Source: Actinopolymorpha singaporensis
Lineage (GTDB): Bacteria > Actinomycetota > Actinomycetes > Propionibacteriales > Actinopolymorphaceae
Length of the DNA stretch: 64,000 nucleotides
Direction: 5' to 3'
Assembly: GCF_900104745.1 (NCBI RefSeq)
Contig: NZ_LT629732.1
Span: 5,629,981-5,693,980 of the forward strand
Part shown: piece by piece, positions 1-64,000 of the stretch
Position numbering within the stretch: position 1 is the stretch's first letter
How the letters are laid out: each line of letters begins with the position of its first letter
Translations under genes and position numbers: made by a program
The notes under the pieces: model-generated
Told to the model about the DNA's origin: nothing
Seen by the model: only the letters and a program-made list of their open reading frames with translations
The model's database searches: none

Positions 1-790
1 CGGCATCCTCGGCGACCAGCAGGCGGCGACGTTCGGCCAGGCCTGCTTCGAGGTGGGTACGGCGAAGAACACCTACGGCACCGGCAACTTCCTGCTGCTG
101 AACACCGGCACCGAACGCGTGATGAGCCAGAACGGCCTGATCACCACCGCCTGCTACCAGATCGGCGACAACGCACCCGTCTACGCACTGGAGGGGTCGA
201 TCGCGGTCACCGGGTCGCTGGTGCAGTGGATCCGGGACAACCTCGGCCTGATCAGCCGGGCGGAGGAGATCGAGACGCTGGCGCGTTCGGTGGACGACAA
301 CGGCGGCGCGTACTTCGTCCCGGCGTTCTCGGGGCTGTTCGCGCCGTACTGGCGTTCCGACGCCCGGGGCGCCCTGGTCGGCCTGACCCGCTACGTCAAC
401 AAGGGCCACATCGCCCGCGCCGTCCTGGAGGCCACGGCGTACCAGACCCGCGAGGTCGTCGACGCGATGAACGCCGACTCCGGCGTCGCCCTGACCGAGC
501 TCAAGGTCGACGGCGGCATGGTGGTCAACGAACTTCTGATGCAGTTCCAGTCCGACATCCTCGACGTACCGGTGGTCCGCCCGCAGGTCGCCGAGACCAC
601 CGCGCTCGGCGCGGCGTACGCGGCGGGTCTGGCCGTCGGCTACTGGTCCGGCGAGGACGACCTGCGCCGCAACTGGCAGGAGGACAAGCGCTGGACGCCG
701 AAGATGGACGTCAAGATGCGCGAGCGTGACTACGCGCGCTGGAAGAAGGCAGTCACCCGGACGTTCGACTGGGTGGACGACGAGGACTGA
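1..790 (+). CDS. glpK: Glycerol kinase, C-terminal part (5' end outside window)
   Basis: The reading frame is open from base 2 to the TGA at 788-790, giving the last 262 residues or so of a FGGY-family kinase of about 500 residues. Glycerol kinase phosphorylates glycerol to sn-glycerol 3-phosphate with ATP in the cytoplasm. The [11 protein letters not shown] segment belongs to the second actin-like ATPase domain. The later [13 protein letters not shown] segment is the C-terminal FGGY signature in the form typical of GlpK rather than of xylulokinase or gluconokinase. The first methionine visible here is internal, so this is a partial gene and not a short protein. It is convergent with the nitroreductase gene that follows. 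Confidence 0.95.
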
Positions 791-868
791 TCCGCCGGCA
801 CGTTCTCCCCGGCACCCTCCGGCTGTCAATCCGGGGTTGTCGCGAGGCAAGGCGGGGTTGCGCCGCGG

Positions 869-1465
869 TCACCACCGGCCGCGGTGCACCACCTGCTCCG
901 CACCGCGCCGGCCGCGCCGCAGCGACGGCGAACGCCGGTCCGGCGCGCGGTGCCCGAGGGCGACCACGCCGATCGGTTGGTGGTCCTCCGGTACGCCGAA
1001 CTCCGTACGGAACGCCGGGATGCGTTCGGGCGGGATGCCGAAGAAGCAGGCGCCGAGGCCCTCGTCGGTGACGGTGAGGAGCATCAGCAGCGCGGCCATG
1101 CCGGTGTCGATGTGCCAGTACGGCACGGGCCACCGTGACTCGTCCTGGTCGGTCCAGCCCTTGTCGGGCTCGGCGTAGCGCTCGAGATAGGCACGCTTGC
1201 ACGACAGCGGCACCACCAGCACCGGCGCCCGGCGCAGGCCCTGCGACCAGGAGTCGGTGCCGGCCCCCTCCGGCGTGGTGGCGGCCCAGAAGCGCTCGAC
1301 GGCGGCCGGCTGGTCCAGCACCAGGAACCCCCAGCCCTGGCTGAAGCCGGCGGACGGGGCGTGCAGCGCGTTGTCCAGGATGCGTTCGACCACGGCCGGG
1401 TCCACGGGGCGGGGGTCGAAGTTGCGCACCATCCGGCGGCGGCGTACGACGTCTGCGAATTCCAT
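869..1465 (-). CDS. Nitroreductase family FMN-dependent oxidoreductase
   Basis: The 198-residue product is of normal length for the nitroreductase fold. It opens with the usual FMN-phosphate-binding basic stretch (FADVVRRRRMVRNF), has the APSAGFSQGW segment near residue 40, and has the GLGACFFGIP segment that contacts flavin in the C-terminal half. Such enzymes reduce nitro groups, quinones or related substrates with NAD(P)H. I start at MEF (1465); a methionine four codons upstream (1477) is also possible. The last 20 or so residues are arginine-rich and unlike the family. The substrate cannot be read from sequence. Confidence 0.85.
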   Translation of the reverse strand: MEFADVVRRRRMVRNFDPRPVDPAVVERILDNALHAPSAGFSQGWGFLVLDQPAAVERFWAATTPEGAGTDSWSQGLRRAPVLVVPLSCKRAYLERYAEPDKGWTDQDESRWPVPYWHIDTGMAALLMLLTVTDEGLGACFFGIPPERIPAFRTEFGVPEDHQPIGVVALGHRAPDRRSPSLRRGRRGAEQVVHRGRW

Positions 1466-1566
1466 GCCCGCCAGCATGGCCCACCCCGCCGGGCGCGCCG
1501 GACGAGGGCGTGGAACACGCCCTGGGGCCTCGACCCGCCCGGAGCGCGGTCGGGAAGAATGCCGCC

Positions 1567-2196
1567 ATGACCGACCTGCGGATCAGTTTCGTCGGCGACT
1601 CCTACACCGCCGGGGTGGGCGACCCCGAGGGGCTCGGCTGGGTGGGGCGGGTCGCCCGGGAGACGTTGCGCAGGGGCCGGGACCTCACGTTCTACAACCT
1701 GGGAATCCGCCGGGACACCTCACGCGACGTCCAGGCACGGTTCGCCGGCGAGATCGGGTCGCGCCTGGCCGCGGGCTGTGACAACCGGGTCGTCTTGTCC
1801 TTCGGGACCAACGACACCGCGCCTGACGAACGCGGCGACGGGTCCGAGCGGGTGCCGAGCGCCGGCACTCTGGCCGTGCTGGCCGACCTGCTCGAGTGGA
1901 CCCGGCGGCGGGGTCTGCTCACGTTCGTGGTCGGCCCGCCCGCGCTGACCGACGACACCCGGAACGAGCGGCTGCTGGCACTGACCGTGCTGATGGGGGA
2001 GCTCACCGCCCGGCGCGGCGTGCCGTTCGTACCCCTCACGCAGGCGTTCGCCGAGGACACCGGATGGCGGGCCGAGCTGGCCGCCGGCGACGGTGCCCAC
2101 CCTCGTGCGGTGGGCTACGAACTGCTCGCCCGGACGGTCCTCGACTCGGGCTGGTGGGACTGGCTGGGCACCCCTGCGGCGGTGCGCGGTGCCTGA
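1567..2196 (+). CDS. SGNH/GDSL-type esterase or lipase
   Basis: This 209-residue cytoplasmic protein has the SGNH hydrolase blocks in order: GDSY near residue 10 (block I Ser), a Gly around residue 40, GTND near residue 80 (block III Asn) and DGAHP near residue 178 (block V Asp/His). The family hydrolyses esters or thioesters. There is no signal peptide. The start at MTDLRIS is chosen because it begins immediately before the first beta strand and has a GGGAAG ribosome-binding site about 9 nt upstream. The stop overlaps the GTG start of the downstream glycosylase by 8 nt, so the two are probably co-translated. Substrate unknown. Confidence 0.85.
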   Translation: MTDLRISFVGDSYTAGVGDPEGLGWVGRVARETLRRGRDLTFYNLGIRRDTSRDVQARFAGEIGSRLAAGCDNRVVLSFGTNDTAPDERGDGSERVPSAGTLAVLADLLEWTRRRGLLTFVVGPPALTDDTRNERLLALTVLMGELTARRGVPFVPLTQAFAEDTGWRAELAAGDGAHPRAVGYELLARTVLDSGWWDWLGTPAAVRGA

Positions 2197-2992
2197 GGGC
2201 GACACCGTCTGGTTGACAGCCCGGCGGCTGGGGGTGGCTCTGGCCGGGCAGCCGCTGACGCACGCCGACCTGCGCGTTCCCCAGCACGCCACCGCCGACC
2301 TCACCGGCCGGACGGTGACCGAGGTCGTCTCGCGCGGCAAGCACCTGCTGATCAGGATCGAACCGGACCTGACCCTGCACACCCACCTGGGCATGGACGG
2401 TTCCTGGCGGCTGTTCCCGGCCGGTACGGCGTTCCCGGGCCCACGCGAACCCGTCCGCGTGGTGCTGGCCAACGCCCGTGCGGTCGCGGTCGGCCGGAGC
2501 CTGGCCCGGGTGGACCTGGTACCCACCGACCGGGAGGACACGCTGGTCGGCCACCTCGGCCCGGACCTGCTCGGCCCGGACTGGGACCAGGCCGAGGCGG
2601 TCCGCCGGCTGGCCGGCCAGCCCGACCGCACGATCGGCGAGGCGCTGCTGGACCAGCGCAACCTCGCCGGGATCGGCAACCTCTACCGCGCCGAGGTGCT
2701 GTTCCTGCGCGGGGTGTCGCCGACGGCCCCGGTGTCGGCGGCCGGTGACCTCGACCGGATGGTCCGGCTCGCCCGGCAACTGCTGTGGGTCAACCGCGAG
2801 CATCCCGAACAGGCCACCACCGGTGACCTGCGCAGGGGCCGCGGGCACTGGGTGTACGGCCGGGCCGGCGAGCCGTGCCGCCGGTGCCGGGCCCGGATCC
2901 GGCAGGGCGAGCTCGGCCCGCCCGGGCAGGAGCGGGTGACGTTCTGGTGCCCGCACTGCCAACCAGACCCCGCGACCTCCGCGCCGGGCTGA
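2189..2992 (+). CDS. nei2: Endonuclease VIII/formamidopyrimidine-DNA glycosylase family (Nei2-type)
   Basis: The predicted protein of 267 residues starts (M)PEGDTVW. The proline exposed after Met removal is the catalytic nucleophile of the Fpg/Nei family, followed by the conserved glutamate, so the GTG at 2189 must be the start even though it lies inside the upstream gene. The N-terminal beta-sandwich is followed by the helix-two-turns-helix region (LLDQRNLAGIGNLYRAEVLF) and a C-terminal CxxC-x16-CxxC zinc finger (CRRC to CPHC). The PEGDTVW form is that of mycobacterial Nei2 proteins, which excise oxidised bases and cut the abasic site. A few bases separate its end from the convergent DinB-like gene. 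Confidence 0.9.
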   Translation: MPEGDTVWLTARRLGVALAGQPLTHADLRVPQHATADLTGRTVTEVVSRGKHLLIRIEPDLTLHTHLGMDGSWRLFPAGTAFPGPREPVRVVLANARAVAVGRSLARVDLVPTDREDTLVGHLGPDLLGPDWDQAEAVRRLAGQPDRTIGEALLDQRNLAGIGNLYRAEVLFLRGVSPTAPVSAAGDLDRMVRLARQLLWVNREHPEQATTGDLRRGRGHWVYGRAGEPCRRCRARIRQGELGPPGQERVTFWCPHCQPDPATSAPG

Positions 2993-3030
2993 GGGCCGGA
3001 CGACGCGCCACCAAGCCGCGCCTGCCGCCG

Positions 3031-3651
3031 CTACTCCCCCGTCACCCCGTCGGTCAGCTCCCGGACGATGTCGAGGTGGCCGTTGTGCCGGCACGTCTCC
3101 TCGATCAGGTGATGCAGGATCCAGCGAAGCGTGACGCCCTCCTCGCCGGGACGGCGCGGAGCGGCACGGTGGTCCAGGGAGAACACGGCGGCGATCTCCC
3201 GCGACCTCGCGACCTGCTTGTCGTACGCGGCGAGCAGGTCGGCGAGCGGCACGTCGTAGGGCGGGCGCCACTCGGCGTCGGGGTCGTCCGGGTCGAACGG
3301 CGCCGCCTCAGCCTCGCCGAGGAGCACGCGTTCGAACCAGTAGCTCTCCACCCACCGGAGGTGGGACACCAGGCCGGCCGCGGTCATCGACGGTGAGGTC
3401 GGCACCGGGGCGTTGTGGGCACCGGCCTGGGTCAGGCCGGCGCACTTCACCGCGACGGTCGCGCGGTGGAAGGCGAGCCAGGCGTCGAGCATGCCGCGCT
3501 CGTCCGCGGCGTACGGCGGATCGTCGCGATGCGGATCCTCGGACGGCGGCTCGGCCTGCGGCGGCTCGGCCTGCGGCGGCTCGGCCTGCGGCGGCTCGGC
3601 CTGCGGTGGCTCGGCCTGCGGTGGATCGGTGGGCTCCGGACCGGCCGCCAT
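3031..3651 (-). CDS. DinB/DUF664-fold protein with PPQAE-repeat N-terminus
   Basis: The 206-residue protein has a proline-rich N-terminal tail of about 45 residues. It contains five consecutive PPQAE units and is followed by a DinB-superfamily four-helix bundle. The bundle keeps the histidine-bearing segments SHLRWVESYWF and the C-terminal HHLIEETCRHNGHLDI that carry metal ligands in mycothiol-dependent S-transferases and DUF664 proteins. A metal-dependent thiol transferase role is likely, though the substrate is unknown. Its ATG overlaps the clgR stop codon (ATGA at 3651), so translation is coupled to clgR. The repeat tail is low complexity and probably disordered. Confidence 0.8.
   Translation of the reverse strand: MAAGPEPTDPPQAEPPQAEPPQAEPPQAEPPQAEPPSEDPHRDDPPYAADERGMLDAWLAFHRATVAVKCAGLTQAGAHNAPVPTSPSMTAAGLVSHLRWVESYWFERVLLGEAEAAPFDPDDPDAEWRPPYDVPLADLLAAYDKQVARSREIAAVFSLDHRAAPRRPGEEGVTLRWILHHLIEETCRHNGHLDIVRELTDGVTGE
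3551..3625. repeat. Five 15-bp tandem repeats encoding PPQAE units
   Basis: The 11-mer TCGGCCTGCGG recurs at 3551, 3566, 3581, 3596 and 3611 with exact 15-bp spacing, in frame with the DinB-like gene. Copies differ only by a C-to-T change in the last two units. The array changes protein length in 5-residue steps without shifting frame. Confidence 0.95.
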
Positions 3652-4037
3652 CAGGCGGCAACGACGACGTCACGGTGGGCGTCGGTCGGCTCGATCCTCG
3701 AGGTGTCCAGTCGGGGCCCGTCGATCCGGTTGGCGGCGATCCGCTTGGAGGTGACCTTCCTGATCACCTGCTGGCGCGGCGCTGCGGTGAGGACGCTGCG
3801 GGTCTGCGCCTTGTCGATCTCGTCGCTGACCTCACGCAACACGTCGGACAGCGGGACGTCCAGGGCGGTACAGATCGCCGCCAGCAGCTCGCTGGAGGCT
3901 TCCTTCTGGCCGCGTTCGATCTCGGAGATGTAGCCCAGACTCACCCGGGCGTCGAGGGACACCTCGCGGAGAGTGAGCCCGCGGCGAAGGCGCTGGCGGC
4001 GGAGTACGCCACCCAGCAGGTGACGAACCAGGACCAT
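3651..4037 (-). CDS. clgR: ClgR-type XRE transcriptional regulator
   Basis: The 128-residue protein starts [16 protein letters not shown] and has a Cro/C1-type helix-turn-helix ([22 protein letters not shown]) directly followed by [30 protein letters not shown]. This is the signature of actinobacterial ClgR/PopR regulators that activate clp protease, lon and other proteostasis genes. The ATG at 4037 is chosen over an in-frame upstream start because it matches the family N-terminus and has a GAGGGGAG ribosome-binding site. The position downstream of pgsA and cinA is the conserved actinobacterial location. The C-terminal 40 residues ([10 protein letters not shown] onwards) are more variable. 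It is coupled to the DinB-like gene by an ATGA overlap. Confidence 0.93.
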
Positions 4038-4181
4038 TGGTGGCTCCCCTCGGTGTCCCCTCGTTGTGGTGCCCGGCGTCGAATGGTCTGACACCCGGAC
4101 ATCCGGCTGTGGGCTGAACCCACCGTACCCGCCTTCGTACCCCGGTGACGACTCCGCACGCCGGGACACGGAACGGATTGA

Positions 4182-4745
4182 TCAGCTGTTGTGCGGCGTG
4201 GCCCGGAGTACGTCCAGGAGGAGCTCCAGAGCGGCGGTCACCGTGGACCGGCGGATCTGCTCCCGATCGCCCCGCAGCCGCAGCCGTTCGCCCCGCGTAC
4301 CCGCAGGTCCCGCGCAGGCCACGTCGACCGTGCCGACCGGCTGGTCGCCGTGCGGCTCGGGCCCGGCGACCCCGGTGGTGGACAGGCCGTACGTGGCGCC
4401 GAGCCGGTCGCGGACCCCCTCGGCCATCGCCCGGGCGGTGCTCGGGTGCACCGGTCCGTGTTCGGCCAACTGGTCCGCGTCCACGCCGAGCAGCGAGGTC
4501 TTCAGGTCCACGGCGTACGACACGACCCCGCCGCGGTAGGTGGCCGAGGAACCCGCCTGGTGGGTGAACGCCGCGCCCAGCAGTCCGCCGGTCAGCGACT
4601 CGGCGGTGGCAGCGGTCGCGTGCTGTCGGCGCAGGAGCTCGTGGCACCGGCCGGCCAGGTCCTCAGCCGACGCCGGACAGGTCCCGCTCGTCCACGCTTC
4701 ACTCGTCCCGGCCCTGTTGGTACCGACACCGCTTTCGGACACCAC
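4182..4745 (-). CDS. pncC: CinA C-terminal-domain nicotinamide-nucleotide amidohydrolase
   Basis: The 187-residue protein is the stand-alone C-terminal domain of CinA. TAESLTGGLLGAAFT near residue 48 and STTGVAGPEPHGDQPVGTV near residue 128 are the two conserved active-site blocks of the deamidase. The enzyme converts nicotinamide mononucleotide to nicotinic acid mononucleotide and so recycles NAD breakdown products. About 30 N-terminal residues are family-atypical, and the true start may lie downstream of the ATG at 4745. It sits 25 nt after pgsA and upstream of clgR, as in many actinobacteria. Confidence 0.9.
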   Translation of the reverse strand: MVSESGVGTNRAGTSEAWTSGTCPASAEDLAGRCHELLRRQHATAATAESLTGGLLGAAFTHQAGSSATYRGGVVSYAVDLKTSLLGVDADQLAEHGPVHPSTARAMAEGVRDRLGATYGLSTTGVAGPEPHGDQPVGTVDVACAGPAGTRGERLRLRGDREQIRRSTVTAALELLLDVLRATPHNS

Positions 4746-4770
4746 CGGACAACCCCCTCGACGTCGGACG

Positions 4771-5346
4771 TCACGCGGACCGCGACCGGCGCGACCGCAG
4801 CACCTTCCACAGGTAGTCGACCCCGGTCACCACCGTGACCACCACGGCCGCGGCCATGACCACCATCGCCACGATCCGCACCGGCCCGTCGTAGGGCAGG
4901 AGGTACAGCGTGATCGCCACGGTCTGCAACACGGTCTTGGCCTTGCCGCCCCGGCTGGCCGCGATCACCTGCGACCGGATCACCAGGAACCGCAGCAGAG
5001 TGATACCCAGCTCGCGGACGAGCACCACGGCCGTCACCCACCAGGGCAGCTCGCCGAGGACGGACAGCCCGACCAGGGCCATGCCCATCAGCGCCTTGTC
5101 CGCGAGCGGGTCGGCGATCTTGCCGAAGTCGGTGACGAGGTTGTAACGCCGGGCGAGCTCGCCGTCGAACCGGTCGGTCAGCGCGGCGAGCAGGAAGACC
5201 GCCAGTGCGGCGAACCTGTAGGTGGTGTCGGCGCCGCCCTCGCTCAGCAGCAGCCAGCCGAACACCGGGACCATCACCACGCGGAGCGCGGTCAGGACGT
5301 TCGGGCCGTTCCACACACTGGGCGAGGCCTTCGGAACTTCGGTCAC
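4771..5346 (-). CDS. pgsA: CDP-diacylglycerol-glycerol-3-phosphate 3-phosphatidyltransferase
   Basis: This integral membrane protein of 191 residues has the CDP-alcohol phosphotransferase signature near residue 60: DRFDGELAR, then TDFGKIADPLADK, which supplies the D-x2-DG-x2-AR-x8-G-x3-D-x3-D pattern. It makes phosphatidylglycerol phosphate from CDP-diacylglycerol and glycerol 3-phosphate. Several hydrophobic segments follow. The GTG at 5346 is preceded by a GGGGAGG site at suitable spacing, which decides the start. The frame is open further upstream but that part overlaps rimO and has no sensible composition. It lies 19 nt downstream of rimO in the same direction. Confidence 0.92.
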   Translation of the reverse strand: MTEVPKASPSVWNGPNVLTALRVVMVPVFGWLLLSEGGADTTYRFAALAVFLLAALTDRFDGELARRYNLVTDFGKIADPLADKALMGMALVGLSVLGELPWWVTAVVLVRELGITLLRFLVIRSQVIAASRGGKAKTVLQTVAITLYLLPYDGPVRIVAMVVMAAAVVVTVVTGVDYLWKVLRSRRSRSA

Positions 5347-5365
5347 CGTACGCCTCCCCGAGACC

Positions 5366-6940
5366 TCAACGACCCGCACCTGCACCCGCACCTTGCAGGG
5401 CCTCGGCCACGAGGTCCACACCCTCGGTGTCCACCACCAGGGCACGGACGAAGTCACCGGCCCGGGCGCCGGACGCACCGACGACCCGGGTGGTGCCGTC
5501 GACCTCGGGACCCTGGTGGGCGGCCCGGCCCTCGACGGACCCGGCCGGCAGGTCGGAGTCGGCTCCGGTGGAGCCGTCCGGCTCGACGGACTCGACCAGG
5601 ACGTCGACGACCTCACCGATCCGGTCCTCGGCCCGCTGCGCGGTGAGTTCCTCGGCGAGCTCGCCGACCCGGGCGGCCCGCGCGGCGATCTCGTCCTCGT
5701 CGAGCTTGCCGTCGTAGCCCAGCGCCTCCGTACCGTCCTCGTCGGAGTAGCCGAACACGCCCACCACGTCCAGCCGGGCCGCCTCCAGGAACTCGCACAG
5801 CTCCTCGACGTCCCTCTCGTTCTCTCCGGGGAACCCGACGATGACGTTGCTGCGGATGCCGGCCTCCGGCGCGACGGCGCGGATCTGCTCGATCAGGCCG
5901 AGGAAGCGTTCGGTGTCGCCGAACCGCCGCATCCGGCGCAGCACGGTGGGGCTCGCGTGCTGGAACGACAGGTCGAAGTACGCCGCGACGCCCGGGACGG
6001 TGGCCATCGCCTCGACCAGGCCGGGACGCATCTCGGCCGGCTGGAGGTACGACACCCGCACCCGCTCGATCCCGTCGACGGCGGCCAGCTCGGGCAGCAG
6101 GCTCGTCTCCAGCAGCCGCAGGTCACCGAGGTCCTTGCCGTACGACGTGGAGTTCTCGCTGACCAGGAAGAGCTCTCGGACGCCGTGCCCGGCGAGCCAG
6201 CCCGCCTCGGCGAGGACGTCCTCGGGCGGCCGGGAGATGAACGCGCCCCGGAAGCGCGGAATAGCGCAGAACGCACAGCGCCGGTCGCACCCGGACGCGA
6301 GCTTCAGCGGCGCCACCGGGCCGCCGCCGAGCCGCCGCCGGTGTACGCGAGGTCCCGACGCCGGCGCGATGCCGGCGGGCAGGTCGGGCGCGGCCGCCCG
6401 GGAGTCAGGTGTCACCAACCGGTGACCCGGGACCACCGCGCCGCCGGCACCGGTCGAGTCCGCGGCGGCCGAACCCCGCGCGGCGGGCGAGATCGGGAGC
6501 AGCTTGCGCCGGTCGCGCGGGGCGTGCGGCACGTGCGGAGCGCCGGTCAGGATCGTGCGGACGCGGTCGGCGATGTCGGGGTAGTCGTCGAAGCTCAGCA
6601 CCGCGTCCGCCTCGGGGAGCTCGCGGGCCAGCTCCTCGCCGTACCGCTCGGCCAGGCAGCCCACGGCGACCACCGCCTGCGTACGCCCGCCGTCGGCCTT
6701 CAGGTCGGCGGCACCGAGCAACTGGTCCACCGAGTCCTTCTTCGCGGTCTCGATGAAGCCGCAGGTGTTGACCAGGACGGCGTCCGCCGACTCGGCGTCC
6801 TCGACGAGGGTGAAGCCGCCCTCGGCCAACCGGCCGGCGAGCTCCTCGGAGTCGACCTCGTTGCGGGCACAGCCGAGGGTGACGACGGCCACGGTGGTGG
6901 TGGCCTCGGCGGTCGGGTGGGCATGGGAAGGCGCAGTCAT
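5366..6940 (-). CDS. rimO: Ribosomal protein S12 methylthiotransferase
   Basis: The 524-residue protein is a radical-SAM methylthiotransferase. The N-terminal UPF0004 domain has three cluster cysteines ([19 protein letters not shown]). The SAM domain has the CDRRCAFC motif binding the second 4Fe-4S cluster, and a TRAM domain closes the protein. The enzyme modifies an aspartate of ribosomal protein S12. Between the two cluster domains lies an alanine/proline-rich insertion of roughly 60 residues (about 160-225) not needed for the fold, and the TRAM domain also has an acidic insertion. The ATG at 6940 gives the family N-terminus; upstream codons are not typical coding sequence. Followed closely by pgsA. 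Confidence 0.94.
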
Positions 6941-7049
6941 CGCGCCCCATCCTCGCGTACGGGAGCTCGACCGGCGATCCCGGCGTCCCCGCGCGCCCGT
7001 GAATCCGCCGCCGCGCAGCCTGGCGGCGGACTCGTCCCCGGCGTAGCTT

Positions 7050-7062
7050 ATCGATTGTCGAT
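7050..7062. promoter_or_regulatory. Perfect palindrome, candidate operator for the DUF2975/XRE locus
   Basis: ATCGA-TTG-TCGAT is a perfect 5-bp inverted repeat in the rimO/DUF2975 divergent gap, 88 nt before the DUF2975 start. It lies in the only A+T-richer patch of the gap. Binding by the adjacent XRE protein is an inference from position and symmetry. Confidence 0.4.
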
Positions 7063-7149
7063 GGGTCGTTCCCGGCAATCGGCCGCCTCGACGACCCTTC
7101 GACCGGCCACGACCCAGCACGCCATGCTCGACCGAGGGGGGATTTCAGC

Positions 7150-7580
7150 ATGACCGAGCGTGTTCGCGACACCCGTACCAGAAAGGAGATGTGGTCGGTG
7201 CCGTGGTGGCGGATCCGGGTCCTCGGTGACGGCCGGGCGGGACTCACGTGGCTGTGCCTGGAACTCGGCGCGCTCGTCCGGTGGGCGTTCCTCGCCAGCG
7301 TCCAGAAGGATCACGCCTTCGACCCGCGAAACTCGCGGCGGTTCCGGATCCTCGCCCCGCTCGTCCTGGTCTGCGGAATCGGTGGCCCGCTGCTGGAGCG
7401 CGCGGCCACCAACGCGCCGCTCGCCCGCGCGGATCTGCCGTGGCCCCCGGCGTGACGGTCGGCGCACCCGCCATCGACTTCCCCCTCAGCCCGCTGCTCG
7501 TCGCCGGCGGGATGTGTGTACTGGCCGAGGTGTTCCGGCGGGGGCGACTGCTGAGCCGGGACGTGGAGGGGCTGGTGTGA
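7150..7580 (+). pseudogene. DUF2975-like membrane protein, interrupted by a one-base frameshift
   Basis: The first frame (7150-7455) encodes 101 residues including KDHAFDPRNSRRFRILAPL, typical of DUF2975 membrane proteins, and stops at TGA 7453-7455. The other half of the family, ending FPLSPLLVAGGMCVLAEVFRRG and DVEGLV, continues in the -1 frame to a TGA at 7578-7580. Adding one C to the C5 run at 7444-7448 joins the halves into a single protein of about 142 residues across LPWPPGVTVG. The N-terminus is also shorter than usual, lacking one or two membrane segments. The start ATG 7150 has a GAGGGGGG site. It could be a sequencing error, a decayed gene or a slippage site. Confidence 0.65.
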
Positions 7581-7885
7581 TGGCGCGCCGCGGCGGTGAC
7601 CGTGACACAGACGCCGCCGGTGAGGGCGGTGTGGGCCATCGGGTCGAGTGCCGGCTGGACGAGCTCCTGGCCCGGCGCGGCATGACCGTCACCCAGCTCG
7701 CCCGCCGGGTCGGCGTCACCGTCGTCAACCTGTCCGTGCTGAAGAACAACCGGGCCAGGGCGGTGCGCTTCTCCACGCTCACCGCCCTGTGCGACGCACT
7801 CGACTGCCAGCCCGGCGACCTGTTCCGGGTCGTGCCCGGCAGGCCGGGTCAACCCACCGACAGGGCTCCGTCCCGATCCGCCTGA
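7580..7885 (+). CDS. XRE/YozG-type helix-turn-helix regulator
   Basis: This 101-residue protein has a compact Cro/C1 helix-turn-helix in its middle: MTVTQLARRVGVTVVNLSVLK, followed by a second block ending STLTALCDALDCQPGDLFRV, the standard pattern of small DNA-binding partners encoded beside DUF2975 membrane proteins. Its ATG overlaps the stop of the downstream half of the DUF2975 frame by one base (TGATG), so translation of both parts was presumably coupled. The last 37 nt overlap the 3' end of the convergent mannonate dehydratase gene. Likely autoregulator of its operon. Confidence 0.85.
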   Translation: MARRGGDRDTDAAGEGGVGHRVECRLDELLARRGMTVTQLARRVGVTVVNLSVLKNNRARAVRFSTLTALCDALDCQPGDLFRVVPGRPGQPTDRAPSRSA

Positions 7886-8889
7886 GCCGGCCTGGTGCCG
7901 GCCCGGCCGTCTCGTTCCACACCCTCCATCAGTCCACGGATGTAGCCGAGCGCGAACAGCCGCCCGTACAGCGAGTAGCCGGGGTTGACGTTGCTGTCGC
8001 CCTCGACCGTCGGCACGTGGTCGGGCCGCATCGGCCCGTCGAACCCGACCTCGCGGTAGGTGCGCAGGCATTCGTACAGGTCGGTCGGGCCGTCGTCGTG
8101 CCAGGTCTCCACGAAGTTCTCCACCGTGCCGCGGACGTCGCGGAAGTGGACGAAGAAGATCTTCCCCTGCTCGCCGAACTTCCGGATCGCGGCCGGGATG
8201 TCGTCGGTCATCAGCCGGAAGTTGCCCTGGCACAGCGTGATGCCGTTCACCGGACTCGGCACGAGGTCGAGCAGCCGCTGGAAGTTGTCCACGCTGCGCA
8301 TGATCCGGCCCACCCCGCGGACCGGTGAGATCGGCGGGTCGTCGGGATGCATGGCCAGCTTGACGCCCGCCTTCTCCGCGACGGGAACGACCCGGCGCAG
8401 GAAGTACTCGAGGTTCTCCCAGAGTTCGTCCTCGCTGATCGGCCCGGCCTCCACGGGCGGCGCCTGCTGCATCAGCGCGTGGTCGTATCCGCTCACCAGC
8501 GAACCCCCGCGGGAGGGTACGGCGGTGTCGGTACGCAGCCAGTTGAAGTCGCTCATCCACTCGTAGCACCACACCGGGATGCCGAGCCGGCCCATGTTCT
8601 CCAGCAGGGTGCACACGGCGTCGATCTCGGCGTCGCGACCGTCCAGCCCGCGCTTGGCCCTGGCCAGCGGCGGCCGTGCCTCGATGACGGCCAGCCGCAG
8701 GCCGGCGTTCTCGTACCGCTTCTTCATCGACAGCAGCGGGAGGTAGTCCCACGGTGCGTCGGTGCCGCGCCGGTCCGCACCGACAGTCTGCGGCAGTCCG
8801 CCGACCGCCCACCCGACGCCGGCCTGGACCACGAGCCGGGCCAAGGGGGCGGCCTCCGGCGCGGACGGAACCATCTCTGCGAGCTTCAT
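7849..8889 (-). CDS. uxuA: Mannonate dehydratase-like TIM-barrel enzyme
   Basis: The 346-residue protein has the UxuA pattern. It shows KRYENAGLRLAVIEA in the barrel core, KLAMHPDDPPISP with the metal-binding His/Asp, GITLCQGNF with the conserved Cys, and a late IFFVHFRDV segment with a metal-ligand His. Mannonate dehydratase converts D-mannonate to 2-keto-3-deoxygluconate in hexuronate breakdown. The ATG at 8889 (MKLAEM) has a GGAAGGG site; the earlier in-frame ATG at 8907 has none as good. It follows the uronate-dehydrogenase-like gene by 79 nt on the same strand, making a small uronate operon. Confidence 0.85.
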   Translation of the reverse strand: MKLAEMVPSAPEAAPLARLVVQAGVGWAVGGLPQTVGADRRGTDAPWDYLPLLSMKKRYENAGLRLAVIEARPPLARAKRGLDGRDAEIDAVCTLLENMGRLGIPVWCYEWMSDFNWLRTDTAVPSRGGSLVSGYDHALMQQAPPVEAGPISEDELWENLEYFLRRVVPVAEKAGVKLAMHPDDPPISPVRGVGRIMRSVDNFQRLLDLVPSPVNGITLCQGNFRLMTDDIPAAIRKFGEQGKIFFVHFRDVRGTVENFVETWHDDGPTDLYECLRTYREVGFDGPMRPDHVPTVEGDSNVNPGYSLYGRLFALGYIRGLMEGVERDGRAGTRPAQADRDGALSVG

Positions 8890-8968
8890 GCCAACCCTTC
8901 CGGTCATACGCCGATGTCCTGGCGGATCTGCGAGCCGTAGAGGAGGCTGGTCCACGCGCGCCGGCGTG

Positions 8969-9826
8969 TCACCCGTCGTGGGACCAGCCGAGCACCCTCG
9001 CGGCCTTGCCGCAGTCGTAGAAACCGTGCTGCCCGGACAGCTCTGTCCGGACCTCCACGTCGGGGTAGAAGCGGCGCCGCAACTCCGCCGACTCCAGTGC
9101 GCTGGTGGTGGTCGGTGCGACCACGAAGAACACCTCGTGCCCGGTGAAGTCGGCGGTCAGCCCGAGCAGGCATGCCCGGGACGCCGCCTCCAGGCTCACC
9201 CAGCCCCACAGGTGCTTGGCCTCGAAGGCGAGCCGCTCCTCGTCGCGCGGTTCCAGGCTCGGCGGCTGCGGGGTGATGCCGTGGAAGCGGAGGCTCGCGA
9301 CCGTGAGGTCGGGTTCGCGGCGTACGAAGGCGTCCGCCTGCTGCTCTCCGAGCCACTTCGACAGGCTGTAGGCGTCCTCGGCGTACGTCGGGTGCGCCTC
9401 GTCGACCGGCAGGTAGTCGTAGTGCGCGTGCTTGCTGTAGATGCCGCCGATCGCGTTGATGCTGGAGGCACACACGACGCGGCGGATGCCGAGTTCGACC
9501 GCGGCGCGCAGCGCGTGGTAGTTGCCGAGCACGTTCGTGGCGTGCACGAGGTGGTCCGGCGTGCCGCCCGGGCCGGGAATCGCGGCGAGGTGCACCAACG
9601 CGTCCGCCTGCGCGGCGGTCAGGCGCTCGAGCAGGTTGTCGTAGTGGGTGACGTCGACGCCCTCGACGGGCACCGACAGCGTCCCGAACGCCGCCCGGTC
9701 GTCACGCTCGCCCTCGGCCAGCCCGGTGACGCGGTCCAGCGCGACGACCTCGTGGCCCTCCTTGAGCGCGGCGGCCACCACTCCCCTGCCCAGCCGGCCG
9801 TTCGCCCCGGTCACCGCAATGCGCAC
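8969..9826 (-). CDS. NAD-dependent epimerase/dehydratase, possible uronate dehydrogenase
   Basis: This 285-residue extended short-chain dehydrogenase starts VRIAVTGANGRLGRGVV, with a GxxGxxG NAD-binding loop, and has YSLSKWLGE, the catalytic YxxxK, near residue 150 with CASSINAIGG (Ser) before it. Length and sequence resemble uronate dehydrogenases and related epimerases. The GTG at 9826 is fixed by a GAGGAG site 7 nt upstream and by the Rossmann strand beginning at once. Together with the adjacent mannonate dehydratase, a hexuronate oxidation or isomerisation role is inferred; the exact reaction is not proven by motifs. Confidence 0.75.
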   Translation of the reverse strand: MRIAVTGANGRLGRGVVAAALKEGHEVVALDRVTGLAEGERDDRAAFGTLSVPVEGVDVTHYDNLLERLTAAQADALVHLAAIPGPGGTPDHLVHATNVLGNYHALRAAVELGIRRVVCASSINAIGGIYSKHAHYDYLPVDEAHPTYAEDAYSLSKWLGEQQADAFVRREPDLTVASLRFHGITPQPPSLEPRDEERLAFEAKHLWGWVSLEAASRACLLGLTADFTGHEVFFVVAPTTTSALESAELRRRFYPDVEVRTELSGQHGFYDCGKAARVLGWSHDG

Positions 9827-9857
9827 GCCACCACTCCTCGCGATCTCGCTGGTGGAC

Positions 9858-9873
9858 CAACCGTCGTCGGTTG
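9858..9873. promoter_or_regulatory. Palindrome upstream of the uronate genes
   Basis: CAACCG-TCGT-CGGTTG is a perfect 6-bp inverted repeat 32-47 nt upstream of the dehydrogenase start and downstream of ftsK. Position suggests a repressor site for the two-gene uronate operon. No regulator of it is visible nearby. Confidence 0.4.
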
Positions 9874-10025
9874 TCCTGGCGACATGATCGCGGGCCCGGG
9901 CGTCGCGGTGCACGCCGGGGCCCCACGTCGGTCGGCCGGGATCGGCACGCCGCCCTGACCGTGCCCGGGAGCGACGGGCCGGCGATTCATCCGCGGAGGA
10001 ATGCCGCCCGACCGCGGGGCGTGGC

Positions 10026-12713
10026 CTACTCGGGCTCGCCCTCGCCGCGGAGGATCACCAGGAAGCCCTCGAGGTCCTCCGGCTTCACCAGCACGTCGCG
10101 CGCCTTCGAACCCTCGCTGGGCCCGACGACGCCGCGGCTTTCCAGGATGTCCATCAGCCGGCCGGCCTTGGCGAAGCCGACCCGAAGCTTGCGCTGCAGC
10201 ATCGACGTGGACCCGAACTGCGTGGACACGATCAGTTCGGCGGCCTGCACCACGAGGTCCATGTCGTCGCCGATGTCGTCGTCGAGTTCCTTCTTGGCAC
10301 CCGGCGCGGCGGTGACGTCCTCGCGGTACGTCGGCTGCAGTTGGGTCTTGCAGTGCTCGACGACCTTGTGGATCTCGCTCTCGGAGACCCACGCGCCCTG
10401 GATCCGTATCGGCTTGCTCGCGCCCATCGGCAGGAACAGCCCGTCGCCCTGCCCGACCAGCTTCTCCGCGCCGGGCTGGTCGAGGATGACCCGGCTGTCG
10501 GCCATGCTGGACGTCGCGAACGCCAGTCGGGACGGCACGTTGGCCTTGATCAGCCCGGTCACCACGTCGACCGACGGCCGCTGGGTGGCCAGCACCAGGT
10601 GGATGCCGGCGGCCCGGGCCAGCTGAGTGATGCGTACGACCGAGTCCTCCACGTCGCGCGGGGCGACCATCATCAGGTCGGCCAGCTCGTCGACGATCAC
10701 GAGGAGGTAGGGGTACGGCGCGAGGACGCGTTCGCTGCCCGGTGGCGGGGTGACCTTGCCCGTGCGGACGGCCTTGTTGAAGTCGTCCAGGTGCCGGAAC
10801 CCGAAGGCTGCCAGGTCGTCGTAGCGCCGGTCCATCTCCGACACCACCCACTGCAGGGCCTCGGCGGCCTTCTTCGGGTTGGTGATGATCGGGGTGATGA
10901 GGTGCGGGATGCCCTCGTAGACGCTGAGCTCGACCCGCTTCGGGTCGACCAGGATCGCGCGTACCTCGTCGGGGGTGGACCGCATCAGGATCGAGGTGAT
11001 CATCGAGTTGATGAAGACCGACTTACCCGAGCCGGTGGCGCCCGCGACGAGCAGGTGCGGCATCTTCGCCAGGTTGGCGACGACGAAGCCGCCCTCGACG
11101 TCCTTGCCGAGCCCGGCCACCATCGGGTGGTGGTCGCCGCGCGCGACGTTGGACCGGAGCACGTCGCCGAGGCTGACGATCTCCTTGTCGGTGTTGGGGA
11201 TCTCCACCCCGATCGCGGACTTGCCCGGGATCGGCGACAGGATCCGCACGTCGGTGCTGGCCACGGCGTAGGCGATGTTCTTGCTGAGCGCGGTGACCTT
11301 CTCCACCTTGACCGCGGGGCCGAGCTCGACCTCGTACCTCGTCACGGTCGGCCCGCGCGTGTAGCCGGTCACCTGGGCGTCGATCTCGAACTGTTCCAGC
11401 ACCTCGGTGAGGCGGTCGACGATCGAGTCCGAGGCCTTGGTGCGCGCCTTGTGGGCGGACCCGGGGGCGAGCACGTCGTTGGCCGGCAGGGTGTACGTCA
11501 CGTCGCCGGACAGGGCGAGCTGCTCGACCCGCTGCGGCAGCGGACTGTGCGGCGGCGGTTCGGTCTGCTTGCCGTCGCCGTCGTCTTTTGCGCCCGCACC
11601 GGCGGCACCGGCGGCCGCCACAGCGCCGGCGCCGGCATCGGAGGACTTGGCGTCGCCCGTGGGCTTGCCCTTGCCGCGCTTGCCGAGCTCGCGGCCCTCG
11701 AGCACCGGACTGTCGTACGGCGCCTCGCCGGCGAAGTCGGAGTCCTCGCCTGCGTCCTCGCTCTTGGCCGCCCCGATCCGCCGCCGGGATCGCGACCTGC
11801 GCAGCGGCTGGGTCGGCGGCTCCCCCTTCGCGTCGGCCGCGCCGCCGGTCCCCTCGGCGTCCTCGCCGGTCTCTTTGCCGCGTGCGCGGTCCCACAGGTC
11901 GTGGAACCGCTCGGGCAGCGCGTGCAGCGGCGTGCCGCCCACCACTACCACCCCGAACAGCGTCAGCAGGATCAGCAGCGGAATGGCGACGTACACGGTG
12001 AGCAGGTCTGCGGGCAGCGACGACATCACGAACCCGATGGCGCCGCCGGCGTGCTCCAGACTCCTGACGCCGCCGGTGGGGCGGGGCAGCCCGTCCTTGA
12101 TGTGGACCAGACCGAGGACGCCGCCCAGGATCGCCGCCCAGCCGATCGCCTGCCGCCCACCGGGACCGTTGCGGTCCGGGTGGCGCAGCGTCCGCCAGGC
12201 GACCAGGGCGAGCAGGATCGGGATCGACCAGTCCAGCACCCCGACGGTGCCGGAGACCACACCTCGGATGGCCTTGCCGACGTCGTTGGGCATCCGCCAC
12301 CAGACCGCGGCCGCGACCACGATGGCCAGGCCGACGAACGCCAGGCCGACGCCGTCGCGGCGAAGCTCGGGGTCGAGCTCACGTGCGCTCGACCCCATCC
12401 GCCGGACGATCCCACCGATGAGGTGGGCGATGCCGAGCCAGATGCCGGCGACGAGCCGGACGATCCCGGTGAGCAGCTGGCCGAGGACGCTGCCCACCGA
12501 ACCCGAACTCGCTCCCCGCGACGGGCGCCTGGCCTGGGACTTCTTCGCCGGAGCCTTCTTGGCCGGGGCCTTCTTCCCGGACGCCTTTCCGGGCGCGCCG
12601 GACCTGTTCGTCCGCGCCGGCGCCGCGGACGCCGAACGGGTGCGCGTGTCCGGGCGTGCGGGGCCCGCCGTGCGCGATTGTCCCCGGCGTACGGGGGAAG
12701 ACGTCCGGGCCAT
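10026..12713 (-). CDS. ftsK: DNA translocase FtsK
   Basis: The 895-residue protein has a basic Ala/Lys-rich N-terminal tail, about four membrane segments (residues 80-270), and a long acidic and Ala/Pro-rich linker (to about 390). The RecA-like motor has Walker A GATGSGKSV near residue 570 and a DELADLMM Walker-B region. A C-terminal gamma winged-helix domain (ELIVSTQFGSTSMLQRKLRVG) reads KOPS-type sequences. It pumps DNA at the division septum during chromosome segregation. I use ATG 12713; a TTG two codons upstream is less likely. No strong ribosome-binding site is seen. Genes downstream on the same strand are accessory, so the usual neighbour rimO is displaced. Confidence 0.96.
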   Translation of the reverse strand: MARTSSPVRRGQSRTAGPARPDTRTRSASAAPARTNRSGAPGKASGKKAPAKKAPAKKSQARRPSRGASSGSVGSVLGQLLTGIVRLVAGIWLGIAHLIGGIVRRMGSSARELDPELRRDGVGLAFVGLAIVVAAAVWWRMPNDVGKAIRGVVSGTVGVLDWSIPILLALVAWRTLRHPDRNGPGGRQAIGWAAILGGVLGLVHIKDGLPRPTGGVRSLEHAGGAIGFVMSSLPADLLTVYVAIPLLILLTLFGVVVVGGTPLHALPERFHDLWDRARGKETGEDAEGTGGAADAKGEPPTQPLRRSRSRRRIGAAKSEDAGEDSDFAGEAPYDSPVLEGRELGKRGKGKPTGDAKSSDAGAGAVAAAGAAGAGAKDDGDGKQTEPPPHSPLPQRVEQLALSGDVTYTLPANDVLAPGSAHKARTKASDSIVDRLTEVLEQFEIDAQVTGYTRGPTVTRYEVELGPAVKVEKVTALSKNIAYAVASTDVRILSPIPGKSAIGVEIPNTDKEIVSLGDVLRSNVARGDHHPMVAGLGKDVEGGFVVANLAKMPHLLVAGATGSGKSVFINSMITSILMRSTPDEVRAILVDPKRVELSVYEGIPHLITPIITNPKKAAEALQWVVSEMDRRYDDLAAFGFRHLDDFNKAVRTGKVTPPPGSERVLAPYPYLLVIVDELADLMMVAPRDVEDSVVRITQLARAAGIHLVLATQRPSVDVVTGLIKANVPSRLAFATSSMADSRVILDQPGAEKLVGQGDGLFLPMGASKPIRIQGAWVSESEIHKVVEHCKTQLQPTYREDVTAAPGAKKELDDDIGDDMDLVVQAAELIVSTQFGSTSMLQRKLRVGFAKAGRLMDILESRGVVGPSEGSKARDVLVKPEDLEGFLVILRGEGEPE

Positions 12714-12724
12714 GGTCAACGAGC

Positions 12725-13795
12725 CTACGGGATCGCGTCGGCTCGCTCACGCCTCACACGCCGCGGCCGGCCCGCCGGCCCGCCCGGCGACCGGCCGGAC
12801 GACCGACCCCGTGACCGCCCGAGCGCGACCGCGCGGGCGTACAACCCGGCCGCGGGAAGTACGAGCAGACCGGTGAGTGCCAGCGCGGCGCGGATGCCGA
12901 GGCGCTCGCCGACCAGCCCGACCGGCGGGCCGCCGAGGATCTGCCCGGCCGCGTCGACCTGACCCGACATCGAGAACACCGTCGCCCGGGTCCGCTGCTC
13001 GGTGTTCGCCACCAGCCAGCTCGCCACCAGCGGATGGCAGACCGACCGCAGCAGGCCCACCAGCACGCTCGCCGCCGCGGCCAGCCAGAACGCACCGGCC
13101 GACGCGAACACCAGCACCCCCGCGACCACGCCGAGTTGGGCGACCAGCAGGCACACCAGGACCGGCCGGCCGCGCACCACCCGGGCACCGGCCACGAACT
13201 GGCCACGCATCGCCGCGAACGACCCGCGCTCGGCAGGCGCCGCCGGCTCGAAGGAACGCTCCGGCATCACGAACACCAGCGCGATTCCCAACAGCAACCA
13301 CACCGTGGCGCCGGCGACGATCGGGAGGTTGAGGCCGATCCCGGCGAGCAGGACGCCCACGCCGATGCCCGCGACGGTGGCCACCTGGCCCACCTGGGCA
13401 CCCCGGGTGAACACGCCGGGCGCACGATCCTCGCCGAGCTCACCGCTCACCCACGCCTCCTCGGCGCCGTCGACGCAGGTGGAGCCGATGCCCCACAGGA
13501 CGTTGCCGACGACGATGGCGAGGAACGCGGGGACGAGCCCTTCGAGGAGGGTGCCCGCCCCGATGAGCAGGTAGCCGACGATCACCGAGAGCCGGCGGCT
13601 GTACAGGTCGGCGATCACCCCGGTGGGCACCTGCGCGAGGAAGCAGGTGACCTCCAGCACGGTGCCCACGAGAACGAGTTCGAGAGGACCGAGGCCGACG
13701 GTCTGGATCTGGTAGACGAGGTTGAGGGTGAACGCGCAGGCGCCGGCGAAGGAGCCGAGCCCGCGGATCAGGAGGTAGACGGCGTACGCGCGCAT
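12725..13795 (-). CDS. MFS transporter, apparently shortened in its C-terminal half
   Basis: This 356-residue protein belongs to the major facilitator superfamily, similar to drug-efflux type members. The N-terminal half shows six membrane segments with the loop motif GVIADLYSRR after segment 2. The C-terminal half keeps NTEQRTRATVFSMSGQVDAAGQ, but only about four membrane segments remain. A helix beginning RGRPVLVCLLV runs straight into FASAGAFWLAAAA, where related proteins have two further helices between such segments. That implies an in-frame internal loss of about 60 residues. The start at the ATG 13795 is the first in frame. Function as an exporter is inferred and may be lost. Confidence 0.8.
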   Translation of the reverse strand: MRAYAVYLLIRGLGSFAGACAFTLNLVYQIQTVGLGPLELVLVGTVLEVTCFLAQVPTGVIADLYSRRLSVIVGYLLIGAGTLLEGLVPAFLAIVVGNVLWGIGSTCVDGAEEAWVSGELGEDRAPGVFTRGAQVGQVATVAGIGVGVLLAGIGLNLPIVAGATVWLLLGIALVFVMPERSFEPAAPAERGSFAAMRGQFVAGARVVRGRPVLVCLLVAQLGVVAGVLVFASAGAFWLAAAASVLVGLLRSVCHPLVASWLVANTEQRTRATVFSMSGQVDAAGQILGGPPVGLVGERLGIRAALALTGLLVLPAAGLYARAVALGRSRGRSSGRSPGGPAGRPRRVRRERADAIP

Positions 13796-13843
13796 ACGTG
13801 GAACTCCGGACGCGAGGACGGGACGGGAGGACAGCCCTCCGGC

Positions 13844-13858
13844 GTCGAGTGAGTCGAC
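13844..13858. promoter_or_regulatory. Inverted repeat upstream of the MFS gene
   Basis: GTCGA-GTGAG-TCGAC has perfect 5-bp arms and lies about 50-60 nt before the MFS start. It could be an operator or a leader hairpin; nothing else supports either. Confidence 0.3.
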
Positions 13859-13965
13859 AGGGCGCGAGCGCGCGCGAACGCGGATGGCGAACGCGGAACG
13901 CGGGAACGCGGTCGGGCACCGGCAGGCGAGACGACTCGCCGCCGGTCAGGACGGAGCCCGGCAGG

Positions 13966-14190
13966 TCAGCGACTGGCCGCCGACGTACCCCTCGTCACGA
14001 CACCGGAGGTCGAGGACGGGGTGCTGGCTCGCATGCGCTGGGTCCTTTCGTCCGGGGCTTCCGGGGCTTCCGGTGCTTCCGCGGAGTCGGGCCGCCCGGG
14101 CAGGCCGAGGATAGCGGCCCCGCCATCCGGTCGCATCCGGATTGCCGCGCCCGGCGGCCCGACCCACCGGCCATCCGAACGGTCGGACAT
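13966..14190 (-). CDS. Possible small protein of 74 residues, unknown
   Basis: An ATG at 14190 with a GAGGAGG site almost adjacent to it opens a 74-residue frame. It starts MSDRSDGRWVG, has an EAPEAPEAP run from the 9-bp triplication, and ends Thr/Ser-rich. Third codon positions are about 80 percent G or C, which favours coding but is lower than in the neighbours. A nested 22-codon frame starting MRASTPSS at 14034, with its own GAAAGGA site, is an alternative leader-peptide reading. No family is recognised. Confidence 0.3.
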   Translation of the reverse strand: MSDRSDGRWVGPPGAAIRMRPDGGAAILGLPGRPDSAEAPEAPEAPDERTQRMRASTPSSTSGVVTRGTSAASR

Positions 14191-14319
14191 TTCCTCCTCA
14201 CGCAGGATCACGGGCAGGTGCTCGGACGTTCATCCTGTGCGGGGGCTCGGCAGGCGCCCCGGACCGCCGGTCGGGCCAGGTCATGCCTGGAGCTGCCGGG
14301 CACACGAGGGAGGACTCAC

Positions 14320-15597
14320 ATGACCAAGCCAGGAGTGGTCGGCTCGACGCGCACCGCGCCCACCACGGAGCTCACCGCGGAGTCGGGCGGCCCGCCGCCG
14401 GCGCTGGACACCGGCTACTTCCAGGATCCGGAGGCGGTCCACGCGGCGCTCCGCGAGGAGGGGCCGGCCCGCAAGGTCGTGCTCCCGCACGGCTGGGAGA
14501 CCTGGATCGTGACCAGGTACGACGAGGCCCGCGCCGCGCTCGCCGATCCCCGGCTGCTGAAGAACGGCCGGGTTCTGGACCAGTACATGGACCCCGAGCA
14601 GCTCGGCGACGAGATGGTCTTCGCCGAGGCGCTGCGGGCGCACATGCTGAGCTCGGACCCGCCCGACCACACCCGGCTGCGCAAGCTGGTCAACAAGGCG
14701 TTCACCTCCCGCCGGGTCGAGGCGCTGCGACCCCGGATCGAGGCGATCACCGAGGAGCTGCTCGACGCCATGGCCGCCCGCGGCGCGGACGGTGAGCCGG
14801 TCGACCTGATCGACGCCTTCGCCTTCCCGCTGCCGATGACCGTGATCTGCGAACTGCTCGGCGTCCCCTTCGAGGACCGCGAGGACTTCCGCGCCTGGTC
14901 CGCGGTGGTGCTCGCCGACGACCCGACCGACGACGAAGTACGCACCGCGTCGTACGCCATGGCCGCCTACCTCAGCCAGCTGATCGCGGCCAAGCGCGCC
15001 AACCCAGGCGAGGACCTGCTGACCGGCCTGGTGCAGGCCCGCGACGACAACGACCGGCTGGACGAGAACGAGCTGATCGCGATGGCGTTCCTGCTCCTCG
15101 TCGCCGGGCACGAGACGACCGTCAACCTGATCGGCAACGGCGTCCTCGCGCTGCTGCGCAACCCCGACCAGCTCGACCGGCTGCGCGCCGACCCGTCTCT
15201 GGTGGGCGGTGCGGTCGAGGAGTTCCTGCGCTACGACGGGCCGATCAACCTCGCCACCATGCGGTTCACCTCCGAACCGGTGCGGCTCGGCGACGTGGAG
15301 ATCCCGCGCGGGCAGTTCGTGCTGGTGTCGCTCGCCTCGGCCAACCACGACGAGAGCCGGTTCCCCGACGCCGGGCGGCTCGACGTCACCCGCCGGGGCG
15401 GCGGCCATCTGGCCTTCGGCCACGGAATCCACTACTGCGTGGGCGCCCCGCTGGCCCGGCTGGAGGCGGAGGTGGCGTTCCGCCGGATCCTCGACCGCTT
15501 CCCCGAGTTGTCGTTGGCGATCGAGCCCGGCGAGGTGCGCTGGCGGCACAGCAGCCTGATCCGGGGCGTGGAACGCCTTCCCGTACGCCTGTCCTGA
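14320..15597 (+). CDS. Cytochrome P450
   Basis: The 425-residue soluble bacterial P450 has the I-helix AGHETTVN, the K-helix ExxR within VEEFLRYDGP, and the haem loop FGHGIHYCVGAPLAR with the axial cysteine near residue 370. Overall it resembles the CYP107/CYP105-type bacterial class that hydroxylates secondary metabolites or xenobiotics. No ferredoxin or reductase gene is adjacent, so redox partners must come from elsewhere. The ATG at 14320 has a strong GAGGGAGGA site. The substrate is unknown. Confidence 0.95.
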   Translation: MTKPGVVGSTRTAPTTELTAESGGPPPALDTGYFQDPEAVHAALREEGPARKVVLPHGWETWIVTRYDEARAALADPRLLKNGRVLDQYMDPEQLGDEMVFAEALRAHMLSSDPPDHTRLRKLVNKAFTSRRVEALRPRIEAITEELLDAMAARGADGEPVDLIDAFAFPLPMTVICELLGVPFEDREDFRAWSAVVLADDPTDDEVRTASYAMAAYLSQLIAAKRANPGEDLLTGLVQARDDNDRLDENELIAMAFLLLVAGHETTVNLIGNGVLALLRNPDQLDRLRADPSLVGGAVEEFLRYDGPINLATMRFTSEPVRLGDVEIPRGQFVLVSLASANHDESRFPDAGRLDVTRRGGGHLAFGHGIHYCVGAPLARLEAEVAFRRILDRFPELSLAIEPGEVRWRHSSLIRGVERLPVRLS

Positions 15598-15707
15598 CAA
15601 GCGGCTGATCTTCGGTAGGGTCGGCTCGCGGCACACCAGGCCACCCGCCCGCCGCCGCGGTCGGCACGGGCACGGTTCCACGAGTGGCACCTGCGGAACG
15701 GAGACTG

Positions 15708-16838
15708 ATGCGCGTCGCCGACATCGACGTCTGGGTTGTCAACGTCCCCTTGACGACCACGTTCGCCAGCAGTTTCGAGGCAAAGGCCGGCACCACCCGC
15801 ACCGTGATCCGCGTCCGAGACCACGACGGGCTGGAGGGCTGGGGCGAGACCATGCACGGCCGGCCGACGGCGGCACTGGTCGAGCGGATCAGGGACCAGT
15901 TCGTCGGTGCCGACCCGCGGGCGAGCGCGGCCGTCCGGCGTACGTGCGCGATGGTGCCGTTCTTCTACGGCTACATCGGTTACTGCGCGCTGGCCGGGCT
16001 GGAGATGGCGTTCCTCGACCTTGCGTGCAAGGCCGCGGGGGTGCCGCTGCACCTGCACCTCGGCGGCGCGGTCCGCGACGTCGTACCCCTCACCGGCCTG
16101 CTCACCCGGGGCGCGGCCGGCGACGTGGCCCGCGCCGACCAGCCGGCCGCGCTGGCCGACGAGGCCGCCCGGATCGTGGCGAAGCACGGGTTCACCGCGC
16201 TGAAGTTCAAGGGCTCGACCGACGCGCGGTTCGACGTGTCGGTGATGGAGGCGTTGCGGGAGAAACTGCCCGACACCGCGCTGCGGGTGGACCCCAACGC
16301 CGTCTGGTCGGTGCCCGAGTCGGTGTGGGCGGGCCGCCGGCTCGACACTCTCGACCTGGAGTACCTCGAGGACCCGTGCGCGGGCCTGGAGGGGATGGCG
16401 CAGGTGCGCGCGCAGATCGCCACTCCCCTGTGCACCAACATGTGTGTCGTACGCGAGGAGGACCTCGCCCCGGCGGTGCGGATGGGTGCGGTCGACATCA
16501 TCCACGCCGACGTGCACAAATGGGGTGGCGTCGGCCCGACGATGAACCTCGCCGCCACCTGCCGGACGTTCGGTCTCGGCCTGAACTTCCACAGCGGCGG
16601 CGAACTGGGTATCTCCACCGCATGCCATCTCCAGGTCGCCGCTGCCCTCGACCGGCTCGACCATGCCGTGGACGCGATGTACTACCTCGCCGACGGCGAC
16701 GTGCTGACCGAGCGCATCGAACTGTCCCACGGAAGCCTGCCGGTGCCCCGGGGTGCCGGCCTCGGCGTCGACGTCGACCTCGACCGGGTCCTCCACTACG
16801 CCCGCCGCAACGAGAAGGAGGGCGACCACACGCCGTGA
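15708..16838 (+). CDS. Enolase-superfamily dehydratase, glucarate-dehydratase-like
   Basis: The 376-residue protein has the mandelate-racemase/muconate-lactonizing layout. A capping domain is followed by a barrel with FTALKFKG (catalytic Lys), RVDPNAVW and YLEDP (metal Asp and Glu), then HADVHKWGG and NFHSGGELGI near the C-terminus in the manner of glucarate dehydratases. Such enzymes abstract a proton alpha to a carboxylate and dehydrate aldarates or aldonates. The start ATG 15708 has a GGAGA site. It lies 110 nt after the P450 and 46 nt before a serine hydrolase on the same strand. Substrate assignment to glucarate is not certain because the KxK and His-Asp surroundings are divergent. Confidence 0.8.
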   Translation: MRVADIDVWVVNVPLTTTFASSFEAKAGTTRTVIRVRDHDGLEGWGETMHGRPTAALVERIRDQFVGADPRASAAVRRTCAMVPFFYGYIGYCALAGLEMAFLDLACKAAGVPLHLHLGGAVRDVVPLTGLLTRGAAGDVARADQPAALADEAARIVAKHGFTALKFKGSTDARFDVSVMEALREKLPDTALRVDPNAVWSVPESVWAGRRLDTLDLEYLEDPCAGLEGMAQVRAQIATPLCTNMCVVREEDLAPAVRMGAVDIIHADVHKWGGVGPTMNLAATCRTFGLGLNFHSGGELGISTACHLQVAAALDRLDHAVDAMYYLADGDVLTERIELSHGSLPVPRGAGLGVDVDLDRVLHYARRNEKEGDHTP

Positions 16839-16884
16839 GGTCGCACCGCTCACCTTCCCTCCACACCGACCCGGAGCCGACGCC

Positions 16885-17958
16885 GTGACCCCGCCGCCGA
16901 CCGAACCACTGACCGCCCTTCTGGAGCATGCCCGCGCGGACCGGGTGTTCTCCGGGGCAGCCTGGTCGGCCGGCACCGCCGACGGACCCGTCCGTCGCGG
17001 CCACCTCGGCACCCTCGCGTGGGACGGCGACCCGGTGGCCGAGGACACCGGCTGGGACCTCGCCTCGCTCACCAAACCCGTCGCGGGGCTGGTGGTGATG
17101 GCCCTGGTCGAACGCGGCCTGCTCGCGCTCACCGACACAGTGGCCATGCATCTGCCCGACTACGCAGGCACCGACAAGGCCGACCTCACCGTCTGGCACC
17201 TGCTGACCCACACCTCGGGTATCCCGGGCGGGCAGCGTCTCTACCGCGACCACCCCGACCGGGACGGCCTGCTGGCCGCCGTCCGCGACCTTCCGCTGCG
17301 CGGCGGGCCGGGCACCCGGGTGGAGTACAGCTCGCAGGGATTCATCGTGCTCGGCCTGGTCGCCGAGGCCGCCGCCGGCCGGCCGTTGGACACGTTGGTA
17401 CGCGAGTACGTCGCGGAGCCGCTCGGCGCCGCCGACCTCACCTACAACCCGCCGCGGGAACGCTGGCGCCGTACCGCGGCCACCGAGGAGTGCGCCTGGC
17501 GCGGCCGGCTGATCCAGGGCACCGTGCACGACGAGAACGCCGAGGTGCTCGGCGGGGTCTCCGCACACGCCGGACTGTTCGCCACCCTCGCGGACGTCGA
17601 ACGCCTCGGGCTGGCGCTCGTCCGCGGCGGCCGCGGAGAGTACGGCCGGCTGCTGGCGCCGCGTACGCTCGCGGTGATGACCAGGCCGGCGACCGACCAC
17701 CTGAACCTCCGCAGATCCCTTGCCTGGCAGGGAAACGACCTGCTGTCGACACTCCCCGGCGACCTGATGAGCAGGTCGGCGTACGGACACGCGGGTTTCA
17801 CCGGCACGAGCCTGTGGGTCGATCCCGAGCTCGGGCTCTACGTCGCCCTTCTCACCAACCGCGTCCACCCCGAACGCGACGCCAGCACGATGCCCCGGTT
17901 GCGGCCTCGCTTCCACAACCTCGCGGTGACCGCCGTCCTCGACGAACTCGGGGCCTGA
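16885..17958 (+). CDS. Serine beta-lactamase-like hydrolase (class C/esterase family)
   Basis: The 357-residue protein has SLTKP (SxxK nucleophile motif) near residue 69, YSSQGF (YxS-type) near residue 150 and HAGFTGTS (HxG-type) near residue 295, the three blocks of class-C beta-lactamases, penicillin-binding proteins and EstB-like esterases. No signal peptide is visible, so it is probably an intracellular esterase or amidase rather than a resistance enzyme. GTG 16885 is selected because sequence upstream of it loses coding character. It is probably co-transcribed with the enolase-superfamily gene and may process its substrate. Confidence 0.85.
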   Translation: MTPPPTEPLTALLEHARADRVFSGAAWSAGTADGPVRRGHLGTLAWDGDPVAEDTGWDLASLTKPVAGLVVMALVERGLLALTDTVAMHLPDYAGTDKADLTVWHLLTHTSGIPGGQRLYRDHPDRDGLLAAVRDLPLRGGPGTRVEYSSQGFIVLGLVAEAAAGRPLDTLVREYVAEPLGAADLTYNPPRERWRRTAATEECAWRGRLIQGTVHDENAEVLGGVSAHAGLFATLADVERLGLALVRGGRGEYGRLLAPRTLAVMTRPATDHLNLRRSLAWQGNDLLSTLPGDLMSRSAYGHAGFTGTSLWVDPELGLYVALLTNRVHPERDASTMPRLRPRFHNLAVTAVLDELGA

Positions 17959-17962
17959 GGCG

Positions 17963-18652
17963 TCAGCCGCGGCGGAACGCGAGGTTGGCGCTGCGGCACA
18001 GCGAACCCAGCTGCCAGGCCGAGACCACTCCGGTGGCCAGGGACAGCGCGACCGCGGGCGTCGAGCCGGCCAGCATCCACGCGATCCGCTCGGCGTTGGC
18101 GACGTTCATCACCACCGCGCAGACGGTCGAGACCAGCACCGCCCCGCCGCAGAGTAGGACCAGCAGGGCGAGGAGGAGCCGTACCGGAACCACCCGGCGC
18201 GCCGACACCACCAGCAGCGCGGCCAGGACGCAGCCTGCGACCCCGCCGGCGATACCGGCCCAGTCGGTGAGGTCGGACAGAACGCCCAGCCGCCACCGGT
18301 GACCGCCGGTCGGCACCTCCGCACTCCACGTCAGTCCCCAGGCAAGAACCGTCGCCGGCATGGACAGCGCGCACACCGCGGCCGTCCGCCGGCCCTGGAC
18401 CGCCGCGAGCTCGGGTGCGTACGCGACCGCGACGTCCTCCACCGGCCCGCTCTCGCGGACCGCCCTGGCCTCCGCCTCCCGCGCGGGCATCCCCGCCTCG
18501 ACGTAGGCGTCGGCGGCGTCCCGTAGCCCGTCGGCGAGTTCGGTCGTGACGTCCCGCCGGGCGCCGCGCGGACCGCGCAGGGCGTTGCCGAGGGCGGTGA
18601 CGTACGCACCGATCGGATCGTCGTCGCTACGGCGCCCGAGGACAGTCGTCAC
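17963..18652 (-). CDS. Membrane protein with permease-prefix-like N-terminus
   Basis: The 229-residue protein starts with a cytoplasmic region of about 85 residues (GAYVTALGNALRGPRGARRDVTTELADGLRDAADAY split over a helical prefix) matching the 'permease prefix' domain often found beside PadR regulators. It is followed by four membrane segments. It is a paralogue of the upstream gene, sharing the prefix, the AARAV-x-GP-ED pattern and the AAVQGR segment before membrane segment 1. Its GTG overlaps the stop of that gene (GTGA). Function unknown; probably a membrane-stress or envelope protein controlled by PadR. Confidence 0.75.
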   Translation of the reverse strand: MTTVLGRRSDDDPIGAYVTALGNALRGPRGARRDVTTELADGLRDAADAYVEAGMPAREAEARAVRESGPVEDVAVAYAPELAAVQGRRTAAVCALSMPATVLAWGLTWSAEVPTGGHRWRLGVLSDLTDWAGIAGGVAGCVLAALLVVSARRVVPVRLLLALLVLLCGGAVLVSTVCAVVMNVANAERIAWMLAGSTPAVALSLATGVVSAWQLGSLCRSANLAFRRG

Positions 18653-19380
18653 CGTCCCACCCGTTCCACTCGTCCCACGTGCTCCATACCAGCCGGCGCG
18701 GGACCCGACGGCGTACGGGCGGCGGCGAACGCCGACCACAGCGACCGCACCAGTGACCGGACCAGCAGGCACGCGCAGACGACGGTGACCGAACCCACGA
18801 GGAGTCCGATCCAGGAGGTCGCGAACGCCTGGCCCGGCCCGTCGGCGTTGACGAGCATCATCGCCACCGAACAGCTCAGCGTGACCGTGAACGCGACCGC
18901 GCCGATGATTCCCACCGCACCGGTGAGCGAGGTGGCCGGGCGCTCACGCCGGGCCGCGAGCACCATGAGGAGGATCAGCACCACGGCACAACCACCGCCC
19001 AGCAGGTCGGTCGCGGTGACCACCCGGGACAACGCCGACACGACGCCGTTCGGCGGGGCGTTCCACGGGCCCGCGATCATCCACGGCACGTCCCACAGGA
19101 GGTTGAGGCCGGGCATGAGGACGGCGACGAGCATCGCCGTGTGCCGGCCCTGTACCGCGGTGAGTTCGGGCCGGCAGGCAGCTGCGGTGTCCTCGGCCGG
19201 TCCGCACTCGGCGACGGCCCGCGCCTGCGCCTTCTCCGCCGGGACGCCGGCTCGGACGTGGGCTTCGGCGGCGTCGTACAGGCCGTCGGAAAGCTCGCGC
19301 AGCATCCCGGCCCGAGCCGACGCCGGGCCGGGCAGGAGAGCACGCACCCGCCCGACGTATCCGTCGATCTGCGCGCTCAT
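18649..19380 (-). CDS. Membrane protein with permease-prefix-like N-terminus, paralogue
   Basis: The 243-residue product has a helical cytoplasmic prefix (residues 1-80, including MLRELSDGLYDAAEAHVRAGVPAEKAQARAVAECGPAED), then about four membrane segments and a basic tail. It is paralogous to the next gene downstream. The ATG at 19380 overlaps the padR stop (ATGA), so padR and both membrane genes form a translationally coupled three-gene operon. No catalytic motif is visible. A role as a PadR-controlled membrane protein is inferred from arrangement only. Confidence 0.75.
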   Translation of the reverse strand: MSAQIDGYVGRVRALLPGPASARAGMLRELSDGLYDAAEAHVRAGVPAEKAQARAVAECGPAEDTAAACRPELTAVQGRHTAMLVAVLMPGLNLLWDVPWMIAGPWNAPPNGVVSALSRVVTATDLLGGGCAVVLILLMVLAARRERPATSLTGAVGIIGAVAFTVTLSCSVAMMLVNADGPGQAFATSWIGLLVGSVTVVCACLLVRSLVRSLWSAFAAARTPSGPAPAGMEHVGRVERVGR

Positions 19381-19700
19381 CGCGACTCCCCCAGGACATC
19401 GCCGATCGCCGCGGTGAACCGGCTCCAGTCGGCCCGCTCCCGGGCCAGCTCCTGCCGCCCGGCGCGGGTGAGCTGGTAGGTGCGCCGCCGGCGGCCGCCG
19501 ACGATGCTCCACCGCCCGGAGATGTACCGGGCGCGTTCGAGGCGGCGCAGCGCCGGATAGACGCTTCCGGTGGGCAGGTCGAGCACGCCACCGCTGCGGG
19601 CCTGCAGGGCCTCGATGATCGCGTAGCCGTGCAGGGGCCCGTCGGCGAGGGTCGCGAGCAGCAGCGCGTCGAGGTGCCCACGCACGATGTCGGGCTTCAC
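19377..19700 (-). CDS. PadR-family transcriptional regulator
   Basis: The 107-residue winged-helix protein has the PadR core: LLLATLADGPLHGYAIIEAL, then LPTGSVYPALRRLERARYI and a beta wing RRRRTYQLTRAGR, with a short C-terminal helix. PadR proteins usually repress adjacent membrane or transporter genes in response to small ligands or stress. The GTG at 19700 gives the family N-terminus. A TAnnnT element (TAGGCT, 19709-19714 on the minus strand) lies about 8 nt before it, so the transcript may be nearly leaderless. It may also control the divergent multicopper oxidase operon. Confidence 0.92.
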   Translation of the reverse strand: MKPDIVRGHLDALLLATLADGPLHGYAIIEALQARSGGVLDLPTGSVYPALRRLERARYISGRWSIVGGRRRRTYQLTRAGRQELARERADWSRFTAAIGDVLGESR

Positions 19701-19830
19701 AAGTACGCAGCCTACTCATCCGTACCACTGTCGGACAGCTCCGCGGCACGGCCCTCAGGGGCGAACTCCGGTATTCCCCTGAGCGGATGCCGGGGTGGGG
19801 GCGGGCATCGAAGACCAGGGAACAACCCGA

Positions 19831-19859
19831 TTCATATGTAGGCAGCCGACACATAGCCT
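19831..19859 (+). promoter_or_regulatory. Candidate promoter with ATGT/ACAT dyad for the oxidase operon
   Basis: TTCATA at 19831-19836 and TAGCCT at 19854-19859 are separated by 17 bp. The spacer holds an ATGT-N11-ACAT dyad. PadR operators are often ATGT/ACAT dyads (usually with a shorter spacer), so control by the divergent padR product is plausible. Confidence 0.4.
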
Positions 19860-19893
19860 GGGCGGGTTCGCATCCGACTCTCGAGGAGGTCCG

Positions 19894-20421
19894 TTGCCCT
19901 CCGCCGTCCTCACCGCCGGCCCCCGGCCCAGTCCGCCGGGGGCCCCCGCGGGCGGGCCGCGGGCCACGCTGTGGCTGCTGCGGTTCGTCGCGCTCGTCCA
20001 CGCAGGCCTGGCGGTCGGCCAGCCCCTGCTCGCCGGGATCTACCTCAGCGGCCGCTTCGACGCGCTCGCCACCCACTCGCTCAACGCCGGCCTGGTGATG
20101 CTCGCCTGCATGTGGCAGTTCGGTGCCGCACTGCTCTACGTCTGGCCCGGCCGGGGGCGCGGCTGGCCCGTCCTGGTCACCGCGCTGCTGTTCTTCGCCG
20201 AGGGTCTCCAGATCGGCATGGGGTACGCCGGCCGGCTCACCGTGCACGTGCCCCTCGGCGTCGCGATCGTCACGACACAGGTGGTGTTCGCGGTCTGGCT
20301 GTTCCGGTCCGGTGCCCGCCGCTCCGGGCGCGGTCCGCGCGTTCGGGGTCGTTCCCGCACGGGCGCTGCCGAGCAGCCCGCTCCGGCCGGGTCCCACCCG
20401 AAGGCAGGTGAGCAGGCATGA
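19894..20421 (+). CDS. Four-helix membrane protein, upstream partner of multicopper oxidase
   Basis: This 175-residue protein has four membrane segments: WLLRFVALVHAGLAVGQPLLAG, a middle pair around GLVMLACMWQFGAALLY and VLVTALLFFAEGLQIG, and PLGVAIVTTQVVFAVWLF. It is a clear paralogue of the next gene, sharing QP-LAGxYL-G, HVPLGV and TQxxF patterns. The start is a TTG, chosen because a perfect GAGGAGG site lies 4 nt upstream; in-frame ATG codons further 5' lack a site. Its stop overlaps the next ATG (ATGA). Function unknown. The position before a multicopper oxidase suggests a quinone- or copper-related membrane role. Confidence 0.75.
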   Translation: MPSAVLTAGPRPSPPGAPAGGPRATLWLLRFVALVHAGLAVGQPLLAGIYLSGRFDALATHSLNAGLVMLACMWQFGAALLYVWPGRGRGWPVLVTALLFFAEGLQIGMGYAGRLTVHVPLGVAIVTTQVVFAVWLFRSGARRSGRGPRVRGRSRTGAAEQPAPAGSHPKAGEQA

Positions 20422-20855
20422 CCACCCTGACGGAGGCGAAACGGACGCCCGGAACCCGGCCGCGGCGATCCCTGCTCGCACTGCGGATCGCCGCGCTTGT
20501 CCTGACCGCGGCCATGTTTCTCCAGCCCGTGCTGGCCGGGAGCTACCTCACCGGGAACGTGGGCGCGCTCGGTACGCACGAGACGAACGCACACGTGGTC
20601 ACCTCGCTGGTGTTCGTACAGCTGGCGGCCGCCCTGGTGTACGCGTGGCGGGGCGGCGGACGCTGGTGGCCGGCGGCGTTGTCGGCCGTGCTGCTGGTGG
20701 CCGCTGAGACCCAGGTGTTTCTCGGCTATGCCCAGACCCTGCTCGTGCACGTCCCCCTCGGTGTGGGCCTTGTCCTCACGCAGATCCTCTTCACCTGTTG
20801 GCTGACGGGTTCGCACGCACGCCGGGCCCGAGTGCGTAAGGAGAACCGTCGATGA
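20418..20855 (+). CDS. Four-helix membrane protein, paralogue of the preceding gene
   Basis: The 145-residue protein has the same four-segment layout as its upstream neighbour (LRIAALVLTAAMFLQPVLAG near residue 25; LVHVPLGVGLVLTQILFTCW at the end) and must derive from a tandem duplication. Both its start and its stop lie in ATGA overlaps, with the upstream paralogue at 20418 and with the multicopper oxidase at 20852, so all three proteins are probably made in linked amounts. No known domain is recognised. Confidence 0.75.
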   Translation: MTTLTEAKRTPGTRPRRSLLALRIAALVLTAAMFLQPVLAGSYLTGNVGALGTHETNAHVVTSLVFVQLAAALVYAWRGGGRWWPAALSAVLLVAAETQVFLGYAQTLLVHVPLGVGLVLTQILFTCWLTGSHARRARVRKENRR

Positions 20856-22453
20856 GTACAGCGCTGTCAAGGCGAGGTTTCCTCGGTCTGGTCGGTGCGG
20901 CCGGTGCGGCGGGAGCCGCAGGGTCCTTCGGCCTGGCAGGCTGCGGCCGGGACACCACCGGCCAGACGGCCCAGCTGCTCACCAGCCTCGGCCCCACACC
21001 ACGGCCGTACGCCGTTCCGCTGCCGGTGCCCGCTGTCAAGAAGCCCTTGCGCAGCGACGCCACCACCGACTACTACGAGATCGTCCAGCGAGTCGCCGAC
21101 GTGGAGATCCTCCCTGGGCTGAGGACACCGATCCTCGGGTACGACGGCACGTTTCCGGGGCCCACGCTGGTGAGCCGCAGCGGGCGGCGGACCGTCGTAC
21201 GTCACCGCAACACCCTCCCGGTGCCGACCGTGGTGCACCTGCACGGCGGGCACACGCCACCCGACCACGACGGCTATCCCGTCGACCTGCTGCTGCCGGC
21301 CGGCGGCTGGAATCCGGGTACGGGACACGGCCACGGCGCCGGTCACGGCGCGAGCCCGACCACCGGCTCGATGGCCGGCGACGTACGCAAGGGGGTGCGC
21401 GACTACGCGTATCCGTTCCACCAGCGCGCGGCGACGTTGTGGTACCACGACCACCGGATGGACTTCACCGGCGCGCAGGTCTACCGCGGCCTGGCCGGCT
21501 TCCACCTGGTGCACGACGACGAGGAGCAGGCACTGCCGCTGCCGAGCGGCGAGCGGGACGTGCCGCTGATGATCTGCGACCGGGCGTTCGAGGAGGACGG
21601 CGCGTTCCGCTACCCCGCGCTCGACCGGGAGCTCCGCTCGACGCCGGGCGTCACCTCCGCCTACATGGAAGGCGTTCTGGGCGACGTCATCCTGGTCAAC
21701 GGCGCGCCGTGGCCGGTGATGGAGGTGGCCGCCGCGCGCTACCGCTTCCGGATCCTGAACGCCTCCAACGCCCGCCGCTACCGGCTGGCCCTCGATCCCG
21801 GGCCCAGGGAGGGCGCGCCGTTCGTCCAGGTCGGCGGGGACGGCGGCCTGCTCGAACATCCCCTGGACCAGGACACCATCGTCGCCGCCCCGGCCGAGCG
21901 CTTCGACGTGGTGGTGGACTTCTCGGCGTACAGGCCCGGAACGCTGGTGACGATGGTCAACCAACTGGGCAGCGGGCCGACCGCGCGGGTGATGCGGTTC
22001 CGGGTGACCGGCCGGGTGAAGGACGACAGCGCGATCCCGGCCAGGCTCGCCAGAATCGAGAAGCTCGACCCCGCGAAGGCGGTGCGCACGCGGGAGTGGC
22101 GGTTCTCCCGGGGCGACGTGCACGGCGAGAAGGGCTGGACCATCAACGGCCGGCCGTTCGACGCGCGCCGGATGGACGCCCGGCCACGGCTCGGCGACAT
22201 CGAGATCTGGCGGTTCCAGGCCGACCTGCACCATCCTGTGCACGTGCACCTCGACCCCTTCCAGGTGGTCCGGCGCGGCAACCGTGGTCCCGGACGCTTC
22301 GACGCCGGCTGGAAGGACACCGTCGACCTGCGGCCCACGGAGTACGTCGACGTGGCGGTGCGCTTCACCGACTACACCGGGCCGTACCTCCTGCACTGCC
22401 ACAACCTCGAGCACGAGGACATGGCGATGATGGCCGCGTTCGCCACCACCTGA
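20852..22453 (+). CDS. Tat-exported multicopper oxidase lipoprotein
   Basis: The 533-residue protein begins with a twin-arginine signal (SRRGFLGLVG) ending in a lipobox-like LAGC near residue 31, so it is likely exported folded and lipid-anchored. Copper motifs appear in order: HLHGGHTPP, LWYHDHRMD, HPVHVHLDPFQV and LLHCHNLEHEDMAMM, giving the type 1, 2 and 3 sites of laccase/CueO/bilirubin-oxidase-like enzymes. It oxidises phenols, bilirubin-like pigments or metal ions with reduction of O2. It is translationally coupled to two paralogous membrane proteins, which is the unusual part. Confidence 0.92.
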   Translation: MSTALSRRGFLGLVGAAGAAGAAGSFGLAGCGRDTTGQTAQLLTSLGPTPRPYAVPLPVPAVKKPLRSDATTDYYEIVQRVADVEILPGLRTPILGYDGTFPGPTLVSRSGRRTVVRHRNTLPVPTVVHLHGGHTPPDHDGYPVDLLLPAGGWNPGTGHGHGAGHGASPTTGSMAGDVRKGVRDYAYPFHQRAATLWYHDHRMDFTGAQVYRGLAGFHLVHDDEEQALPLPSGERDVPLMICDRAFEEDGAFRYPALDRELRSTPGVTSAYMEGVLGDVILVNGAPWPVMEVAAARYRFRILNASNARRYRLALDPGPREGAPFVQVGGDGGLLEHPLDQDTIVAAPAERFDVVVDFSAYRPGTLVTMVNQLGSGPTARVMRFRVTGRVKDDSAIPARLARIEKLDPAKAVRTREWRFSRGDVHGEKGWTINGRPFDARRMDARPRLGDIEIWRFQADLHHPVHVHLDPFQVVRRGNRGPGRFDAGWKDTVDLRPTEYVDVAVRFTDYTGPYLLHCHNLEHEDMAMMAAFATT

Positions 22454-22497
22454 GCCGGACCGCTGCCGAGCGAGCCCGCGCCGCCTCGAAGCGCCGA

Positions 22498-23760
22498 CTA
22501 CCTCGACGTGAACGCGCGGTGCACCTTGCGGACCGCGTGGGCGATGTCGTCCACGTCGGCGTCGGTGTAGCGCTCGTTCCAGGAAACCACCAGCAGCCGT
22601 TCGCCGATCAGGCGTTCGGCCTCCGGGCAAAGCCCGACGTCGTACGTGGGCTCGACGCGCGCGGGCGGTGAGAGGAGCGGGTAGCCGGAACGGCCGTAGG
22701 TACGGCGTTCGGTGAGTACCGGCGTCCGGTAGACGGGCCGGGTCAGGTAGCCGCCGTTGGCGGGGATGCCCTCCGCCGCCAGCGCCTTGCCGTAGTCGTG
22801 GCAGGTGCCGCCGGCCTGGCCCGGGTCGACGACGAGGGGGTACTGCCAGTAGCTCACGCCGCCCTCGTCCGGCGGAATCGCCAATCCCGCAAGGCCGGAG
22901 AGCGCGGCACCGAGCCGCCGCGCACCGGCCCGCCGGTCCGCCACCACGCCCGCGAGCTTGGGAAGCTGGGCGCGGGCCACCGCCGCCTGCAGTTCGGTCA
23001 TGCGGTAGTTGGTGGACAGGAACAGGTGGGTGCGCTCGTCGGTGTCGCGCGGCCAGCCCTTGTCGGCGAACAGCCGCATCATCCTGGCCAGGTCGTCGTC
23101 ACCGGTGATGCACAGACCGCCGTCGCCCGCGGTGATGTGCTTGGACTGCTGCAGGCTGAAGCACCCGATCTGGCCGACCGTGCCCGCGAGCCGCCCGTCG
23201 GAACAGCGGGTGAGGTACGCCTGGGCGCAGTCCTCGACCAGCAGCAGGCCGTGCGCGTCGGCCAGCGCCCGCAACTCCACCACCGGCGCCGGTGCGCCGA
23301 ACAGGTGCACCGCGATGATCGCCCTGGTGCGCGGGGTGATCCGGGAGCGGACCGAGGCCACGTCGAGGTTGCCGGTGCGCGGATCGACGTCGGCGAAGAC
23401 TGGAACGGCGTTCTGCATCAGGATCGGCAGCACGGTGCCTGCGTCGGTGATCGGCGTGGTGATGATCTCGTCGCCCGGCTCGGGGTCGACGGCGGCGACC
23501 GCGAGGTGCAGCGCGGCGGTGCCCGAACTCGACGCGACCGCGTGCGGGAGCCCGTAGTAGTCGGCGAACTCGCGTTCCAGTTGCCGGGTCTCGTCGCCAA
23601 CCGTGCTGTTGAGCCGGCCGGAGGCCACCACCCGGGTGACCGCCTCGATCTCCTCGGCTCCCAGGGTGCGGCCCGCCGCGTTGCCCACGCTCGGGAAAGC
23701 TGCGGTGCGGACCGGCGTGCCGCCGTCGAGTGCGAGGGTCTGCTCGTCCGGCTGGCTCAT
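22498..23760 (-). CDS. DegT/DnrJ/EryC1/StrS-family aminotransferase
   Basis: The 420-residue PLP enzyme has the sugar-aminotransferase layout: ASSSGTAALHLAVAAV binding PLP phosphate near residue 80, VEDCAQAY (Asp), and SLQQSKHITAGDGG with the Schiff-base lysine near residue 205. Family members transaminate keto-sugars or inososes, and some act as dehydratases. It opens with ALDGGTPVRT, shared with the second aminotransferase 700 bp away. It is transcribed away from the gap holding one of the TACGGTC palindromes. The substrate is unknown; the island context suggests an unusual amino or keto sugar. Confidence 0.9.
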   Translation of the reverse strand: MSQPDEQTLALDGGTPVRTAAFPSVGNAAGRTLGAEEIEAVTRVVASGRLNSTVGDETRQLEREFADYYGLPHAVASSSGTAALHLAVAAVDPEPGDEIITTPITDAGTVLPILMQNAVPVFADVDPRTGNLDVASVRSRITPRTRAIIAVHLFGAPAPVVELRALADAHGLLLVEDCAQAYLTRCSDGRLAGTVGQIGCFSLQQSKHITAGDGGLCITGDDDLARMMRLFADKGWPRDTDERTHLFLSTNYRMTELQAAVARAQLPKLAGVVADRRAGARRLGAALSGLAGLAIPPDEGGVSYWQYPLVVDPGQAGGTCHDYGKALAAEGIPANGGYLTRPVYRTPVLTERRTYGRSGYPLLSPPARVEPTYDVGLCPEAERLIGERLLVVSWNERYTDADVDDIAHAVRKVHRAFTSR

Positions 23761-23831
23761 GCGTACCTCACCATGCTTACCTCACAGGGGATCCGTCGCG
23801 CGTGCGTACTGTCCGGCCGAAGCACAATCTA

Positions 23832-23846
23832 TACGGTCTTGACCTA
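23832..23846. promoter_or_regulatory. TACGGTC-TT-GACCTA palindrome (site C)
   Basis: This site matches 6-7 of the bases in each arm of the perfect palindrome found before the epimerase operon. It lies in the divergent gap between the two aminotransferase transcription units, 72 nt before one start and 86 nt before the other. On the minus strand it sits just upstream of a TAGATT -10 candidate. Confidence 0.5.
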
Positions 23847-23932
23847 AAGTCCAGTACGCGGCAAGCTCGCTGGGAACGCTTCAGCCTTTTCGCCGCACGT
23901 CCTCGCATGTCCCCCGCCCGGAGGAGACAGCA

Positions 23933-24331
23933 ATGACCAGTTCCGGCCCAACCGACAGCTCCGCGCCCGGCGCCGTCTCCGAATCGCTCCCAACCGGTCG
24001 TGGCCCGCGCCGGCGTGACGTCCTCCGCCTCGCCACCCTCGGAGCGGTCGGTGCGGCCGGCGTACTCTCGCCTTTCTCCGGGCCGGAACGGGCCGCACCG
24101 GACTCGGTCGTGGGCCGCTACGTGTACGTCGACAACGACGGCGTACGCAACGCCGTCTACCGCATCGTCGGCGCCACCCGCCCGGACGCGCGCACCCTCG
24201 TCCTGGACGTCGGTGACCTCACCACGATCCGGGGGTACGTCGATCCGGAGGACTTCGAGAAGGGATACACCCACGACGTGGCCGAAGGTGCCGCCGCCCG
24301 CATCCCGCTCACCCGGGAGTGGTCGGCATGA
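23933..24331 (+). CDS. Small Tat-exported protein of unknown function
   Basis: The 132-residue product has a twin-arginine signal (PRRRDVLRLATLGAVGAAGV, residues 26-45) and a mature part of about 80 residues with the beta-rich pattern VVGRYVYVDNDGVRNAVYRIVG and TLVLDVGDLTTIRGYVDPEDF. No family is recognised. The start has a GGAGGAG site about 8 nt upstream. It sits between two divergent DegT-type aminotransferases and 110 nt before the second. It may be an extracytoplasmic sugar-binding or accessory protein; this is inference from context. Confidence 0.7.
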   Translation: MTSSGPTDSSAPGAVSESLPTGRGPRRRDVLRLATLGAVGAAGVLSPFSGPERAAPDSVVGRYVYVDNDGVRNAVYRIVGATRPDARTLVLDVGDLTTIRGYVDPEDFEKGYTHDVAEGAAARIPLTREWSA

Positions 24332-24441
24332 CGGCCCGCCACACCGTTCCAGGCTCCGTTCCACACACTGTCCCACTCGCTCAACCGCACCCCGAACCCC
24401 ACACCGAACCACCCGACCAACCACACGAGGTGACCGCAGCC

Positions 24442-25650
24442 ATGGCCAGCACGCTCGCCCTCCGGGGCGGCACTCCCGTCCGTACCCGACCCTTCCCTTC
24501 CTGGCCGGTGGCCGGCCAGGAGGTGGGCGCCGAACTGCTCGACGTCCTGGACTCCGGGAAGTGGGGCAGCACGCACGGCGAGCGGGTGGCCGCGTTCGAA
24601 CGCGACTTCGCCGAATACCAGCAGGCGGCGCACTGTGTCTGCGTGAGCAGCGGAACCCTCGCCCTGGTCGCCGGGCTGCGGGCGGCCGGGGTCGGGATCG
24701 GCGACGAGGTGGTCGTTCCGCCGTACACCTTCATCGCCAGCGCGGCGGCTGTGGTGCTCGTCGGGGCGGTCCCCGTGTTCGCCGACGTCGATCCTGCCAC
24801 CCACCTGCTGGACCCGGCGGCGGCAGCGGCCGCGATCACCCCGCGCACCCGGGCGGTGATGCCGGTGCACATCGCCGGCCGGCCGTGCGACCTCGACGCG
24901 TTCGCCGCGATCGGCCGCGAACACGGCGTGGCGATCGTCGAGGACGCCGCGCAGGCCCATGGTGCGGAGTGGCGGGGTCGCCGCGTCGGCGCGCTCGGCG
25001 ACCTCGGGACGTTCAGCTTCCAGACGTCGAAGAACATGAGTGCCGGTGAGGGCGGCGCCATGGTGACCAACGACGACCGGCTCGCCGAACGCCTGTACGC
25101 CCTCGCCAACGTCGGCCGGGTCCGCGGCGGCGGGTGGTACCAACACGAGTACCTGGGCTACAACCTGCGGCTGACCGAGTTCCAGGCGGCGATCCTCGCG
25201 GGGCAGCTGCGCGACCACCCGGCGACCCAGGCGACCCGGGACGCCAACGCTCGCCTGCTCGGCTCCCTGCTGGGGGACGTGGAAGGCGTGCTGGTGGCCG
25301 CGGACGATCCGAACGTCACCGCCCACGGCCGGCACCTGTTCCTGATGCGCCTGCCCGCGCTGGGTGTCGCCGGGAAGCGGGACGAGTTCGTGCAGGCGCT
25401 TGCCGCAGAGGGCGTCCCCTGCTCGGGCGGTTACGTCGGGCTGCACCGCAACAACGCCCTGCGGGAGGAGATCGCCGCGATCACCAAGCGGCTCGACCTC
25501 CCGTACGACGAGCCGCGGGTTCCGGGCGCGGAGCAGGTCGCCGCCGACACCGTGTGGCTGCCGCAGCCCGCGCTGCTCGGCACCGAGGACGACGTACGCG
25601 ACATCGCCGCGGCGGTGAGCAAGGTCCTCGGCCAGGCGCACACGCTCTGA
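24442..25650 (+). CDS. DegT/DnrJ/EryC1/StrS-family aminotransferase, second copy
   Basis: The 402-residue PLP enzyme has SSGTLALVAGLRAAG for phosphate binding, VEDAAQAHGA (Asp) and SFQTSKNMSAGEGG with the catalytic lysine near residue 195. This is the form close to the inosose/AHBA-synthase-like members of the family. The ATG at 24442 has a GAGGTGA site; a GTG four codons earlier is possible, and the CA-rich stretch upstream is not typical coding sequence. It is a distant paralogue of the minus-strand enzyme. It ends at the long hairpin and terminator array separating it from the convergent operon. Confidence 0.9.
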   Translation: MASTLALRGGTPVRTRPFPSWPVAGQEVGAELLDVLDSGKWGSTHGERVAAFERDFAEYQQAAHCVCVSSGTLALVAGLRAAGVGIGDEVVVPPYTFIASAAAVVLVGAVPVFADVDPATHLLDPAAAAAAITPRTRAVMPVHIAGRPCDLDAFAAIGREHGVAIVEDAAQAHGAEWRGRRVGALGDLGTFSFQTSKNMSAGEGGAMVTNDDRLAERLYALANVGRVRGGGWYQHEYLGYNLRLTEFQAAILAGQLRDHPATQATRDANARLLGSLLGDVEGVLVAADDPNVTAHGRHLFLMRLPALGVAGKRDEFVQALAAEGVPCSGGYVGLHRNNALREEIAAITKRLDLPYDEPRVPGAEQVAADTVWLPQPALLGTEDDVRDIAAAVSKVLGQAHTL

Positions 25651-25675
25651 GCACGTCGCTGCTCGGGCGGGCCGG

Positions 25676-25725
25676 GAAGTGTGGAGGCTTACGGGGGCTG
25701 TGACACCCTTAAGTCTCCACACTTC
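25676..25725 (+). terminator. Hairpin after the second aminotransferase gene
   Basis: GAAGTGTGGAG (25676-25686) pairs perfectly with CTCCACACTTC (25715-25725). The stem extends inward by five more pairs, including one G-U, to about 16 bp. It begins 26 nt after the stop codon. There is no T-tract, so it is either a T-less actinobacterial terminator or an mRNA 3'-end stabiliser. Confidence 0.6.
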
Positions 25726-25781
25726 GGCAAGAACGGCGCGTGGATCGGGCATCGTCCGTCGGACAGGGCCTAGGCTCGTAG

Positions 25782-25834
25782 AAGACAGTAGGGCCGCCGA
25801 CCTCCGCGGGGTGGGTCGGCAGCCCTACTGTCTT
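25782..25834. terminator. Bidirectional intrinsic terminator
   Basis: AAGACAGTAGGGC plus CGCCGACC (from 25782) pairs with GGTCGGC plus AGCCCTACTGTCTT (to 25834), giving a stem of about 20 bp with a single C-A mismatch. On the plus strand it ends in TCTTTT, and on the minus strand in TCTTCT. It lies between two convergent transcription units. Its 3' arm is the unit of the tandem array that follows. Confidence 0.85.
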
Positions 25835-26012
25835 TTCGAGCGCTGGTGAGCCAACTGCGGTCGGCAGCCCTACTGTCTTTTCGAGCGCTGGTGGGCCAAC
25901 TGCGGTCGGCAGCCCTACTGTCTTTTCGAGCGCTGGTAGGCCAACTGCGGTCGGCAGCCCTACTGTCTTTTCGAGCGCTGGTGGGCCAACTGCGGTCGGC
26001 AGCCCTACTGTC
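25816..26012. repeat. 45-bp tandem repeat, five copies, each carrying a terminator arm
   Basis: TCGGCAGCCCTACTGTC occurs at 25816, 25861, 25906, 25951 and 25996. The first four units are full 45-mers, continuing TTTTCGAGCGCTGGTG and CCAACTGCGG, and the fifth is cut after 17 bp. Units differ at about one base. Each contains a complete copy of the terminator's 3' arm with its T-tract on the plus strand. The repeats are directly adjacent, without spacers. Confidence 0.95.
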
Positions 26013-26028
26013 CGTCCGGGTATCGGGG

Positions 26029-27639
26029 TCAGCCGCGGCGGGCGTACCAGTTGAGGTTGGCCACACACAGCAGGCCCGAGCCGAAGCCCGGCTGAACCTG
26101 CCGGTCGTCGTAGATCGCCCGGGCGTTGGTGAACACCCGCTCGTCCCACCACGCCACCGCCATCCAACGAGGCGCCTGGAGGTACTGCCCGGACGCGGCA
26201 AGTCCGCCGCCTCCGTCGACCCGGGTGTACGTGGTGGCGATGCCGTCGGGTGTCGTGGTGGCGAGGTTGCGGGTGTACGTCGCGGCGAAGGCCGCCATGT
26301 CCGCACCGCGGAAGACCACCCCCGACCGGAACGCCCGGACCGCGAAGTCCACCTCGATCGCGCCGTGGCTCACGTCCTCGTACTGCTGGGCGCCGCGGCC
26401 CGCCGACCCGTACGCCGGGGTGTAGATCGACACGTCCGTTGCGGGGCTTCCCGTCTTGGCGTAGCCGTCGTACATCCGGCTCGTGGTCGGCCAGTAGTGC
26501 CAGGTCGCCGCGCCCCTGCTGTCAACCTCGAGTTGCGTGGCGAACATCCGCGCCAGCCGGCTCGCCCGGTCGCGGTAGGTCCGGTCCCGGGTGACCTCGG
26601 CGAGCGCGAGGTAGGTGCGGCCGAGTGCCACGCTCTGGTTGATGGGCTGGATGTTGCCGTCGTACGGGACCGGCATGCCCTTGGGCCACTGGAACCATCC
26701 GGTGCCGTCGGGGCCGTCGCGCCACTCCGCGTCGTGCACCGCGGCGGCGTCGCGTGCCGCCGCGGCGTACTCCTCCGCCTTGCGGGCGTAACGCGGATCG
26801 CGGCACAGGCGTGGGTCGGTGAGCACCGTGGCGGCGAACCAGGCGAACGGATAGCTGATCATCCCGGTGTGCACGGCGAACACGACCGGCGCGGAGGCGA
26901 GCGCGGTGTCGCCCGGCGCCGGCGGGTCGCCCGCCGCGGGCGCGGGCCGCAGGTCGCGGACGGTCACCATGGTCCCGGTGGGGTACGCGTCGTACACCCG
27001 GTCGACCACGTAGTCGGGACCGGCCGGGTCCATGGTCACGTCGGCGAAGGTGTCGGTCCGGCCGTACTGCGCGTTCGTCACCGAGAGGGTGAACCGCCCG
27101 CCCTCGCCCGCCCGCACGGTCGCGGTCGCCCGGTCGGCGTAGGCCAGCGCGCTGCGTACCTCCAGCACCGGCGCGCCGCCGGCGTCGCTCAGCCGGGCGA
27201 TGCCCACGGTGTAGGGATTCGTCGTCCGCCACGCCGGCCGGGATCGTCCGGCGTAGTCGGTGACGCCGCGCTCGCTGTCGCGGTTGGCGAGCACCAGATC
27301 GGCGTTGTGCACGAACCGGTCGAGGTAGTAGGTGTCCCGGTAGGCGTCGTACATGCGCAGGAAGCTCGCCAGCACGTACGACTGGCCCCACGCCAGGCCG
27401 CCGGCCTCGTTCGGCTGGTCCGGCTGCCCGGAGCTCCCGCTCTCGTGGAAGGCACGGTCGAAGGTGTCGTACGTCGCCCGCGTGGTGTAGTCGTACGCCG
27501 AAGGTGTCGCGGCCAGGGCGCGGGGGGTCGGCGTCAGGGCCGGTACGCCGACCGCACCGACTCCCGCCGCGCCGAGCACCATCGCGGAGGTGCCGCACCG
27601 GCGCAGGAAGGCCCGGCGGCCGAGTTGCCCACTGCTCAT
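26029..27639 (-). CDS. Tat-exported protein, probably an alpha/alpha-toroid carbohydrate-active enzyme
   Basis: The 536-residue protein has a twin-arginine signal (LGRRAFLRRCGTSAMVLGAAG) and a signal-peptidase-like ALA site near residue 43. The mature part is rich in helix-forming, aromatic repeats: AWGQSYVLASFLRMYDAYRD, LGRTYLALAEVTRDRTYRDRASRLARMF and YEDVSHGAIEVDFAVRAF. These resemble the (alpha/alpha) barrels of glycosidases, polysaccharide lyases and glucuronyl C5-epimerases. A beta-rich insertion occupies roughly residues 150-260. I cannot name the family. It is probably the last gene of the long minus-strand operon that starts with the transporter lipoprotein, and ends just before the terminator array. 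Confidence 0.65.
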   Translation of the reverse strand: MSSGQLGRRAFLRRCGTSAMVLGAAGVGAVGVPALTPTPRALAATPSAYDYTTRATYDTFDRAFHESGSSGQPDQPNEAGGLAWGQSYVLASFLRMYDAYRDTYYLDRFVHNADLVLANRDSERGVTDYAGRSRPAWRTTNPYTVGIARLSDAGGAPVLEVRSALAYADRATATVRAGEGGRFTLSVTNAQYGRTDTFADVTMDPAGPDYVVDRVYDAYPTGTMVTVRDLRPAPAAGDPPAPGDTALASAPVVFAVHTGMISYPFAWFAATVLTDPRLCRDPRYARKAEEYAAAARDAAAVHDAEWRDGPDGTGWFQWPKGMPVPYDGNIQPINQSVALGRTYLALAEVTRDRTYRDRASRLARMFATQLEVDSRGAATWHYWPTTSRMYDGYAKTGSPATDVSIYTPAYGSAGRGAQQYEDVSHGAIEVDFAVRAFRSGVVFRGADMAAFAATYTRNLATTTPDGIATTYTRVDGGGGLAASGQYLQAPRWMAVAWWDERVFTNARAIYDDRQVQPGFGSGLLCVANLNWYARRG

Positions 27640-27739
27640 GGTTGTCTCCCTCAGTCGGACCGGCCGGAGCGTCCGGCGGTCGGCCGGGCCGGCCGGCGCG
27701 TCCGGCGGCCGGCCGGTGGTCAGCCCGGCCGGCCGGTGG

Positions 27740-29290
27740 TCAGCTGGACCGGCCGGATGTGGTGACGGTGAACACCGACGTCCCGGCCGGAAGGTCGGCG
27801 GCGAGTTCGAGCAGCCGGCGCCCGTGCCGGGTCACCACGGCGCAGGTCGCGTCGCCGGTGAGCACCCGCGGCGTGCCGCCGGTGTCGGCCTCGCGCAGTC
27901 CGGGCACGGCGACCAGCACGCCCGCGCCCTTCACCGCCGCGGTCGCGGTGACCTCGATCCGCAGCTCACCGCTGCCGGCCCCGGGCTCCGCGGCAACGCG
28001 TACGCCGCGCCGGGCGCGTTCCCAGTCGTTGAGCTGTTCGGCGGTCCACCACTGCATGCCGAGCCGCCGGGCCTCCGCGGCCACGTCCCGGCAGGCCTGC
28101 GCGACGTCGGGCTTGGTGTGCAGGTGTGCGGCGTGGAACAGGAAGTGCGCGACACCGTGCAGGTCCAGCGCCTCGGTCAGAATGACGTCCCGGATGGCGG
28201 TGTGCCCGGCCCAGGCGAGGTCCTGGGTGTGCAGGGGAAGCTCGAGGACGTCGATCCGGCGGTTGTGCTCGCGTACGCCCGCGATCGGGAAGCTCAGGTG
28301 GCACGACCCGAACGGGAAGCCGACGTTGCCCTGCTTGCTCGGCCCGCGCGACTCGTCGATCCGGATGCCGATCCGCTCGCACCACAGGAAGAACTCGTCC
28401 CAGCCCTCCCAGCGGGTGTAGTGGTTCTTGTTGGACACGATGTCCTCGCGCCCGGTCATCGCCTGTGCCCAGGCGTACTGCGCACGCAGTTGCGGCCAGC
28501 CCCAGGAGGCGATGTCGGCGTCGCCCATCGCGTTGTAGTGCAGCGCCTGCTCGTGGCCGCGGGCCGCGATCTCGGCGACCACCTCCGGCCGGTAGCCGCC
28601 GGGGAAGCAGTGGCACCAGGTCACGTGCACGCCGGCCTGGTCGAACACCTCCAGCGCGCTCAGCGCCGCCTCGGAGTTGTTGCCGTCGGAGTCGTGGGAC
28701 ATGTGCGCCACCGCGGGCACGCCGGCCGGCCAGTAGTGCAGCCACGGTACGGCGATCCCGGCCGCCTCGGCGGCGTCGAACAGCAGGTGGAGGAAGTCCA
28801 GCCGGAGCCGGTCCGCCCTGGCCCGGTGGAACATCGGCGCGGCGGCCGGCGGCGGGTAGGTGTGGGAGAACGTGCCGCTCAGCTCGGGCTCTCCGGGCGG
28901 CATCGCCCGGTCCTCGTCGTAGGACAGCGCCAGACCGTCGTCGCACTTGAGGATGCCGTCGTCAACCGGGCACGACCCGTCCGGTGCGGGCGGTCCGTCC
29001 TGCTCGACCGGCGTGCCCTGCTGGATGGTGACGATGCGCTCCCACAGGTCGGCCGGGAACGCCGTCTCACCTGCCGGGCTCACGATCCGGCCCTCCGCCG
29101 GATGCACCAGCACGGTGCCGCCCGCGGCCAGCCGGGCGGCCGCCTCGTCCGGGTCGATGACGTCGTACGGCACCCGCAGGTGGTCCAGGACCTCCGTGGA
29201 GTACAACCACCACGCGTTCTCGCTCCGGGCATGCGCGGCGGCCCGAAGCTCCGGGTCGAGCACAACCGCGACGGGACTGGTGCCACTCAC
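27740..29290 (-). CDS. Cytoplasmic polysaccharide-deacetylase-like barrel protein
   Basis: The 516-residue protein has no signal peptide. A central region contains AHMSHDSDGNN, reminiscent of the metal-binding Asp/His motifs of NodB-type deacetylases, followed by ARGHEQALHYNAMGD and later HFLFHAAHLHTKP, an HxxxxxHxH-like cluster. N-terminal residues 1-110 look like a Rossmann-type or GATase-like region, and the C-terminal 100 residues form a beta-sandwich-like tail. The GTG start at 29290 has a GAAGGAGG site. It lies 48 nt after the ABC ATPase gene on the same strand. Deacetylation or hydrolysis of an imported oligosaccharide is inferred, not shown. Confidence 0.55.
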   Translation of the reverse strand: MSGTSPVAVVLDPELRAAAHARSENAWWLYSTEVLDHLRVPYDVIDPDEAAARLAAGGTVLVHPAEGRIVSPAGETAFPADLWERIVTIQQGTPVEQDGPPAPDGSCPVDDGILKCDDGLALSYDEDRAMPPGEPELSGTFSHTYPPPAAAPMFHRARADRLRLDFLHLLFDAAEAAGIAVPWLHYWPAGVPAVAHMSHDSDGNNSEAALSALEVFDQAGVHVTWCHCFPGGYRPEVVAEIAARGHEQALHYNAMGDADIASWGWPQLRAQYAWAQAMTGREDIVSNKNHYTRWEGWDEFFLWCERIGIRIDESRGPSKQGNVGFPFGSCHLSFPIAGVREHNRRIDVLELPLHTQDLAWAGHTAIRDVILTEALDLHGVAHFLFHAAHLHTKPDVAQACRDVAAEARRLGMQWWTAEQLNDWERARRGVRVAAEPGAGSGELRIEVTATAAVKGAGVLVAVPGLREADTGGTPRVLTGDATCAVVTRHGRRLLELAADLPAGTSVFTVTTSGRSS

Positions 29291-29338
29291 GTGACTTCCT
29301 CCTTCGGGCCGGTACGGAGGGACCTCCTCCGGCCGGCG

Positions 29339-30130
29339 TCAGCTGGCCGCGCGCTGTCCGCGGACGGGCAGGACAGCGCCCAGCAGGGCGCGGGTGTAGG
29401 GGTCTTGCGGCGCGCGGAAGAGTTCCTCGGTCGGCGCGAGCTCGACGACGCGACCCTCCCGCATCACCGCGACCCGGTTGGCGAGGCGTTCCACCACGGC
29501 GAGGTTGTGCGAGATGAACAGGCAGGTCAGGCCAAGGCGCTCGCGCAGGTCGTCGAGCAGGTTGAGGATCTGCGCCTGGATGGAGACGTCCAGCGCGGAC
29601 GTGGGTTCGTCGCACACCAGCAACTCGGGTTCGAGTGCCAGAGCGCGGGCGATCGCGATGCGTTGTTGCTGGCCGCCGGAGAACTGCCGGGGATACAGGT
29701 CCGCAAAGCGCGGGTTGACACCCACCAGGTCCAGCAGCTGCTTCGCCCGCTCACGCCGGCTGTCCTTGTCGCCGATGCTGTGCAGCCGCAGCGGCTCGGC
29801 GACGTTGCCGGCCGCGGTGTAGTGCGGGAGCAGCGAACCGTAGGGGTTCTGGAAGACCATCTGCATCCGCCGCCGGACGGTACGCAGCTCCCGGCCGGGC
29901 ACGCCGGCCAGATCGGTGCCGTCGAACAGCACCCGGCCCGACGTCGGCTCCTGCAGCCACATCAGCAGCCTGGCCACGGTGGACTTGCCGCTGCCGCTCT
30001 CCCCTACCAGACCGAGCGTCTCACCGCGTAGGACGTCGAACGTCACGTCGTCGACGGCGACCACGTCACCGGCCGGGGTGGAGAATGTCTTGCCGAGGTT
30101 CTCCGCGCGCACCAGTACGCCCTCAGGCAT
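29339..30130 (-). CDS. Oligopeptide/dipeptide-type ABC transporter ATP-binding protein
   Basis: The 263-residue ATPase has Walker A GESGSGKST near residue 40, a Q-loop MVFQNPYGSL, the signature QFSGGQQQRIAIARAL, Walker B LLVCDEPTSALD and the H-loop ISHNLAVV. It is the OppF/DppF-type second ATPase of the transporter encoded upstream, powering import together with its paralogue. The ATG at 30130 overlaps the stop of the other ATPase by 8 nt. The C-terminal oligopeptide-transporter extension is short here, unlike the usual Cys-bearing tail. Confidence 0.93.
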   Translation of the reverse strand: MPEGVLVRAENLGKTFSTPAGDVVAVDDVTFDVLRGETLGLVGESGSGKSTVARLLMWLQEPTSGRVLFDGTDLAGVPGRELRTVRRRMQMVFQNPYGSLLPHYTAAGNVAEPLRLHSIGDKDSRRERAKQLLDLVGVNPRFADLYPRQFSGGQQQRIAIARALALEPELLVCDEPTSALDVSIQAQILNLLDDLRERLGLTCLFISHNLAVVERLANRVAVMREGRVVELAPTEELFRAPQDPYTRALLGAVLPVRGQRAAS

Positions 30131-31277
30131 CGGGCACCACCTTCCAGCACGCGGCCTCCCGGCCGCCCGTGCCGCCGACACCGATCGGGAGCAGTGGCTG
30201 GTCGGTGAGGCAGCGGGGCGCCTCGGCCAGTCCGCACCGCGGATGGAACGCGCACCCCTGCGGCCGGCGGGCGAGGTCCGGCGGAGCGCCCTGGATCGGT
30301 GCGAGCGCCCGGCCGCGGTCCCCGATCTCCACACACGAGCCGAGCAGGCCGACGGAGTACGGATGCCGCGGCGTGTCCAGCAGCTCCGGCGTGGTCGCCC
30401 GCTCCACCACCCGCCCGGCGTACATCACCACCACGTCGTCGCAGAAGTACCGCGCGACGCCGAGGTCGTGGGTGATCATCACGATGCCGGTGCCGCGGTT
30501 CTTCACCTCCACCAGCAGGTCGAGGATCTGCCGCTGCACGGTCACGTCGACGGCGGTGGTGGGTTCGTCGGCGATCAGCAGGGCCGGCTGGGTGAGCATC
30601 GCCATCGCGATCATCGCCCGCTGGCGCATACCGCCGGACAGCTGGAACGGGTACGTCCTGATCCGGCGTTCGGGCTCGGGGATGCCGACGTCACCGAGCG
30701 CCCGCACCGCCCGGTCGCGGGCCTCGGCCTTGCCGCAGATCCCGTGCCAGAGCAGGTGTTCGGTCAACTGGCGTTCGAGGGTGAGGGTGGGGTTCATCGC
30801 CTCCATGGCGTTCTGGAAGACCATGCCGATGTCCCGCCCGCGTACCCTCCGCATCTCGCGTTCACCAAGGCGCAGCAGGTCGCGCGGGCCGGCGGCACCC
30901 CGGTCGCGGCGGCCGCGACCGCCCGGCCGTTCGCCCCTGCCCGCGTGCGGGTCGCCGTCCCGGTTTCCGGCGGCGTGGTTGAACCACACCTGCCCGCCGG
31001 CGATTCGCGCGTTGCGCGGCAACAGCCGCAGCAGGCTGCGGGCGGTCACCGTCTTGCCGCTGCCGCTCTCCCCCACGACGGCCAGCGCCCGGCCGGCGTG
31101 CAGGTCGAAACTCACGCCGTCCACCGCGCGCAAGGTCTCCTTGCCCCGGCGGAAGTGGACGTGCAGGTCGCGGACCGACAGCAGCGGCGCGTCCGGGCCG
31201 GAGCCGGGACCGGAGCGGGCGTCGTGTTCGGAGCGGCCTCGGCGGTCGTCCGCACGGTCCCGGGTCGGGGTGGTCAT
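30123..31277 (-). CDS. Oligopeptide/dipeptide-type ABC transporter ATP-binding protein
   Basis: The 384-residue ATPase has Walker A GESGSGKTVT, signature QLSGGMRQRAMIAMAM, Walker B LLIADEPTTAVD and the family C-terminal extension with CAFHPRCGLAEAPRC, whose cysteines bind an Fe-S cluster in OppD-type proteins. Between Walker A and the Q-loop it carries a Gly/Arg-rich insertion of about 40 residues (roughly 90-135) not seen in typical OppD. Start and stop both overlap neighbouring genes (ATGA with the permease at 31274; 8 nt with the second ATPase). Confidence 0.93.
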   Translation of the reverse strand: MTTPTRDRADDRRGRSEHDARSGPGSGPDAPLLSVRDLHVHFRRGKETLRAVDGVSFDLHAGRALAVVGESGSGKTVTARSLLRLLPRNARIAGGQVWFNHAAGNRDGDPHAGRGERPGGRGRRDRGAAGPRDLLRLGEREMRRVRGRDIGMVFQNAMEAMNPTLTLERQLTEHLLWHGICGKAEARDRAVRALGDVGIPEPERRIRTYPFQLSGGMRQRAMIAMAMLTQPALLIADEPTTAVDVTVQRQILDLLVEVKNRGTGIVMITHDLGVARYFCDDVVVMYAGRVVERATTPELLDTPRHPYSVGLLGSCVEIGDRGRALAPIQGAPPDLARRPQGCAFHPRCGLAEAPRCLTDQPLLPIGVGGTGGREAACWKVVPDA

Positions 31278-32197
31278 CGTTGCTCCGCCGTCGGGTCGAA
31301 GGCGTCCCGCAGCCCGTCGCCCACCCAGGTGAACGCCAGCAGCGTCAACGCGAACAGGGTTGCCGGAAAGACCATCACGTGCGGTGCGGCCAGCAGGTAG
31401 CGCATCCCGTCGGTGATCATCGCGCCCCACGAGGGCGTCGGTGGCTGGACGCCGAGTCCGAGCAGGGCCAGGCCCGCCTCGGCCGAGATCGCCGCCGGGA
31501 TGGCGAAGCTGGTGGTGACCAGGATGGGCCCGATCGCGTTCGGCAGGATGTACTTCACCGCGATCGTGGTGCCGCGTGCCCCCATCGCCTTGGCGGCCTC
31601 GACGTACTCCCGCTGTTTCAGCGTCAGCACCTGCGCCCGGACCAGCCGGGCCTGGGTCACCCACGAGGCGATGCCGATGGCCAGGATCAGCGCGAACAGG
31701 CTGCGGCCCAGCACGGTCACCAGCACCACTGCGAAAAGGTAGCTGGGGAACGCGTACATCACGTCGGTGAGGCCCATCAGCCCCTGCTCGACCCGGCCGC
31801 CGCGGTACCCCGCGACCAGGCCGACGAGCAGCGCGAGCACGAGCGCGGTGAGCTCCGCGCCGAACGCCACGAACAGCGCCGTGCGCAGGCCGTAGACCAG
31901 GCGGCCGGCGATGTCGCGGCCGAGCAGGTCGGTGCCCAGCGGGTGGCCGGGCGCGCCGATCGGCGCCAGCCGTGCGGTGTAGTCGACCTCGGCGTAGTGG
32001 TGCGGCGCGACCAGTGGTGCGGCCAGCGCCGCCAGGATCAGCAGCGCGCAGAACACCAGGCTGCCGAGGGCGAGCCGGTTGGCCCGGAACCGGTCCCACG
32101 CCCGGGCCCACTGACCCCTGGGGCGCTCCTGTTCGATCAGAGTGCTTCCTGCGGTGAGATCCGCTGCGACGCCTTCCGAGAGCGCGATCGTCCCCAC
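31274..32197 (-). CDS. ABC transporter permease, DppC-type
   Basis: The 307-residue inner-membrane permease has an N-terminal membrane anchor (ALGSLVFCALLILAALAAPLV) and the OppC-type motif GTDLLGRDIAGRLVYGLRTAL. Its EAA loop EYVEAAKAMGARGTTIAVKYILPNA contacts the ATPases, and there are about six membrane segments. The GTG at 32197 has a GAAGGGGG site but lies 61 nt inside the upstream permease gene. A start a few codons downstream cannot be excluded. It forms the channel with the DppB-type subunit. Confidence 0.93.
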   Translation of the reverse strand: MGTIALSEGVAADLTAGSTLIEQERPRGQWARAWDRFRANRLALGSLVFCALLILAALAAPLVAPHHYAEVDYTARLAPIGAPGHPLGTDLLGRDIAGRLVYGLRTALFVAFGAELTALVLALLVGLVAGYRGGRVEQGLMGLTDVMYAFPSYLFAVVLVTVLGRSLFALILAIGIASWVTQARLVRAQVLTLKQREYVEAAKAMGARGTTIAVKYILPNAIGPILVTTSFAIPAAISAEAGLALLGLGVQPPTPSWGAMITDGMRYLLAAPHVMVFPATLFALTLLAFTWVGDGLRDAFDPTAEQR

Positions 32198-33156
32198 CCC
32201 CCTTCGGCCCGGATCCGTGGATCGAGTACGCCGTACACCAGGTCGACCAGGAGGTTGGTGACCATCAGGATGACCGCGAAGAACAACGTGCTGCCCATCA
32301 GCAGCGGCATGTCCCGGCTGGCGGCCGCGGTGGCGAAGTAGAGCCCCAGCCCGGGGATGCGGAACAGCGCCTCGATGAACACCGTCCCGGTCATCAGCCC
32401 CGCCAGCAGCGGGCCGACCACCGTCACCAGCGGGATGAGGGAGTTGCGCAGCGCGTGCCGGACGATGACCGTGCGGCGCGGGCCGCCCTTGGCGTACGCC
32501 GCCGTGACGTACTCCTCCCGCAACGTCTCCAGCATGCTCGACCGGACGTAGCGGGCGAGCACCGCGGCCGGCCCGATGGCCAGCGCGAGCACCGGCATGA
32601 TCAGGTTGCGCGGCCCGGTGAACCCGCTGGAGGGCAGCAGGTGCAGCGTGGCCGTGAAGAACAACACGAGGAACGCCGCACTGAGGAAGCCCGGCAGCGC
32701 GTGCCCCAGCGTCACCAGGAACATCGTGCCGTGGTCGGCCGGGGAGTTCTGCCGCAGTGCGGCGAAAACCCCTACCGGCAGGGCGATGAGCAGCGCCAGC
32801 AGCACCGACAGCAAGGCCAGCGTGGCCGACACGGGGAACGCCTTGGCGATGATCTCCTGGACGTCCAGCGTGGGGTACTTGTACGACGGACCGAAGTCCC
32901 AGGTGACCGCGCCCTTCATGAAGATGAGGTACTGCTTCCAGACCGGGACGTCGGCGCCGTAACGCGCCTTGAAGGCGTTCGCGACGTCCTCGGTGCCGGC
33001 CGACCCGATGGTGCTGGCGCCGCTGCTGATCCGCTGGATGTCGGCGAAGTTGCCCGGCGCCAGCTGCAACAGGACGAACGTGATCAGCGACACCGCGACC
33101 AGCGACACCACCAGGCGCAGCAGCCGGCGGCCGAGGTACGCCACGAACCCGAACAC
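32137..33156 (-). CDS. ABC transporter permease, DppB-type
   Basis: The 339-residue permease has the OppB layout. A first membrane segment (LVVSLVAVSLITFVLLQLAPG) is followed by a long extracytoplasmic loop (residues 35-100) and five more segments, with the EAA loop EYVTAAYAKGGPRRTVIVRHALRNS. The GTG at 33156 starts two bases after the oxidoreductase stop; the open frame upstream of it is an overlap shadow. Together with the DppC-type subunit and two ATPases it forms a peptide/nickel-family importer. Here the neighbours suggest an oligosaccharide or sugar derivative as cargo. Confidence 0.92.
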   Translation of the reverse strand: MFGFVAYLGRRLLRLVVSLVAVSLITFVLLQLAPGNFADIQRISSGASTIGSAGTEDVANAFKARYGADVPVWKQYLIFMKGAVTWDFGPSYKYPTLDVQEIIAKAFPVSATLALLSVLLALLIALPVGVFAALRQNSPADHGTMFLVTLGHALPGFLSAAFLVLFFTATLHLLPSSGFTGPRNLIMPVLALAIGPAAVLARYVRSSMLETLREEYVTAAYAKGGPRRTVIVRHALRNSLIPLVTVVGPLLAGLMTGTVFIEALFRIPGLGLYFATAAASRDMPLLMGSTLFFAVILMVTNLLVDLVYGVLDPRIRAEGGWGRSRSRKASQRISPQEAL

Positions 33157-33158
33157 GC

Positions 33159-34046
33159 TCAGTCCCCGGCGAGGACGGACGCCACGCTGACCCTGGCGCC
33201 GTCGCGTTCGGCCGACAGCACGCCGGCCCGCAGCACCGCGAGGAGCTCGAGGGTCTCCTCCGGCCTGATCGGGGGCGTGCCGGTGCGGGCCATCTCCACC
33301 GCGGCCCGCGCCTGGCCGGCGTAGAACCCGTCGAAGTCGGCGATCCGGACGGCGTGCATGTCCTGCGCGCCGTACATCGTGAGGTGGAAGCGGTACGCCG
33401 CGTCGCGCAACGTCTGCACCACCGCGGTCGGTCCGCCGTCGGCGTAGGACATCACCGCGACGTCCCGGTCGGGCCAGGTGAACCGCTGCACCCACTCCAC
33501 GCCGCCACCGACGGCCGCGTAGAGCTGCTCGACGGCGTGGACGCCGTAGTAGTACCACTCGCCCGGGCCGACGCTCACCACCGACGACAGGGCGCCCAGC
33601 TCGGCGATCCGGTCCTTCTCGGCGGCGAGTTCGACGGCGTACCGCAGCGCCGACGAGCTGGTCACCGGCGTCCCCTTCGCCGTGGCCAGGTCGAACAGCT
33701 CCTTCGCCGCACCGAGGTCGACCGCCATCGGCTTGTCCAGGAAGGCCGGCACGCCTGCCTCCACGAACGGCCGGGCCAGCGGCACGTGGTTGGCACCGCC
33801 GCCGGTGTCGTCGACGACGAGCACCAGGTCGGTGTCGCCGATCCGGTCCGTGGGCTCGGCCACCACCTCGGGGATGTCGTACTTCGCGGCCAGCGTCGGC
33901 GCGTCCGGCTGGTCCGAACGCAGCTCACCGCCCCAGACCCAGGTCACCCGGGCGCCCGGTGCGACCTCGCGCTCGTTCAGCAGCCGCGCGAACGCCCCCG
34001 CATGGGAGGTGTTGACACCGACCAGACCGACTCGCAGTTCACTCAT
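33159..34046 (-). CDS. Gfo/Idh/MocA-family NAD(P)-dependent oxidoreductase
   Basis: The 295-residue protein starts ELRVGLVGVNTSHAGAFARLL, an N-terminal Rossmann strand and loop, and keeps PAFLDKPMAVD, the family EKP-like motif with the catalytic Lys, near residue 110. The middle carries a shortened second domain (GPGEWYYYGVHAVEQL with the likely active-site His). These enzymes oxidise or epimerise sugars and inositols, usually via a keto intermediate. It is placed inside the transporter operon, ATGA-coupled to the lipoprotein gene and 2 nt before the permease. A role in the first step of the imported sugar's catabolism is inferred. Confidence 0.85.
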   Translation of the reverse strand: MSELRVGLVGVNTSHAGAFARLLNEREVAPGARVTWVWGGELRSDQPDAPTLAAKYDIPEVVAEPTDRIGDTDLVLVVDDTGGGANHVPLARPFVEAGVPAFLDKPMAVDLGAAKELFDLATAKGTPVTSSSALRYAVELAAEKDRIAELGALSSVVSVGPGEWYYYGVHAVEQLYAAVGGGVEWVQRFTWPDRDVAVMSYADGGPTAVVQTLRDAAYRFHLTMYGAQDMHAVRIADFDGFYAGQARAAVEMARTGTPPIRPEETLELLAVLRAGVLSAERDGARVSVASVLAGD

Positions 34047-35881
34047 GCACTGCCCTTCCCGATGCTGATTCCCTTGAAGTAGAAGAAGTCCGGCGCCGCC
34101 CGCAGGTGCAGGTCACGCACCTTCGGCGCGACGGCGAACATCGCGGAGTTCCACAACAAGGGAACGTAGAGGAACTGCTGGTCGCGCAGCTTCGCGGCCT
34201 CCTTGAACAGCTTCAGCTGTTCGTTCTCGTCGCGGGTGGCCGAGGCCTCCTCGACGAGCTGGCCGAGCCGCTTGGACTCCGGACTGGCCTTGTCCGCCAG
34301 CATCGCGTCGAGCTGGGCGTTGCGCTTGGCCGGGCTGAGCTTGGTGTCGCTTTCCACCTGCTGGTACTTCGCCCAGTCGGCAGCGGGCAGGCTGAACTTC
34401 TGCACGTCCTTGGGTCCCCACAGGACGCCGACCATCACCGGCCAGGTGTGCAGGCCGGCGAACGTGCCGAAGTAGAAGCCGATGTAGTCGTCGGCCTGCA
34501 CCGCCCACCGGCGCTCGACGTAGACGCCGGCCTCCACGATGTCGGCCTTGGCCTTGATTCCGAGGTTCTTCTGCCAGGCCTGGACCAGCGCGTCGACGAT
34601 CGGCGACTGGACACCGGCGAGGATGCGGACGGTCGGCAGGCCCTTGCCGCCGGGGTAGCCCGCGTCGGCGAGCAGCTTGCGAGCCTGCGCCACGTCGTCC
34701 TTGATGGCAAGGCTCGAGTCCCAGCCGGGCACGTTGTCGACGACCAGCGAGGTGCCCTGCGCCATGCCCGGGCCGATCTTGGCCAGGTCGGCCCGGCCGG
34801 CAGCGAGCGACAGCGCCTTGCGCACCCGTACGTCGTCCAGAGCGGGATTCTTGCTGCGCAGCTTGGCGAGGTAGACGATGGAGTACTTCTCCACCGAGTG
34901 CACCTGCTTGGCCAGCGTGGGGTCCTTCTGGAAGCGGATCGCGTCGGCGTCGGCGATCCCCACCATGTCGACCTCGCCGTTCTCGTACGGCACGGTCGCG
35001 GTGCCGGTGGCCACCGCCTCCTGCAGGTTGATGTCGATCCGGGACAGGAACACCTTGCCCTTGTCCCAGTAGTGCTCGTTGGGCACCAGGACCATCGAGG
35101 CGTTCTGCGTCCACTTGGACAGCTTGAACGGTCCGTTGGAGACGAGGTTGCCGGCGTTCTGCCAGCCCTTCGGGTCCTTCTCGACGCTGTCCATGTGCAG
35201 CGGAAGCATCGACGGGTGGGTGAGCCCGAGCAGGAAGCCCGCGTTGGGGTTCTCCAGGGTGATGACGAGCTCGTGGTCACCGTTGGCCTTGACGCCGACC
35301 TTCGACCAGTCGGTCAGGCTGCCGGCGAGGAAGTCCGAGGCGCCCTTGATGCCGGTGGCGGCCTGGTAGGAGTTGGCGCCCATCGTCGTGCCGCCGGCCG
35401 AGGCCTGGCTCGGGGTGAACAACCGCTTGAGGGTGCGCTCGAAGTCCGACGCCACCACCGGGTCGCCGTTGGACCACTTGGCGTTCGTGCGCAGGGTGAA
35501 GGTGTAGGTGAGGCCGTCACCGGACATCGACCACTTCTCGGCCACCGCAGGGACGACGTCGGTGCCCTGGTCGTTCTGGGAGACCAGGCCCTCGAAGATG
35601 CCCCGTTGGGACAGCCACATGCCGTCGGTGATGACCTGCGGGTCGAGGACGGCGAAGTTGTTGAAGCCCAGCCGCAGCACCTGCTTCGGCTTGCTGCCGG
35701 CGGCCGCGTTGCCGGCGTCGGCGGCGTCGGCGGGTCCGGCGTCGGAGCTGTCCTGGAAGACCGAGCAACCGGTCAGGGCACCCGCGCCTGCGGCGAGGGT
35801 GAGGAAGCTGGCGCCGCGCAACAGGTCGCGCCGGGTGGGACCGGACACCGGCGCGCCGGGGGAGCGAAAACGCTCGAACAT
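34043..35881 (-). CDS. Tat-secreted solute-binding lipoprotein of a peptide/nickel-type ABC importer
   Basis: The 612-residue SBP_bac_5-family protein has a Tat-type signal (TRRDLLRGASFLTLAAGAGA) ending in the lipobox LTGC near residue 38, then a Ser/Ala/Asp linker. The body shows LRLGFNNFAVLDPQVI, EKWSMSGDGLTYTFTLR and NGPFKLSKWTQNASMVLVPNEHYW, typical of DppA/OppA cluster-C binding proteins. It is the first gene of an operon running down to about 26.0 kb. The ATG 35881 is followed by the family-like N-terminus. Its promoter is unusually clear, with TTGACA and TACGGT 18 bp apart. Confidence 0.93.
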   Translation of the reverse strand: MFERFRSPGAPVSGPTRRDLLRGASFLTLAAGAGALTGCSVFQDSSDAGPADAADAGNAAAGSKPKQVLRLGFNNFAVLDPQVITDGMWLSQRGIFEGLVSQNDQGTDVVPAVAEKWSMSGDGLTYTFTLRTNAKWSNGDPVVASDFERTLKRLFTPSQASAGGTTMGANSYQAATGIKGASDFLAGSLTDWSKVGVKANGDHELVITLENPNAGFLLGLTHPSMLPLHMDSVEKDPKGWQNAGNLVSNGPFKLSKWTQNASMVLVPNEHYWDKGKVFLSRIDINLQEAVATGTATVPYENGEVDMVGIADADAIRFQKDPTLAKQVHSVEKYSIVYLAKLRSKNPALDDVRVRKALSLAAGRADLAKIGPGMAQGTSLVVDNVPGWDSSLAIKDDVAQARKLLADAGYPGGKGLPTVRILAGVQSPIVDALVQAWQKNLGIKAKADIVEAGVYVERRWAVQADDYIGFYFGTFAGLHTWPVMVGVLWGPKDVQKFSLPAADWAKYQQVESDTKLSPAKRNAQLDAMLADKASPESKRLGQLVEEASATRDENEQLKLFKEAAKLRDQQFLYVPLLWNSAMFAVAPKVRDLHLRAAPDFFYFKGISIGKGSA

Positions 35882-35924
35882 GGGTGCCCCCAGGGGGAAG
35901 GGATTCAGCGATCTTGGAGAATTC

Positions 35925-35936
35925 CGGTCCTGACCG
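35925..35936. promoter_or_regulatory. CGGTC-CT-GACCG palindrome (site B) on the importer -10 box
   Basis: These are perfect 5-bp arms around a CT spacer; counting outward the arms become TCCGGTC and GACCGTA, 6 of 7 matching. It overlaps the -10 and predicted start of the importer promoter, as expected for a repressor site. Confidence 0.6.
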
Positions 35937-35962
35937 TAGGACCCCCTCTCCGCCGCTGTCAA
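35933..35962 (-). promoter_or_regulatory. Promoter of the ABC-importer operon
   Basis: On the minus strand TTGACA (35962-35957) and TACGGT (35938-35933) are separated by 18 bp; the -35 is a perfect consensus. Transcription should start near 35926, leaving a leader of about 45 nt before the lipoprotein ATG at 35881. Confidence 0.7.
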
Positions 35963-36091
35963 TGGTCGAACCGAGCCGTAACGCAACTGTCGCGCGAGCA
36001 GGCCGGAGGGGAACGAGTTCGCCAGGACACGCATGTGGCGCCTGCGGGAGCCGGGAGGTGGGTGTCCCGGCGAGCCGCTGCGGTCCGGACG

Positions 36092-36120
36092 TTGACGCAG
36101 GAACCCGCTCTAGATACGGT
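36092..36120 (+). promoter_or_regulatory. Promoter of the epimerase/DapA-like operon
   Basis: TTGACG (36092-36097) and TACGGT (36115-36120) are 17 bp apart. The start would fall near 36127, about 44 nt before the GTG of the epimerase. It mirrors the divergent importer promoter in sequence. Confidence 0.65.
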
Positions 36121-36130
36121 CTCGACCGTA
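36115..36130. promoter_or_regulatory. Perfect TACGGTC-TC-GACCGTA palindrome (site A)
   Basis: Two 7-bp arms match exactly around a TC spacer. The left arm is the -10 box of the epimerase promoter and the right arm covers the predicted transcription start. It is the best-conserved of four related sites in the island. Confidence 0.7.
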
Positions 36131-36170
36131 ATGCCGGTGCAGTCCGGCGGCGAGGAAAGGAAGACAAACG

Positions 36171-37193
36171 GTGTTCGAGTCCGACGACGACCTGGAACGG
36201 CGGTTGGCCGAGCCCCCACCGCGGTTGGTCACCGACCTCGCCGAGCTGACCGGCGACCTGGTGGTGCTCGGCGCCGGCGGCAAGATGGGCCCCAGCCTGT
36301 GCCACCTCGCCCGGCGCGGCCTGGACGCCGCAGGACGCACCGACGTCGACGTGGTCGCGGTGTCCCGCTGGAGTGACCGCGAGGTCGAGAAGCGGCTGCG
36401 CGAGCGAGGCGTTCGTACCGTCTCCTTCGACCTGTCCCCCGACGCCGACCTCACCGACCTTCCCGACGCCGGCAACGTCGTCTACATGGTGGGTGCGAAG
36501 TTCGGCTCGTCCGCCGATCCCGCGCAGACGTGGGCGGTCAACGCCTTCCTGCCGGTGGCGGTGGCCCGCCGCTACGCCGGTGCACGGATCGCGGCGTTCT
36601 CCACCGGCAACGTCTACCCGCTGGTCCCGGTCACCGCCGGCGGCTGCACCGAGTCCGATCCGCCCGACCCCGTGGGCGAGTACGCCATGTCGTGCCTCGG
36701 CCGCGAGCGCGCGTTCGCCTACGCCAGTTCCCGGCACGGCACGCCGGTGGCCCTGCTACGGCTCAACTACGCGGTCGACCTGCGCTACGGCGTACTGGCC
36801 GACATCGCCCGCTCGGTGCGGGCCGGTGAGCCGGTCGACGTGACCACCGGGCACGTCAACGTCGTCTGGCAGGCGTACGCCAACGAGGTCGCCCTCCGCT
36901 CGTTGCTGCACGCGTCCAGCCCGGCGCTCACCCTCAATCTCACCGGGCCGGAAACCCTTTCCGTACGCCGGGTCGCGGCGAGGTTCGGCGAACTGTTCGG
37001 CGTCGAGCCACGGTACTCCGGCACCGAGGCGCCGACCGCGCTGCTGTCGGACGCGTCCCGCTGTCACGCCTTGTTCGGCTATCCGGAAATCTCCGCGGGT
37101 GCGCTGGTCGAGGCGCAGGCGGCCTGGGTCGCGGCCGGCGGCACCCTGTGGGACAAGCCGACAAAGTTCCAGCGACGGGACGGGCGGTTCTGA
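36171..37193 (+). CDS. NAD-dependent epimerase/dehydratase-family protein
   Basis: The 340-residue Rossmann protein has GDLVVLGAGGKMGPSLCHLA as its nucleotide-binding strand-loop near residue 30, VVYMVGAKFG, a TGNVYPLVP segment carrying the catalytic Ser/Thr position, and GEYAMSCLGRE where the usual YxxxK tyrosine lies. The lysine position appears replaced (Y-A-M-S-C), so normal SDR catalysis is doubtful. The GTG start at 36171 has an AGGAAAGGAAG site. It is the first gene of a two-gene operon with a DapA-like enzyme (TGATG overlap), divergent from the importer operon. The reaction is unknown. Confidence 0.75.
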   Translation: MFESDDDLERRLAEPPPRLVTDLAELTGDLVVLGAGGKMGPSLCHLARRGLDAAGRTDVDVVAVSRWSDREVEKRLRERGVRTVSFDLSPDADLTDLPDAGNVVYMVGAKFGSSADPAQTWAVNAFLPVAVARRYAGARIAAFSTGNVYPLVPVTAGGCTESDPPDPVGEYAMSCLGRERAFAYASSRHGTPVALLRLNYAVDLRYGVLADIARSVRAGEPVDVTTGHVNVVWQAYANEVALRSLLHASSPALTLNLTGPETLSVRRVAARFGELFGVEPRYSGTEAPTALLSDASRCHALFGYPEISAGALVEAQAAWVAAGGTLWDKPTKFQRRDGRF

Positions 37194-38248
37194 TGGCGGC
37201 CACTCTCCCGGCCGCGCAGGCGCGACTGCTCGCCGAGGGCTGCGTGATTCCGGCGCACCCGCTGGCCCTCACCGCCGACCGGACCTTCGACGAACGCCGC
37301 CAGCGCGCCCTGACCCGCTACTACGCCGCGGCGGGTGCGGGCGGGGTGGCGGTCGGCGTCCACACCACGCAGTTCACGATCAGATCCGCCGGACTGCTCG
37401 AACCCGTTCTCGACCTGACCCGGGAGACGCTGGACGAGGCGGTCGCGGGCCGGCCGTTCCTGCGCGTCGCCGGTGCCGTCGGCGACGTACACCAGGCGGT
37501 CCGCGAGGCCGAGCTCGCCGCCCGGCTCGGCTACCACGCCGTTCTCCTCGGCCCCGCCGGGCCCGGCCTCGACGAACAGGACCTGCTGCTGCGGGCCAAG
37601 GCCGTCGGCGAGGTGCTGCCGGTGTTCGGGTTCTACCTCCAGGAGGCGGTCGGCGGGAGGTACCTCTCCCGCCAGTTCTGGCGCGACCTCGCCGACCTGC
37701 CGTGCGTCGTGGCCGCCAAGCTCGCGCCGTTCGACCGCTACCGCACGATGGAGGCGGTGCGCGGGATCGCCGAGGCCGACCGGGGCGGCGAGGTCGCGCT
37801 CTACACCGGCAACGACGACACCATCGTGACCGACCTGCTCGCGCCGATCAGCGCGCAGGTTGGCGGCCAGGTGGTGCAGCGCCGCATCGTCGGCGGCCTG
37901 CTCGGCCAGTGGGCGGTGTGGACGCACCGGGCGGTACGCATGCTGGAGCGGGTACGCCGGGCCTGGGCCGGCGACGACGCCGAACTGCGGGCGCTGCTCG
38001 CGGAGAGCACCCGGCTGACCGAGGCCAACGCCGCGGTGTTCGATGCCACCGGCGGCTTCGCGGGCTGCATCGCCGGTGTGCACGAGGTGCTGCGGCGGCA
38101 GGGCCTGCTGGCCGGCACCTGGTGCCTCGACCCGCACGAACGCCTCTCCCCCGGCCAGGCGGAGGAGATCGCCCGGGTGTGCGCGGCCTACCCCGAGCTC
38201 ACCGACGACGAGTTCGTCGCCGAGCACTTGGACGACTGGCTGCGCTGA
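37193..38248 (+). CDS. DapA-superfamily aldolase/dehydratase (divergent)
   Basis: The 351-residue (beta/alpha)8 protein is related to dihydrodipicolinate synthase and N-acetylneuraminate lyase. VAVGVHTTQFTIRS takes the place of the usual GTTGE region, and VVAAKLAPFDRY carries the Schiff-base lysine near residue 177. It has a longer C-terminus than DapA. The family catalyses aldol cleavage or dehydration of 2-keto acids such as keto-deoxy sugar acids. It starts within the stop of the epimerase gene (TGATG). It likely acts late in the island's sugar-acid pathway; the product cannot be named. Confidence 0.75.
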   Translation: MAATLPAAQARLLAEGCVIPAHPLALTADRTFDERRQRALTRYYAAAGAGGVAVGVHTTQFTIRSAGLLEPVLDLTRETLDEAVAGRPFLRVAGAVGDVHQAVREAELAARLGYHAVLLGPAGPGLDEQDLLLRAKAVGEVLPVFGFYLQEAVGGRYLSRQFWRDLADLPCVVAAKLAPFDRYRTMEAVRGIAEADRGGEVALYTGNDDTIVTDLLAPISAQVGGQVVQRRIVGGLLGQWAVWTHRAVRMLERVRRAWAGDDAELRALLAESTRLTEANAAVFDATGGFAGCIAGVHEVLRRQGLLAGTWCLDPHERLSPGQAEEIARVCAAYPELTDDEFVAEHLDDWLR

Positions 38249-38310
38249 CTCCTCGGGGCCCGGTCGGGGCGCCCGATCAGGCCCCCGGACCGGGCCGCCG
38301 GGCGGCCCGG

Positions 38311-39609
38311 TCAGCCCAGCTCGACGTGGTAGACGACCGGCGGGCGGCCCATCTGGCCCTCGTTCAGGGTGCCGACCGGGACCGCCGCGCCGGCGCGTTC
38401 CAGGCGCTTGAGCAGCCGGCGCGCACTGCGCTCCTGGATCTCGAACGCGAGGGCGAGTTCGGTCGCGGTGACCCGGCCCTCCTCGACGCCCTCCAGGAAC
38501 TGCCGCAGCGACTGCAGGGTCGTCCGGCTCATCCCCAGCCGCTGAGCGAGCCGGCCCAGGTCGGTCGGGCCGGCCGCCTCTGCGGGTTCGCCCACGGCGA
38601 GGATGATGTCGGCGTCGTGCGGCGCGGCGAGGACGGCGGCGACGTCGCCCTGCGCGCGGGCGCGGGCCAGCGCGCGCGAGGCGTGTGCGGCCGCCTCTCC
38701 TGCCGAACGCCCGATGCCGAGCCCGACGTGCACGTGGTCGTGCCGTTCGGCCAGGCGACCGAGGAACGGCGCGGCCCGGAAGTCGTCGGTGACCCGCTCC
38801 AACGGACCGCGCGTGGTCACCAGCAGATAGCGCTCGGCGTCGATCCGGACCACCGCACCGCCGAGTTCGCCGAGGTCGCGTTCGAGCGCCGGGTCGGCCT
38901 CGTCCAGTTCCACGAACCCGAGCGCCACCTGCGCGTCGGAGTGGTGGACGTTCCTGGTCTGCAACGCGAGTTCGTCCACGGCGTCGCGGATGTCGCGCGG
39001 TGAGGGTGCGAGCCGGACCACCGGCATCTCCTTGCGGAGCACGTCGTACGCCGACCGCAGGCAGGTCACCGCAACCGTGGCGCCCTCGTCCTGCCGGGCC
39101 TGCCGATGGAACGCCACCACGTCCCGGGATCGCACCTCCGGCGCGTAGACCATCGTGCGGGCGGCGTCCTCGGCCAGACCCGCCTCGGCCAGCGTCTCGC
39201 GTACTTCCAGCGGGTCCAGTGTGTCGATGCTGATCCGGGTCAGGTCCCGTCCCTCGCGGCCGAGCCGGAACAGCGCCGCGAGCAGCGTGAGACCGCTGTA
39301 CGACACGTGCCCGGCCGGCGCACCGACCGCGTGTTCGGCGTCGGCGATCGCGTGCGGCACCACGCCGGTGAACAGCCAGGCGTCCACCTCGTCGGCGTGC
39401 TCGCGCAGGATGCGGGCGGTCTCCTGCTCCTGGCGGTACGGCAGGCGTACTGCCTGCAGGGCGGGCGTCGCATCCACCACCGCGGCGACTCGGGGCACCA
39501 GGTCGGCAGGGCCCACCACGCCGAACAACAGGGTCCGGTCCGCCCGCGGCACCACGCGCCGGCTTCCCTGGTCGGGGCGCGCCGCGGACGGCCGCACGGT
39601 TGTCTTCAT
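38311..39609 (-). CDS. Multidomain transcriptional regulator with HTH C-terminus
   Basis: The 432-residue protein shows three regions. Residues 1-240 resemble an effector-binding alpha/beta domain (TLLFGVVGPADLVPRVAAVV; VAVTCLRSAYDVLRKEMPVVRLAP, PrpR_N-like). Residues 245-350 look like a degenerate nucleotide-cyclase/GGDEF fold (HVHVGLGIGRSAGEAAAHAS, then ALARARAQGDVAAVL). Residues 360-432 hold helix-turn-helix segments (LAQRLGMSRTTLQSL and QERSARRLLKRLERAG). ATG 39609 is chosen because a TAACCT -10 lies 7 nt upstream, implying a leaderless mRNA. It is the best candidate regulator of the adjacent sugar island; family not recognised with certainty. Confidence 0.65.
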   Translation of the reverse strand: MKTTVRPSAARPDQGSRRVVPRADRTLLFGVVGPADLVPRVAAVVDATPALQAVRLPYRQEQETARILREHADEVDAWLFTGVVPHAIADAEHAVGAPAGHVSYSGLTLLAALFRLGREGRDLTRISIDTLDPLEVRETLAEAGLAEDAARTMVYAPEVRSRDVVAFHRQARQDEGATVAVTCLRSAYDVLRKEMPVVRLAPSPRDIRDAVDELALQTRNVHHSDAQVALGFVELDEADPALERDLGELGGAVVRIDAERYLLVTTRGPLERVTDDFRAAPFLGRLAERHDHVHVGLGIGRSAGEAAAHASRALARARAQGDVAAVLAAPHDADIILAVGEPAEAAGPTDLGRLAQRLGMSRTTLQSLRQFLEGVEEGRVTATELALAFEIQERSARRLLKRLERAGAAVPVGTLNEGQMGRPPVVYHVELG

Positions 39610-39616
39610 GGCGCGT

Positions 39617-39636
39617 AGGTTACGGCCTCGGCCGGA
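39617..39636 (-). promoter_or_regulatory. Leaderless promoter and TACGGCC-TC-GGCCGGA palindrome (site D)
   Basis: TAACCT (39622-39617, minus strand) is positioned to start transcription at the regulator's ATG. The palindrome at 39621-39636 (6 of 7 arm bases symmetrical) resembles sites A-C with C for T at one arm position. Autoregulation is inferred. Confidence 0.45.
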
Positions 39637-39743
39637 ACACCGCCCGCACTCTCGGCCGGTGGGGGCGGCGTCCGGCGTGAAAGCGCCACACCACCCGCAT
39701 CCGGACTCCGCCCCCGAACCCGGACAGGGCAGACTCGGGGACC

Positions 39744-40730
39744 ATGACCAGCAGCCCAGGATCGCCCGGAAACCCACCGACCGGCCTGGCCGGCGCGACG
39801 GCGGCCGTCGCCCAGGTGCGCGACCTTCTGCGGGGCGGGCTCGTGGCGGCGACGCTCACGCCGTTCCGCCCCGACGGCACCGTGGCGCGCTCGGCCGTGG
39901 CACCGTACGCCGCCGCACTTGTCGACGCCGGTGCACGTGGACTGGCGGTCGGCGCGCACACCGGCCGCGGCGTCCACCTACCCGCCGACGACCTCACCTT
40001 CCTGGTCCGCGAGTGCGGGCAGGCGACCGGGGCGCCGGTCGTGGCCGGCCTGTCGCTGCCTGCCGGCACCGGCTCACCGGACGACCTCGTCGCGCTCGGC
40101 GCCCGGCTGCGCGATGCCGGCGCCAGGGCCCTGCTGGTGTCCCCCGTTCCGTACGCCGACCGGGCCGCGACGGTCGGCCTGCACGTCCGGCTCGGTGAGG
40201 AGGTCGGCCTCCCGCTGGTGGCGTTCGTGTTGTACGAGCGCGCGAGCCGCCTGCAGTACGACGTGGGCACGCTCACCGAACTCCTCGCCCTCCCCTGGGT
40301 GTGCGGTGTCAAGCTGGCCTTGCTGGACGACGCGATGGCCTGCCAGGACCTGCTCGAGGCGGCCACCGCCGCGGCGCCCGAGGCGCTGGTGTTCACCGGT
40401 GAGGACCGGATGTACGGACCGTCGCTGATGTGGGGTGCGCAGGCGGCGCTGCTCGGGATCGCAGCCGCGCTGCCGGCGTGGTCGGCAGCCGTCCTGGACT
40501 CCTGGACGCGCGGCGACCTCCCGGAGTTCGTCCGCGCCTCCGCACGGCTGGACGCCCTTGCCAGGTTGACGTTCCGCGAACCGATGGAGGGCTACGTCCA
40601 GCGGATGGCCTGGGTGGCGGCCTGGCAGGGCCTGCTGCCCGCCGACGTCGCGTTCGACCCGTACGCCCCGCCGCTGCCGGCCGGTGAACGCGCCACCCTG
40701 CTCGAACGGCTGGACGCCCTCGGCGGCTGA
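39744..40730 (+). CDS. DapA-superfamily aldolase/dehydratase
   Basis: The 328-residue protein has AATLTPFRPDGTV at the first strand, GLAVGAHTGRGVHL in place of GTTGE, VLYERASRLQYD carrying a tyrosine near residue 160, and CGVKLALLDD with the Schiff-base lysine near residue 192. It is closer to keto-deoxy-sugar-acid dehydratases and lyases than to true DapA, which is encoded separately 2 kb away. It has no partner genes on its strand and ends 8 nt from the convergent rnj gene. With the other DapA-like enzyme it suggests breakdown of a keto-deoxy acid. Confidence 0.8.
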   Translation: MTSSPGSPGNPPTGLAGATAAVAQVRDLLRGGLVAATLTPFRPDGTVARSAVAPYAAALVDAGARGLAVGAHTGRGVHLPADDLTFLVRECGQATGAPVVAGLSLPAGTGSPDDLVALGARLRDAGARALLVSPVPYADRAATVGLHVRLGEEVGLPLVAFVLYERASRLQYDVGTLTELLALPWVCGVKLALLDDAMACQDLLEAATAAAPEALVFTGEDRMYGPSLMWGAQAALLGIAAALPAWSAAVLDSWTRGDLPEFVRASARLDALARLTFREPMEGYVQRMAWVAAWQGLLPADVAFDPYAPPLPAGERATLLERLDALGG

Positions 40731-40738
40731 TCCGGGAC

Positions 40739-42430
40739 TCAGACCTCCACGACCACCGGAATGATCATCGGTCGGCGGCGGTGGGTGTCGCTCACCCACT
40801 TGCCGATGGTGCGCCGGATCAACTGCTGAAGCTGGTAGGTGTCGTCCACGCCGTCGCGACCGGCCCGGTCCAGCGCCTCGGAAATCTTCTCCAGGACGGG
40901 ATCGAAGACCGAGTCGTCCTCGGCGAAGCCCCGGGCCTTGATCTCCGGTCCCCCGGTCACCTTCCCGGTCACCGAGTCGACCACCACGATGACGGAGATG
41001 AAGCCCTCCTCGCCGAGGATGCGGCGGTCCTTCAGCGACGTCTCGGTGATGTCGCCGACGGTCGAGCCGTCGACGTAGACGTAACCGCAGTCGACCTTGC
41101 CGGCGATCCTGGCGACACCGTCGATCAGGTCGACCACCACGCCGTCCTCGGCGAGCACGACGCGTTCCCGGGCCACACCAGTAGCCACCGCCAGGTCGGC
41201 GTTGGCCCGCATGTGCCGGATCTCGCCGTGCACCGGCAGGACGTTGCGGGGCCGGATGATGTTGTAGCAGTACAGCAGCTCCCCGGCGGACGCGTGGCCG
41301 GACACGTGCACGAGCGCGTTGCCCTTGTGCACGACGTTGGCACCCCAGCGGGACAACCCGTTGATCACGCGGTAGACGGCGTTCTCGTTGCCGGGGATCA
41401 GCGACGACGCCAGCACCACTGTGTCGCCGACCTCGATCCGGATCTGCGGGTGGTCGCGGGCGGCGATCCGGGACAGCGCCGACAGCGGCTCGCCCTGCGA
41501 ACCGGTGGAGATCAGCACCACCTCGTTGGGCTCGTACTTGTCCACGTCGCGCACGTCGATCACGGTGTTCGGCGGCACCCGCAGGAACCCCAGGTCGCTG
41601 GCGATGCCCATGTTGCGGACCATCGAGCGCCCGACGTAGGCCACCTTGCGGCCGTGCTCGACCGCGGCGTCCATCACCTGCTGGACGCGGTGCACGTGCG
41701 AGGCGAAGCAGGCGACGATGATCCGGCGGTCTGCCCTGGCGAAGACCCGGTCGATCGTCGGGGTGATGTCGCGTTCGGAGACGGTGAAGCCGGGCATCTC
41801 GGCGTTCGTCGAGTCGACCAGGAACAGATCGACGCCCTCCTCGCCGAGCCGGGCGAACGCCCTCAGGTCGGTGAGCCTGCGGTCCAGCGGAAGCTGGTCC
41901 ATCTTGAAGTCGCCGGTGTGCAGGACGGTCCCCGCACCGGTGCGGATGGCCACCGCCAGCGCGTCCGGGATCGAGTGGTTGACCGACACGAACTCCAGGT
42001 CGAACGGGCCGAACCGCGTCCGCTGGCGTTCGCGGACGACGTGGTGCGGAACGTCCTTCAGCCGGTGCTCGCGCAGCTTTCCGTCCAGCAGCGCCAGGGT
42101 GAGCTGGGAGCCGACCACCGGGATGTCGGGGCGTTCGCGCAGGAGGTACGGCACCGCACCGATGTGGTCCTCGTGCCCGTGGGTGAGGACGAGCGCCTCG
42201 ATGTCGTCCAGGCGGTCCCGGATCGGCTCGAAGTCGGGGAGGATCAGATCGACGCCGGGATGCTTGTCCTCGGGGAAGAGCACGCCGCAGTCGACGATCA
42301 GCAGCCGGCCGTCGTGCTCGAAGACCGTCATGTTGCGGCCGATCTCGCCGAGACCGCCGAGTGGGATGACGCGCAGCGCGCCGGGAGGAAGCGTGGGAGG
42401 GGTGCCGAGTTCGGGGTGGGGGTGGCTCAT
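40739..42430 (-). CDS. rnj: Ribonuclease J
   Basis: The 563-residue metallo-beta-lactamase/beta-CASP nuclease has the HGHEDHIGAVP zinc motif near residue 80, HTGDFKMD, the beta-CASP segment with HVSGHASAGEL, and a C-terminal domain ending RRPMIIPVVVEV. It performs 5'-3' exonucleolytic and endonucleolytic mRNA and rRNA processing. It follows dapA with an ATGA overlap at 42427-42430, the conserved actinobacterial dapA-rnj pair. Confidence 0.96.
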   Translation of the reverse strand: MSHPHPELGTPPTLPPGALRVIPLGGLGEIGRNMTVFEHDGRLLIVDCGVLFPEDKHPGVDLILPDFEPIRDRLDDIEALVLTHGHEDHIGAVPYLLRERPDIPVVGSQLTLALLDGKLREHRLKDVPHHVVRERQRTRFGPFDLEFVSVNHSIPDALAVAIRTGAGTVLHTGDFKMDQLPLDRRLTDLRAFARLGEEGVDLFLVDSTNAEMPGFTVSERDITPTIDRVFARADRRIIVACFASHVHRVQQVMDAAVEHGRKVAYVGRSMVRNMGIASDLGFLRVPPNTVIDVRDVDKYEPNEVVLISTGSQGEPLSALSRIAARDHPQIRIEVGDTVVLASSLIPGNENAVYRVINGLSRWGANVVHKGNALVHVSGHASAGELLYCYNIIRPRNVLPVHGEIRHMRANADLAVATGVARERVVLAEDGVVVDLIDGVARIAGKVDCGYVYVDGSTVGDITETSLKDRRILGEEGFISVIVVVDSVTGKVTGGPEIKARGFAEDDSVFDPVLEKISEALDRAGRDGVDDTYQLQQLIRRTIGKWVSDTHRRRPMIIPVVVEV

Positions 42431-43344
42431 GAGGTGAGTCCAGCCTCCCGCAGGTCGGTTCCCAGCGCCCGGAGCTGGTCCTCCGTGGCCGGGACCAGCG
42501 GAGGTCGGACGGTACGGCCGGGCAGAACACCCAGCACTTCGAGCGCGGCCTTCGCCATGATCGCTCCTTGGGTTCGGGTCATGATCGCCTGGAACGCCGG
42601 GACCAGGCGGCGGTCGATCGCCCGCGCGGTCGCGAGATCACCCGCGTCGACGGCGGCCAGCATGTCGGCGTACTCCCTGGCCGCGACGTGGGCGACGACG
42701 CTCACCACGCCGACAGCGCCGGTCGCGAGCAGGGCGAGGTTCCACTCGTCGGACCCGCTGTAGTAGGCGAGGTCGGAGCGCGCCAGCACCGCGGTGGTGC
42801 CGGCGATGTCGCCCTTCGCGTCCTTCACCGCGACGATCCGCTGGTGCTCGCCGAGCCGGATCAGCGTCTCGGTCGCGATCGCGGTGCCGGTGCGGCCCGG
42901 GATGTCGTACAGCATCACCGGCAGCCCGGTGGAGTCGGCAATGGTGCGGAAGTGCGCCAGCAGGCCTTCCTGCGGAGGCTTGTTGTAGTACGGCGTCACC
43001 ACGAGCAGGCCGTGTGCGCCGGCCTTCTCCGCCTGTACCGACAGCTCGACGGCGTGCCGGGTGTCGTTGGTGCCGGTGCCGGCGACCACGGTCGCGCGGT
43101 CGCCGACCGCCTCCACCACCGCGCGCAGCAGCGCGTCCTTCTCCGCGTCGCTGGTGGTGGGCGACTCACCGGTGGTGCCGCTGACCACCAGGCCGTCGTT
43201 GCCGGTGTCGACCAGGTGGGTCGCCAGGCGCTGGGCGGCGGGCAGGTCGAGGTCGCCACCGGCGGTGAACGGAGTGACCATCGCGGTAAGGACGCGGCCG
43301 AGGGGGGCGCGGGACGCCTCGGCAGGCGTTGAGCTGGGAGCCAT
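42427..43344 (-). CDS. dapA: 4-hydroxy-tetrahydrodipicolinate synthase
   Basis: The 305-residue protein has SGTTGESPTTSDAEK (active-site Thr-Thr), VTPYYNKPPQEG with the catalytic tyrosine near residue 146, the YDIPGRTG motif and VAVKDAKGD with the Schiff-base lysine near residue 174. It condenses pyruvate and aspartate semialdehyde in lysine and diaminopimelate synthesis. A TAGCGT -10 (minus strand 43358-43353) lies about 9 nt before the ATG, so the mRNA may start at or near the start codon. Coupled to rnj. The matching reductase dapB is 14 kb away. Confidence 0.96.
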   Translation of the reverse strand: MAPSSTPAEASRAPLGRVLTAMVTPFTAGGDLDLPAAQRLATHLVDTGNDGLVVSGTTGESPTTSDAEKDALLRAVVEAVGDRATVVAGTGTNDTRHAVELSVQAEKAGAHGLLVVTPYYNKPPQEGLLAHFRTIADSTGLPVMLYDIPGRTGTAIATETLIRLGEHQRIVAVKDAKGDIAGTTAVLARSDLAYYSGSDEWNLALLATGAVGVVSVVAHVAAREYADMLAAVDAGDLATARAIDRRLVPAFQAIMTRTQGAIMAKAALEVLGVLPGRTVRPPLVPATEDQLRALGTDLREAGLTS

Positions 43345-43414
43345 GGGACCTCACGCTACCGGTCCGGGGTGGATCGGCGGAGCCGGTGGCGGCACGAACG
43401 GCCGCGATCTCCGC

Positions 43415-43420
43415 TACGCT
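43415..43420 (+). promoter_or_regulatory. -10 element for the ThrRS2 leader
   Basis: TACGCT fits TAnnnT and lies 6 nt before the GTG of the leader frame, the spacing of a leaderless actinobacterial mRNA. No clear -35 is seen. Confidence 0.45.
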
Positions 43421-43426
43421 CGTGCC

Positions 43427-43528
43427 GTGAACTCCGCGTCGGTCCTGTTCAGCACGACGACGCCGCAGTCGCTTCCCGCGACGCGGCGGCCTCGTCCCGA
43501 CGATCTTTTCGCAACGATCAGTCGATAA
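43427..43528 (+). CDS. Putative Thr-rich leader peptide upstream of ThrRS2
   Basis: A 33-codon frame begins at GTG 43427 and ends TAA 43526-43528. It contains FSTTTPQS, with three consecutive ACG threonine codons, and two more Thr codons later. It starts where transcription should begin and is followed 13 nt later by a very stable hairpin before the synthetase gene. This is the arrangement of amino-acid attenuation leaders, with threonine codons matching the downstream enzyme. The peptide itself need have no function. Evidence is positional and compositional only. Confidence 0.45.
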   Translation: MNSASVLFSTTTPQSLPATRRPRPDDLFATISR

Positions 43529-43538
43529 CGGCCGCGCG

Positions 43539-43582
43539 GACGGCCCGGGAGCACTTCCCGGGCCCGTCGGCACTCGGGGTGC
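43539..43582 (+). promoter_or_regulatory. Candidate attenuator hairpins before ThrRS2
   Basis: GGCCCGGGA (43542-43550) pairs with TCCCGGGCC (43556-43564) around a 5-nt loop, extendable by GAC/GTC across one bulge. A second small hairpin GCAC-TCGGG-GTGC spans 43570-43582. Neither has a T-tract. The ribosome-binding site follows at 43597. Confidence 0.5.
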
Positions 43583-43613
43583 TCCCTCCCTCACCCGAAG
43601 GAGACGAACTCCC

Positions 43614-44954
43614 ATGCACGCACCCCACTCACCGGCCGCTTCATTCCCCCACGAACCGGTCGAACCCGGCGAACGACTCGGTGGATCCCTCCGACAGGAT
43701 GCCGTGGCCGCCGCGGACTCTCCGGCCGACCACCGCCGGCTCGGCCGCGAGCTCGACATCTTCACCGGCGACGAACTCGTCGGCGCCGGCTTCCCGCTCT
43801 GGCTGCCCGACGGTGCCGCCGTCGTCGCCGAACTCGAGCGCTACGTCCTCGACCTGGAGCGCCGGCAGGGCTATCGCCACGTGCGGACCCCCGCGCTGGG
43901 CAAGCGCGCGTTGTACGAACGCTCCGGCCACTGGCAGCACTTCGGACCGGACATGTTCCCGCCGTTCCGGGTGGGCGGTGAGGACCTCGTCCTGCGGCCC
44001 GTGCTGTGCCCGCACCACGCCCTGGTCTACCGCTCCCGGCTGCGCAGCCACCGCGAGCTGCCGCTGCGGATCGGGGAGGTCGGGTCGATGTACCGCATGG
44101 AGCGGTCCGGCGTGGTGGGCGGCCTCACCCGAGTCCGCGGCATCACCCTGAACGACGCGCACATCTTCTGCGCGCCGGAGCAGGCCGCGCGGGAGGCGGT
44201 GCGGGCGCTGGCGATGATCGACGAGGCGTACGACGTTCTCGGGATCCGCGCGGCGTACCACCGGCTGTCGCTGCCCGGTCCGCCGGAGGTGGGCAAGTCC
44301 TATGCGGGCGAGGCGCCGATGTGGGAGCGCGCCGAGGCGATCCTGCGGGACGCGCTCGAACAGCACGGCGTGGAGGTTCGCGCGGTGCGGGGCGAGGCGG
44401 CGTTCTACGGACCGAAGATCGACGTACAGGTGTACGACGCGCACGGGCGGGAGTTCACCCTCTCGACCGTGCAGGTGGACCTTTACCAGCCGGAGCGGTT
44501 CGACCTGGAGTACGTCGCTCCCGACGGCAGCCGGAGGCGGCCGGCGATGGTGCACCGGAGCGTGCTGGCGTCGATGGAACGCATGATGGCCTACCTGCTG
44601 GAGGCCTACGCCGGCGCGCTCCCGCCCTGGCTCGCACCGGTCCAGGTGCTCGTCCTCCCGGTGAGCCCGGCGCAGGCCGAGGCAGCCCGGACGGTGGCTC
44701 TGCGGGCCGAGGAGGCGGGCCTACGTGTCGACGTGGACGACCGCGACGAGAGCCTGGGCGCGCGGGTGCGGGCCGCGCGCCCGCGCCGGGTGCCCTATCT
44801 CGCGGTGGTCGGCGCGCGGGAGGCCGAGGCCGGCAGCGTGTCGGTCCGGCTGCGCGACGACCGCCGGCTGCCCGCGCTGCCGGTGGACGCGTTCGCCGAT
44901 GGCGTGGCGGCAGTGGTCGCCGACCGCCGCCGCGACCTCGGGTTCGCCGGCTGA
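43614..44954 (+). CDS. thrS2: Short threonyl-tRNA synthetase paralogue lacking the editing region
   Basis: The 446-residue class II synthetase lacks the TGS and N-terminal editing domains of ordinary ThrRS (about 640-690 residues). It retains the catalytic core with motif 2 (RIGEVGSMYRMERSG), motif 3 (VHRSVLASMERMMAYL) and an anticodon-binding domain (QVLVLPVSPAQAEAA onwards). The three zinc/substrate ligands are all present: Cys in VLCPHH, His in LNDAHIFC and His in MVHRS. It should charge tRNA-Thr but cannot clear Ser-tRNA-Thr by itself. The start ATG 43614 has a GAAGGAGA site. Possible roles are resistance to a ThrRS inhibitor or a stress paralogue. Confidence 0.85.
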   Translation: MHAPHSPAASFPHEPVEPGERLGGSLRQDAVAAADSPADHRRLGRELDIFTGDELVGAGFPLWLPDGAAVVAELERYVLDLERRQGYRHVRTPALGKRALYERSGHWQHFGPDMFPPFRVGGEDLVLRPVLCPHHALVYRSRLRSHRELPLRIGEVGSMYRMERSGVVGGLTRVRGITLNDAHIFCAPEQAAREAVRALAMIDEAYDVLGIRAAYHRLSLPGPPEVGKSYAGEAPMWERAEAILRDALEQHGVEVRAVRGEAAFYGPKIDVQVYDAHGREFTLSTVQVDLYQPERFDLEYVAPDGSRRRPAMVHRSVLASMERMMAYLLEAYAGALPPWLAPVQVLVLPVSPAQAEAARTVALRAEEAGLRVDVDDRDESLGARVRAARPRRVPYLAVVGAREAEAGSVSVRLRDDRRLPALPVDAFADGVAAVVADRRRDLGFAG

Positions 44955-44998
44955 CCCCGAACTACCAACCAGCGTTGGCGCCTGGGCGGGTCCCCCGC

Positions 44999-45814
44999 TC
45001 AGGGGGCGACCCGGCCGTTGCGCTGGAAGGCCGCGTGACTGAGCGGCATCAGGCGGGCCCACTCCTCCTCCATCCGCTCGGCCATCATCTCGATCTCGCG
45101 CTGGGGGTAGGAGGGGACCGCGGACTCCTCCCGGCTGGTGCGCAGCGACAGGATGTTCATCAGCGAGCGGGCGTTGACGGTGACGTAGGCCGAGGAGTAG
45201 ATCGTGAGCGGCAGCACGATCCGGGCCACCTCGCGGGCGACGCCCGCCGCCAGCATGCGCTGGTAGGACGCGTAGGCCCGGGTGCACTGCTCACGGGTCT
45301 CGCGTTCGACCAGCGCATGCTGCTCCGGCGTGCCCGACACGAACTGGTAGTGCCCGGGCTTACCCTCCTGCACCAGCCTCCGCTCCGGGCCGGGGACGTA
45401 GAACACCGGCCGCAGCTCGCGGTAGCGCCCGGACTCCTCGTTGTAGGAGGCGATCCGGTGCCGCATCAGCTCGCGGAAGACGAAGATCGGCGCGTGGACG
45501 TAGAAGGTCATCGAGTTGTGCTCGAACGGGCTGCCGTGCCGGGACCGCATGAGGTAGTTGATCAGGCCGGCGGACCGCTGGGCGTCGGCCTCCACGTCGT
45601 CCAGGGACTGCTCTCCCTTGGTCGACACCCGGGCAGCGAAGAGCACGTCGGCGTCCCGGGCGGCCGACCGGACCAGCTCGACCGAAACGTCGTCGCGAAA
45701 CTCCACTGCCGCGCCGTCGGGGTCCGTGGGCTCCACCGGCTCGCTCCCCTCGTCCCTCGCGGTCAGGTCGTCCGTACGCGCGTCCACGTCGGTCGCCGCC
45801 GTCGCACCACCCAT
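44999..45814 (-). CDS. thyX: FAD-dependent thymidylate synthase
   Basis: The 271-residue protein has the ThyX motif RHRIASYNEESGRY (RHRxxS-x5-SxRY form), the active-site SxR, and a C-terminal NILSLRTSREE region. It methylates dUMP to dTMP using methylenetetrahydrofolate and reduced FAD. The ATG at 45814 has a GGGAGGAG site. An acidic N-terminal extension of about 40 residues precedes the domain. In many actinobacteria it lies between dapB and dapA, and here accessory genes separate it from both. Confidence 0.95.
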   Translation of the reverse strand: MGGATAATDVDARTDDLTARDEGSEPVEPTDPDGAAVEFRDDVSVELVRSAARDADVLFAARVSTKGEQSLDDVEADAQRSAGLINYLMRSRHGSPFEHNSMTFYVHAPIFVFRELMRHRIASYNEESGRYRELRPVFYVPGPERRLVQEGKPGHYQFVSGTPEQHALVERETREQCTRAYASYQRMLAAGVAREVARIVLPLTIYSSAYVTVNARSLMNILSLRTSREESAVPSYPQREIEMMAERMEEEWARLMPLSHAAFQRNGRVAP

Positions 45815-46325
45815 GCCTGCTCCTCCCGGAAAGTCGTGTGCCGGATGTCGTGAAGTGTCCTGTTCGCACCCGACTCGCGTCAGCCTAGACGGCCGCACCG
45901 ACAGGCCGGGGACCCGCGCCGGGGTGCCGACCGGCGCCCCGGCAGACCTCGCGATGCCGACCGAACCGCCGCTGACCAGGCCTTTTTGCGTGTCTGAACA
46001 TTCACCGAACTGCAATGACTACTTTCCGGTTAACACTTGTCACTCTTCTCACATGGGAGTACCCAGAACGCAAGGCCCCGGAAGTCACCATCCCGGGACC
46101 CCTTGGAGGGCGTCCATGGAGACGTCGCAGAGCAGCGGGCCCGCACGCTTCGGCGGCCCACCGGGGAACGCCGTCGGTCGCGCCACGGCCTTCCGTGCTT
46201 GTCCCACCGGTCGTCCCACCGATCGTTCCGTCAGACAGTCCCACCAGACCGGCCGCCGGGCCCGCACCGGCGTACCCGCAGGCGACCGGAGTCCCCGATC
46301 CACCGGAAACGCCCACGGGGGAACC
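45815..46325. other. 511-bp gap between thyX and the papain-like protease
   Basis: This gap holds the thyX upstream region and, at about 45978-46055, a distinctly A+T-richer stretch (with GCCTTTTTGCG and GGTTAACACTTGTCA) unlike the surroundings and probably containing the protease promoter. An in-frame ATG at 46116 with a GGAGGG site could extend the protease by 70 residues. The 46054-46325 codons have clearly lower G+C at third positions than the neighbours. Confidence 0.5.
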
Positions 46326-47489
46326 ATGCCTGTTCACCAGCCCCTCGACCTGGCCGGCCTCGACCGGACGCTGAACTGCGCCGGTACGCCCTGGGATCTG
46401 GCGCGGAACCCGATGACGGCGCTGTCGGAGAGCGAGCGCGCCGACCGGGTCCGCTTCCCGCTGCCCAGGCCCCGCGCGGCCGAGGCCGGCCCCGGCGGGC
46501 CCCGGGTCACTGTCCCGGCGACGCCCGCCCCCGGGGCTCCCCGCCCCGGGGACCGGTCGAACCGAACGGGTGGCGACGCCGGTGAGGCGGGCCACTTCGA
46601 CCTGCGCGACGTGGACGGCGTCGACTACACCACGCCGGTCAAGGACCAGGGGCCGTGCGGCAGCTGTGTGGCGTTCGCGACGCTGGCCGCTGTCGAGCAC
46701 GTCGCCCGGTTCACCCGGCACATGCCCGACCTGCCGCTGGACCTGTCGGAGGCACACGCGTTCCACGGTTACGGCCGGTCCGACGGGGCGGGCGCGGACA
46801 CCGGCTGGTGGCCGGGTCGGCTGCTGCCGTCGGTCGCCGAGTCCGGCGTGGCGTTCGAGGACTGCCTTCCGTACTCCCCGAATGACGCCGACGACACGGG
46901 GCTGGACCCCGGCTGGCTCGACCGGCGCGTCCGGGTCACCGGCTTCACCCGGATCGGAGCCGGTCCGGGTGCGATCAAGGAGCACCTGCGCACCTACGGT
47001 GCGGTCATCGCCTGCCTCGTGGTGTACCAGGACTTCCTCAGCTACCGGTCGGGCGTCTACCGGCACCTGACCGGGGCGGCGACCGGCGGGCACTGCGTCG
47101 TACTGGTCGGATACGACGACGCCCAACAGTGCTGGATCGCCAAGAACAGCTGGGGAACCGGATGGGGCGAGCAGGGTTTCTTCCGGATCGGCTACGGCGA
47201 GTGCGACATCGAGTCCTACCCCGGTCCGGGTGGTGTCGAGGTTTACGGCATCACCGGCGTCACCCTGCGCGCCCTGCTGCCGGAAATGACGGTTCTCGCC
47301 CTGTGGGCGGGCGAGGACGACACCCACGTGTGGGTGTACGGCGCCGTACGCGGCTGGCTCAGCCTCGACGGTGACGACCTGACGCCGGAGCATCCGCTAC
47401 TGACGGAGCTCGCGACGTCGCAGGCCCTCGGACGGCCGGTCCGGTTGTTCGAGGACGACGGACGCATCACCTCGCTCCATCCTTCGTGA
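46326..47489 (+). CDS. Papain-family (C1) cysteine peptidase with C-terminal add-on domain
   Basis: The 387-residue protein has a Pro/Ala-rich leader of about 90 residues, then a papain fold. It shows VKDQGPCGSCVAFATLA with oxyanion Gln and nucleophile Cys near residue 115 (the usual Trp after the second Cys is Val), GGHCVVLVGYD with the His, and WIAKNSWGTGWGEQGFF with the Asn. No export signal is visible. After the peptidase, about 85 residues form a module ending SQALGRPVRLFEDDGRI that recurs in the next gene. I use ATG 46326; ATG 46116 with a better ribosome-binding site is an alternative. It is coupled to the next gene by a GTGA overlap. Confidence 0.88.
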   Translation: MPVHQPLDLAGLDRTLNCAGTPWDLARNPMTALSESERADRVRFPLPRPRAAEAGPGGPRVTVPATPAPGAPRPGDRSNRTGGDAGEAGHFDLRDVDGVDYTTPVKDQGPCGSCVAFATLAAVEHVARFTRHMPDLPLDLSEAHAFHGYGRSDGAGADTGWWPGRLLPSVAESGVAFEDCLPYSPNDADDTGLDPGWLDRRVRVTGFTRIGAGPGAIKEHLRTYGAVIACLVVYQDFLSYRSGVYRHLTGAATGGHCVVLVGYDDAQQCWIAKNSWGTGWGEQGFFRIGYGECDIESYPGPGGVEVYGITGVTLRALLPEMTVLALWAGEDDTHVWVYGAVRGWLSLDGDDLTPEHPLLTELATSQALGRPVRLFEDDGRITSLHPS

Positions 47490-47941
47490 GGATCCACACC
47501 ATGGCGACCACGTTCACCGAAGGAAGCTCGGCACGGGCTCCCGTTCCACGCACGACGGCGACCTCGACGGGCAGCGCGCCCGGCTCCCGCCCCGAGCCGC
47601 CGTTCACTCCCCCGCTGGCGCCGCCGCCGCGGCGCCGGGCGGGCGACCTCACCGAGGCCGACCTGGCCGCCGCGACCTGGGGTGCCCAGGTGGGCGCCCA
47701 GCCCGGCGTACGGCTCGGTCAGTGGCACACGAACGTCCAGGTCGAGGCGTACCGGCCGGCGGAGGGGCCGGGCACGCCGTGGCTGTTCCTGCGTGGGCCC
47801 GGCTGGCGCCGGTTGCCCCGCGCGGATGAACGCGCCGGCACCGCGCTGGCGTTCCTGGGCGCGCAGGCACACCGCACCGGCCGACCAGTTAGCGTCTGCG
47901 AGGACGCGGAGGGAGTGATCCGGCAGATCTACCTGTGGTGA
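47486..47941 (+). CDS. Small protein sharing the protease's C-terminal module
   Basis: The 151-residue product has a low-complexity Pro/Ser/Thr-rich first half and a compact second half. The pattern of the second half (WLFLRGPGWRRL, then QAHRTGRPVSVCEDAEGVI) aligns with the protease's tail (WVYGAVRGWLSL, then SQALGRPVRLFEDDGRI). It therefore looks like a free copy of that module. The GTG at 47486 overlaps the protease stop; an ATG five codons in (47501) is the alternative start. No known family is recognised. A role in protease targeting, inhibition or substrate presentation is conceivable. Confidence 0.65.
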   Translation: MRIHTMATTFTEGSSARAPVPRTTATSTGSAPGSRPEPPFTPPLAPPPRRRAGDLTEADLAAATWGAQVGAQPGVRLGQWHTNVQVEAYRPAEGPGTPWLFLRGPGWRRLPRADERAGTALAFLGAQAHRTGRPVSVCEDAEGVIRQIYLW

Positions 47942-48053
47942 ACGGCTGTCGAACCGAGCACGTGGCCGGGCAACCGTCCGTGCTGGGCACTCGCGCGCCG
48001 GCCGGTCCCGGTGGTCGGGCCGTACGGCGGGCGGGTGCCCGAGGACCGCTGCG

Positions 48054-48482
48054 CTAGGAGGTCGCGGGCCGGGCGCGTATCTCGACCTCGAAGCGCTCCA
48101 GGAAGCTCGTCTCCCAGGAGCGGCTGAGGACGAGCTCGGCCGCGCCCAGGCCGGGCGCGACGACGGCGAGCCGGACCAGCCTCTGCCCACCCGCACCCGG
48201 CACCGGTGCCGCACCGGTGCCGGCGCCGGGCAGCGCCAGTTCCGACGACACCACCTCCAGCGGCCCGGACACGCGTTCGACGCTCCACTGGTAGCCCGTG
48301 GTGGCGTTCTCCGGCAACTGCACGAGGATCTCGTCACCCACGGCCGCGACGGTCGACGTTCCGGTCTTCGTGACCACGATCTCGGCGATGGCGTCCACCC
48401 CCTTGACTGCGAGGTCGGATGAGTCAGCTCGGCAGGTGCTGGCCCACGCCACGGATCGGCCGGGTGCCGTCGAACTGGACAC
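48054..48482 (-). CDS. Chagasin-like (I42 family) cysteine-protease inhibitor
   Basis: The 142-residue product has the chagasin layout: VGDEILVQLPENATTGYQWSV, where NATTGY is the first inhibitory loop (NPTTGY in the family), GAGGQRLVRLAVV as the middle loop region, and SRSWE, the position of the RPW-type third loop. Chagasin-type proteins block papain-family proteases by inserting these loops in the active-site cleft. There is no signal peptide. The GTG at 48482 is used; a GTG at 48398 would give 114 residues, closer to family length. It is convergent with the papain-like protease gene 0.6 kb away, so inhibitor and likely target are neighbours. Confidence 0.8.
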   Translation of the reverse strand: MSSSTAPGRSVAWASTCRADSSDLAVKGVDAIAEIVVTKTGTSTVAAVGDEILVQLPENATTGYQWSVERVSGPLEVVSSELALPGAGTGAAPVPGAGGQRLVRLAVVAPGLGAAELVLSRSWETSFLERFEVEIRARPATS

Positions 48483-48562
48483 GTCAATGGTTCCTTTGGC
48501 CGCTCACCATAGTGCTTGGCCAGGCGTGCGCGGCGGTTATCACCAGGCTCGTTCGACGGGAT

Positions 48563-48606
48563 CCGGATCAGGCCCGGATCAGGCCCGGATCAGGCCCGGA
48601 TCGGCC
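48563..48606. repeat. 11-bp tandem repeat, four units
   Basis: CGGATCAGGCC repeats at 48563, 48574 and 48585, with a variant CGGATCGGCC at 48596 and a further TGATCAGGCC just beyond. It lies between the PLP-enzyme stop and the inhibitor start. Confidence 0.85.
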
Positions 48607-48621
48607 TTTGATCAGGCCCGG

Positions 48622-49869
48622 TCAGCCTCGCCGGTGGGCTGCCCGGGCGGCTCCGGACCGGGCGAGGTCGGCGACGCCCTCCAGCAGCCGGTCGACGTCG
48701 GAACGGTCGGTGTAGTGCGCAAGGCTGGCCCGGACGGCGCCGCCGGTGTCGCGTACGCCGAGCACCGCGGCGAGTTCCCAGGCGTAGTTGAAGCCGTTGG
48801 AGACGTTCACCCGAAGGTCCGCGAGGTGTTCGGCGACCTCCCGTGGAGTGTGGCCGGCGACGGTGAAGTAGGCGGTGGGAGTACGCCGGGCCGCCTTGCC
48901 GTAGGTGGTCACGTGCGCCATCGCGTCGAGGGCGCCGAGGAGGTATGCGAACAGGTCCGCTTCGTACGCCTCGACCACGGCCATCGACGCCAGCAGCCGC
49001 GCCCGCCGCGACCCGGCGGCGGCGCCGTCGAGGCAGGCCAGGTGGTCGACGGCGGCGACGGCACCGGCCAGGTCGGCGAACGGCAGGGTGCCCCGCTCGA
49101 ACCGCCCCGGCGCCTCCTCCGGCGCGGGCAGCAGCCTGTCCGGGCGTACGCCGTCCAGCGCGACCGGATCGGCGATCACCGCGGCCAGGTGCGGCCCGGA
49201 CCACTTGTAGGCGCTGGTGGCGTAGAAGTCGGCGCCGAGCGCGCGGACGTCGACCCGGGTGTGCGGGGTTGAGTGCACCCCGTCGACGTAGACCAGAGCG
49301 CCGACCGCGTGGGCGCGGCCCGCGATCGCGGCGACGTCGGGACGGGTGCCGACGAGGTTGCTCGCACCGGTGACAGCGACCAGCCGGGTGCGGGCGCCGA
49401 GCAGGTCGTCGTACTGCTCGACGGGCAGCTCGCCCGTCGCGGGGTCGACGTCCGCCCAGCGCACGGTCGCCCCGGCGCGTTCGGCGGCCTGGACCCACGG
49501 CCGGACGTTCGCGTCGTGGTCGAGCCGGGACACCACCACCTCCTCACCCGGTCCCCACTGCCGGGCCAGCGCGTCGGCCAGCCGGTAGGTCAGCGCGGTC
49601 ATGCTGGGCCCGAGGACGACGCCCTCGGGTTCGCCGCCGACGAGGTCGGCCACCGCCCGCCGGCACTCGGCGACGATCCCGTCCGACCGCCGGCTGGCCG
49701 CCGACGCCCCGCCGACGTTGCTGAGCCCGTGGCGGTAGGCGTCCGCGATCGCGTCGACCACCGGCTGCGGCACCTGGGTGCCACCCGCTCCGTCGAGGTA
49801 CGCGTGCCCGTCCGCGAGTGCGGGGTAGGCCGCGCGGATGCCGTCGATGCCGTAAACGTCGTTGGCCAT
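48622..49869 (-). CDS. Class-V aminotransferase/cysteine-desulfurase-like PLP enzyme
   Basis: The 415-residue protein has the CsdA/NifS-like fold. YLDGAGGTQVPQPVV near residue 25, LDHDANVRPW, VDGVHSTPH with the PLP-binding Asp/His, and ATSAYKWSGPH with the Schiff-base lysine near residue 222 place it in a subgroup named cysteine desulfurase-like. The usual active-site Cys loop is not evident, so desulfurase activity is uncertain. A TACGGT element 6 nt before the ATG suggests its own leaderless promoter, although it also lies 70 nt downstream of paaE on the same strand. Substrate unknown. Confidence 0.8.
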   Translation of the reverse strand: MANDVYGIDGIRAAYPALADGHAYLDGAGGTQVPQPVVDAIADAYRHGLSNVGGASAASRRSDGIVAECRRAVADLVGGEPEGVVLGPSMTALTYRLADALARQWGPGEEVVVSRLDHDANVRPWVQAAERAGATVRWADVDPATGELPVEQYDDLLGARTRLVAVTGASNLVGTRPDVAAIAGRAHAVGALVYVDGVHSTPHTRVDVRALGADFYATSAYKWSGPHLAAVIADPVALDGVRPDRLLPAPEEAPGRFERGTLPFADLAGAVAAVDHLACLDGAAAGSRRARLLASMAVVEAYEADLFAYLLGALDAMAHVTTYGKAARRTPTAYFTVAGHTPREVAEHLADLRVNVSNGFNYAWELAAVLGVRDTGGAVRASLAHYTDRSDVDRLLEGVADLARSGAARAAHRRG

Positions 49870-49939
49870 CTACCCACCGTAGCGGTGCGCTGACGGACCG
49901 GACCCGGCTGGTCCGCTGTTCTCGTACGCCGCGCCGAGG

Positions 49940-51109
49940 TCAGGCGTCGTAGTCGACCACCAGGCGGTCGCTTGTCGGACGGGCCTGGCAGGTGAGGACG
50001 TAGCCGCGGGCGACCTCCTCCGGCTCGAGCGCGAAGCAGCGGTCCATCCGTACGCCGCCCTCGAGCACGCGTGCCCGGCAGGTGCCGCACACCCCGCCCC
50101 GGCACGCGAACGGCGCGTCCCCGCGTACGCCCAGAACGCCTTCCAGCACCGGCGGTCCCGGCACCGGCAGCCGGAACGACGACCGCCGGCCGTCCATCAC
50201 CACCTCGACCTCGCAGCCGGCCGGTGCGGCCTCCGTCGTCGGTGGCGCGGCGACCGGCGCGGCCTCGACCGGAGGGCCGACGTGGAACAGCTCGGTGTGC
50301 ACCCGGGTGCGGGGCACCCCGCGTTCGCGCAACAACCCGCGGATCTCCTCGACCATGGCCAGCGGCCCGCACAGGTACCACTGCTCCACCGACTCCACCG
50401 GCAGCAGCGTGTCCAGGAAGCCGCCCAGCTTCGCCGCGTCCAACCGGCCGCCCAGCAGGGCGATCTCGGGCAGCTCGCGGGACAGCACGTGCACCAGGTG
50501 GAACCGGTCGGGACAGCGGTCCTTGAGGTCGGCGAGCTCCTCCACGAACATCACCGAGGCGCTGGTCCGGTTGCCGTACAGCAGCGTCACCCGGCTGGCC
50601 GGCTCGACGGCAAGCACGCTGGCCACCATGGACAGGATCGGGGTGATGCCGCTGCCGGCGGCCACGAACGCCAGGTGCCGGGCCGCCGCCGGGTCCGGCA
50701 CGACCGTGAACCTGCCGGTCGGCGTCATCACGCCCACCTCGTCACCCGGCGCCAGGTCGGTCAGCGCGTACGACGAGAAGCCGCCGCCGGCCACCCGCTT
50801 CACCCCGATCCGCAACCGCGCCGGCGGCCGCGGGCTCCACGGGGAGCAGATCGAGTAGCTGCGGCGCAGGTCGTCCCCCGCGCGCGGCGTCGAGACGTTC
50901 AGGTGCTGGCCGGGCACGAACCGGTAGTCCTCGGCGAGTTCGGGCGGCACCTCGAACGTCACCGCCACCGCGTCGTCGGTCAGCGGGTCCACCCGGGCGA
51001 CCCGCAGCTGGTGGACGACCGCGTGCCGCCGGACGCCGGTGCGCGGGGTCCGCGGCTCGGCCTGGCCGGCGGCCGGGTCAGTGGGCGGATCCGCGGGCGG
51101 GGCGCTCAC
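49940..51109 (-). CDS. paaE: Phenylacetyl-CoA epoxidase reductase subunit
   Basis: The 389-residue protein has a ferredoxin-NADP reductase module (RRSYSICSPW for FAD, GSGITPILSMV for NADPH) followed by a Pro/Ala linker and a C-terminal plant-type 2Fe-2S ferredoxin (CRGGVCGTC and a later LTCQA cysteine). It passes electrons from NADPH to the PaaA di-iron centre. The GTG at 51109 overlaps the paaD stop (GTGA). Last gene of paaABCDE. Confidence 0.95.
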   Translation of the reverse strand: MSAPPADPPTDPAAGQAEPRTPRTGVRRHAVVHQLRVARVDPLTDDAVAVTFEVPPELAEDYRFVPGQHLNVSTPRAGDDLRRSYSICSPWSPRPPARLRIGVKRVAGGGFSSYALTDLAPGDEVGVMTPTGRFTVVPDPAAARHLAFVAAGSGITPILSMVASVLAVEPASRVTLLYGNRTSASVMFVEELADLKDRCPDRFHLVHVLSRELPEIALLGGRLDAAKLGGFLDTLLPVESVEQWYLCGPLAMVEEIRGLLRERGVPRTRVHTELFHVGPPVEAAPVAAPPTTEAAPAGCEVEVVMDGRRSSFRLPVPGPPVLEGVLGVRGDAPFACRGGVCGTCRARVLEGGVRMDRCFALEPEEVARGYVLTCQARPTSDRLVVDYDA

Positions 51110-51615
51110 AGTGCCTTCACGTGTTCGAACGGTTCCCGGCAGGTCGCGCACGTACGCAACGCCGTGCACGCCGTGGGCCCGAACCGGCTGAGCTCACGGG
51201 TGGCCGTGGAGCCGCATTGCGGACACCGCACCGTGAGCGGAAGGTCGACCGGTCCGGAACCAGCCGCGCCGCCGTGACCCGCCGGGGAGGGCGGCGCGAT
51301 GCCGGCCGCGGCCAGCTTGTCGCGGCCGGCATCGGTGATCCAGTCGGTGGTCCAGGCCGGTGCCAGCACCCGGCGTACGCGAACCCCGGTGGCGCCGGCC
51401 GCGCGCAAGGCGGCCTCGACGTCGGCCTCGATCGCTTCCAGCGCAGGACATCCGGCGTAGGTCGGGGTGACGTCGACCTCGACTGTTCCGTCCGGCTCGA
51501 CCCGCACCGCGCGCAGGATGCCGAGCTCGGCGATGGTCACCACCGGCAGCTCGGGGTCGGTGACCGCGGCCACCGCAGCGCGGGCGGCCTCCGGAGCCAG
51601 CGTTCGCACCGGCAT
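51106..51615 (-). CDS. paaD: Phenylacetyl-CoA epoxidase assembly protein
   Basis: The 169-residue protein has an N-terminal MIP18/DUF59 domain (VTDPELPVVTIAELGILRAV, then TPTYAGCPALEAIEADVEAAL). Its C-terminal cysteine pairs (CPQCGS and CATC) form a zinc or Fe-S ribbon. PaaD is needed for maturation of the epoxidase metal or cluster centres. ATG 51615 shares a base with the paaC stop (TGATG); two GTG codons immediately upstream are alternatives and have almost identical consequences. Confidence 0.92.
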   Translation of the reverse strand: MPVRTLAPEAARAAVAAVTDPELPVVTIAELGILRAVRVEPDGTVEVDVTPTYAGCPALEAIEADVEAALRAAGATGVRVRRVLAPAWTTDWITDAGRDKLAAAGIAPPSPAGHGGAAGSGPVDLPLTVRCPQCGSTATRELSRFGPTACTALRTCATCREPFEHVKAL

Positions 51616-52421
51616 CACCACCTCGCCCCCGGATGCGAACGCACCAGGTGCTGCAGCTCCGCCAGCAGGTAGCCCATCGCCTCGGTGTGCACGCCGGAAC
51701 GCCCGCCGGTGGCCGGTGCGGCCGCGGGCTCCGGCACGGTGAGGGTCGCACGCCTCAGCACGTCGTGTACGTACGTCTCCCACTCCGCACGCAGTCCCGG
51801 CCGGTCGACCGCGACGCCCTCCGTCACCAGCGCGCGTTCGAGGGCGTCGGTCTCGAACAGCTCGTCGACGTGCGGCCACACGCTGTCAACTCCGGCCTGC
51901 ATGCGGCGGTGGCTCTCCGGTGTGCCGTCGCCGAGCCGCAGCACCCACTGGGTGGCGTGGTCGCGGTGGTAGGCGACCTCCTTGACCGCCTTGGCCGCGA
52001 TCGCCGCCAGCGTGGGGTCGGCGGACGCCGACAGCCCGCGGTACAACGGCAGTTGGTACGCCGAGAACACCAGCAGCCGGGCCATCGCCTCACCGAAGTC
52101 GGCGTCCACGCGCTCCACCAGCGTGACGTTGCAGAATCCGCGCTCGTCCCGGCAGTAGGCCAGGTCGTCCTCGTCGCGGCCGAGACCTTCCCGCTCACCC
52201 GCGTAGGTCAGCAGCATCCGCGCCTGGCCCAGCAGGTCCAGTCCGAGGTTGGCCAGCGCCACGTCCTCCTCCAACTGCGGCGCGTTGGTGATCCAGCCAC
52301 CCAGTCGCTGGGCCATGATCAGCGCGTCGTCGCCCAGCCGGGTGGCGTACACGGCGACCGGTGGACCCACCACCGCGCCGGCGAGACCCGGAGCGCCGGG
52401 CACCTTTCCCCGTACCGTCAC
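51615..52421 (-). CDS. paaC: Phenylacetyl-CoA epoxidase structural subunit
   Basis: The 268-residue ferritin-like four-helix protein (residues 25-230; LGDDALIMAQRLGGWI, EEDVALANLGLDLLGQARMLL, KAVKEVAYHRDHATQWVLRLGDG) is the non-catalytic partner of PaaA in the epoxidase complex. It stabilises the complex without binding the di-iron centre. The GTG at 52421 overlaps the paaB stop (GTGA), and the longer open frame upstream is a shadow of paaB and paaA. Confidence 0.95.
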   Translation of the reverse strand: MTVRGKVPGAPGLAGAVVGPPVAVYATRLGDDALIMAQRLGGWITNAPQLEEDVALANLGLDLLGQARMLLTYAGEREGLGRDEDDLAYCRDERGFCNVTLVERVDADFGEAMARLLVFSAYQLPLYRGLSASADPTLAAIAAKAVKEVAYHRDHATQWVLRLGDGTPESHRRMQAGVDSVWPHVDELFETDALERALVTEGVAVDRPGLRAEWETYVHDVLRRATLTVPEPAAAPATGGRSGVHTEAMGYLLAELQHLVRSHPGARW

Positions 52422-52753
52422 AGGTGCGGCGCCCCTTCCGGTACCTCGTAGAACGTCGGATGGCGGTAGGCCTTGTCCGCCGCCGGGTCGAAGAACGCGT
52501 CCTTCTCGTCCGGGCTGCTCGCACTGATCGCGGCCGCCGGGACGACCCAGATCGACACGCCTTCCTGCCGGCGGGTGTACAGGTCCCGGGCGTTGCGCAG
52601 GGCCATCACCGCATCGGGCGCGTGCAGGCTGCCGGCATGTACGTGGGACAGTCCGCGCCGTGCCCGGACGAACACCTCCCACAGCGGCCAGTCCGCGCGG
52701 CCGCCGCGCCGGCCGGTGTCGCGGTCCTGGACGCCGCGATCGGGTTCGCTCAT
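52418..52753 (-). CDS. paaB: Phenylacetyl-CoA epoxidase small subunit
   Basis: The 111-residue protein has the PaaB core ([51 protein letters not shown]). It bridges PaaA-PaaC heterodimers in the multicomponent monooxygenase. Both ends are in ATGA/GTGA overlaps with paaA and paaC, indicating tightly coupled synthesis. Confidence 0.95.
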
Positions 52754-53793
52754 GCCGCTGGCCCGCCGTTCGTCTGGTTCGTCCCGTTCGTACGACAGGC
52801 CATGTGCCCGGACCCGCCGGTCGCGTGCCTGGCGGCGTACGCCGTGGCCGCCTCGCGTACCCACGCACCGTCCTCGTGCGCCCGGCGGCGATGCGCCATC
52901 CGCTGGGCGTTGCACGGCCCGGCGCCGTTGATGACCCGGAGGAGTTCGGCGTAGTCGGGCTGGGTGAAGTCGTGGTGGCCGCGCTCGGCGTTCCAGCGCA
53001 GGTCGGGGTCGGGGATCCGCACGCCCAGCACCTCCGCCTGCGGCACCGTCATGTCGACGAACCGCTGCCGCAACTCGTCGTTGGAGAACCGCTTGATCCC
53101 CCAGGCCGCCGACTGCGTGCCGTGGGTGGACTCGGCGTCGGGCGGGCCGAACATCGCCAGGCTCGGGTACCACCAGCGGTCCACCGCGTCCTGCGCCATC
53201 GCCCGCTGCCGCTCGGTCCCCCTGGTCAGTGCCAGCAGCAGGTCGAACCCCTGCCTTTGGTGGAACGACTCCTCCTTGCAGATCCGCACCATCGCCCGCG
53301 CGTAGGGGCCGTAGGAGCAGCGGCACAGCGGCACCTGGTTGGTGATCGCCGCGCCGTCCACGAGCCAGCCGATGGCGCCGACGTCGGCCCAGGTGAGGGT
53401 GGGGTAGTTGAAGATCGAGGAGTACTTCTGCCGGCCGGTGTGCAACTGGTCGAGCAGGTCGGCCCGGTCGACGCCGAGCGTCTCGGCGGCGGCGTAGAGG
53501 TACAACCCGTGGCCGGCCTCGTCCTGCACCTTGGCCATCAGGATCGCCTTGCGGCGCAGGCTCGGCGCGCGGGAGATCCAGTTGGCCTCCGGCTGCATGC
53601 CGATGATCTCCGAGTGCGCGTGCTGGGCGATCTGCCGGACGAGGGTCCGGCGGTAGCCGTCGGGCATCTCGTCGCGCGGCTCGACGCGCTCGTCGGCGGC
53701 GAGCAGTGCCTCGAGCGCGGACGCGCCGTCCGGCCGCCCCGCCACGTCGGCAACGGCGTCGGTGTCCGCACTGGTCCGGCCCCTGGCGACCAT
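52750..53793 (-). CDS. paaA: Phenylacetyl-CoA epoxidase catalytic subunit
   Basis: The 347-residue di-iron protein has [18 protein letters not shown] and [14 protein letters not shown], the paired ExxH motifs of the ferritin-like monooxygenase site. With O2 it epoxidises phenylacetyl-CoA, the first dedicated step of aerobic phenylacetate breakdown. An extra C-terminal tail of about 20 residues is Asn/Thr/Gly-rich. ATG 53793 lies 7 nt after a TACGCT element on the minus strand, so the mRNA may be leaderless. No paaK, paaG, paaZ or paaR is visible in the window. Confidence 0.95.
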
Positions 53794-53991
53794 GCGCCCC
53801 AGCGTACCGCCGGATGTGACGGGTTCCCACAGATTCGGCGGGAAGGTGTCATATCCGCAGTGATCAGCCGGGCCGTCGGTTCGCCGGCCGCCGGGACGGA
53901 ATGTCTGCACCGGCGTGCGGATTATGGTGGTGTCGAGGCGTCCGGCGGCCGGGCCGGGCCCCGGTGCCGAGGGCGCGGAGGGGGTGGGAAG

Positions 53992-54564
53992 GTGACCGAG
54001 CCGCCCGCGCACCGGGTCCCGCCGCCCGTGGAGCTGCTGCCCGCGTTCGTCAACACCTACGACGTCGACCTCGCCGAACCCGAGCAGCTGCCCGACCCGG
54101 CCGCGCTGACCGCCTGGTTGCGTTCCCAGGGCCTGATCGCCGACGGCACCCCGCCTGCTGCCGACGACGACGTCGCACTGGCCCACGAGCTCCGTGCGGG
54201 CCTGCGGCAGGCGATGCGCCAGCACCACGACGGCGACCTGACCACCGTCGTACCCGAGCTGGAGCGGGCGGCCGCCCGCCTTCCGCTGCGGGTGATCTTC
54301 ACCGGCACGGCTCCCTCGCTCGCCCCGGCCGGTACGGGCGTCACCGCAGCCCTGGCCGCGCTGGTGGCCGCGGTCGCCACCGCCGAGGCCGAGGGCAGCT
54401 GGCAGCGGCTGAAGCTGTGCGCCGCCGAGGACTGCGAATGGGCGTTCCTGGACTCCTCCAAGAACCGCTCCCGCCACTGGTGCTCGATGGGTTCCTGCGG
54501 CAACCGCCAGAAGACCCGGGCCTACCGCGCCCGGCTGAAGGCGGCTGACAGGATGGACGGATGA
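53992..54564 (+). CDS. CGNR zinc-finger (ABATE-domain) protein
   Basis: The 190-residue protein has the ABATE N-terminal domain ([14 protein letters not shown] onwards). The C-terminal zinc finger reads [19 protein letters not shown] then [19 protein letters not shown], with four cysteines and the defining CGNR. Members are believed to be stress-related transcription regulators. GTG 53992 has a purine-rich site just upstream. It is divergent from paaA and coupled by ATGA to a GNAT acetyltransferase. Confidence 0.92.
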
Positions 54565-55115
54565 GCCAGCCCACCGCCGACACCAGCGTCCGTATCGCCT
54601 GGGCCGCCGACGCCCCCGAGGTCGCCCGGGTCCAGGTGGCGGCCTGGCGGCAGGCGTACGCCGGGCTCCTCCCGCCCGAGGTCCTCGACCAGCTCGACGA
54701 GGAGGCCTTCGCCGAGCAGTGGCGGCGGTCCCTGGCGCAGCCGCCGGACGCCCGCCACCGGCTCCTGGTCGCGCTCGACCACCAGACCGTGGTCGGGTTC
54801 GCCGCCACCGGCCCCGCCGACGACCCCGACGCCGACCCGGTCGCCGACGGGACGATTGCCGCGTTCCACGTCGACCCCTCCCAGACCCGGCACGGGCACG
54901 GATCGCGGCTGCTGCAGGCCTGCGTCGACACCCTGGTCGCCGACAACTTCCGCCGGGCCGTCATCTGGCTGCTGGCCACCGACGACGTGCTCCGCGCGTT
55001 CCTCACCGAGGCCGGGTGGGGGCCCGACGGCGCGCACCGCGAGCTCGACCTGTACGGCGACGGGAGTGTCCGCGCCAAGCAGGTACGCCTGCACACCGCG
55101 CTCGTCGACGACTGA
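54561..55115 (+). CDS. GNAT-family N-acetyltransferase
   Basis: The 184-residue protein has an N-terminal [20 protein letters not shown] strand-helix and the acetyl-CoA-binding [22 protein letters not shown] segment (R/QxxGxG/A form) near residue 110. ATWL-like VIWLLATDD then precedes the last helix. It transfers an acetyl group to an unknown amine. Start overlaps the CGNR gene (ATGA); the AzlC-type gene begins 2 nt after its stop, so four genes form one operon. Confidence 0.88.
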
Positions 55116-55117
55116 CC

Positions 55118-55969
55118 ATGTCCGTGTCCCGATCCGCTCCGGCGGTACCGGAGACCCGCCGCGCCGTGGTCCGCGACGCGGTCGCCATCGGTGTCGCCAC
55201 CGGCGCGTACGGCATCTCATTCGGCGCCCTCGGCGTGGCCGGGGGCCTGTCGGTCGCGCAGACCTGCGTCCTGTCCCTGCTGGCGTTCACCGGCGCGTCT
55301 CAGTTCGCGTTCGTCGGAATCGTCGGAGCGGGTGGAGCGGGCCTGTCGGCCGTGGCGGCGGCGTTGCTGCTCGGCACCCGGAACACCTTCTACGGCCTGC
55401 GGCTGACCGACCTGCTCCGGCTGTGCGGTCTGCGCCGTCTGGTAGGCGCACACTTCGTCATCGACGAGACCACCGCGATGGCGGTCGGGCGGCGCTCGCC
55501 GGAACTCGGCCGCGCCGGCTTCTGGTACACCGCGCTGATCCTCTTCACCCTGTGGAACGCCGGGACGCTGCTCGGCGCGGTGGCAGGCGCCTCGCTCGGA
55601 GACCCTCGCACCTACGGGCTGGACGCCGCCGCTCCGGCCGCGTTCGTCGCCCTGCTGTGGCCGCAGCTGACCACGGCACGGACGCGGGCGGTCGCGGCGG
55701 GCGGCGCCCTGGTCGCGGTGGCGCTGGTGCCGCTGGTGCCGGCGGGCGTTCCCGTCCTCGCCGCCGGTGCGGTGGCGGTCGCCTTCGGACTGCGGTCCGC
55801 TGCTGCCTCGCCGGCGGGCGCCGAGCCCCCGCCCGACTCACCACCTGGCTCGCCGTACGACTCACCGCCCGGCACGCCGCCCGGCACGCCGCCCGACCCG
55901 CCGTACGAACCCGCACCCGAGGCCTCGGCCGGCACCTCCTCCCGGCCCGGCCGAGGGGACAGCCGATGA
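55118..55969 (+). CDS. azlC: AzlC-family branched-chain amino acid exporter, large subunit
   Basis: The 283-residue membrane protein has the AzlC pattern: GAYGISFGALGVAGGLS, LAFTGASQFAFVGI and a FVIDETTAMA motif, with about seven membrane segments. With AzlD it exports leucine, valine, isoleucine or analogues. A Pro/Ser/Gly-rich C-terminal tail of about 45 residues (four SPPGTPP-like units) is unusual for the family. It is coupled to azlD by ATGA. Confidence 0.92.
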   Translation: MSVSRSAPAVPETRRAVVRDAVAIGVATGAYGISFGALGVAGGLSVAQTCVLSLLAFTGASQFAFVGIVGAGGAGLSAVAAALLLGTRNTFYGLRLTDLLRLCGLRRLVGAHFVIDETTAMAVGRRSPELGRAGFWYTALILFTLWNAGTLLGAVAGASLGDPRTYGLDAAAPAAFVALLWPQLTTARTRAVAAGGALVAVALVPLVPAGVPVLAAGAVAVAFGLRSAAASPAGAEPPPDSPPGSPYDSPPGTPPGTPPDPPYEPAPEASAGTSSRPGRGDSR

Positions 55970-56271
55970 CGCTGTGGACCGCCGTGCTGGCCACCGCCCT
56001 CGGCTGTTACCTGCTCAAGCTGGCCGGGGTGTCGGTGCCCCGGCAGGTGCTCGACCGGCCGGCCGTACGACGGTCCGCGGCCCTGCTTCCGGTCGCCCTG
56101 CTCGCCGCGCTCGTCGGGGTGCAGACCCTGAGCTCGGGCACCCGCCTAGTGGTGGACGCCCGGCTGGCCGGGGTCGCGGTCGCGGTGGTCGCGTTGCTGT
56201 TGCGAGCTCCGTTCATCGTGGTGGTGACCCTCGCGGCAGTCACGGCCGCCCTCGTGCGGCTGGTGTTCTGA
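55966..56271 (+). CDS. azlD: AzlD-family branched-chain amino acid exporter, small subunit
   Basis: The 101-residue protein has about four short membrane segments (WTAVLATALGCYLLKLAGV; ALLPVALLAALVGVQTL; AGVAVAVVALLLR; PFIVVVTLAAVTAALVRL), the standard AzlD layout. It forms the two-component exporter with AzlC. ATG overlaps the azlC stop. It is the last gene of the CGNR-GNAT-azlCD run. Confidence 0.9.
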   Translation: MTLWTAVLATALGCYLLKLAGVSVPRQVLDRPAVRRSAALLPVALLAALVGVQTLSSGTRLVVDARLAGVAVAVVALLLRAPFIVVVTLAAVTAALVRLVF

Positions 56272-56309
56272 CCGCTCGCCGGCCACCGCCTGACCAGGCG
56301 CGGACAACC

Positions 56310-56326
56310 GTCTCGGAAACCGAGAC
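56310..56326. promoter_or_regulatory. Perfect inverted repeat between azlD and the dioxygenase gene
   Basis: GTCTCGG-AAA-CCGAGAC has 7-bp perfect arms and a 3-nt spacer. It lies 39 nt after azlD and 85 nt before the dioxygenase start. It may be an operator for the dioxygenase gene or a T-less terminator hairpin for the azl operon. Confidence 0.45.
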
Positions 56327-56410
56327 CCGCGTACGAACCGGCGACGCGTCCGGCGCGCACGGACCTAGCGTCGCAGTAGACGAACGAATCACCGCGACGG
56401 ACGGACTCTC

Positions 56411-57304
56411 ATGGCTTCGGGCTACCAGGTACTCACCGACGAACAGGCACAGGCGTTCCTCGAACAGGGCTTCGTGGTCATCCACGACTGCTTCACCCGC
56501 GAGGCGGCCGCGGAGTACACCGACCAGGTGTGGACCCGGCTCGGATACGACCCGGACGACCAGTCGACCTGGAAACAGTCCTCGATCCACATGCCCACGC
56601 ACCGCCGGATCGACGTACGGGAGTTCGCGCCGAAGGCCTGGCAGGCCGCCTGCGACCTGCTGGGTGGCGAGGACAGGGTGGCCAAGCCGTACTCCTGGGG
56701 CGACGGCTTCATCGTCAACCTGTGGGAGGGCGCGGACCGTCCCTGGCAGCCCACCTCGGCTGCGGCTCCCGGCTGGCACAAGGACGGCGACTTCTTCCGC
56801 CACTTCCTCGACTCGCCCGAGCAGGGCCTGCTGACGCTGGTGCTGTGGTCCGACGTACGCCACCAGGGCGGCGCGACGTTCGTGGCCGCGGACTCCGTGG
56901 GACCGGTGGCGCGCTACCTCGCCGAACGGCCGGGTGGTGTGCTGCCCACCGAGTTCGACACCCCGAGCCTGGTCGGGCAGTGCCAGAACTTCGTGGAGGC
57001 AACCGGCCGGGTCGGCGACGTCTTCCTGCTCCACCCGTACGTCCTGCACGCGAAGGCGCAGAACCTGCTGCGCCTGCCCCGGCTCATCACCAACCCGCCG
57101 GTGCACCTGGCCGAGCCGATGCGCTTCGACCGCGAGGACCCGGCCGACTTCTCGCTGGTGGAGCGGGCGGTGCTGCGCGGGCTGGGTGTGGACCGGTACG
57201 ACTTCACCCCCACCGCGCCGCGGGAGGCCGTCGTCCCCGAGCGCGTGCGCCGGCAGGAGCGGATGAAGGCCGAGGAGGAACGCCGGCTCAGCGCGCGCCG
57301 GTGA
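56411..57304 (+). CDS. Phytanoyl-CoA dioxygenase (PhyH)-family oxygenase
   Basis: The 297-residue protein has the Fe(II)/2-oxoglutarate dioxygenase facial triad of the PhyH family: GWHKDGDFF with HxD near residue 123, and HPYVLHA with the distal His near residue 210. It is followed by a lysine/glutamate-rich C-terminal tail. Bacterial members hydroxylate natural products, amino acids or fatty-acyl derivatives; the substrate is not predictable. It is monocistronic, convergent with dapB 27 nt away. Confidence 0.88.
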   Translation: MASGYQVLTDEQAQAFLEQGFVVIHDCFTREAAAEYTDQVWTRLGYDPDDQSTWKQSSIHMPTHRRIDVREFAPKAWQAACDLLGGEDRVAKPYSWGDGFIVNLWEGADRPWQPTSAAAPGWHKDGDFFRHFLDSPEQGLLTLVLWSDVRHQGGATFVAADSVGPVARYLAERPGGVLPTEFDTPSLVGQCQNFVEATGRVGDVFLLHPYVLHAKAQNLLRLPRLITNPPVHLAEPMRFDREDPADFSLVERAVLRGLGVDRYDFTPTAPREAVVPERVRRQERMKAEEERRLSARR

Positions 57305-57330
57305 AGCCGTAGGGGCGACGCGGGGAGTGT

Positions 57331-59565
<2,235 letters not shown>

Positions 59566-59569
<4 letters not shown>

Positions 59570-61773
59570 TTCTCGGGCGACTTCTCGGAGTCCTCGACCA
59601 CCGGCACCAAGGACAGCTTGCCCCGGTCGTCGATCTCCCCGATCTCCACCTGCAGCTTGTCGCCGACCTTCACGACGTCCTCGACGTTCTCGACCCGCTT
59701 GCCGCCGGACAGCGCCCGCAGCTTGGAGATGTGCAGCAGGCCGTCCTTGCCGGGAACCAGCGAGACGAACGCACCGAAGTTGGTGGTCTTCACCACCGTG
59801 CCGAGGTAGCGCTCGCCGACCTCGGGCATCGTCGGCGTGGCGATCCCGGCGATGACCGCGCGGGCGGCCTCCGCGGAGGGACCGTCGGCGGCACCGATGA
59901 AGATCGTGCCGTCGTCCTCGATTGCGATGTCGGCGCCGGTGTCGTCCTGGATCTGGTTGATGACCTTGCCCTTGGGCCCGATCACCTCGCCGATCTTGTC
60001 GACCGGGATCTTCATGGTGATGATCCGCGGCGCGTACGGCGACATGTCGCCGGGCGCACCGATGGTCTTCTCCATCAGGGTGAGGATCGTGAACCGCGCC
60101 TCCCGCGCCTGCTGCAGGGCGGACGCGAGCACCGACGCGGGGATACCGGTCAGCTTGGTGTCCAACTGCAGGGCGGTGACGAACTCACGGGTGCCGGCGA
60201 CCTTGAAGTCCATGTCGCCGAACGCGTCCTCCGCGCCGAGGATGTCGGTCAGCGTGACGTACTCCGTCTTGCCGTCCACCTCGTCGCTGATCAGGCCCAT
60301 CGCGATGCCGGCCACCTGCGCGCGCAGCGGGACACCGGCGCTGAGCAGCGCCAGCGACGACGCACACACCGAGCCCATCGAGGTGGAACCGTTGGAGCCG
60401 ACCGCCTCCGACACCTGGCGGATGGCGTACGGGAAGTCCTCGCGGCTGGGCAGCACCGGGTGGATCGCCCGCTCGGCGAGCGCACCGTGCCCGATCTCGC
60501 GCCGCTTCGGGGAGCCGACGCGGCCGGTCTCGCCGGTGGAGTACGGCGGCATGTTGTAGTTGTGCATGTAGCGCTTGGTCGTGTCCTCGGCGAGGGTCAG
60601 ACCGATGCGACGCTCCAGCGACAGCATGTTCAGCGTGGTGATGCCGAGGATCTGCGTCTCGCCGCGCTCGAACAACGCCGAGCCGTGGACGCGCGGGACG
60701 ACCCCGATCTCCGCGGCCAGCGGCCGGATGTCGGTGAGGCCGCGGCCGTCGATGCGGACCTTGTCGCGGAGCACCCGCTCGCGCACCAGGGTCTTGGTCA
60801 GCGAACGGAACGCCGCGCTGATCTCCTTCTCCCGGCCCTCGAAGTCGGCGCCGATCCGCTCCAGCGCGAGTTCCTTCACCTCGTCCAGGCGGGACTCGCG
60901 GGTGGCCTTGTCGCCGATGGTGAGAGCCTCGGCCAGCTCACCGCGCACAGCACCGGCCAGCGCCTCGAGGACGTCCTCCTCGTAGTCGCGGAAGACCGGG
61001 AACTCGGTGGTCGGCTTGGCTGCCTTGGCGGCGAGGTCGTTCTGCGCCTGGCAGAGGGTGCGGATGAAGCCCTTGGCGGCCTCCAGCCCCTCGGCGACGA
61101 TCTCCTCGGTCGGCGCCTGTACGCCGCCGCGGACGAGCTCCCAGGTGTGGTCGGTGGACTCGGCCTCGACCATCATGATCGCCACGTCGCCGTCGTCGAG
61201 CGCGCGGCCGGCGACCACCATGTCGAACACGGCGTTCTCCAGCTCGTCACGACGCGGGAACGCCACCCACTGGCCGTCGATCAGCGCGACCCGCACACCA
61301 CCGATCGGCCCGGTGAAGGGCAGGCCGGCGATCTGGGTCGACGAGGCCGCGGCGTTGATCGCGAGCACGTCGTACAGCACGTCGGGGTTGAGCGACAGGA
61401 CGGTGACGACGACCTGGACCTCGTTGCGCAGGCCCTTGACAAACGACGGGCGCAGCGGGCGGTCGATCAGCCGGCAGGTGAGGATCGCGTCCTCGCTGGG
61501 CCGGCCCTCGCGGCGGAACACCGAGCCGGGGATCTTGCCGGCGGCGTACGCCCGCTCCTCGACGTCGACGGTCAGCGGGAAGAAGTCGAACTGTTCCTTC
61601 GGGTGCTTGCCGGCCGTCGTGGTCGACAGCACCATGGTGTCCTCGTCGAGATAGGCGACGACGGAACCATTCGCCTGGCGGGCCAGGCGTCCGGTCTCGA
61701 ACCGGACCGTGCGGGTGCCGAAGCGGCCGTTGTCGATGACGGCTTCGGCGGTGTGAATTCCGGGACCCTCCAC
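59566..61773 (-). CDS. pnp: Polyribonucleotide nucleotidyltransferase
   Basis: The 735-residue protein has two RNase PH domains (first active-site region [14 protein letters not shown]; second with [19 protein letters not shown]), a KH domain ([21 protein letters not shown]) and an S1 domain ([12 protein letters not shown]). It is the phosphorolytic 3'-5' exonuclease and polymerase of the RNA degradosome. In actinobacteria it also has ppGpp-related GTP binding. GTG 61773 has a GGAGGGA site. It lies 237 nt after rpsO. Confidence 0.97.
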
Positions 61774-61965
61774 TGGGCTCCCTCCTCATGGGATCAGGGA
61801 GCGATCTGCCGCGGGGTGCGTGGGGGCAGGATGTGCCGGTCTTCGATCGAGGCTCTCGGGTACGTCTTGGGTGATCTCGCCCGGGGGACTCCCGGAAGCC
61901 ACTACCGAGGACCGGCGGACCTGGCTACCGCCTCACGCGGGGACCGCTCCGGTCCTTGTTGTGTA

Positions 61966-61999
61966 CCGGGAGCGGCGCCACGAAGGCGGCCGCTCCCGG
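61966..61999 (-). terminator. Hairpin downstream of rpsO
   Basis: CCGGGAGCGGC (61966-61976) and GCCGCTCCCGG (61989-61999) form a perfect 11-bp stem 12 nt after the rpsO stop on the minus strand. There is no U-tract, so it may be a partial terminator or an RNase processing site between rpsO and pnp. Confidence 0.6.
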
Positions 62000-62010
62000 A
62001 GATTGCCCAG

Positions 62011-62280
62011 CTATCGGCGCAGGCCGAGCCGCTCGATCAGGGAGCGGTAGCGCTGGATGTCTTCCTTCATGACGTAGTTGAGCAGCCGGCGGCGCTGACC
62101 CACCAGGAGCAGCAGACCGCGACGGCTGTGGTGGTCGTGCTTGTGGGCCTTCTGGTGCTCGGTCAGGTGAGTGATCCGATGCGTGAGCAGCGCCACCTGG
62201 ACCTCGGGCGAACCGGTGTCGCCCTCCTTGGTCGCGTACTCGGAGATGATCTTCTTCTTGGTCGCAGCGTCGAGCGACAC
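62011..62280 (-). CDS. rpsO: 30S ribosomal protein S15
   Basis: The 89-residue protein is full length with the S15 signature ([35 protein letters not shown], read in parts) and the C-terminal [27 protein letters not shown]. It binds the 16S rRNA central domain early in 30S assembly. The GTG at 62280 has an AAAGGAG site. The rpsO-pnp order is near universal. Confidence 0.98.
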
Positions 62281-62414
62281 GAGGCTCCTTTCGGGATCCG
62301 TTGCGCGGCGCGCCAGGGCGGGTTCACCTGGGCACTCTTTGTCCGCGGCCGGCGTACGGCAGTGGTCAGGTTACCAGCCCGCGGGTCGGCGGACGGTCAG
62401 CCGGGGCCGCCGGC

Positions 62415-62464
62415 GCCCTGGTCCGGCACCTGGCCGGTCGCCCTGGTCCGGCACCTGGCCGGCG
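62415..62464. repeat. 25-bp direct repeat, two copies
   Basis: GCCCTGGTCCGGCACCTGGCCGG begins at 62415 and again at 62440, so the unit is 25 bp. It lies in the 241-bp gap between ribF and rpsO, which otherwise shows only the rpsO upstream region. Confidence 0.8.
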
Positions 62465-62521
62465 GCGTGGCCGGTTTCCGGCGGGTGTGTGGTCCGCCCG
62501 GTCGGCCCTGATCAGCCCCGA

Positions 62522-63634
62522 TCAGCCTGGATTGGCCCGATCGGCTCGATCGGCTCGATCGGCCCGGTCGGCGGCGAGGAGGTGGCGTACGTGCTCCACG
62601 TCGGCACGAATCTGGGTGACGAGGGCGTCCACCGAGTCGTACGTCTCCTGCCCGCGCACCCGGTCGACGAACTCCACGGCGATCGGCCGGCCGTACAGGT
62701 CCAGATCGTCGCGATCCAGGACGTACGACTCGACCCGGCGCGGCTCGTTGCCGAACTGCGGGTTGGTCCCCACCGAGATCGCCGCCGGCAGGACCTGCGG
62801 ACCGGGCGCGTCCACGTCGGCGACCCGTAGCCATCCGGCGTACACGCCGTCGGCGGGCAGGGCCAGGGCGGTCGACGCCGGCACGTTGGCGGTGGGGAAC
62901 CCCAGCTCGCGTCCCCGGTGGGCGCCCTCGACGACCACGCCGTCCACCCGGAAGGTGTGCCCGAGCAGGGCGCGGGCGCCGGCCACATCGCCGGCCGCGA
63001 GCCGGTCCCGGACCGCGGTGGAGGAGACGGCGTCGACGGGTACGTCGGCGGTCGCCGCGTCCATGGGCGCGGCACCTCCCGGCGCGGGGTCGGCGGGATC
63101 GGTGGTCACCGCCGCACTCCCGCCGGGAGCGGGGGCCGGAGCCGGGTCGGCGGTCGACGGGACCTTCGCCGCGCGGGCGAGCCCCTCGACGGCGAACCCG
63201 AGCTCCCCGCCCAGCGTGCGGAGCAGGTCGACGTTGCCGGCCGCCTTGTGCCCGAACCGGAAGTCGTCGCCGACCACCACCGCCACCGGGCGCAGCGCGC
63301 GGACGAGCTCACGGACGAACTCCTCGGCGGGCTCGCGGGAACGTTCCTTGTCGAACGGCACGACGACCACACCGTCCATGCCGTACGCCTCGAACAGCTC
63401 CAGCCGGCGCTCCACCGTCGCCAGCAGCGGCGGCACCGCCTCCGGGCGGACCACGGAGGCCGGATGCGGGTCGAACGTCACCACGACGGAGCGGGCGCCG
63501 TGCGCGCGGGCCAGGTCACGGGTGCGGGAGAGCACCCTCTGGTGACCGCGGTGTACGCCGTCGAAGACGCCGATCGTGACGACCGTCGGCCCGAACCGCG
63601 GGTCCACCCCGGCCAGGTCTGTCCAGCGCTGCAT
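62522..63634 (-). CDS. ribF: Bifunctional riboflavin kinase/FAD synthetase
   Basis: The 370-residue protein has an N-terminal nucleotidylyltransferase domain (VTIGVFDGVHRGHQRVL; VVVGDDFRFGHKAAG). The C-terminal kinase domain shows HRGRELGFPTANV and SVGTNPQFG, and YVLDRDDLDLYG completes the motifs. It makes FMN then FAD. Between the domains is an Ala/Pro-rich insertion of about 45 residues (roughly 155-200), and the C-terminus ends in an ADR tripeptide repeat. ATG 63634 has a GAGGA site. It is downstream of truB on the same strand. Confidence 0.95.
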   Translation of the reverse strand: MQRWTDLAGVDPRFGPTVVTIGVFDGVHRGHQRVLSRTRDLARAHGARSVVVTFDPHPASVVRPEAVPPLLATVERRLELFEAYGMDGVVVVPFDKERSREPAEEFVRELVRALRPVAVVVGDDFRFGHKAAGNVDLLRTLGGELGFAVEGLARAAKVPSTADPAPAPAPGGSAAVTTDPADPAPGGAAPMDAATADVPVDAVSSTAVRDRLAAGDVAGARALLGHTFRVDGVVVEGAHRGRELGFPTANVPASTALALPADGVYAGWLRVADVDAPGPQVLPAAISVGTNPQFGNEPRRVESYVLDRDDLDLYGRPIAVEFVDRVRGQETYDSVDALVTQIRADVEHVRHLLAADRADRADRADRANPG

Positions 63635-63853
63635 CGTGTCCTCGTCGCCCTTCCGTCCCGATACCTGCCACCGACCGCACAGCCCGCCATCCGAGCCCGC
63701 GCAGGGGTCCCGCAAAGAGGGGCCGCGCGGAGAGCCCGCCTCAAAGGGTGCCAGACGGGCGTCCGCCGGCCCTCGGTCCGGTCCCGGCATCCGGCACAAC
63801 GCAGGGACCTCGGCCCCGTCCGGACCGAACCGATCCCCGGCCAGGCCCCGCGA

Positions 63854-64000
63854 TCAGCTCGCGAACACCGCGAGCGGCCGGGCGCCTTCCTCGACGTCCT
63901 CGTACAGCGCGAGGAAAGCACCGTCCGGGCCGAAGACTCCCACCGGGCCGCCGCCCACCCGCACGCCGGGCAGCTTCTGCCCGAACGAGACCAGCCGCGC
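63854..64000 (-). CDS. truB: tRNA pseudouridine synthase B, C-terminal fragment (5' part outside window)
   Basis: The last 48 codons of a minus-strand frame read VSFGQKLPGVRVGGGPVGVF, then GPDGAFLALYEDV and RPLAVFAS before the stop. This matches the actinobacterial TruB C-terminal domain, where GPVGVF-PDG is followed by LALxED and AVF. TruB makes pseudouridine 55 in tRNA. The location directly before ribF is the conserved truB-ribF order, which strengthens the call despite the short piece. The 219-bp gap to ribF shows nothing else. Confidence 0.85.
   Translation of the reverse strand, partial: ARLVSFGQKLPGVRVGGGPVGVFGPDGAFLALYEDVEEGARPLAVFAS

Follow-up and report, generated by a model that had tools for sequence, protein, structure and literature searches.

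A conserved trio of papain-family protease, OB-fold module protein and chagasin-type inhibitor in Actinopolymorpha singaporensis and other bacteria

Actinopolymorpha singaporensis encodes a papain-family protease, a small protein that repeats the C-terminal module of this protease and an inhibitor of family I42 as a conserved, dedicated trio in which catalytic and inhibitory-loop residues are intact. Actinopolymorpha is a soil bacterium. The three genes occupy positions 46326-48398 of the window, the 64,000-nucleotide stretch of contig NZ_LT629732.1 that was analysed; the protease and small-protein genes lie on the forward strand and the inhibitor gene on the reverse strand, convergent on the other two as originally predicted. 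We consider it likely that the protease is a non-secreted, doubly locked cathepsin-like enzyme to which a chagasin and an OB-fold partner are dedicated.

The protease gene (46326..47489, + strand) encodes 387 amino acids. The original prediction of a C1 peptidase with a Gln/Cys/His/Asn set was borne out: the protein matches PF00112 with 119.2 bits (cut-off 20.7), over a catalytic domain that by the Pfam range spans residues 90-298 (46593..47219), and Q108 (46647-46649), C114 (46665-46667), H256 (47091-47093) and N274 (47145-47147) are intact. All 39 rows of an alignment of proteases from relatives match the same family. The predicted model of the protease (pTM 0.86) gave its best structural alignment with procathepsin B (1pbh), covering 268 residues over model positions 1..315, whereas mature cathepsin B entries aligned over 214-221 residues. 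Since the alignment to the zymogen is longer, the approximately 50 N-terminal residues (residues 1-50, 46326..46475) look propeptide-like, and this segment may block the cleft. The Pfam matches of the 39 protease rows included no propeptide family. Compared to the cathepsin B zymogen, the window protease adds a disordered linker (residues 52-85, 46479..46580, pLDDT <50) and a C-terminal OB-fold module (residues 307-385, 47244..47480), the latter delimited by the strands and helix of the model, the module profile and the alignment. Among loci with a module-bearing protease no Sec-like N-terminus was seen before the C1 domain by a hydropathy measure only, which agrees with the earlier description of the protease as cytoplasmic.

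Several related proteases carry other tails. The Actinopolymorpha paralogues P0008 and P0009 have a Fungal_lectin tail and not an OB tail, the sister proteases L087, L110, L115 and L116 have DUF346 tails (weak in L117), and that of L103 has an FG-GAP tail. DUF346 repeats presumably form lectin propellers. The second C1 protease of this family in the window's genome (L036:8255-10213, + strand) ends in a fucose-lectin-like propeller; a GYD-domain gene lies upstream of it, and no I42 gene is linked. A separate C1-like peptidase gene (L039:4586-6621, - strand; G000:C1 about 1570585-1572620) has weak Hint and Intein_splicing matches that directly precede its presumed catalytic Cys, and within the intein region its frame is interrupted.

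The small module protein is encoded 11 bp past the protease stop (47501..47941, + strand) and has 146 amino acids from the corrected ATG at 47501, with GAGGA ahead of it at 47488-47492. It had been predicted to start at GTG 47486 and to be coupled to the protease through a GTGA overlap; this was not upheld, as that GTG and the conserved ATG are in different frames in a sister species (G005), and the start was moved for this reason. Gaps of 10-13 bp between protease stop and small gene occur in 12 of 39 relatives by a simple start picker; the 18 bp gap in L083, where the frame crosses a masked stretch, is unreliable. That the small protein repeats the C-terminal module of the protease was confirmed by matches across loci. 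Compared directly, the fused and free modules of the window are only weakly similar (BLASTP E 0.027), and the small module alone as query found protease ORFs of other loci (best four E 2.5e-5 to 1.3e-4); both window copies show the same order of strands and helix in predicted structures. The module of the small protein (47720..47938) was modelled by AlphaFold2 with pLDDT >90, and a fold search assigned it to the OB fold with the B subunits of AB5 toxins nearest.

No Pfam or NCBIfam family was found for the small protein. For the module family, one member of 39 had a Pfam match at E 0.0085, which is not convincing, and the module profile had no match to PDB sequences up to E 10. Assignment to an NCBIfam family was rejected, the match of one member of 39 to a repeat-adhesin model (E 1.2e-4) being taken for chance. 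The analysis therefore defines an OB-fold domain family with nothing convincing in Pfam, NCBIfam or PDB sequences. This module is dedicated to the protease unit, since 38 of 40 whole genomes of protease relatives hold exactly two copies, one fused and one free.

The inhibitor gene (48054..48398, - strand) encodes 114 amino acids from its corrected start and matches PF09394 with 58.4 bits (cut-off 27.2) and chagasin in the PDB (E 8.2e-6). All three loops named in the original prediction are present, NATTGY at 48291-48308, GAGG at 48186-48197 and RSWE at 48111-48122, and they match the three I42 binding-loop types (NPTTG, GxGG, RPW). G35, W38, G68 and W95 are invariant across 48 rows of the I42 alignment. 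The I42 protein of the window is a candidate inhibitor of the neighbouring protease. Most cassette inhibitors lack a signal-like start by the hydropathy measure. The start had been placed at 48482, but the first 28 codons contain frame-breaking indels in sister species and the gene therefore likely starts at GTG 48398. The stretch upstream of this start (48399-48530, - strand) is strongly conserved among four species and, given its indels, non-coding in frame, which suggests a promoter or leader. A structured RNA in the leader was rejected: the three weak Rfam matches (E 1.5-2.9) were below gathering scores and none lay in the leader.

All three genes occur in five of the eight genomes of the family (G000, G002, G004, G005, G006). 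The small protein and the inhibitor are missing in three of the eight, among them G003, which has a propeller-tailed protease only. The sister species A. rutila DSM 18448 shares 92% identity over the best segment of the protease. Relative to two sister species, dN/dS was 0.22-0.28 for the protease, 0.34-0.44 for the small protein and 0.18-0.26 for the inhibitor; relative to the second genus it was 0.42 for the protease and 0.39 for the inhibitor. The whole genome of the window contains one I42 match and four PF00112 matches. Two of the five genomes count against our preferred reading: the protease of A. rutila (G004) is split over two frames while its inhibitor is intact, and in the second genus (G006) about 4 kb, with other genes in it, separates the inhibitor from its two partners.

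For the wider comparison, the best 80 of 500 relatives by likeness to the window protease were taken from a single scan covering 84,980 species genomes, with gene starts from a simple start picker. The protease carries the C-terminal module in 43 of these 80 loci (module loci). A free module gene adjoins it in 39 of the 43, an I42 gene is present on the locus in 36 (35 at most 1,065 bp from the protease stop and one at 2,193 bp, so all within 2.2 kb), and 35 have both. Absence of linked inhibitors from other genomes with the protease had been named beforehand as evidence against the original prediction; in addition to these 36 loci, I42 was present in 37 of 40 genomes of relatives. Linked inhibitor genes are thus the usual case among close relatives, and the proposed grouping of protease, cognate inhibitor and satellite protein is retained as regards conserved linkage, but not as regards GTGA coupling. 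The seven module loci without I42 are L058, L060 and L093, which have a catalytic Ser, and L067, L082, L065 and L075; the last two are cut by contig ends, and whole-genome searches located their second module next to the I42 on another contig. Of the remaining 37 loci, whose protease lacks the module, 20 also have I42 (19 within 0.9 kb, one at 2.5 kb), so the protease-inhibitor pair reaches beyond the OB-module branch. Where small gene and inhibitor are both present (35 loci), the start picker placed the inhibitor in the same direction in 23 and in convergent orientation in 12; four of the 23 co-directional genes overlap the small gene by 4-11 bp. At L078:10572-11312 (+ strand) an I42 domain is fused to pentapeptide repeats, and a module-type protease lies 2.2 kb away.

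The tree of the 35 complete cassettes covers seven phyla and its rows group by phylum, with the minimum possible number of changes (6), which speaks against frequent horizontal spread. The window row has a long branch and unusual composition. One further complete cassette came from Deinococcota. The record of Deinococcus aetherius lists a C1 family peptidase, a hypothetical protein and an I42 family protein, and the first two of these match the module profile. Distances correlated between protease and small module (Mantel r 0.68) and, as the weakest of the pairs, between protease and inhibitor (0.46); the latter correlation could reflect shared ancestry. Protease matches were found in eight plasmid and four phage records, none over more than 80% of the protease, and one plasmid carries a module-type protease. 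A Streptomyces canus plasmid encodes a 1023-residue protein (L203:1631-4702, + strand) with C1 at the far C-terminal end, an I42 gene directly downstream and no Pfam match over its first 787 residues.

Counted genome-wide, I42 was found in 37 of the 40 genomes that encode a close relative of the protease (a set that leaves out L080) versus 37 of 197 class genomes. PF00112 was matched in 21 of the 197, and nine, including the window's own genome, have both; the nearest C1-I42 pair is 87-1,028 bp apart in 9/9, compared to a chance expectation of about 6e-4 per genome, with two of the nine I42 matches (G166, G190) scoring below the Pfam cut-off. In 28 of the 37 class genomes with I42 there was no PF00112 match, and many bacterial I42 proteins must therefore do something else. 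A linked I42 was seen in 0/11 loci where a signal-like stretch precedes the C1 domain versus 56/69 others (Fisher 2e-7), a comparison that serves as a guide only, since the hydropathy threshold of 2.3 was chosen after seeing the values, rows are related, the contig stops right after the protease in three of the 11 (L095, L102, L118), and L040 and L084 have no readable N-terminus. Two of the 11 (G264, G274) have I42 elsewhere in the genome.

The catalytic Cys is replaced by Ser in L058, L060 and L093, and no I42 is present in those three genomes. With contig-split cases counted as linked, I42 is linked in 0/3 of these versus 38/40 other module loci (Fisher 8e-4); as the three are close kin in one clade, they represent one event. 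Several exceptions count against our preferred reading. L067 (G035) kept its Cys and has no I42 in the genome, and the propeller-tailed paralogue, whose active-site motifs look intact, occurs in G003 and G249 with no I42 at all and in the window's genome with none on its locus. In the archaeon L082 both I42 domains found sit on another contig. These two domains lie in one 221-residue open frame (G245:C27:5443-6000, - strand) of a Methanosarcinales MAG, which in addition encodes the protease and has two genes for the free module.

The locked protease that we consider likely could work as follows. One lock would act in cis, formed by the procathepsin-B-like N-terminal segment on its disordered linker; cleavage of this linker could release the segment. 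The other would act in trans, with the three loops of the chagasin plugging the active-site cleft, and may protect the producing cell from protease molecules that mature too early. The OB tail of the protease would most likely pair with the separate OB-fold protein, and the resulting mixed complex would place the protease on its target. Release of both locks would leave the protease free there. The inhibition, the blocking of the cleft, the OB-OB complex, the location of the protease, its trigger and its target are all inferred. As to purpose, we lean tentatively towards release upon cell damage or predation, as sister proteases carry lectin-type tails in place of the OB module. A more specific form of this idea, which we regard as unlikely, is that OB tail and free OB protein form a mixed ring that resembles the AB5 B pentamer and carries a papain zymogen; it would have no Sec signal, be silenced by the chagasin and be released by lysis against glycan-bearing predators or rivals. 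If true, this would be a bacterial lectin-protease armament, a protease version of the AB5 plan.

A toxin/immunity unit differs from the locked protease in purpose rather than chemistry: the protease would be an effector that reaches competitors or predators by delivery or release, with the chagasin as its immunity protein, and the OB modules would bind the target. The dedicated linked inhibitor, the nearness of the OB fold to AB5 B subunits and the Fungal_lectin and DUF346 tails of sister proteases all point in this direction. Nevertheless, this reading seems rather doubtful, given that no Sec-like signal was seen before the C1 domain in module loci (hydropathy), that the top 25 of 102 families, from 81 proteins flanking 24 of the 43 module loci, included no delivery genes and no family with more than three members, and that the tree clusters by phylum rather than indicating frequent transfer. 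About equally doubtful is a self-directed stress or cell-death protease that acts in the producer upon removal of the inhibitor and may lie downstream of caspase-like proteins. A sigma-70 region 2 gene cluster lies near eight loci (L059, L060, L062, L064, L067, L070, L077, L093) from Pseudonocardiaceae and one Nocardioides MAG, with a TPR-CHAT protein near six of them (clusters by BLAST, Pfam on representatives only), and a caspase-family gene follows the cassette of Deinococcus aetherius. Such neighbours are missing from most loci, however, and the window proteins had no PADLOC match. As these two readings share the locked-protease mechanism, the confidence given to them overlaps with that in our preferred one.

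It is very improbable that the inhibitor guards against foreign proteases and is beside the protease incidentally. A secreted Pseudomonas chagasin does act on plant proteases, according to the available part of PMC5014320, and most class genomes with I42 show no PF00112 match. Against this stand the adjacency of C1 and I42 in all nine co-occurring genomes, the scarcity of signal-like starts among cassette inhibitors and the loss of the inhibitor where the catalytic Cys is gone. An anti-phage system was likewise rejected, with 0 PADLOC families for the three window proteins (2023 library); a subtilase neighbour in L059 gave a weak IetS match (E 0.0018). Elsewhere in the window, a gene beside thyX (43704-44954, + strand) encodes a 416-residue class II aminoacyl-tRNA-synthetase-like protein (tRNA-synt_2b and HGTP_anticodon) that is conserved in sister genomes.

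Proteases with linked inhibitors are an already known kind. In staphopain-staphostatin and the streptococcal and Bacteroides C10 pairs, protease and cognate inhibitor are encoded together. Our trio resembles these in the position of the inhibitor gene beside the protease gene in the 36 module loci, but those pairs are C47 or C10 with, for the inhibitor, I57, their proteases are exported and they have no OB partner. Another close known system is chagasin/ICP of family I42 (Trypanosoma cruzi; PDB 2nnr, 3cbj) with C1 peptidases, from which the Actinopolymorpha trio differs in being bacterial, with genes side by side and an extra OB-fold partner. The module resembles AB5-toxin B subunits in its predicted OB fold of the B-subunit kind; unlike in these, one copy is fused to the enzyme, sequence searches gave no relation to a known B subunit, and no Sec-like signal was seen by hydropathy only. 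The propeller-tailed sister proteases are reminiscent of the fungal chimerolectin Marasmius oreades agglutinin, described as a lectin-type domain joined to a papain-like protease, although its lectin fold is unrelated to theirs.

An earlier proposal (Rigden, 2002, cited in the available sections of PMC2784779) was that chagasins of bacteria may inhibit the bacterium's own proteases, and those sections do not mention C1-I42 gene linkage. They report verified inhibition for the Pseudomonas aeruginosa protein only, against a eukaryotic protease (2009). According to the corresponding part of a 2016 paper (PMC5014320), the role of bacterial chagasins had not been elucidated, and the accessible text of a 2023 survey of the papain family (PMC10380794) does not contain 'chagasin', 'gene cluster' or 'synteny'. 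In the open-access literature we found no paper on C1-I42 linkage with a two-copy OB family, which is not proof of novelty. The linkage provides a concrete candidate role for bacterial chagasins and ready test pairs. The trio, which also occurs in other bacterial phyla, offers a testable answer to the question of what bacterial chagasin-type inhibitors do.
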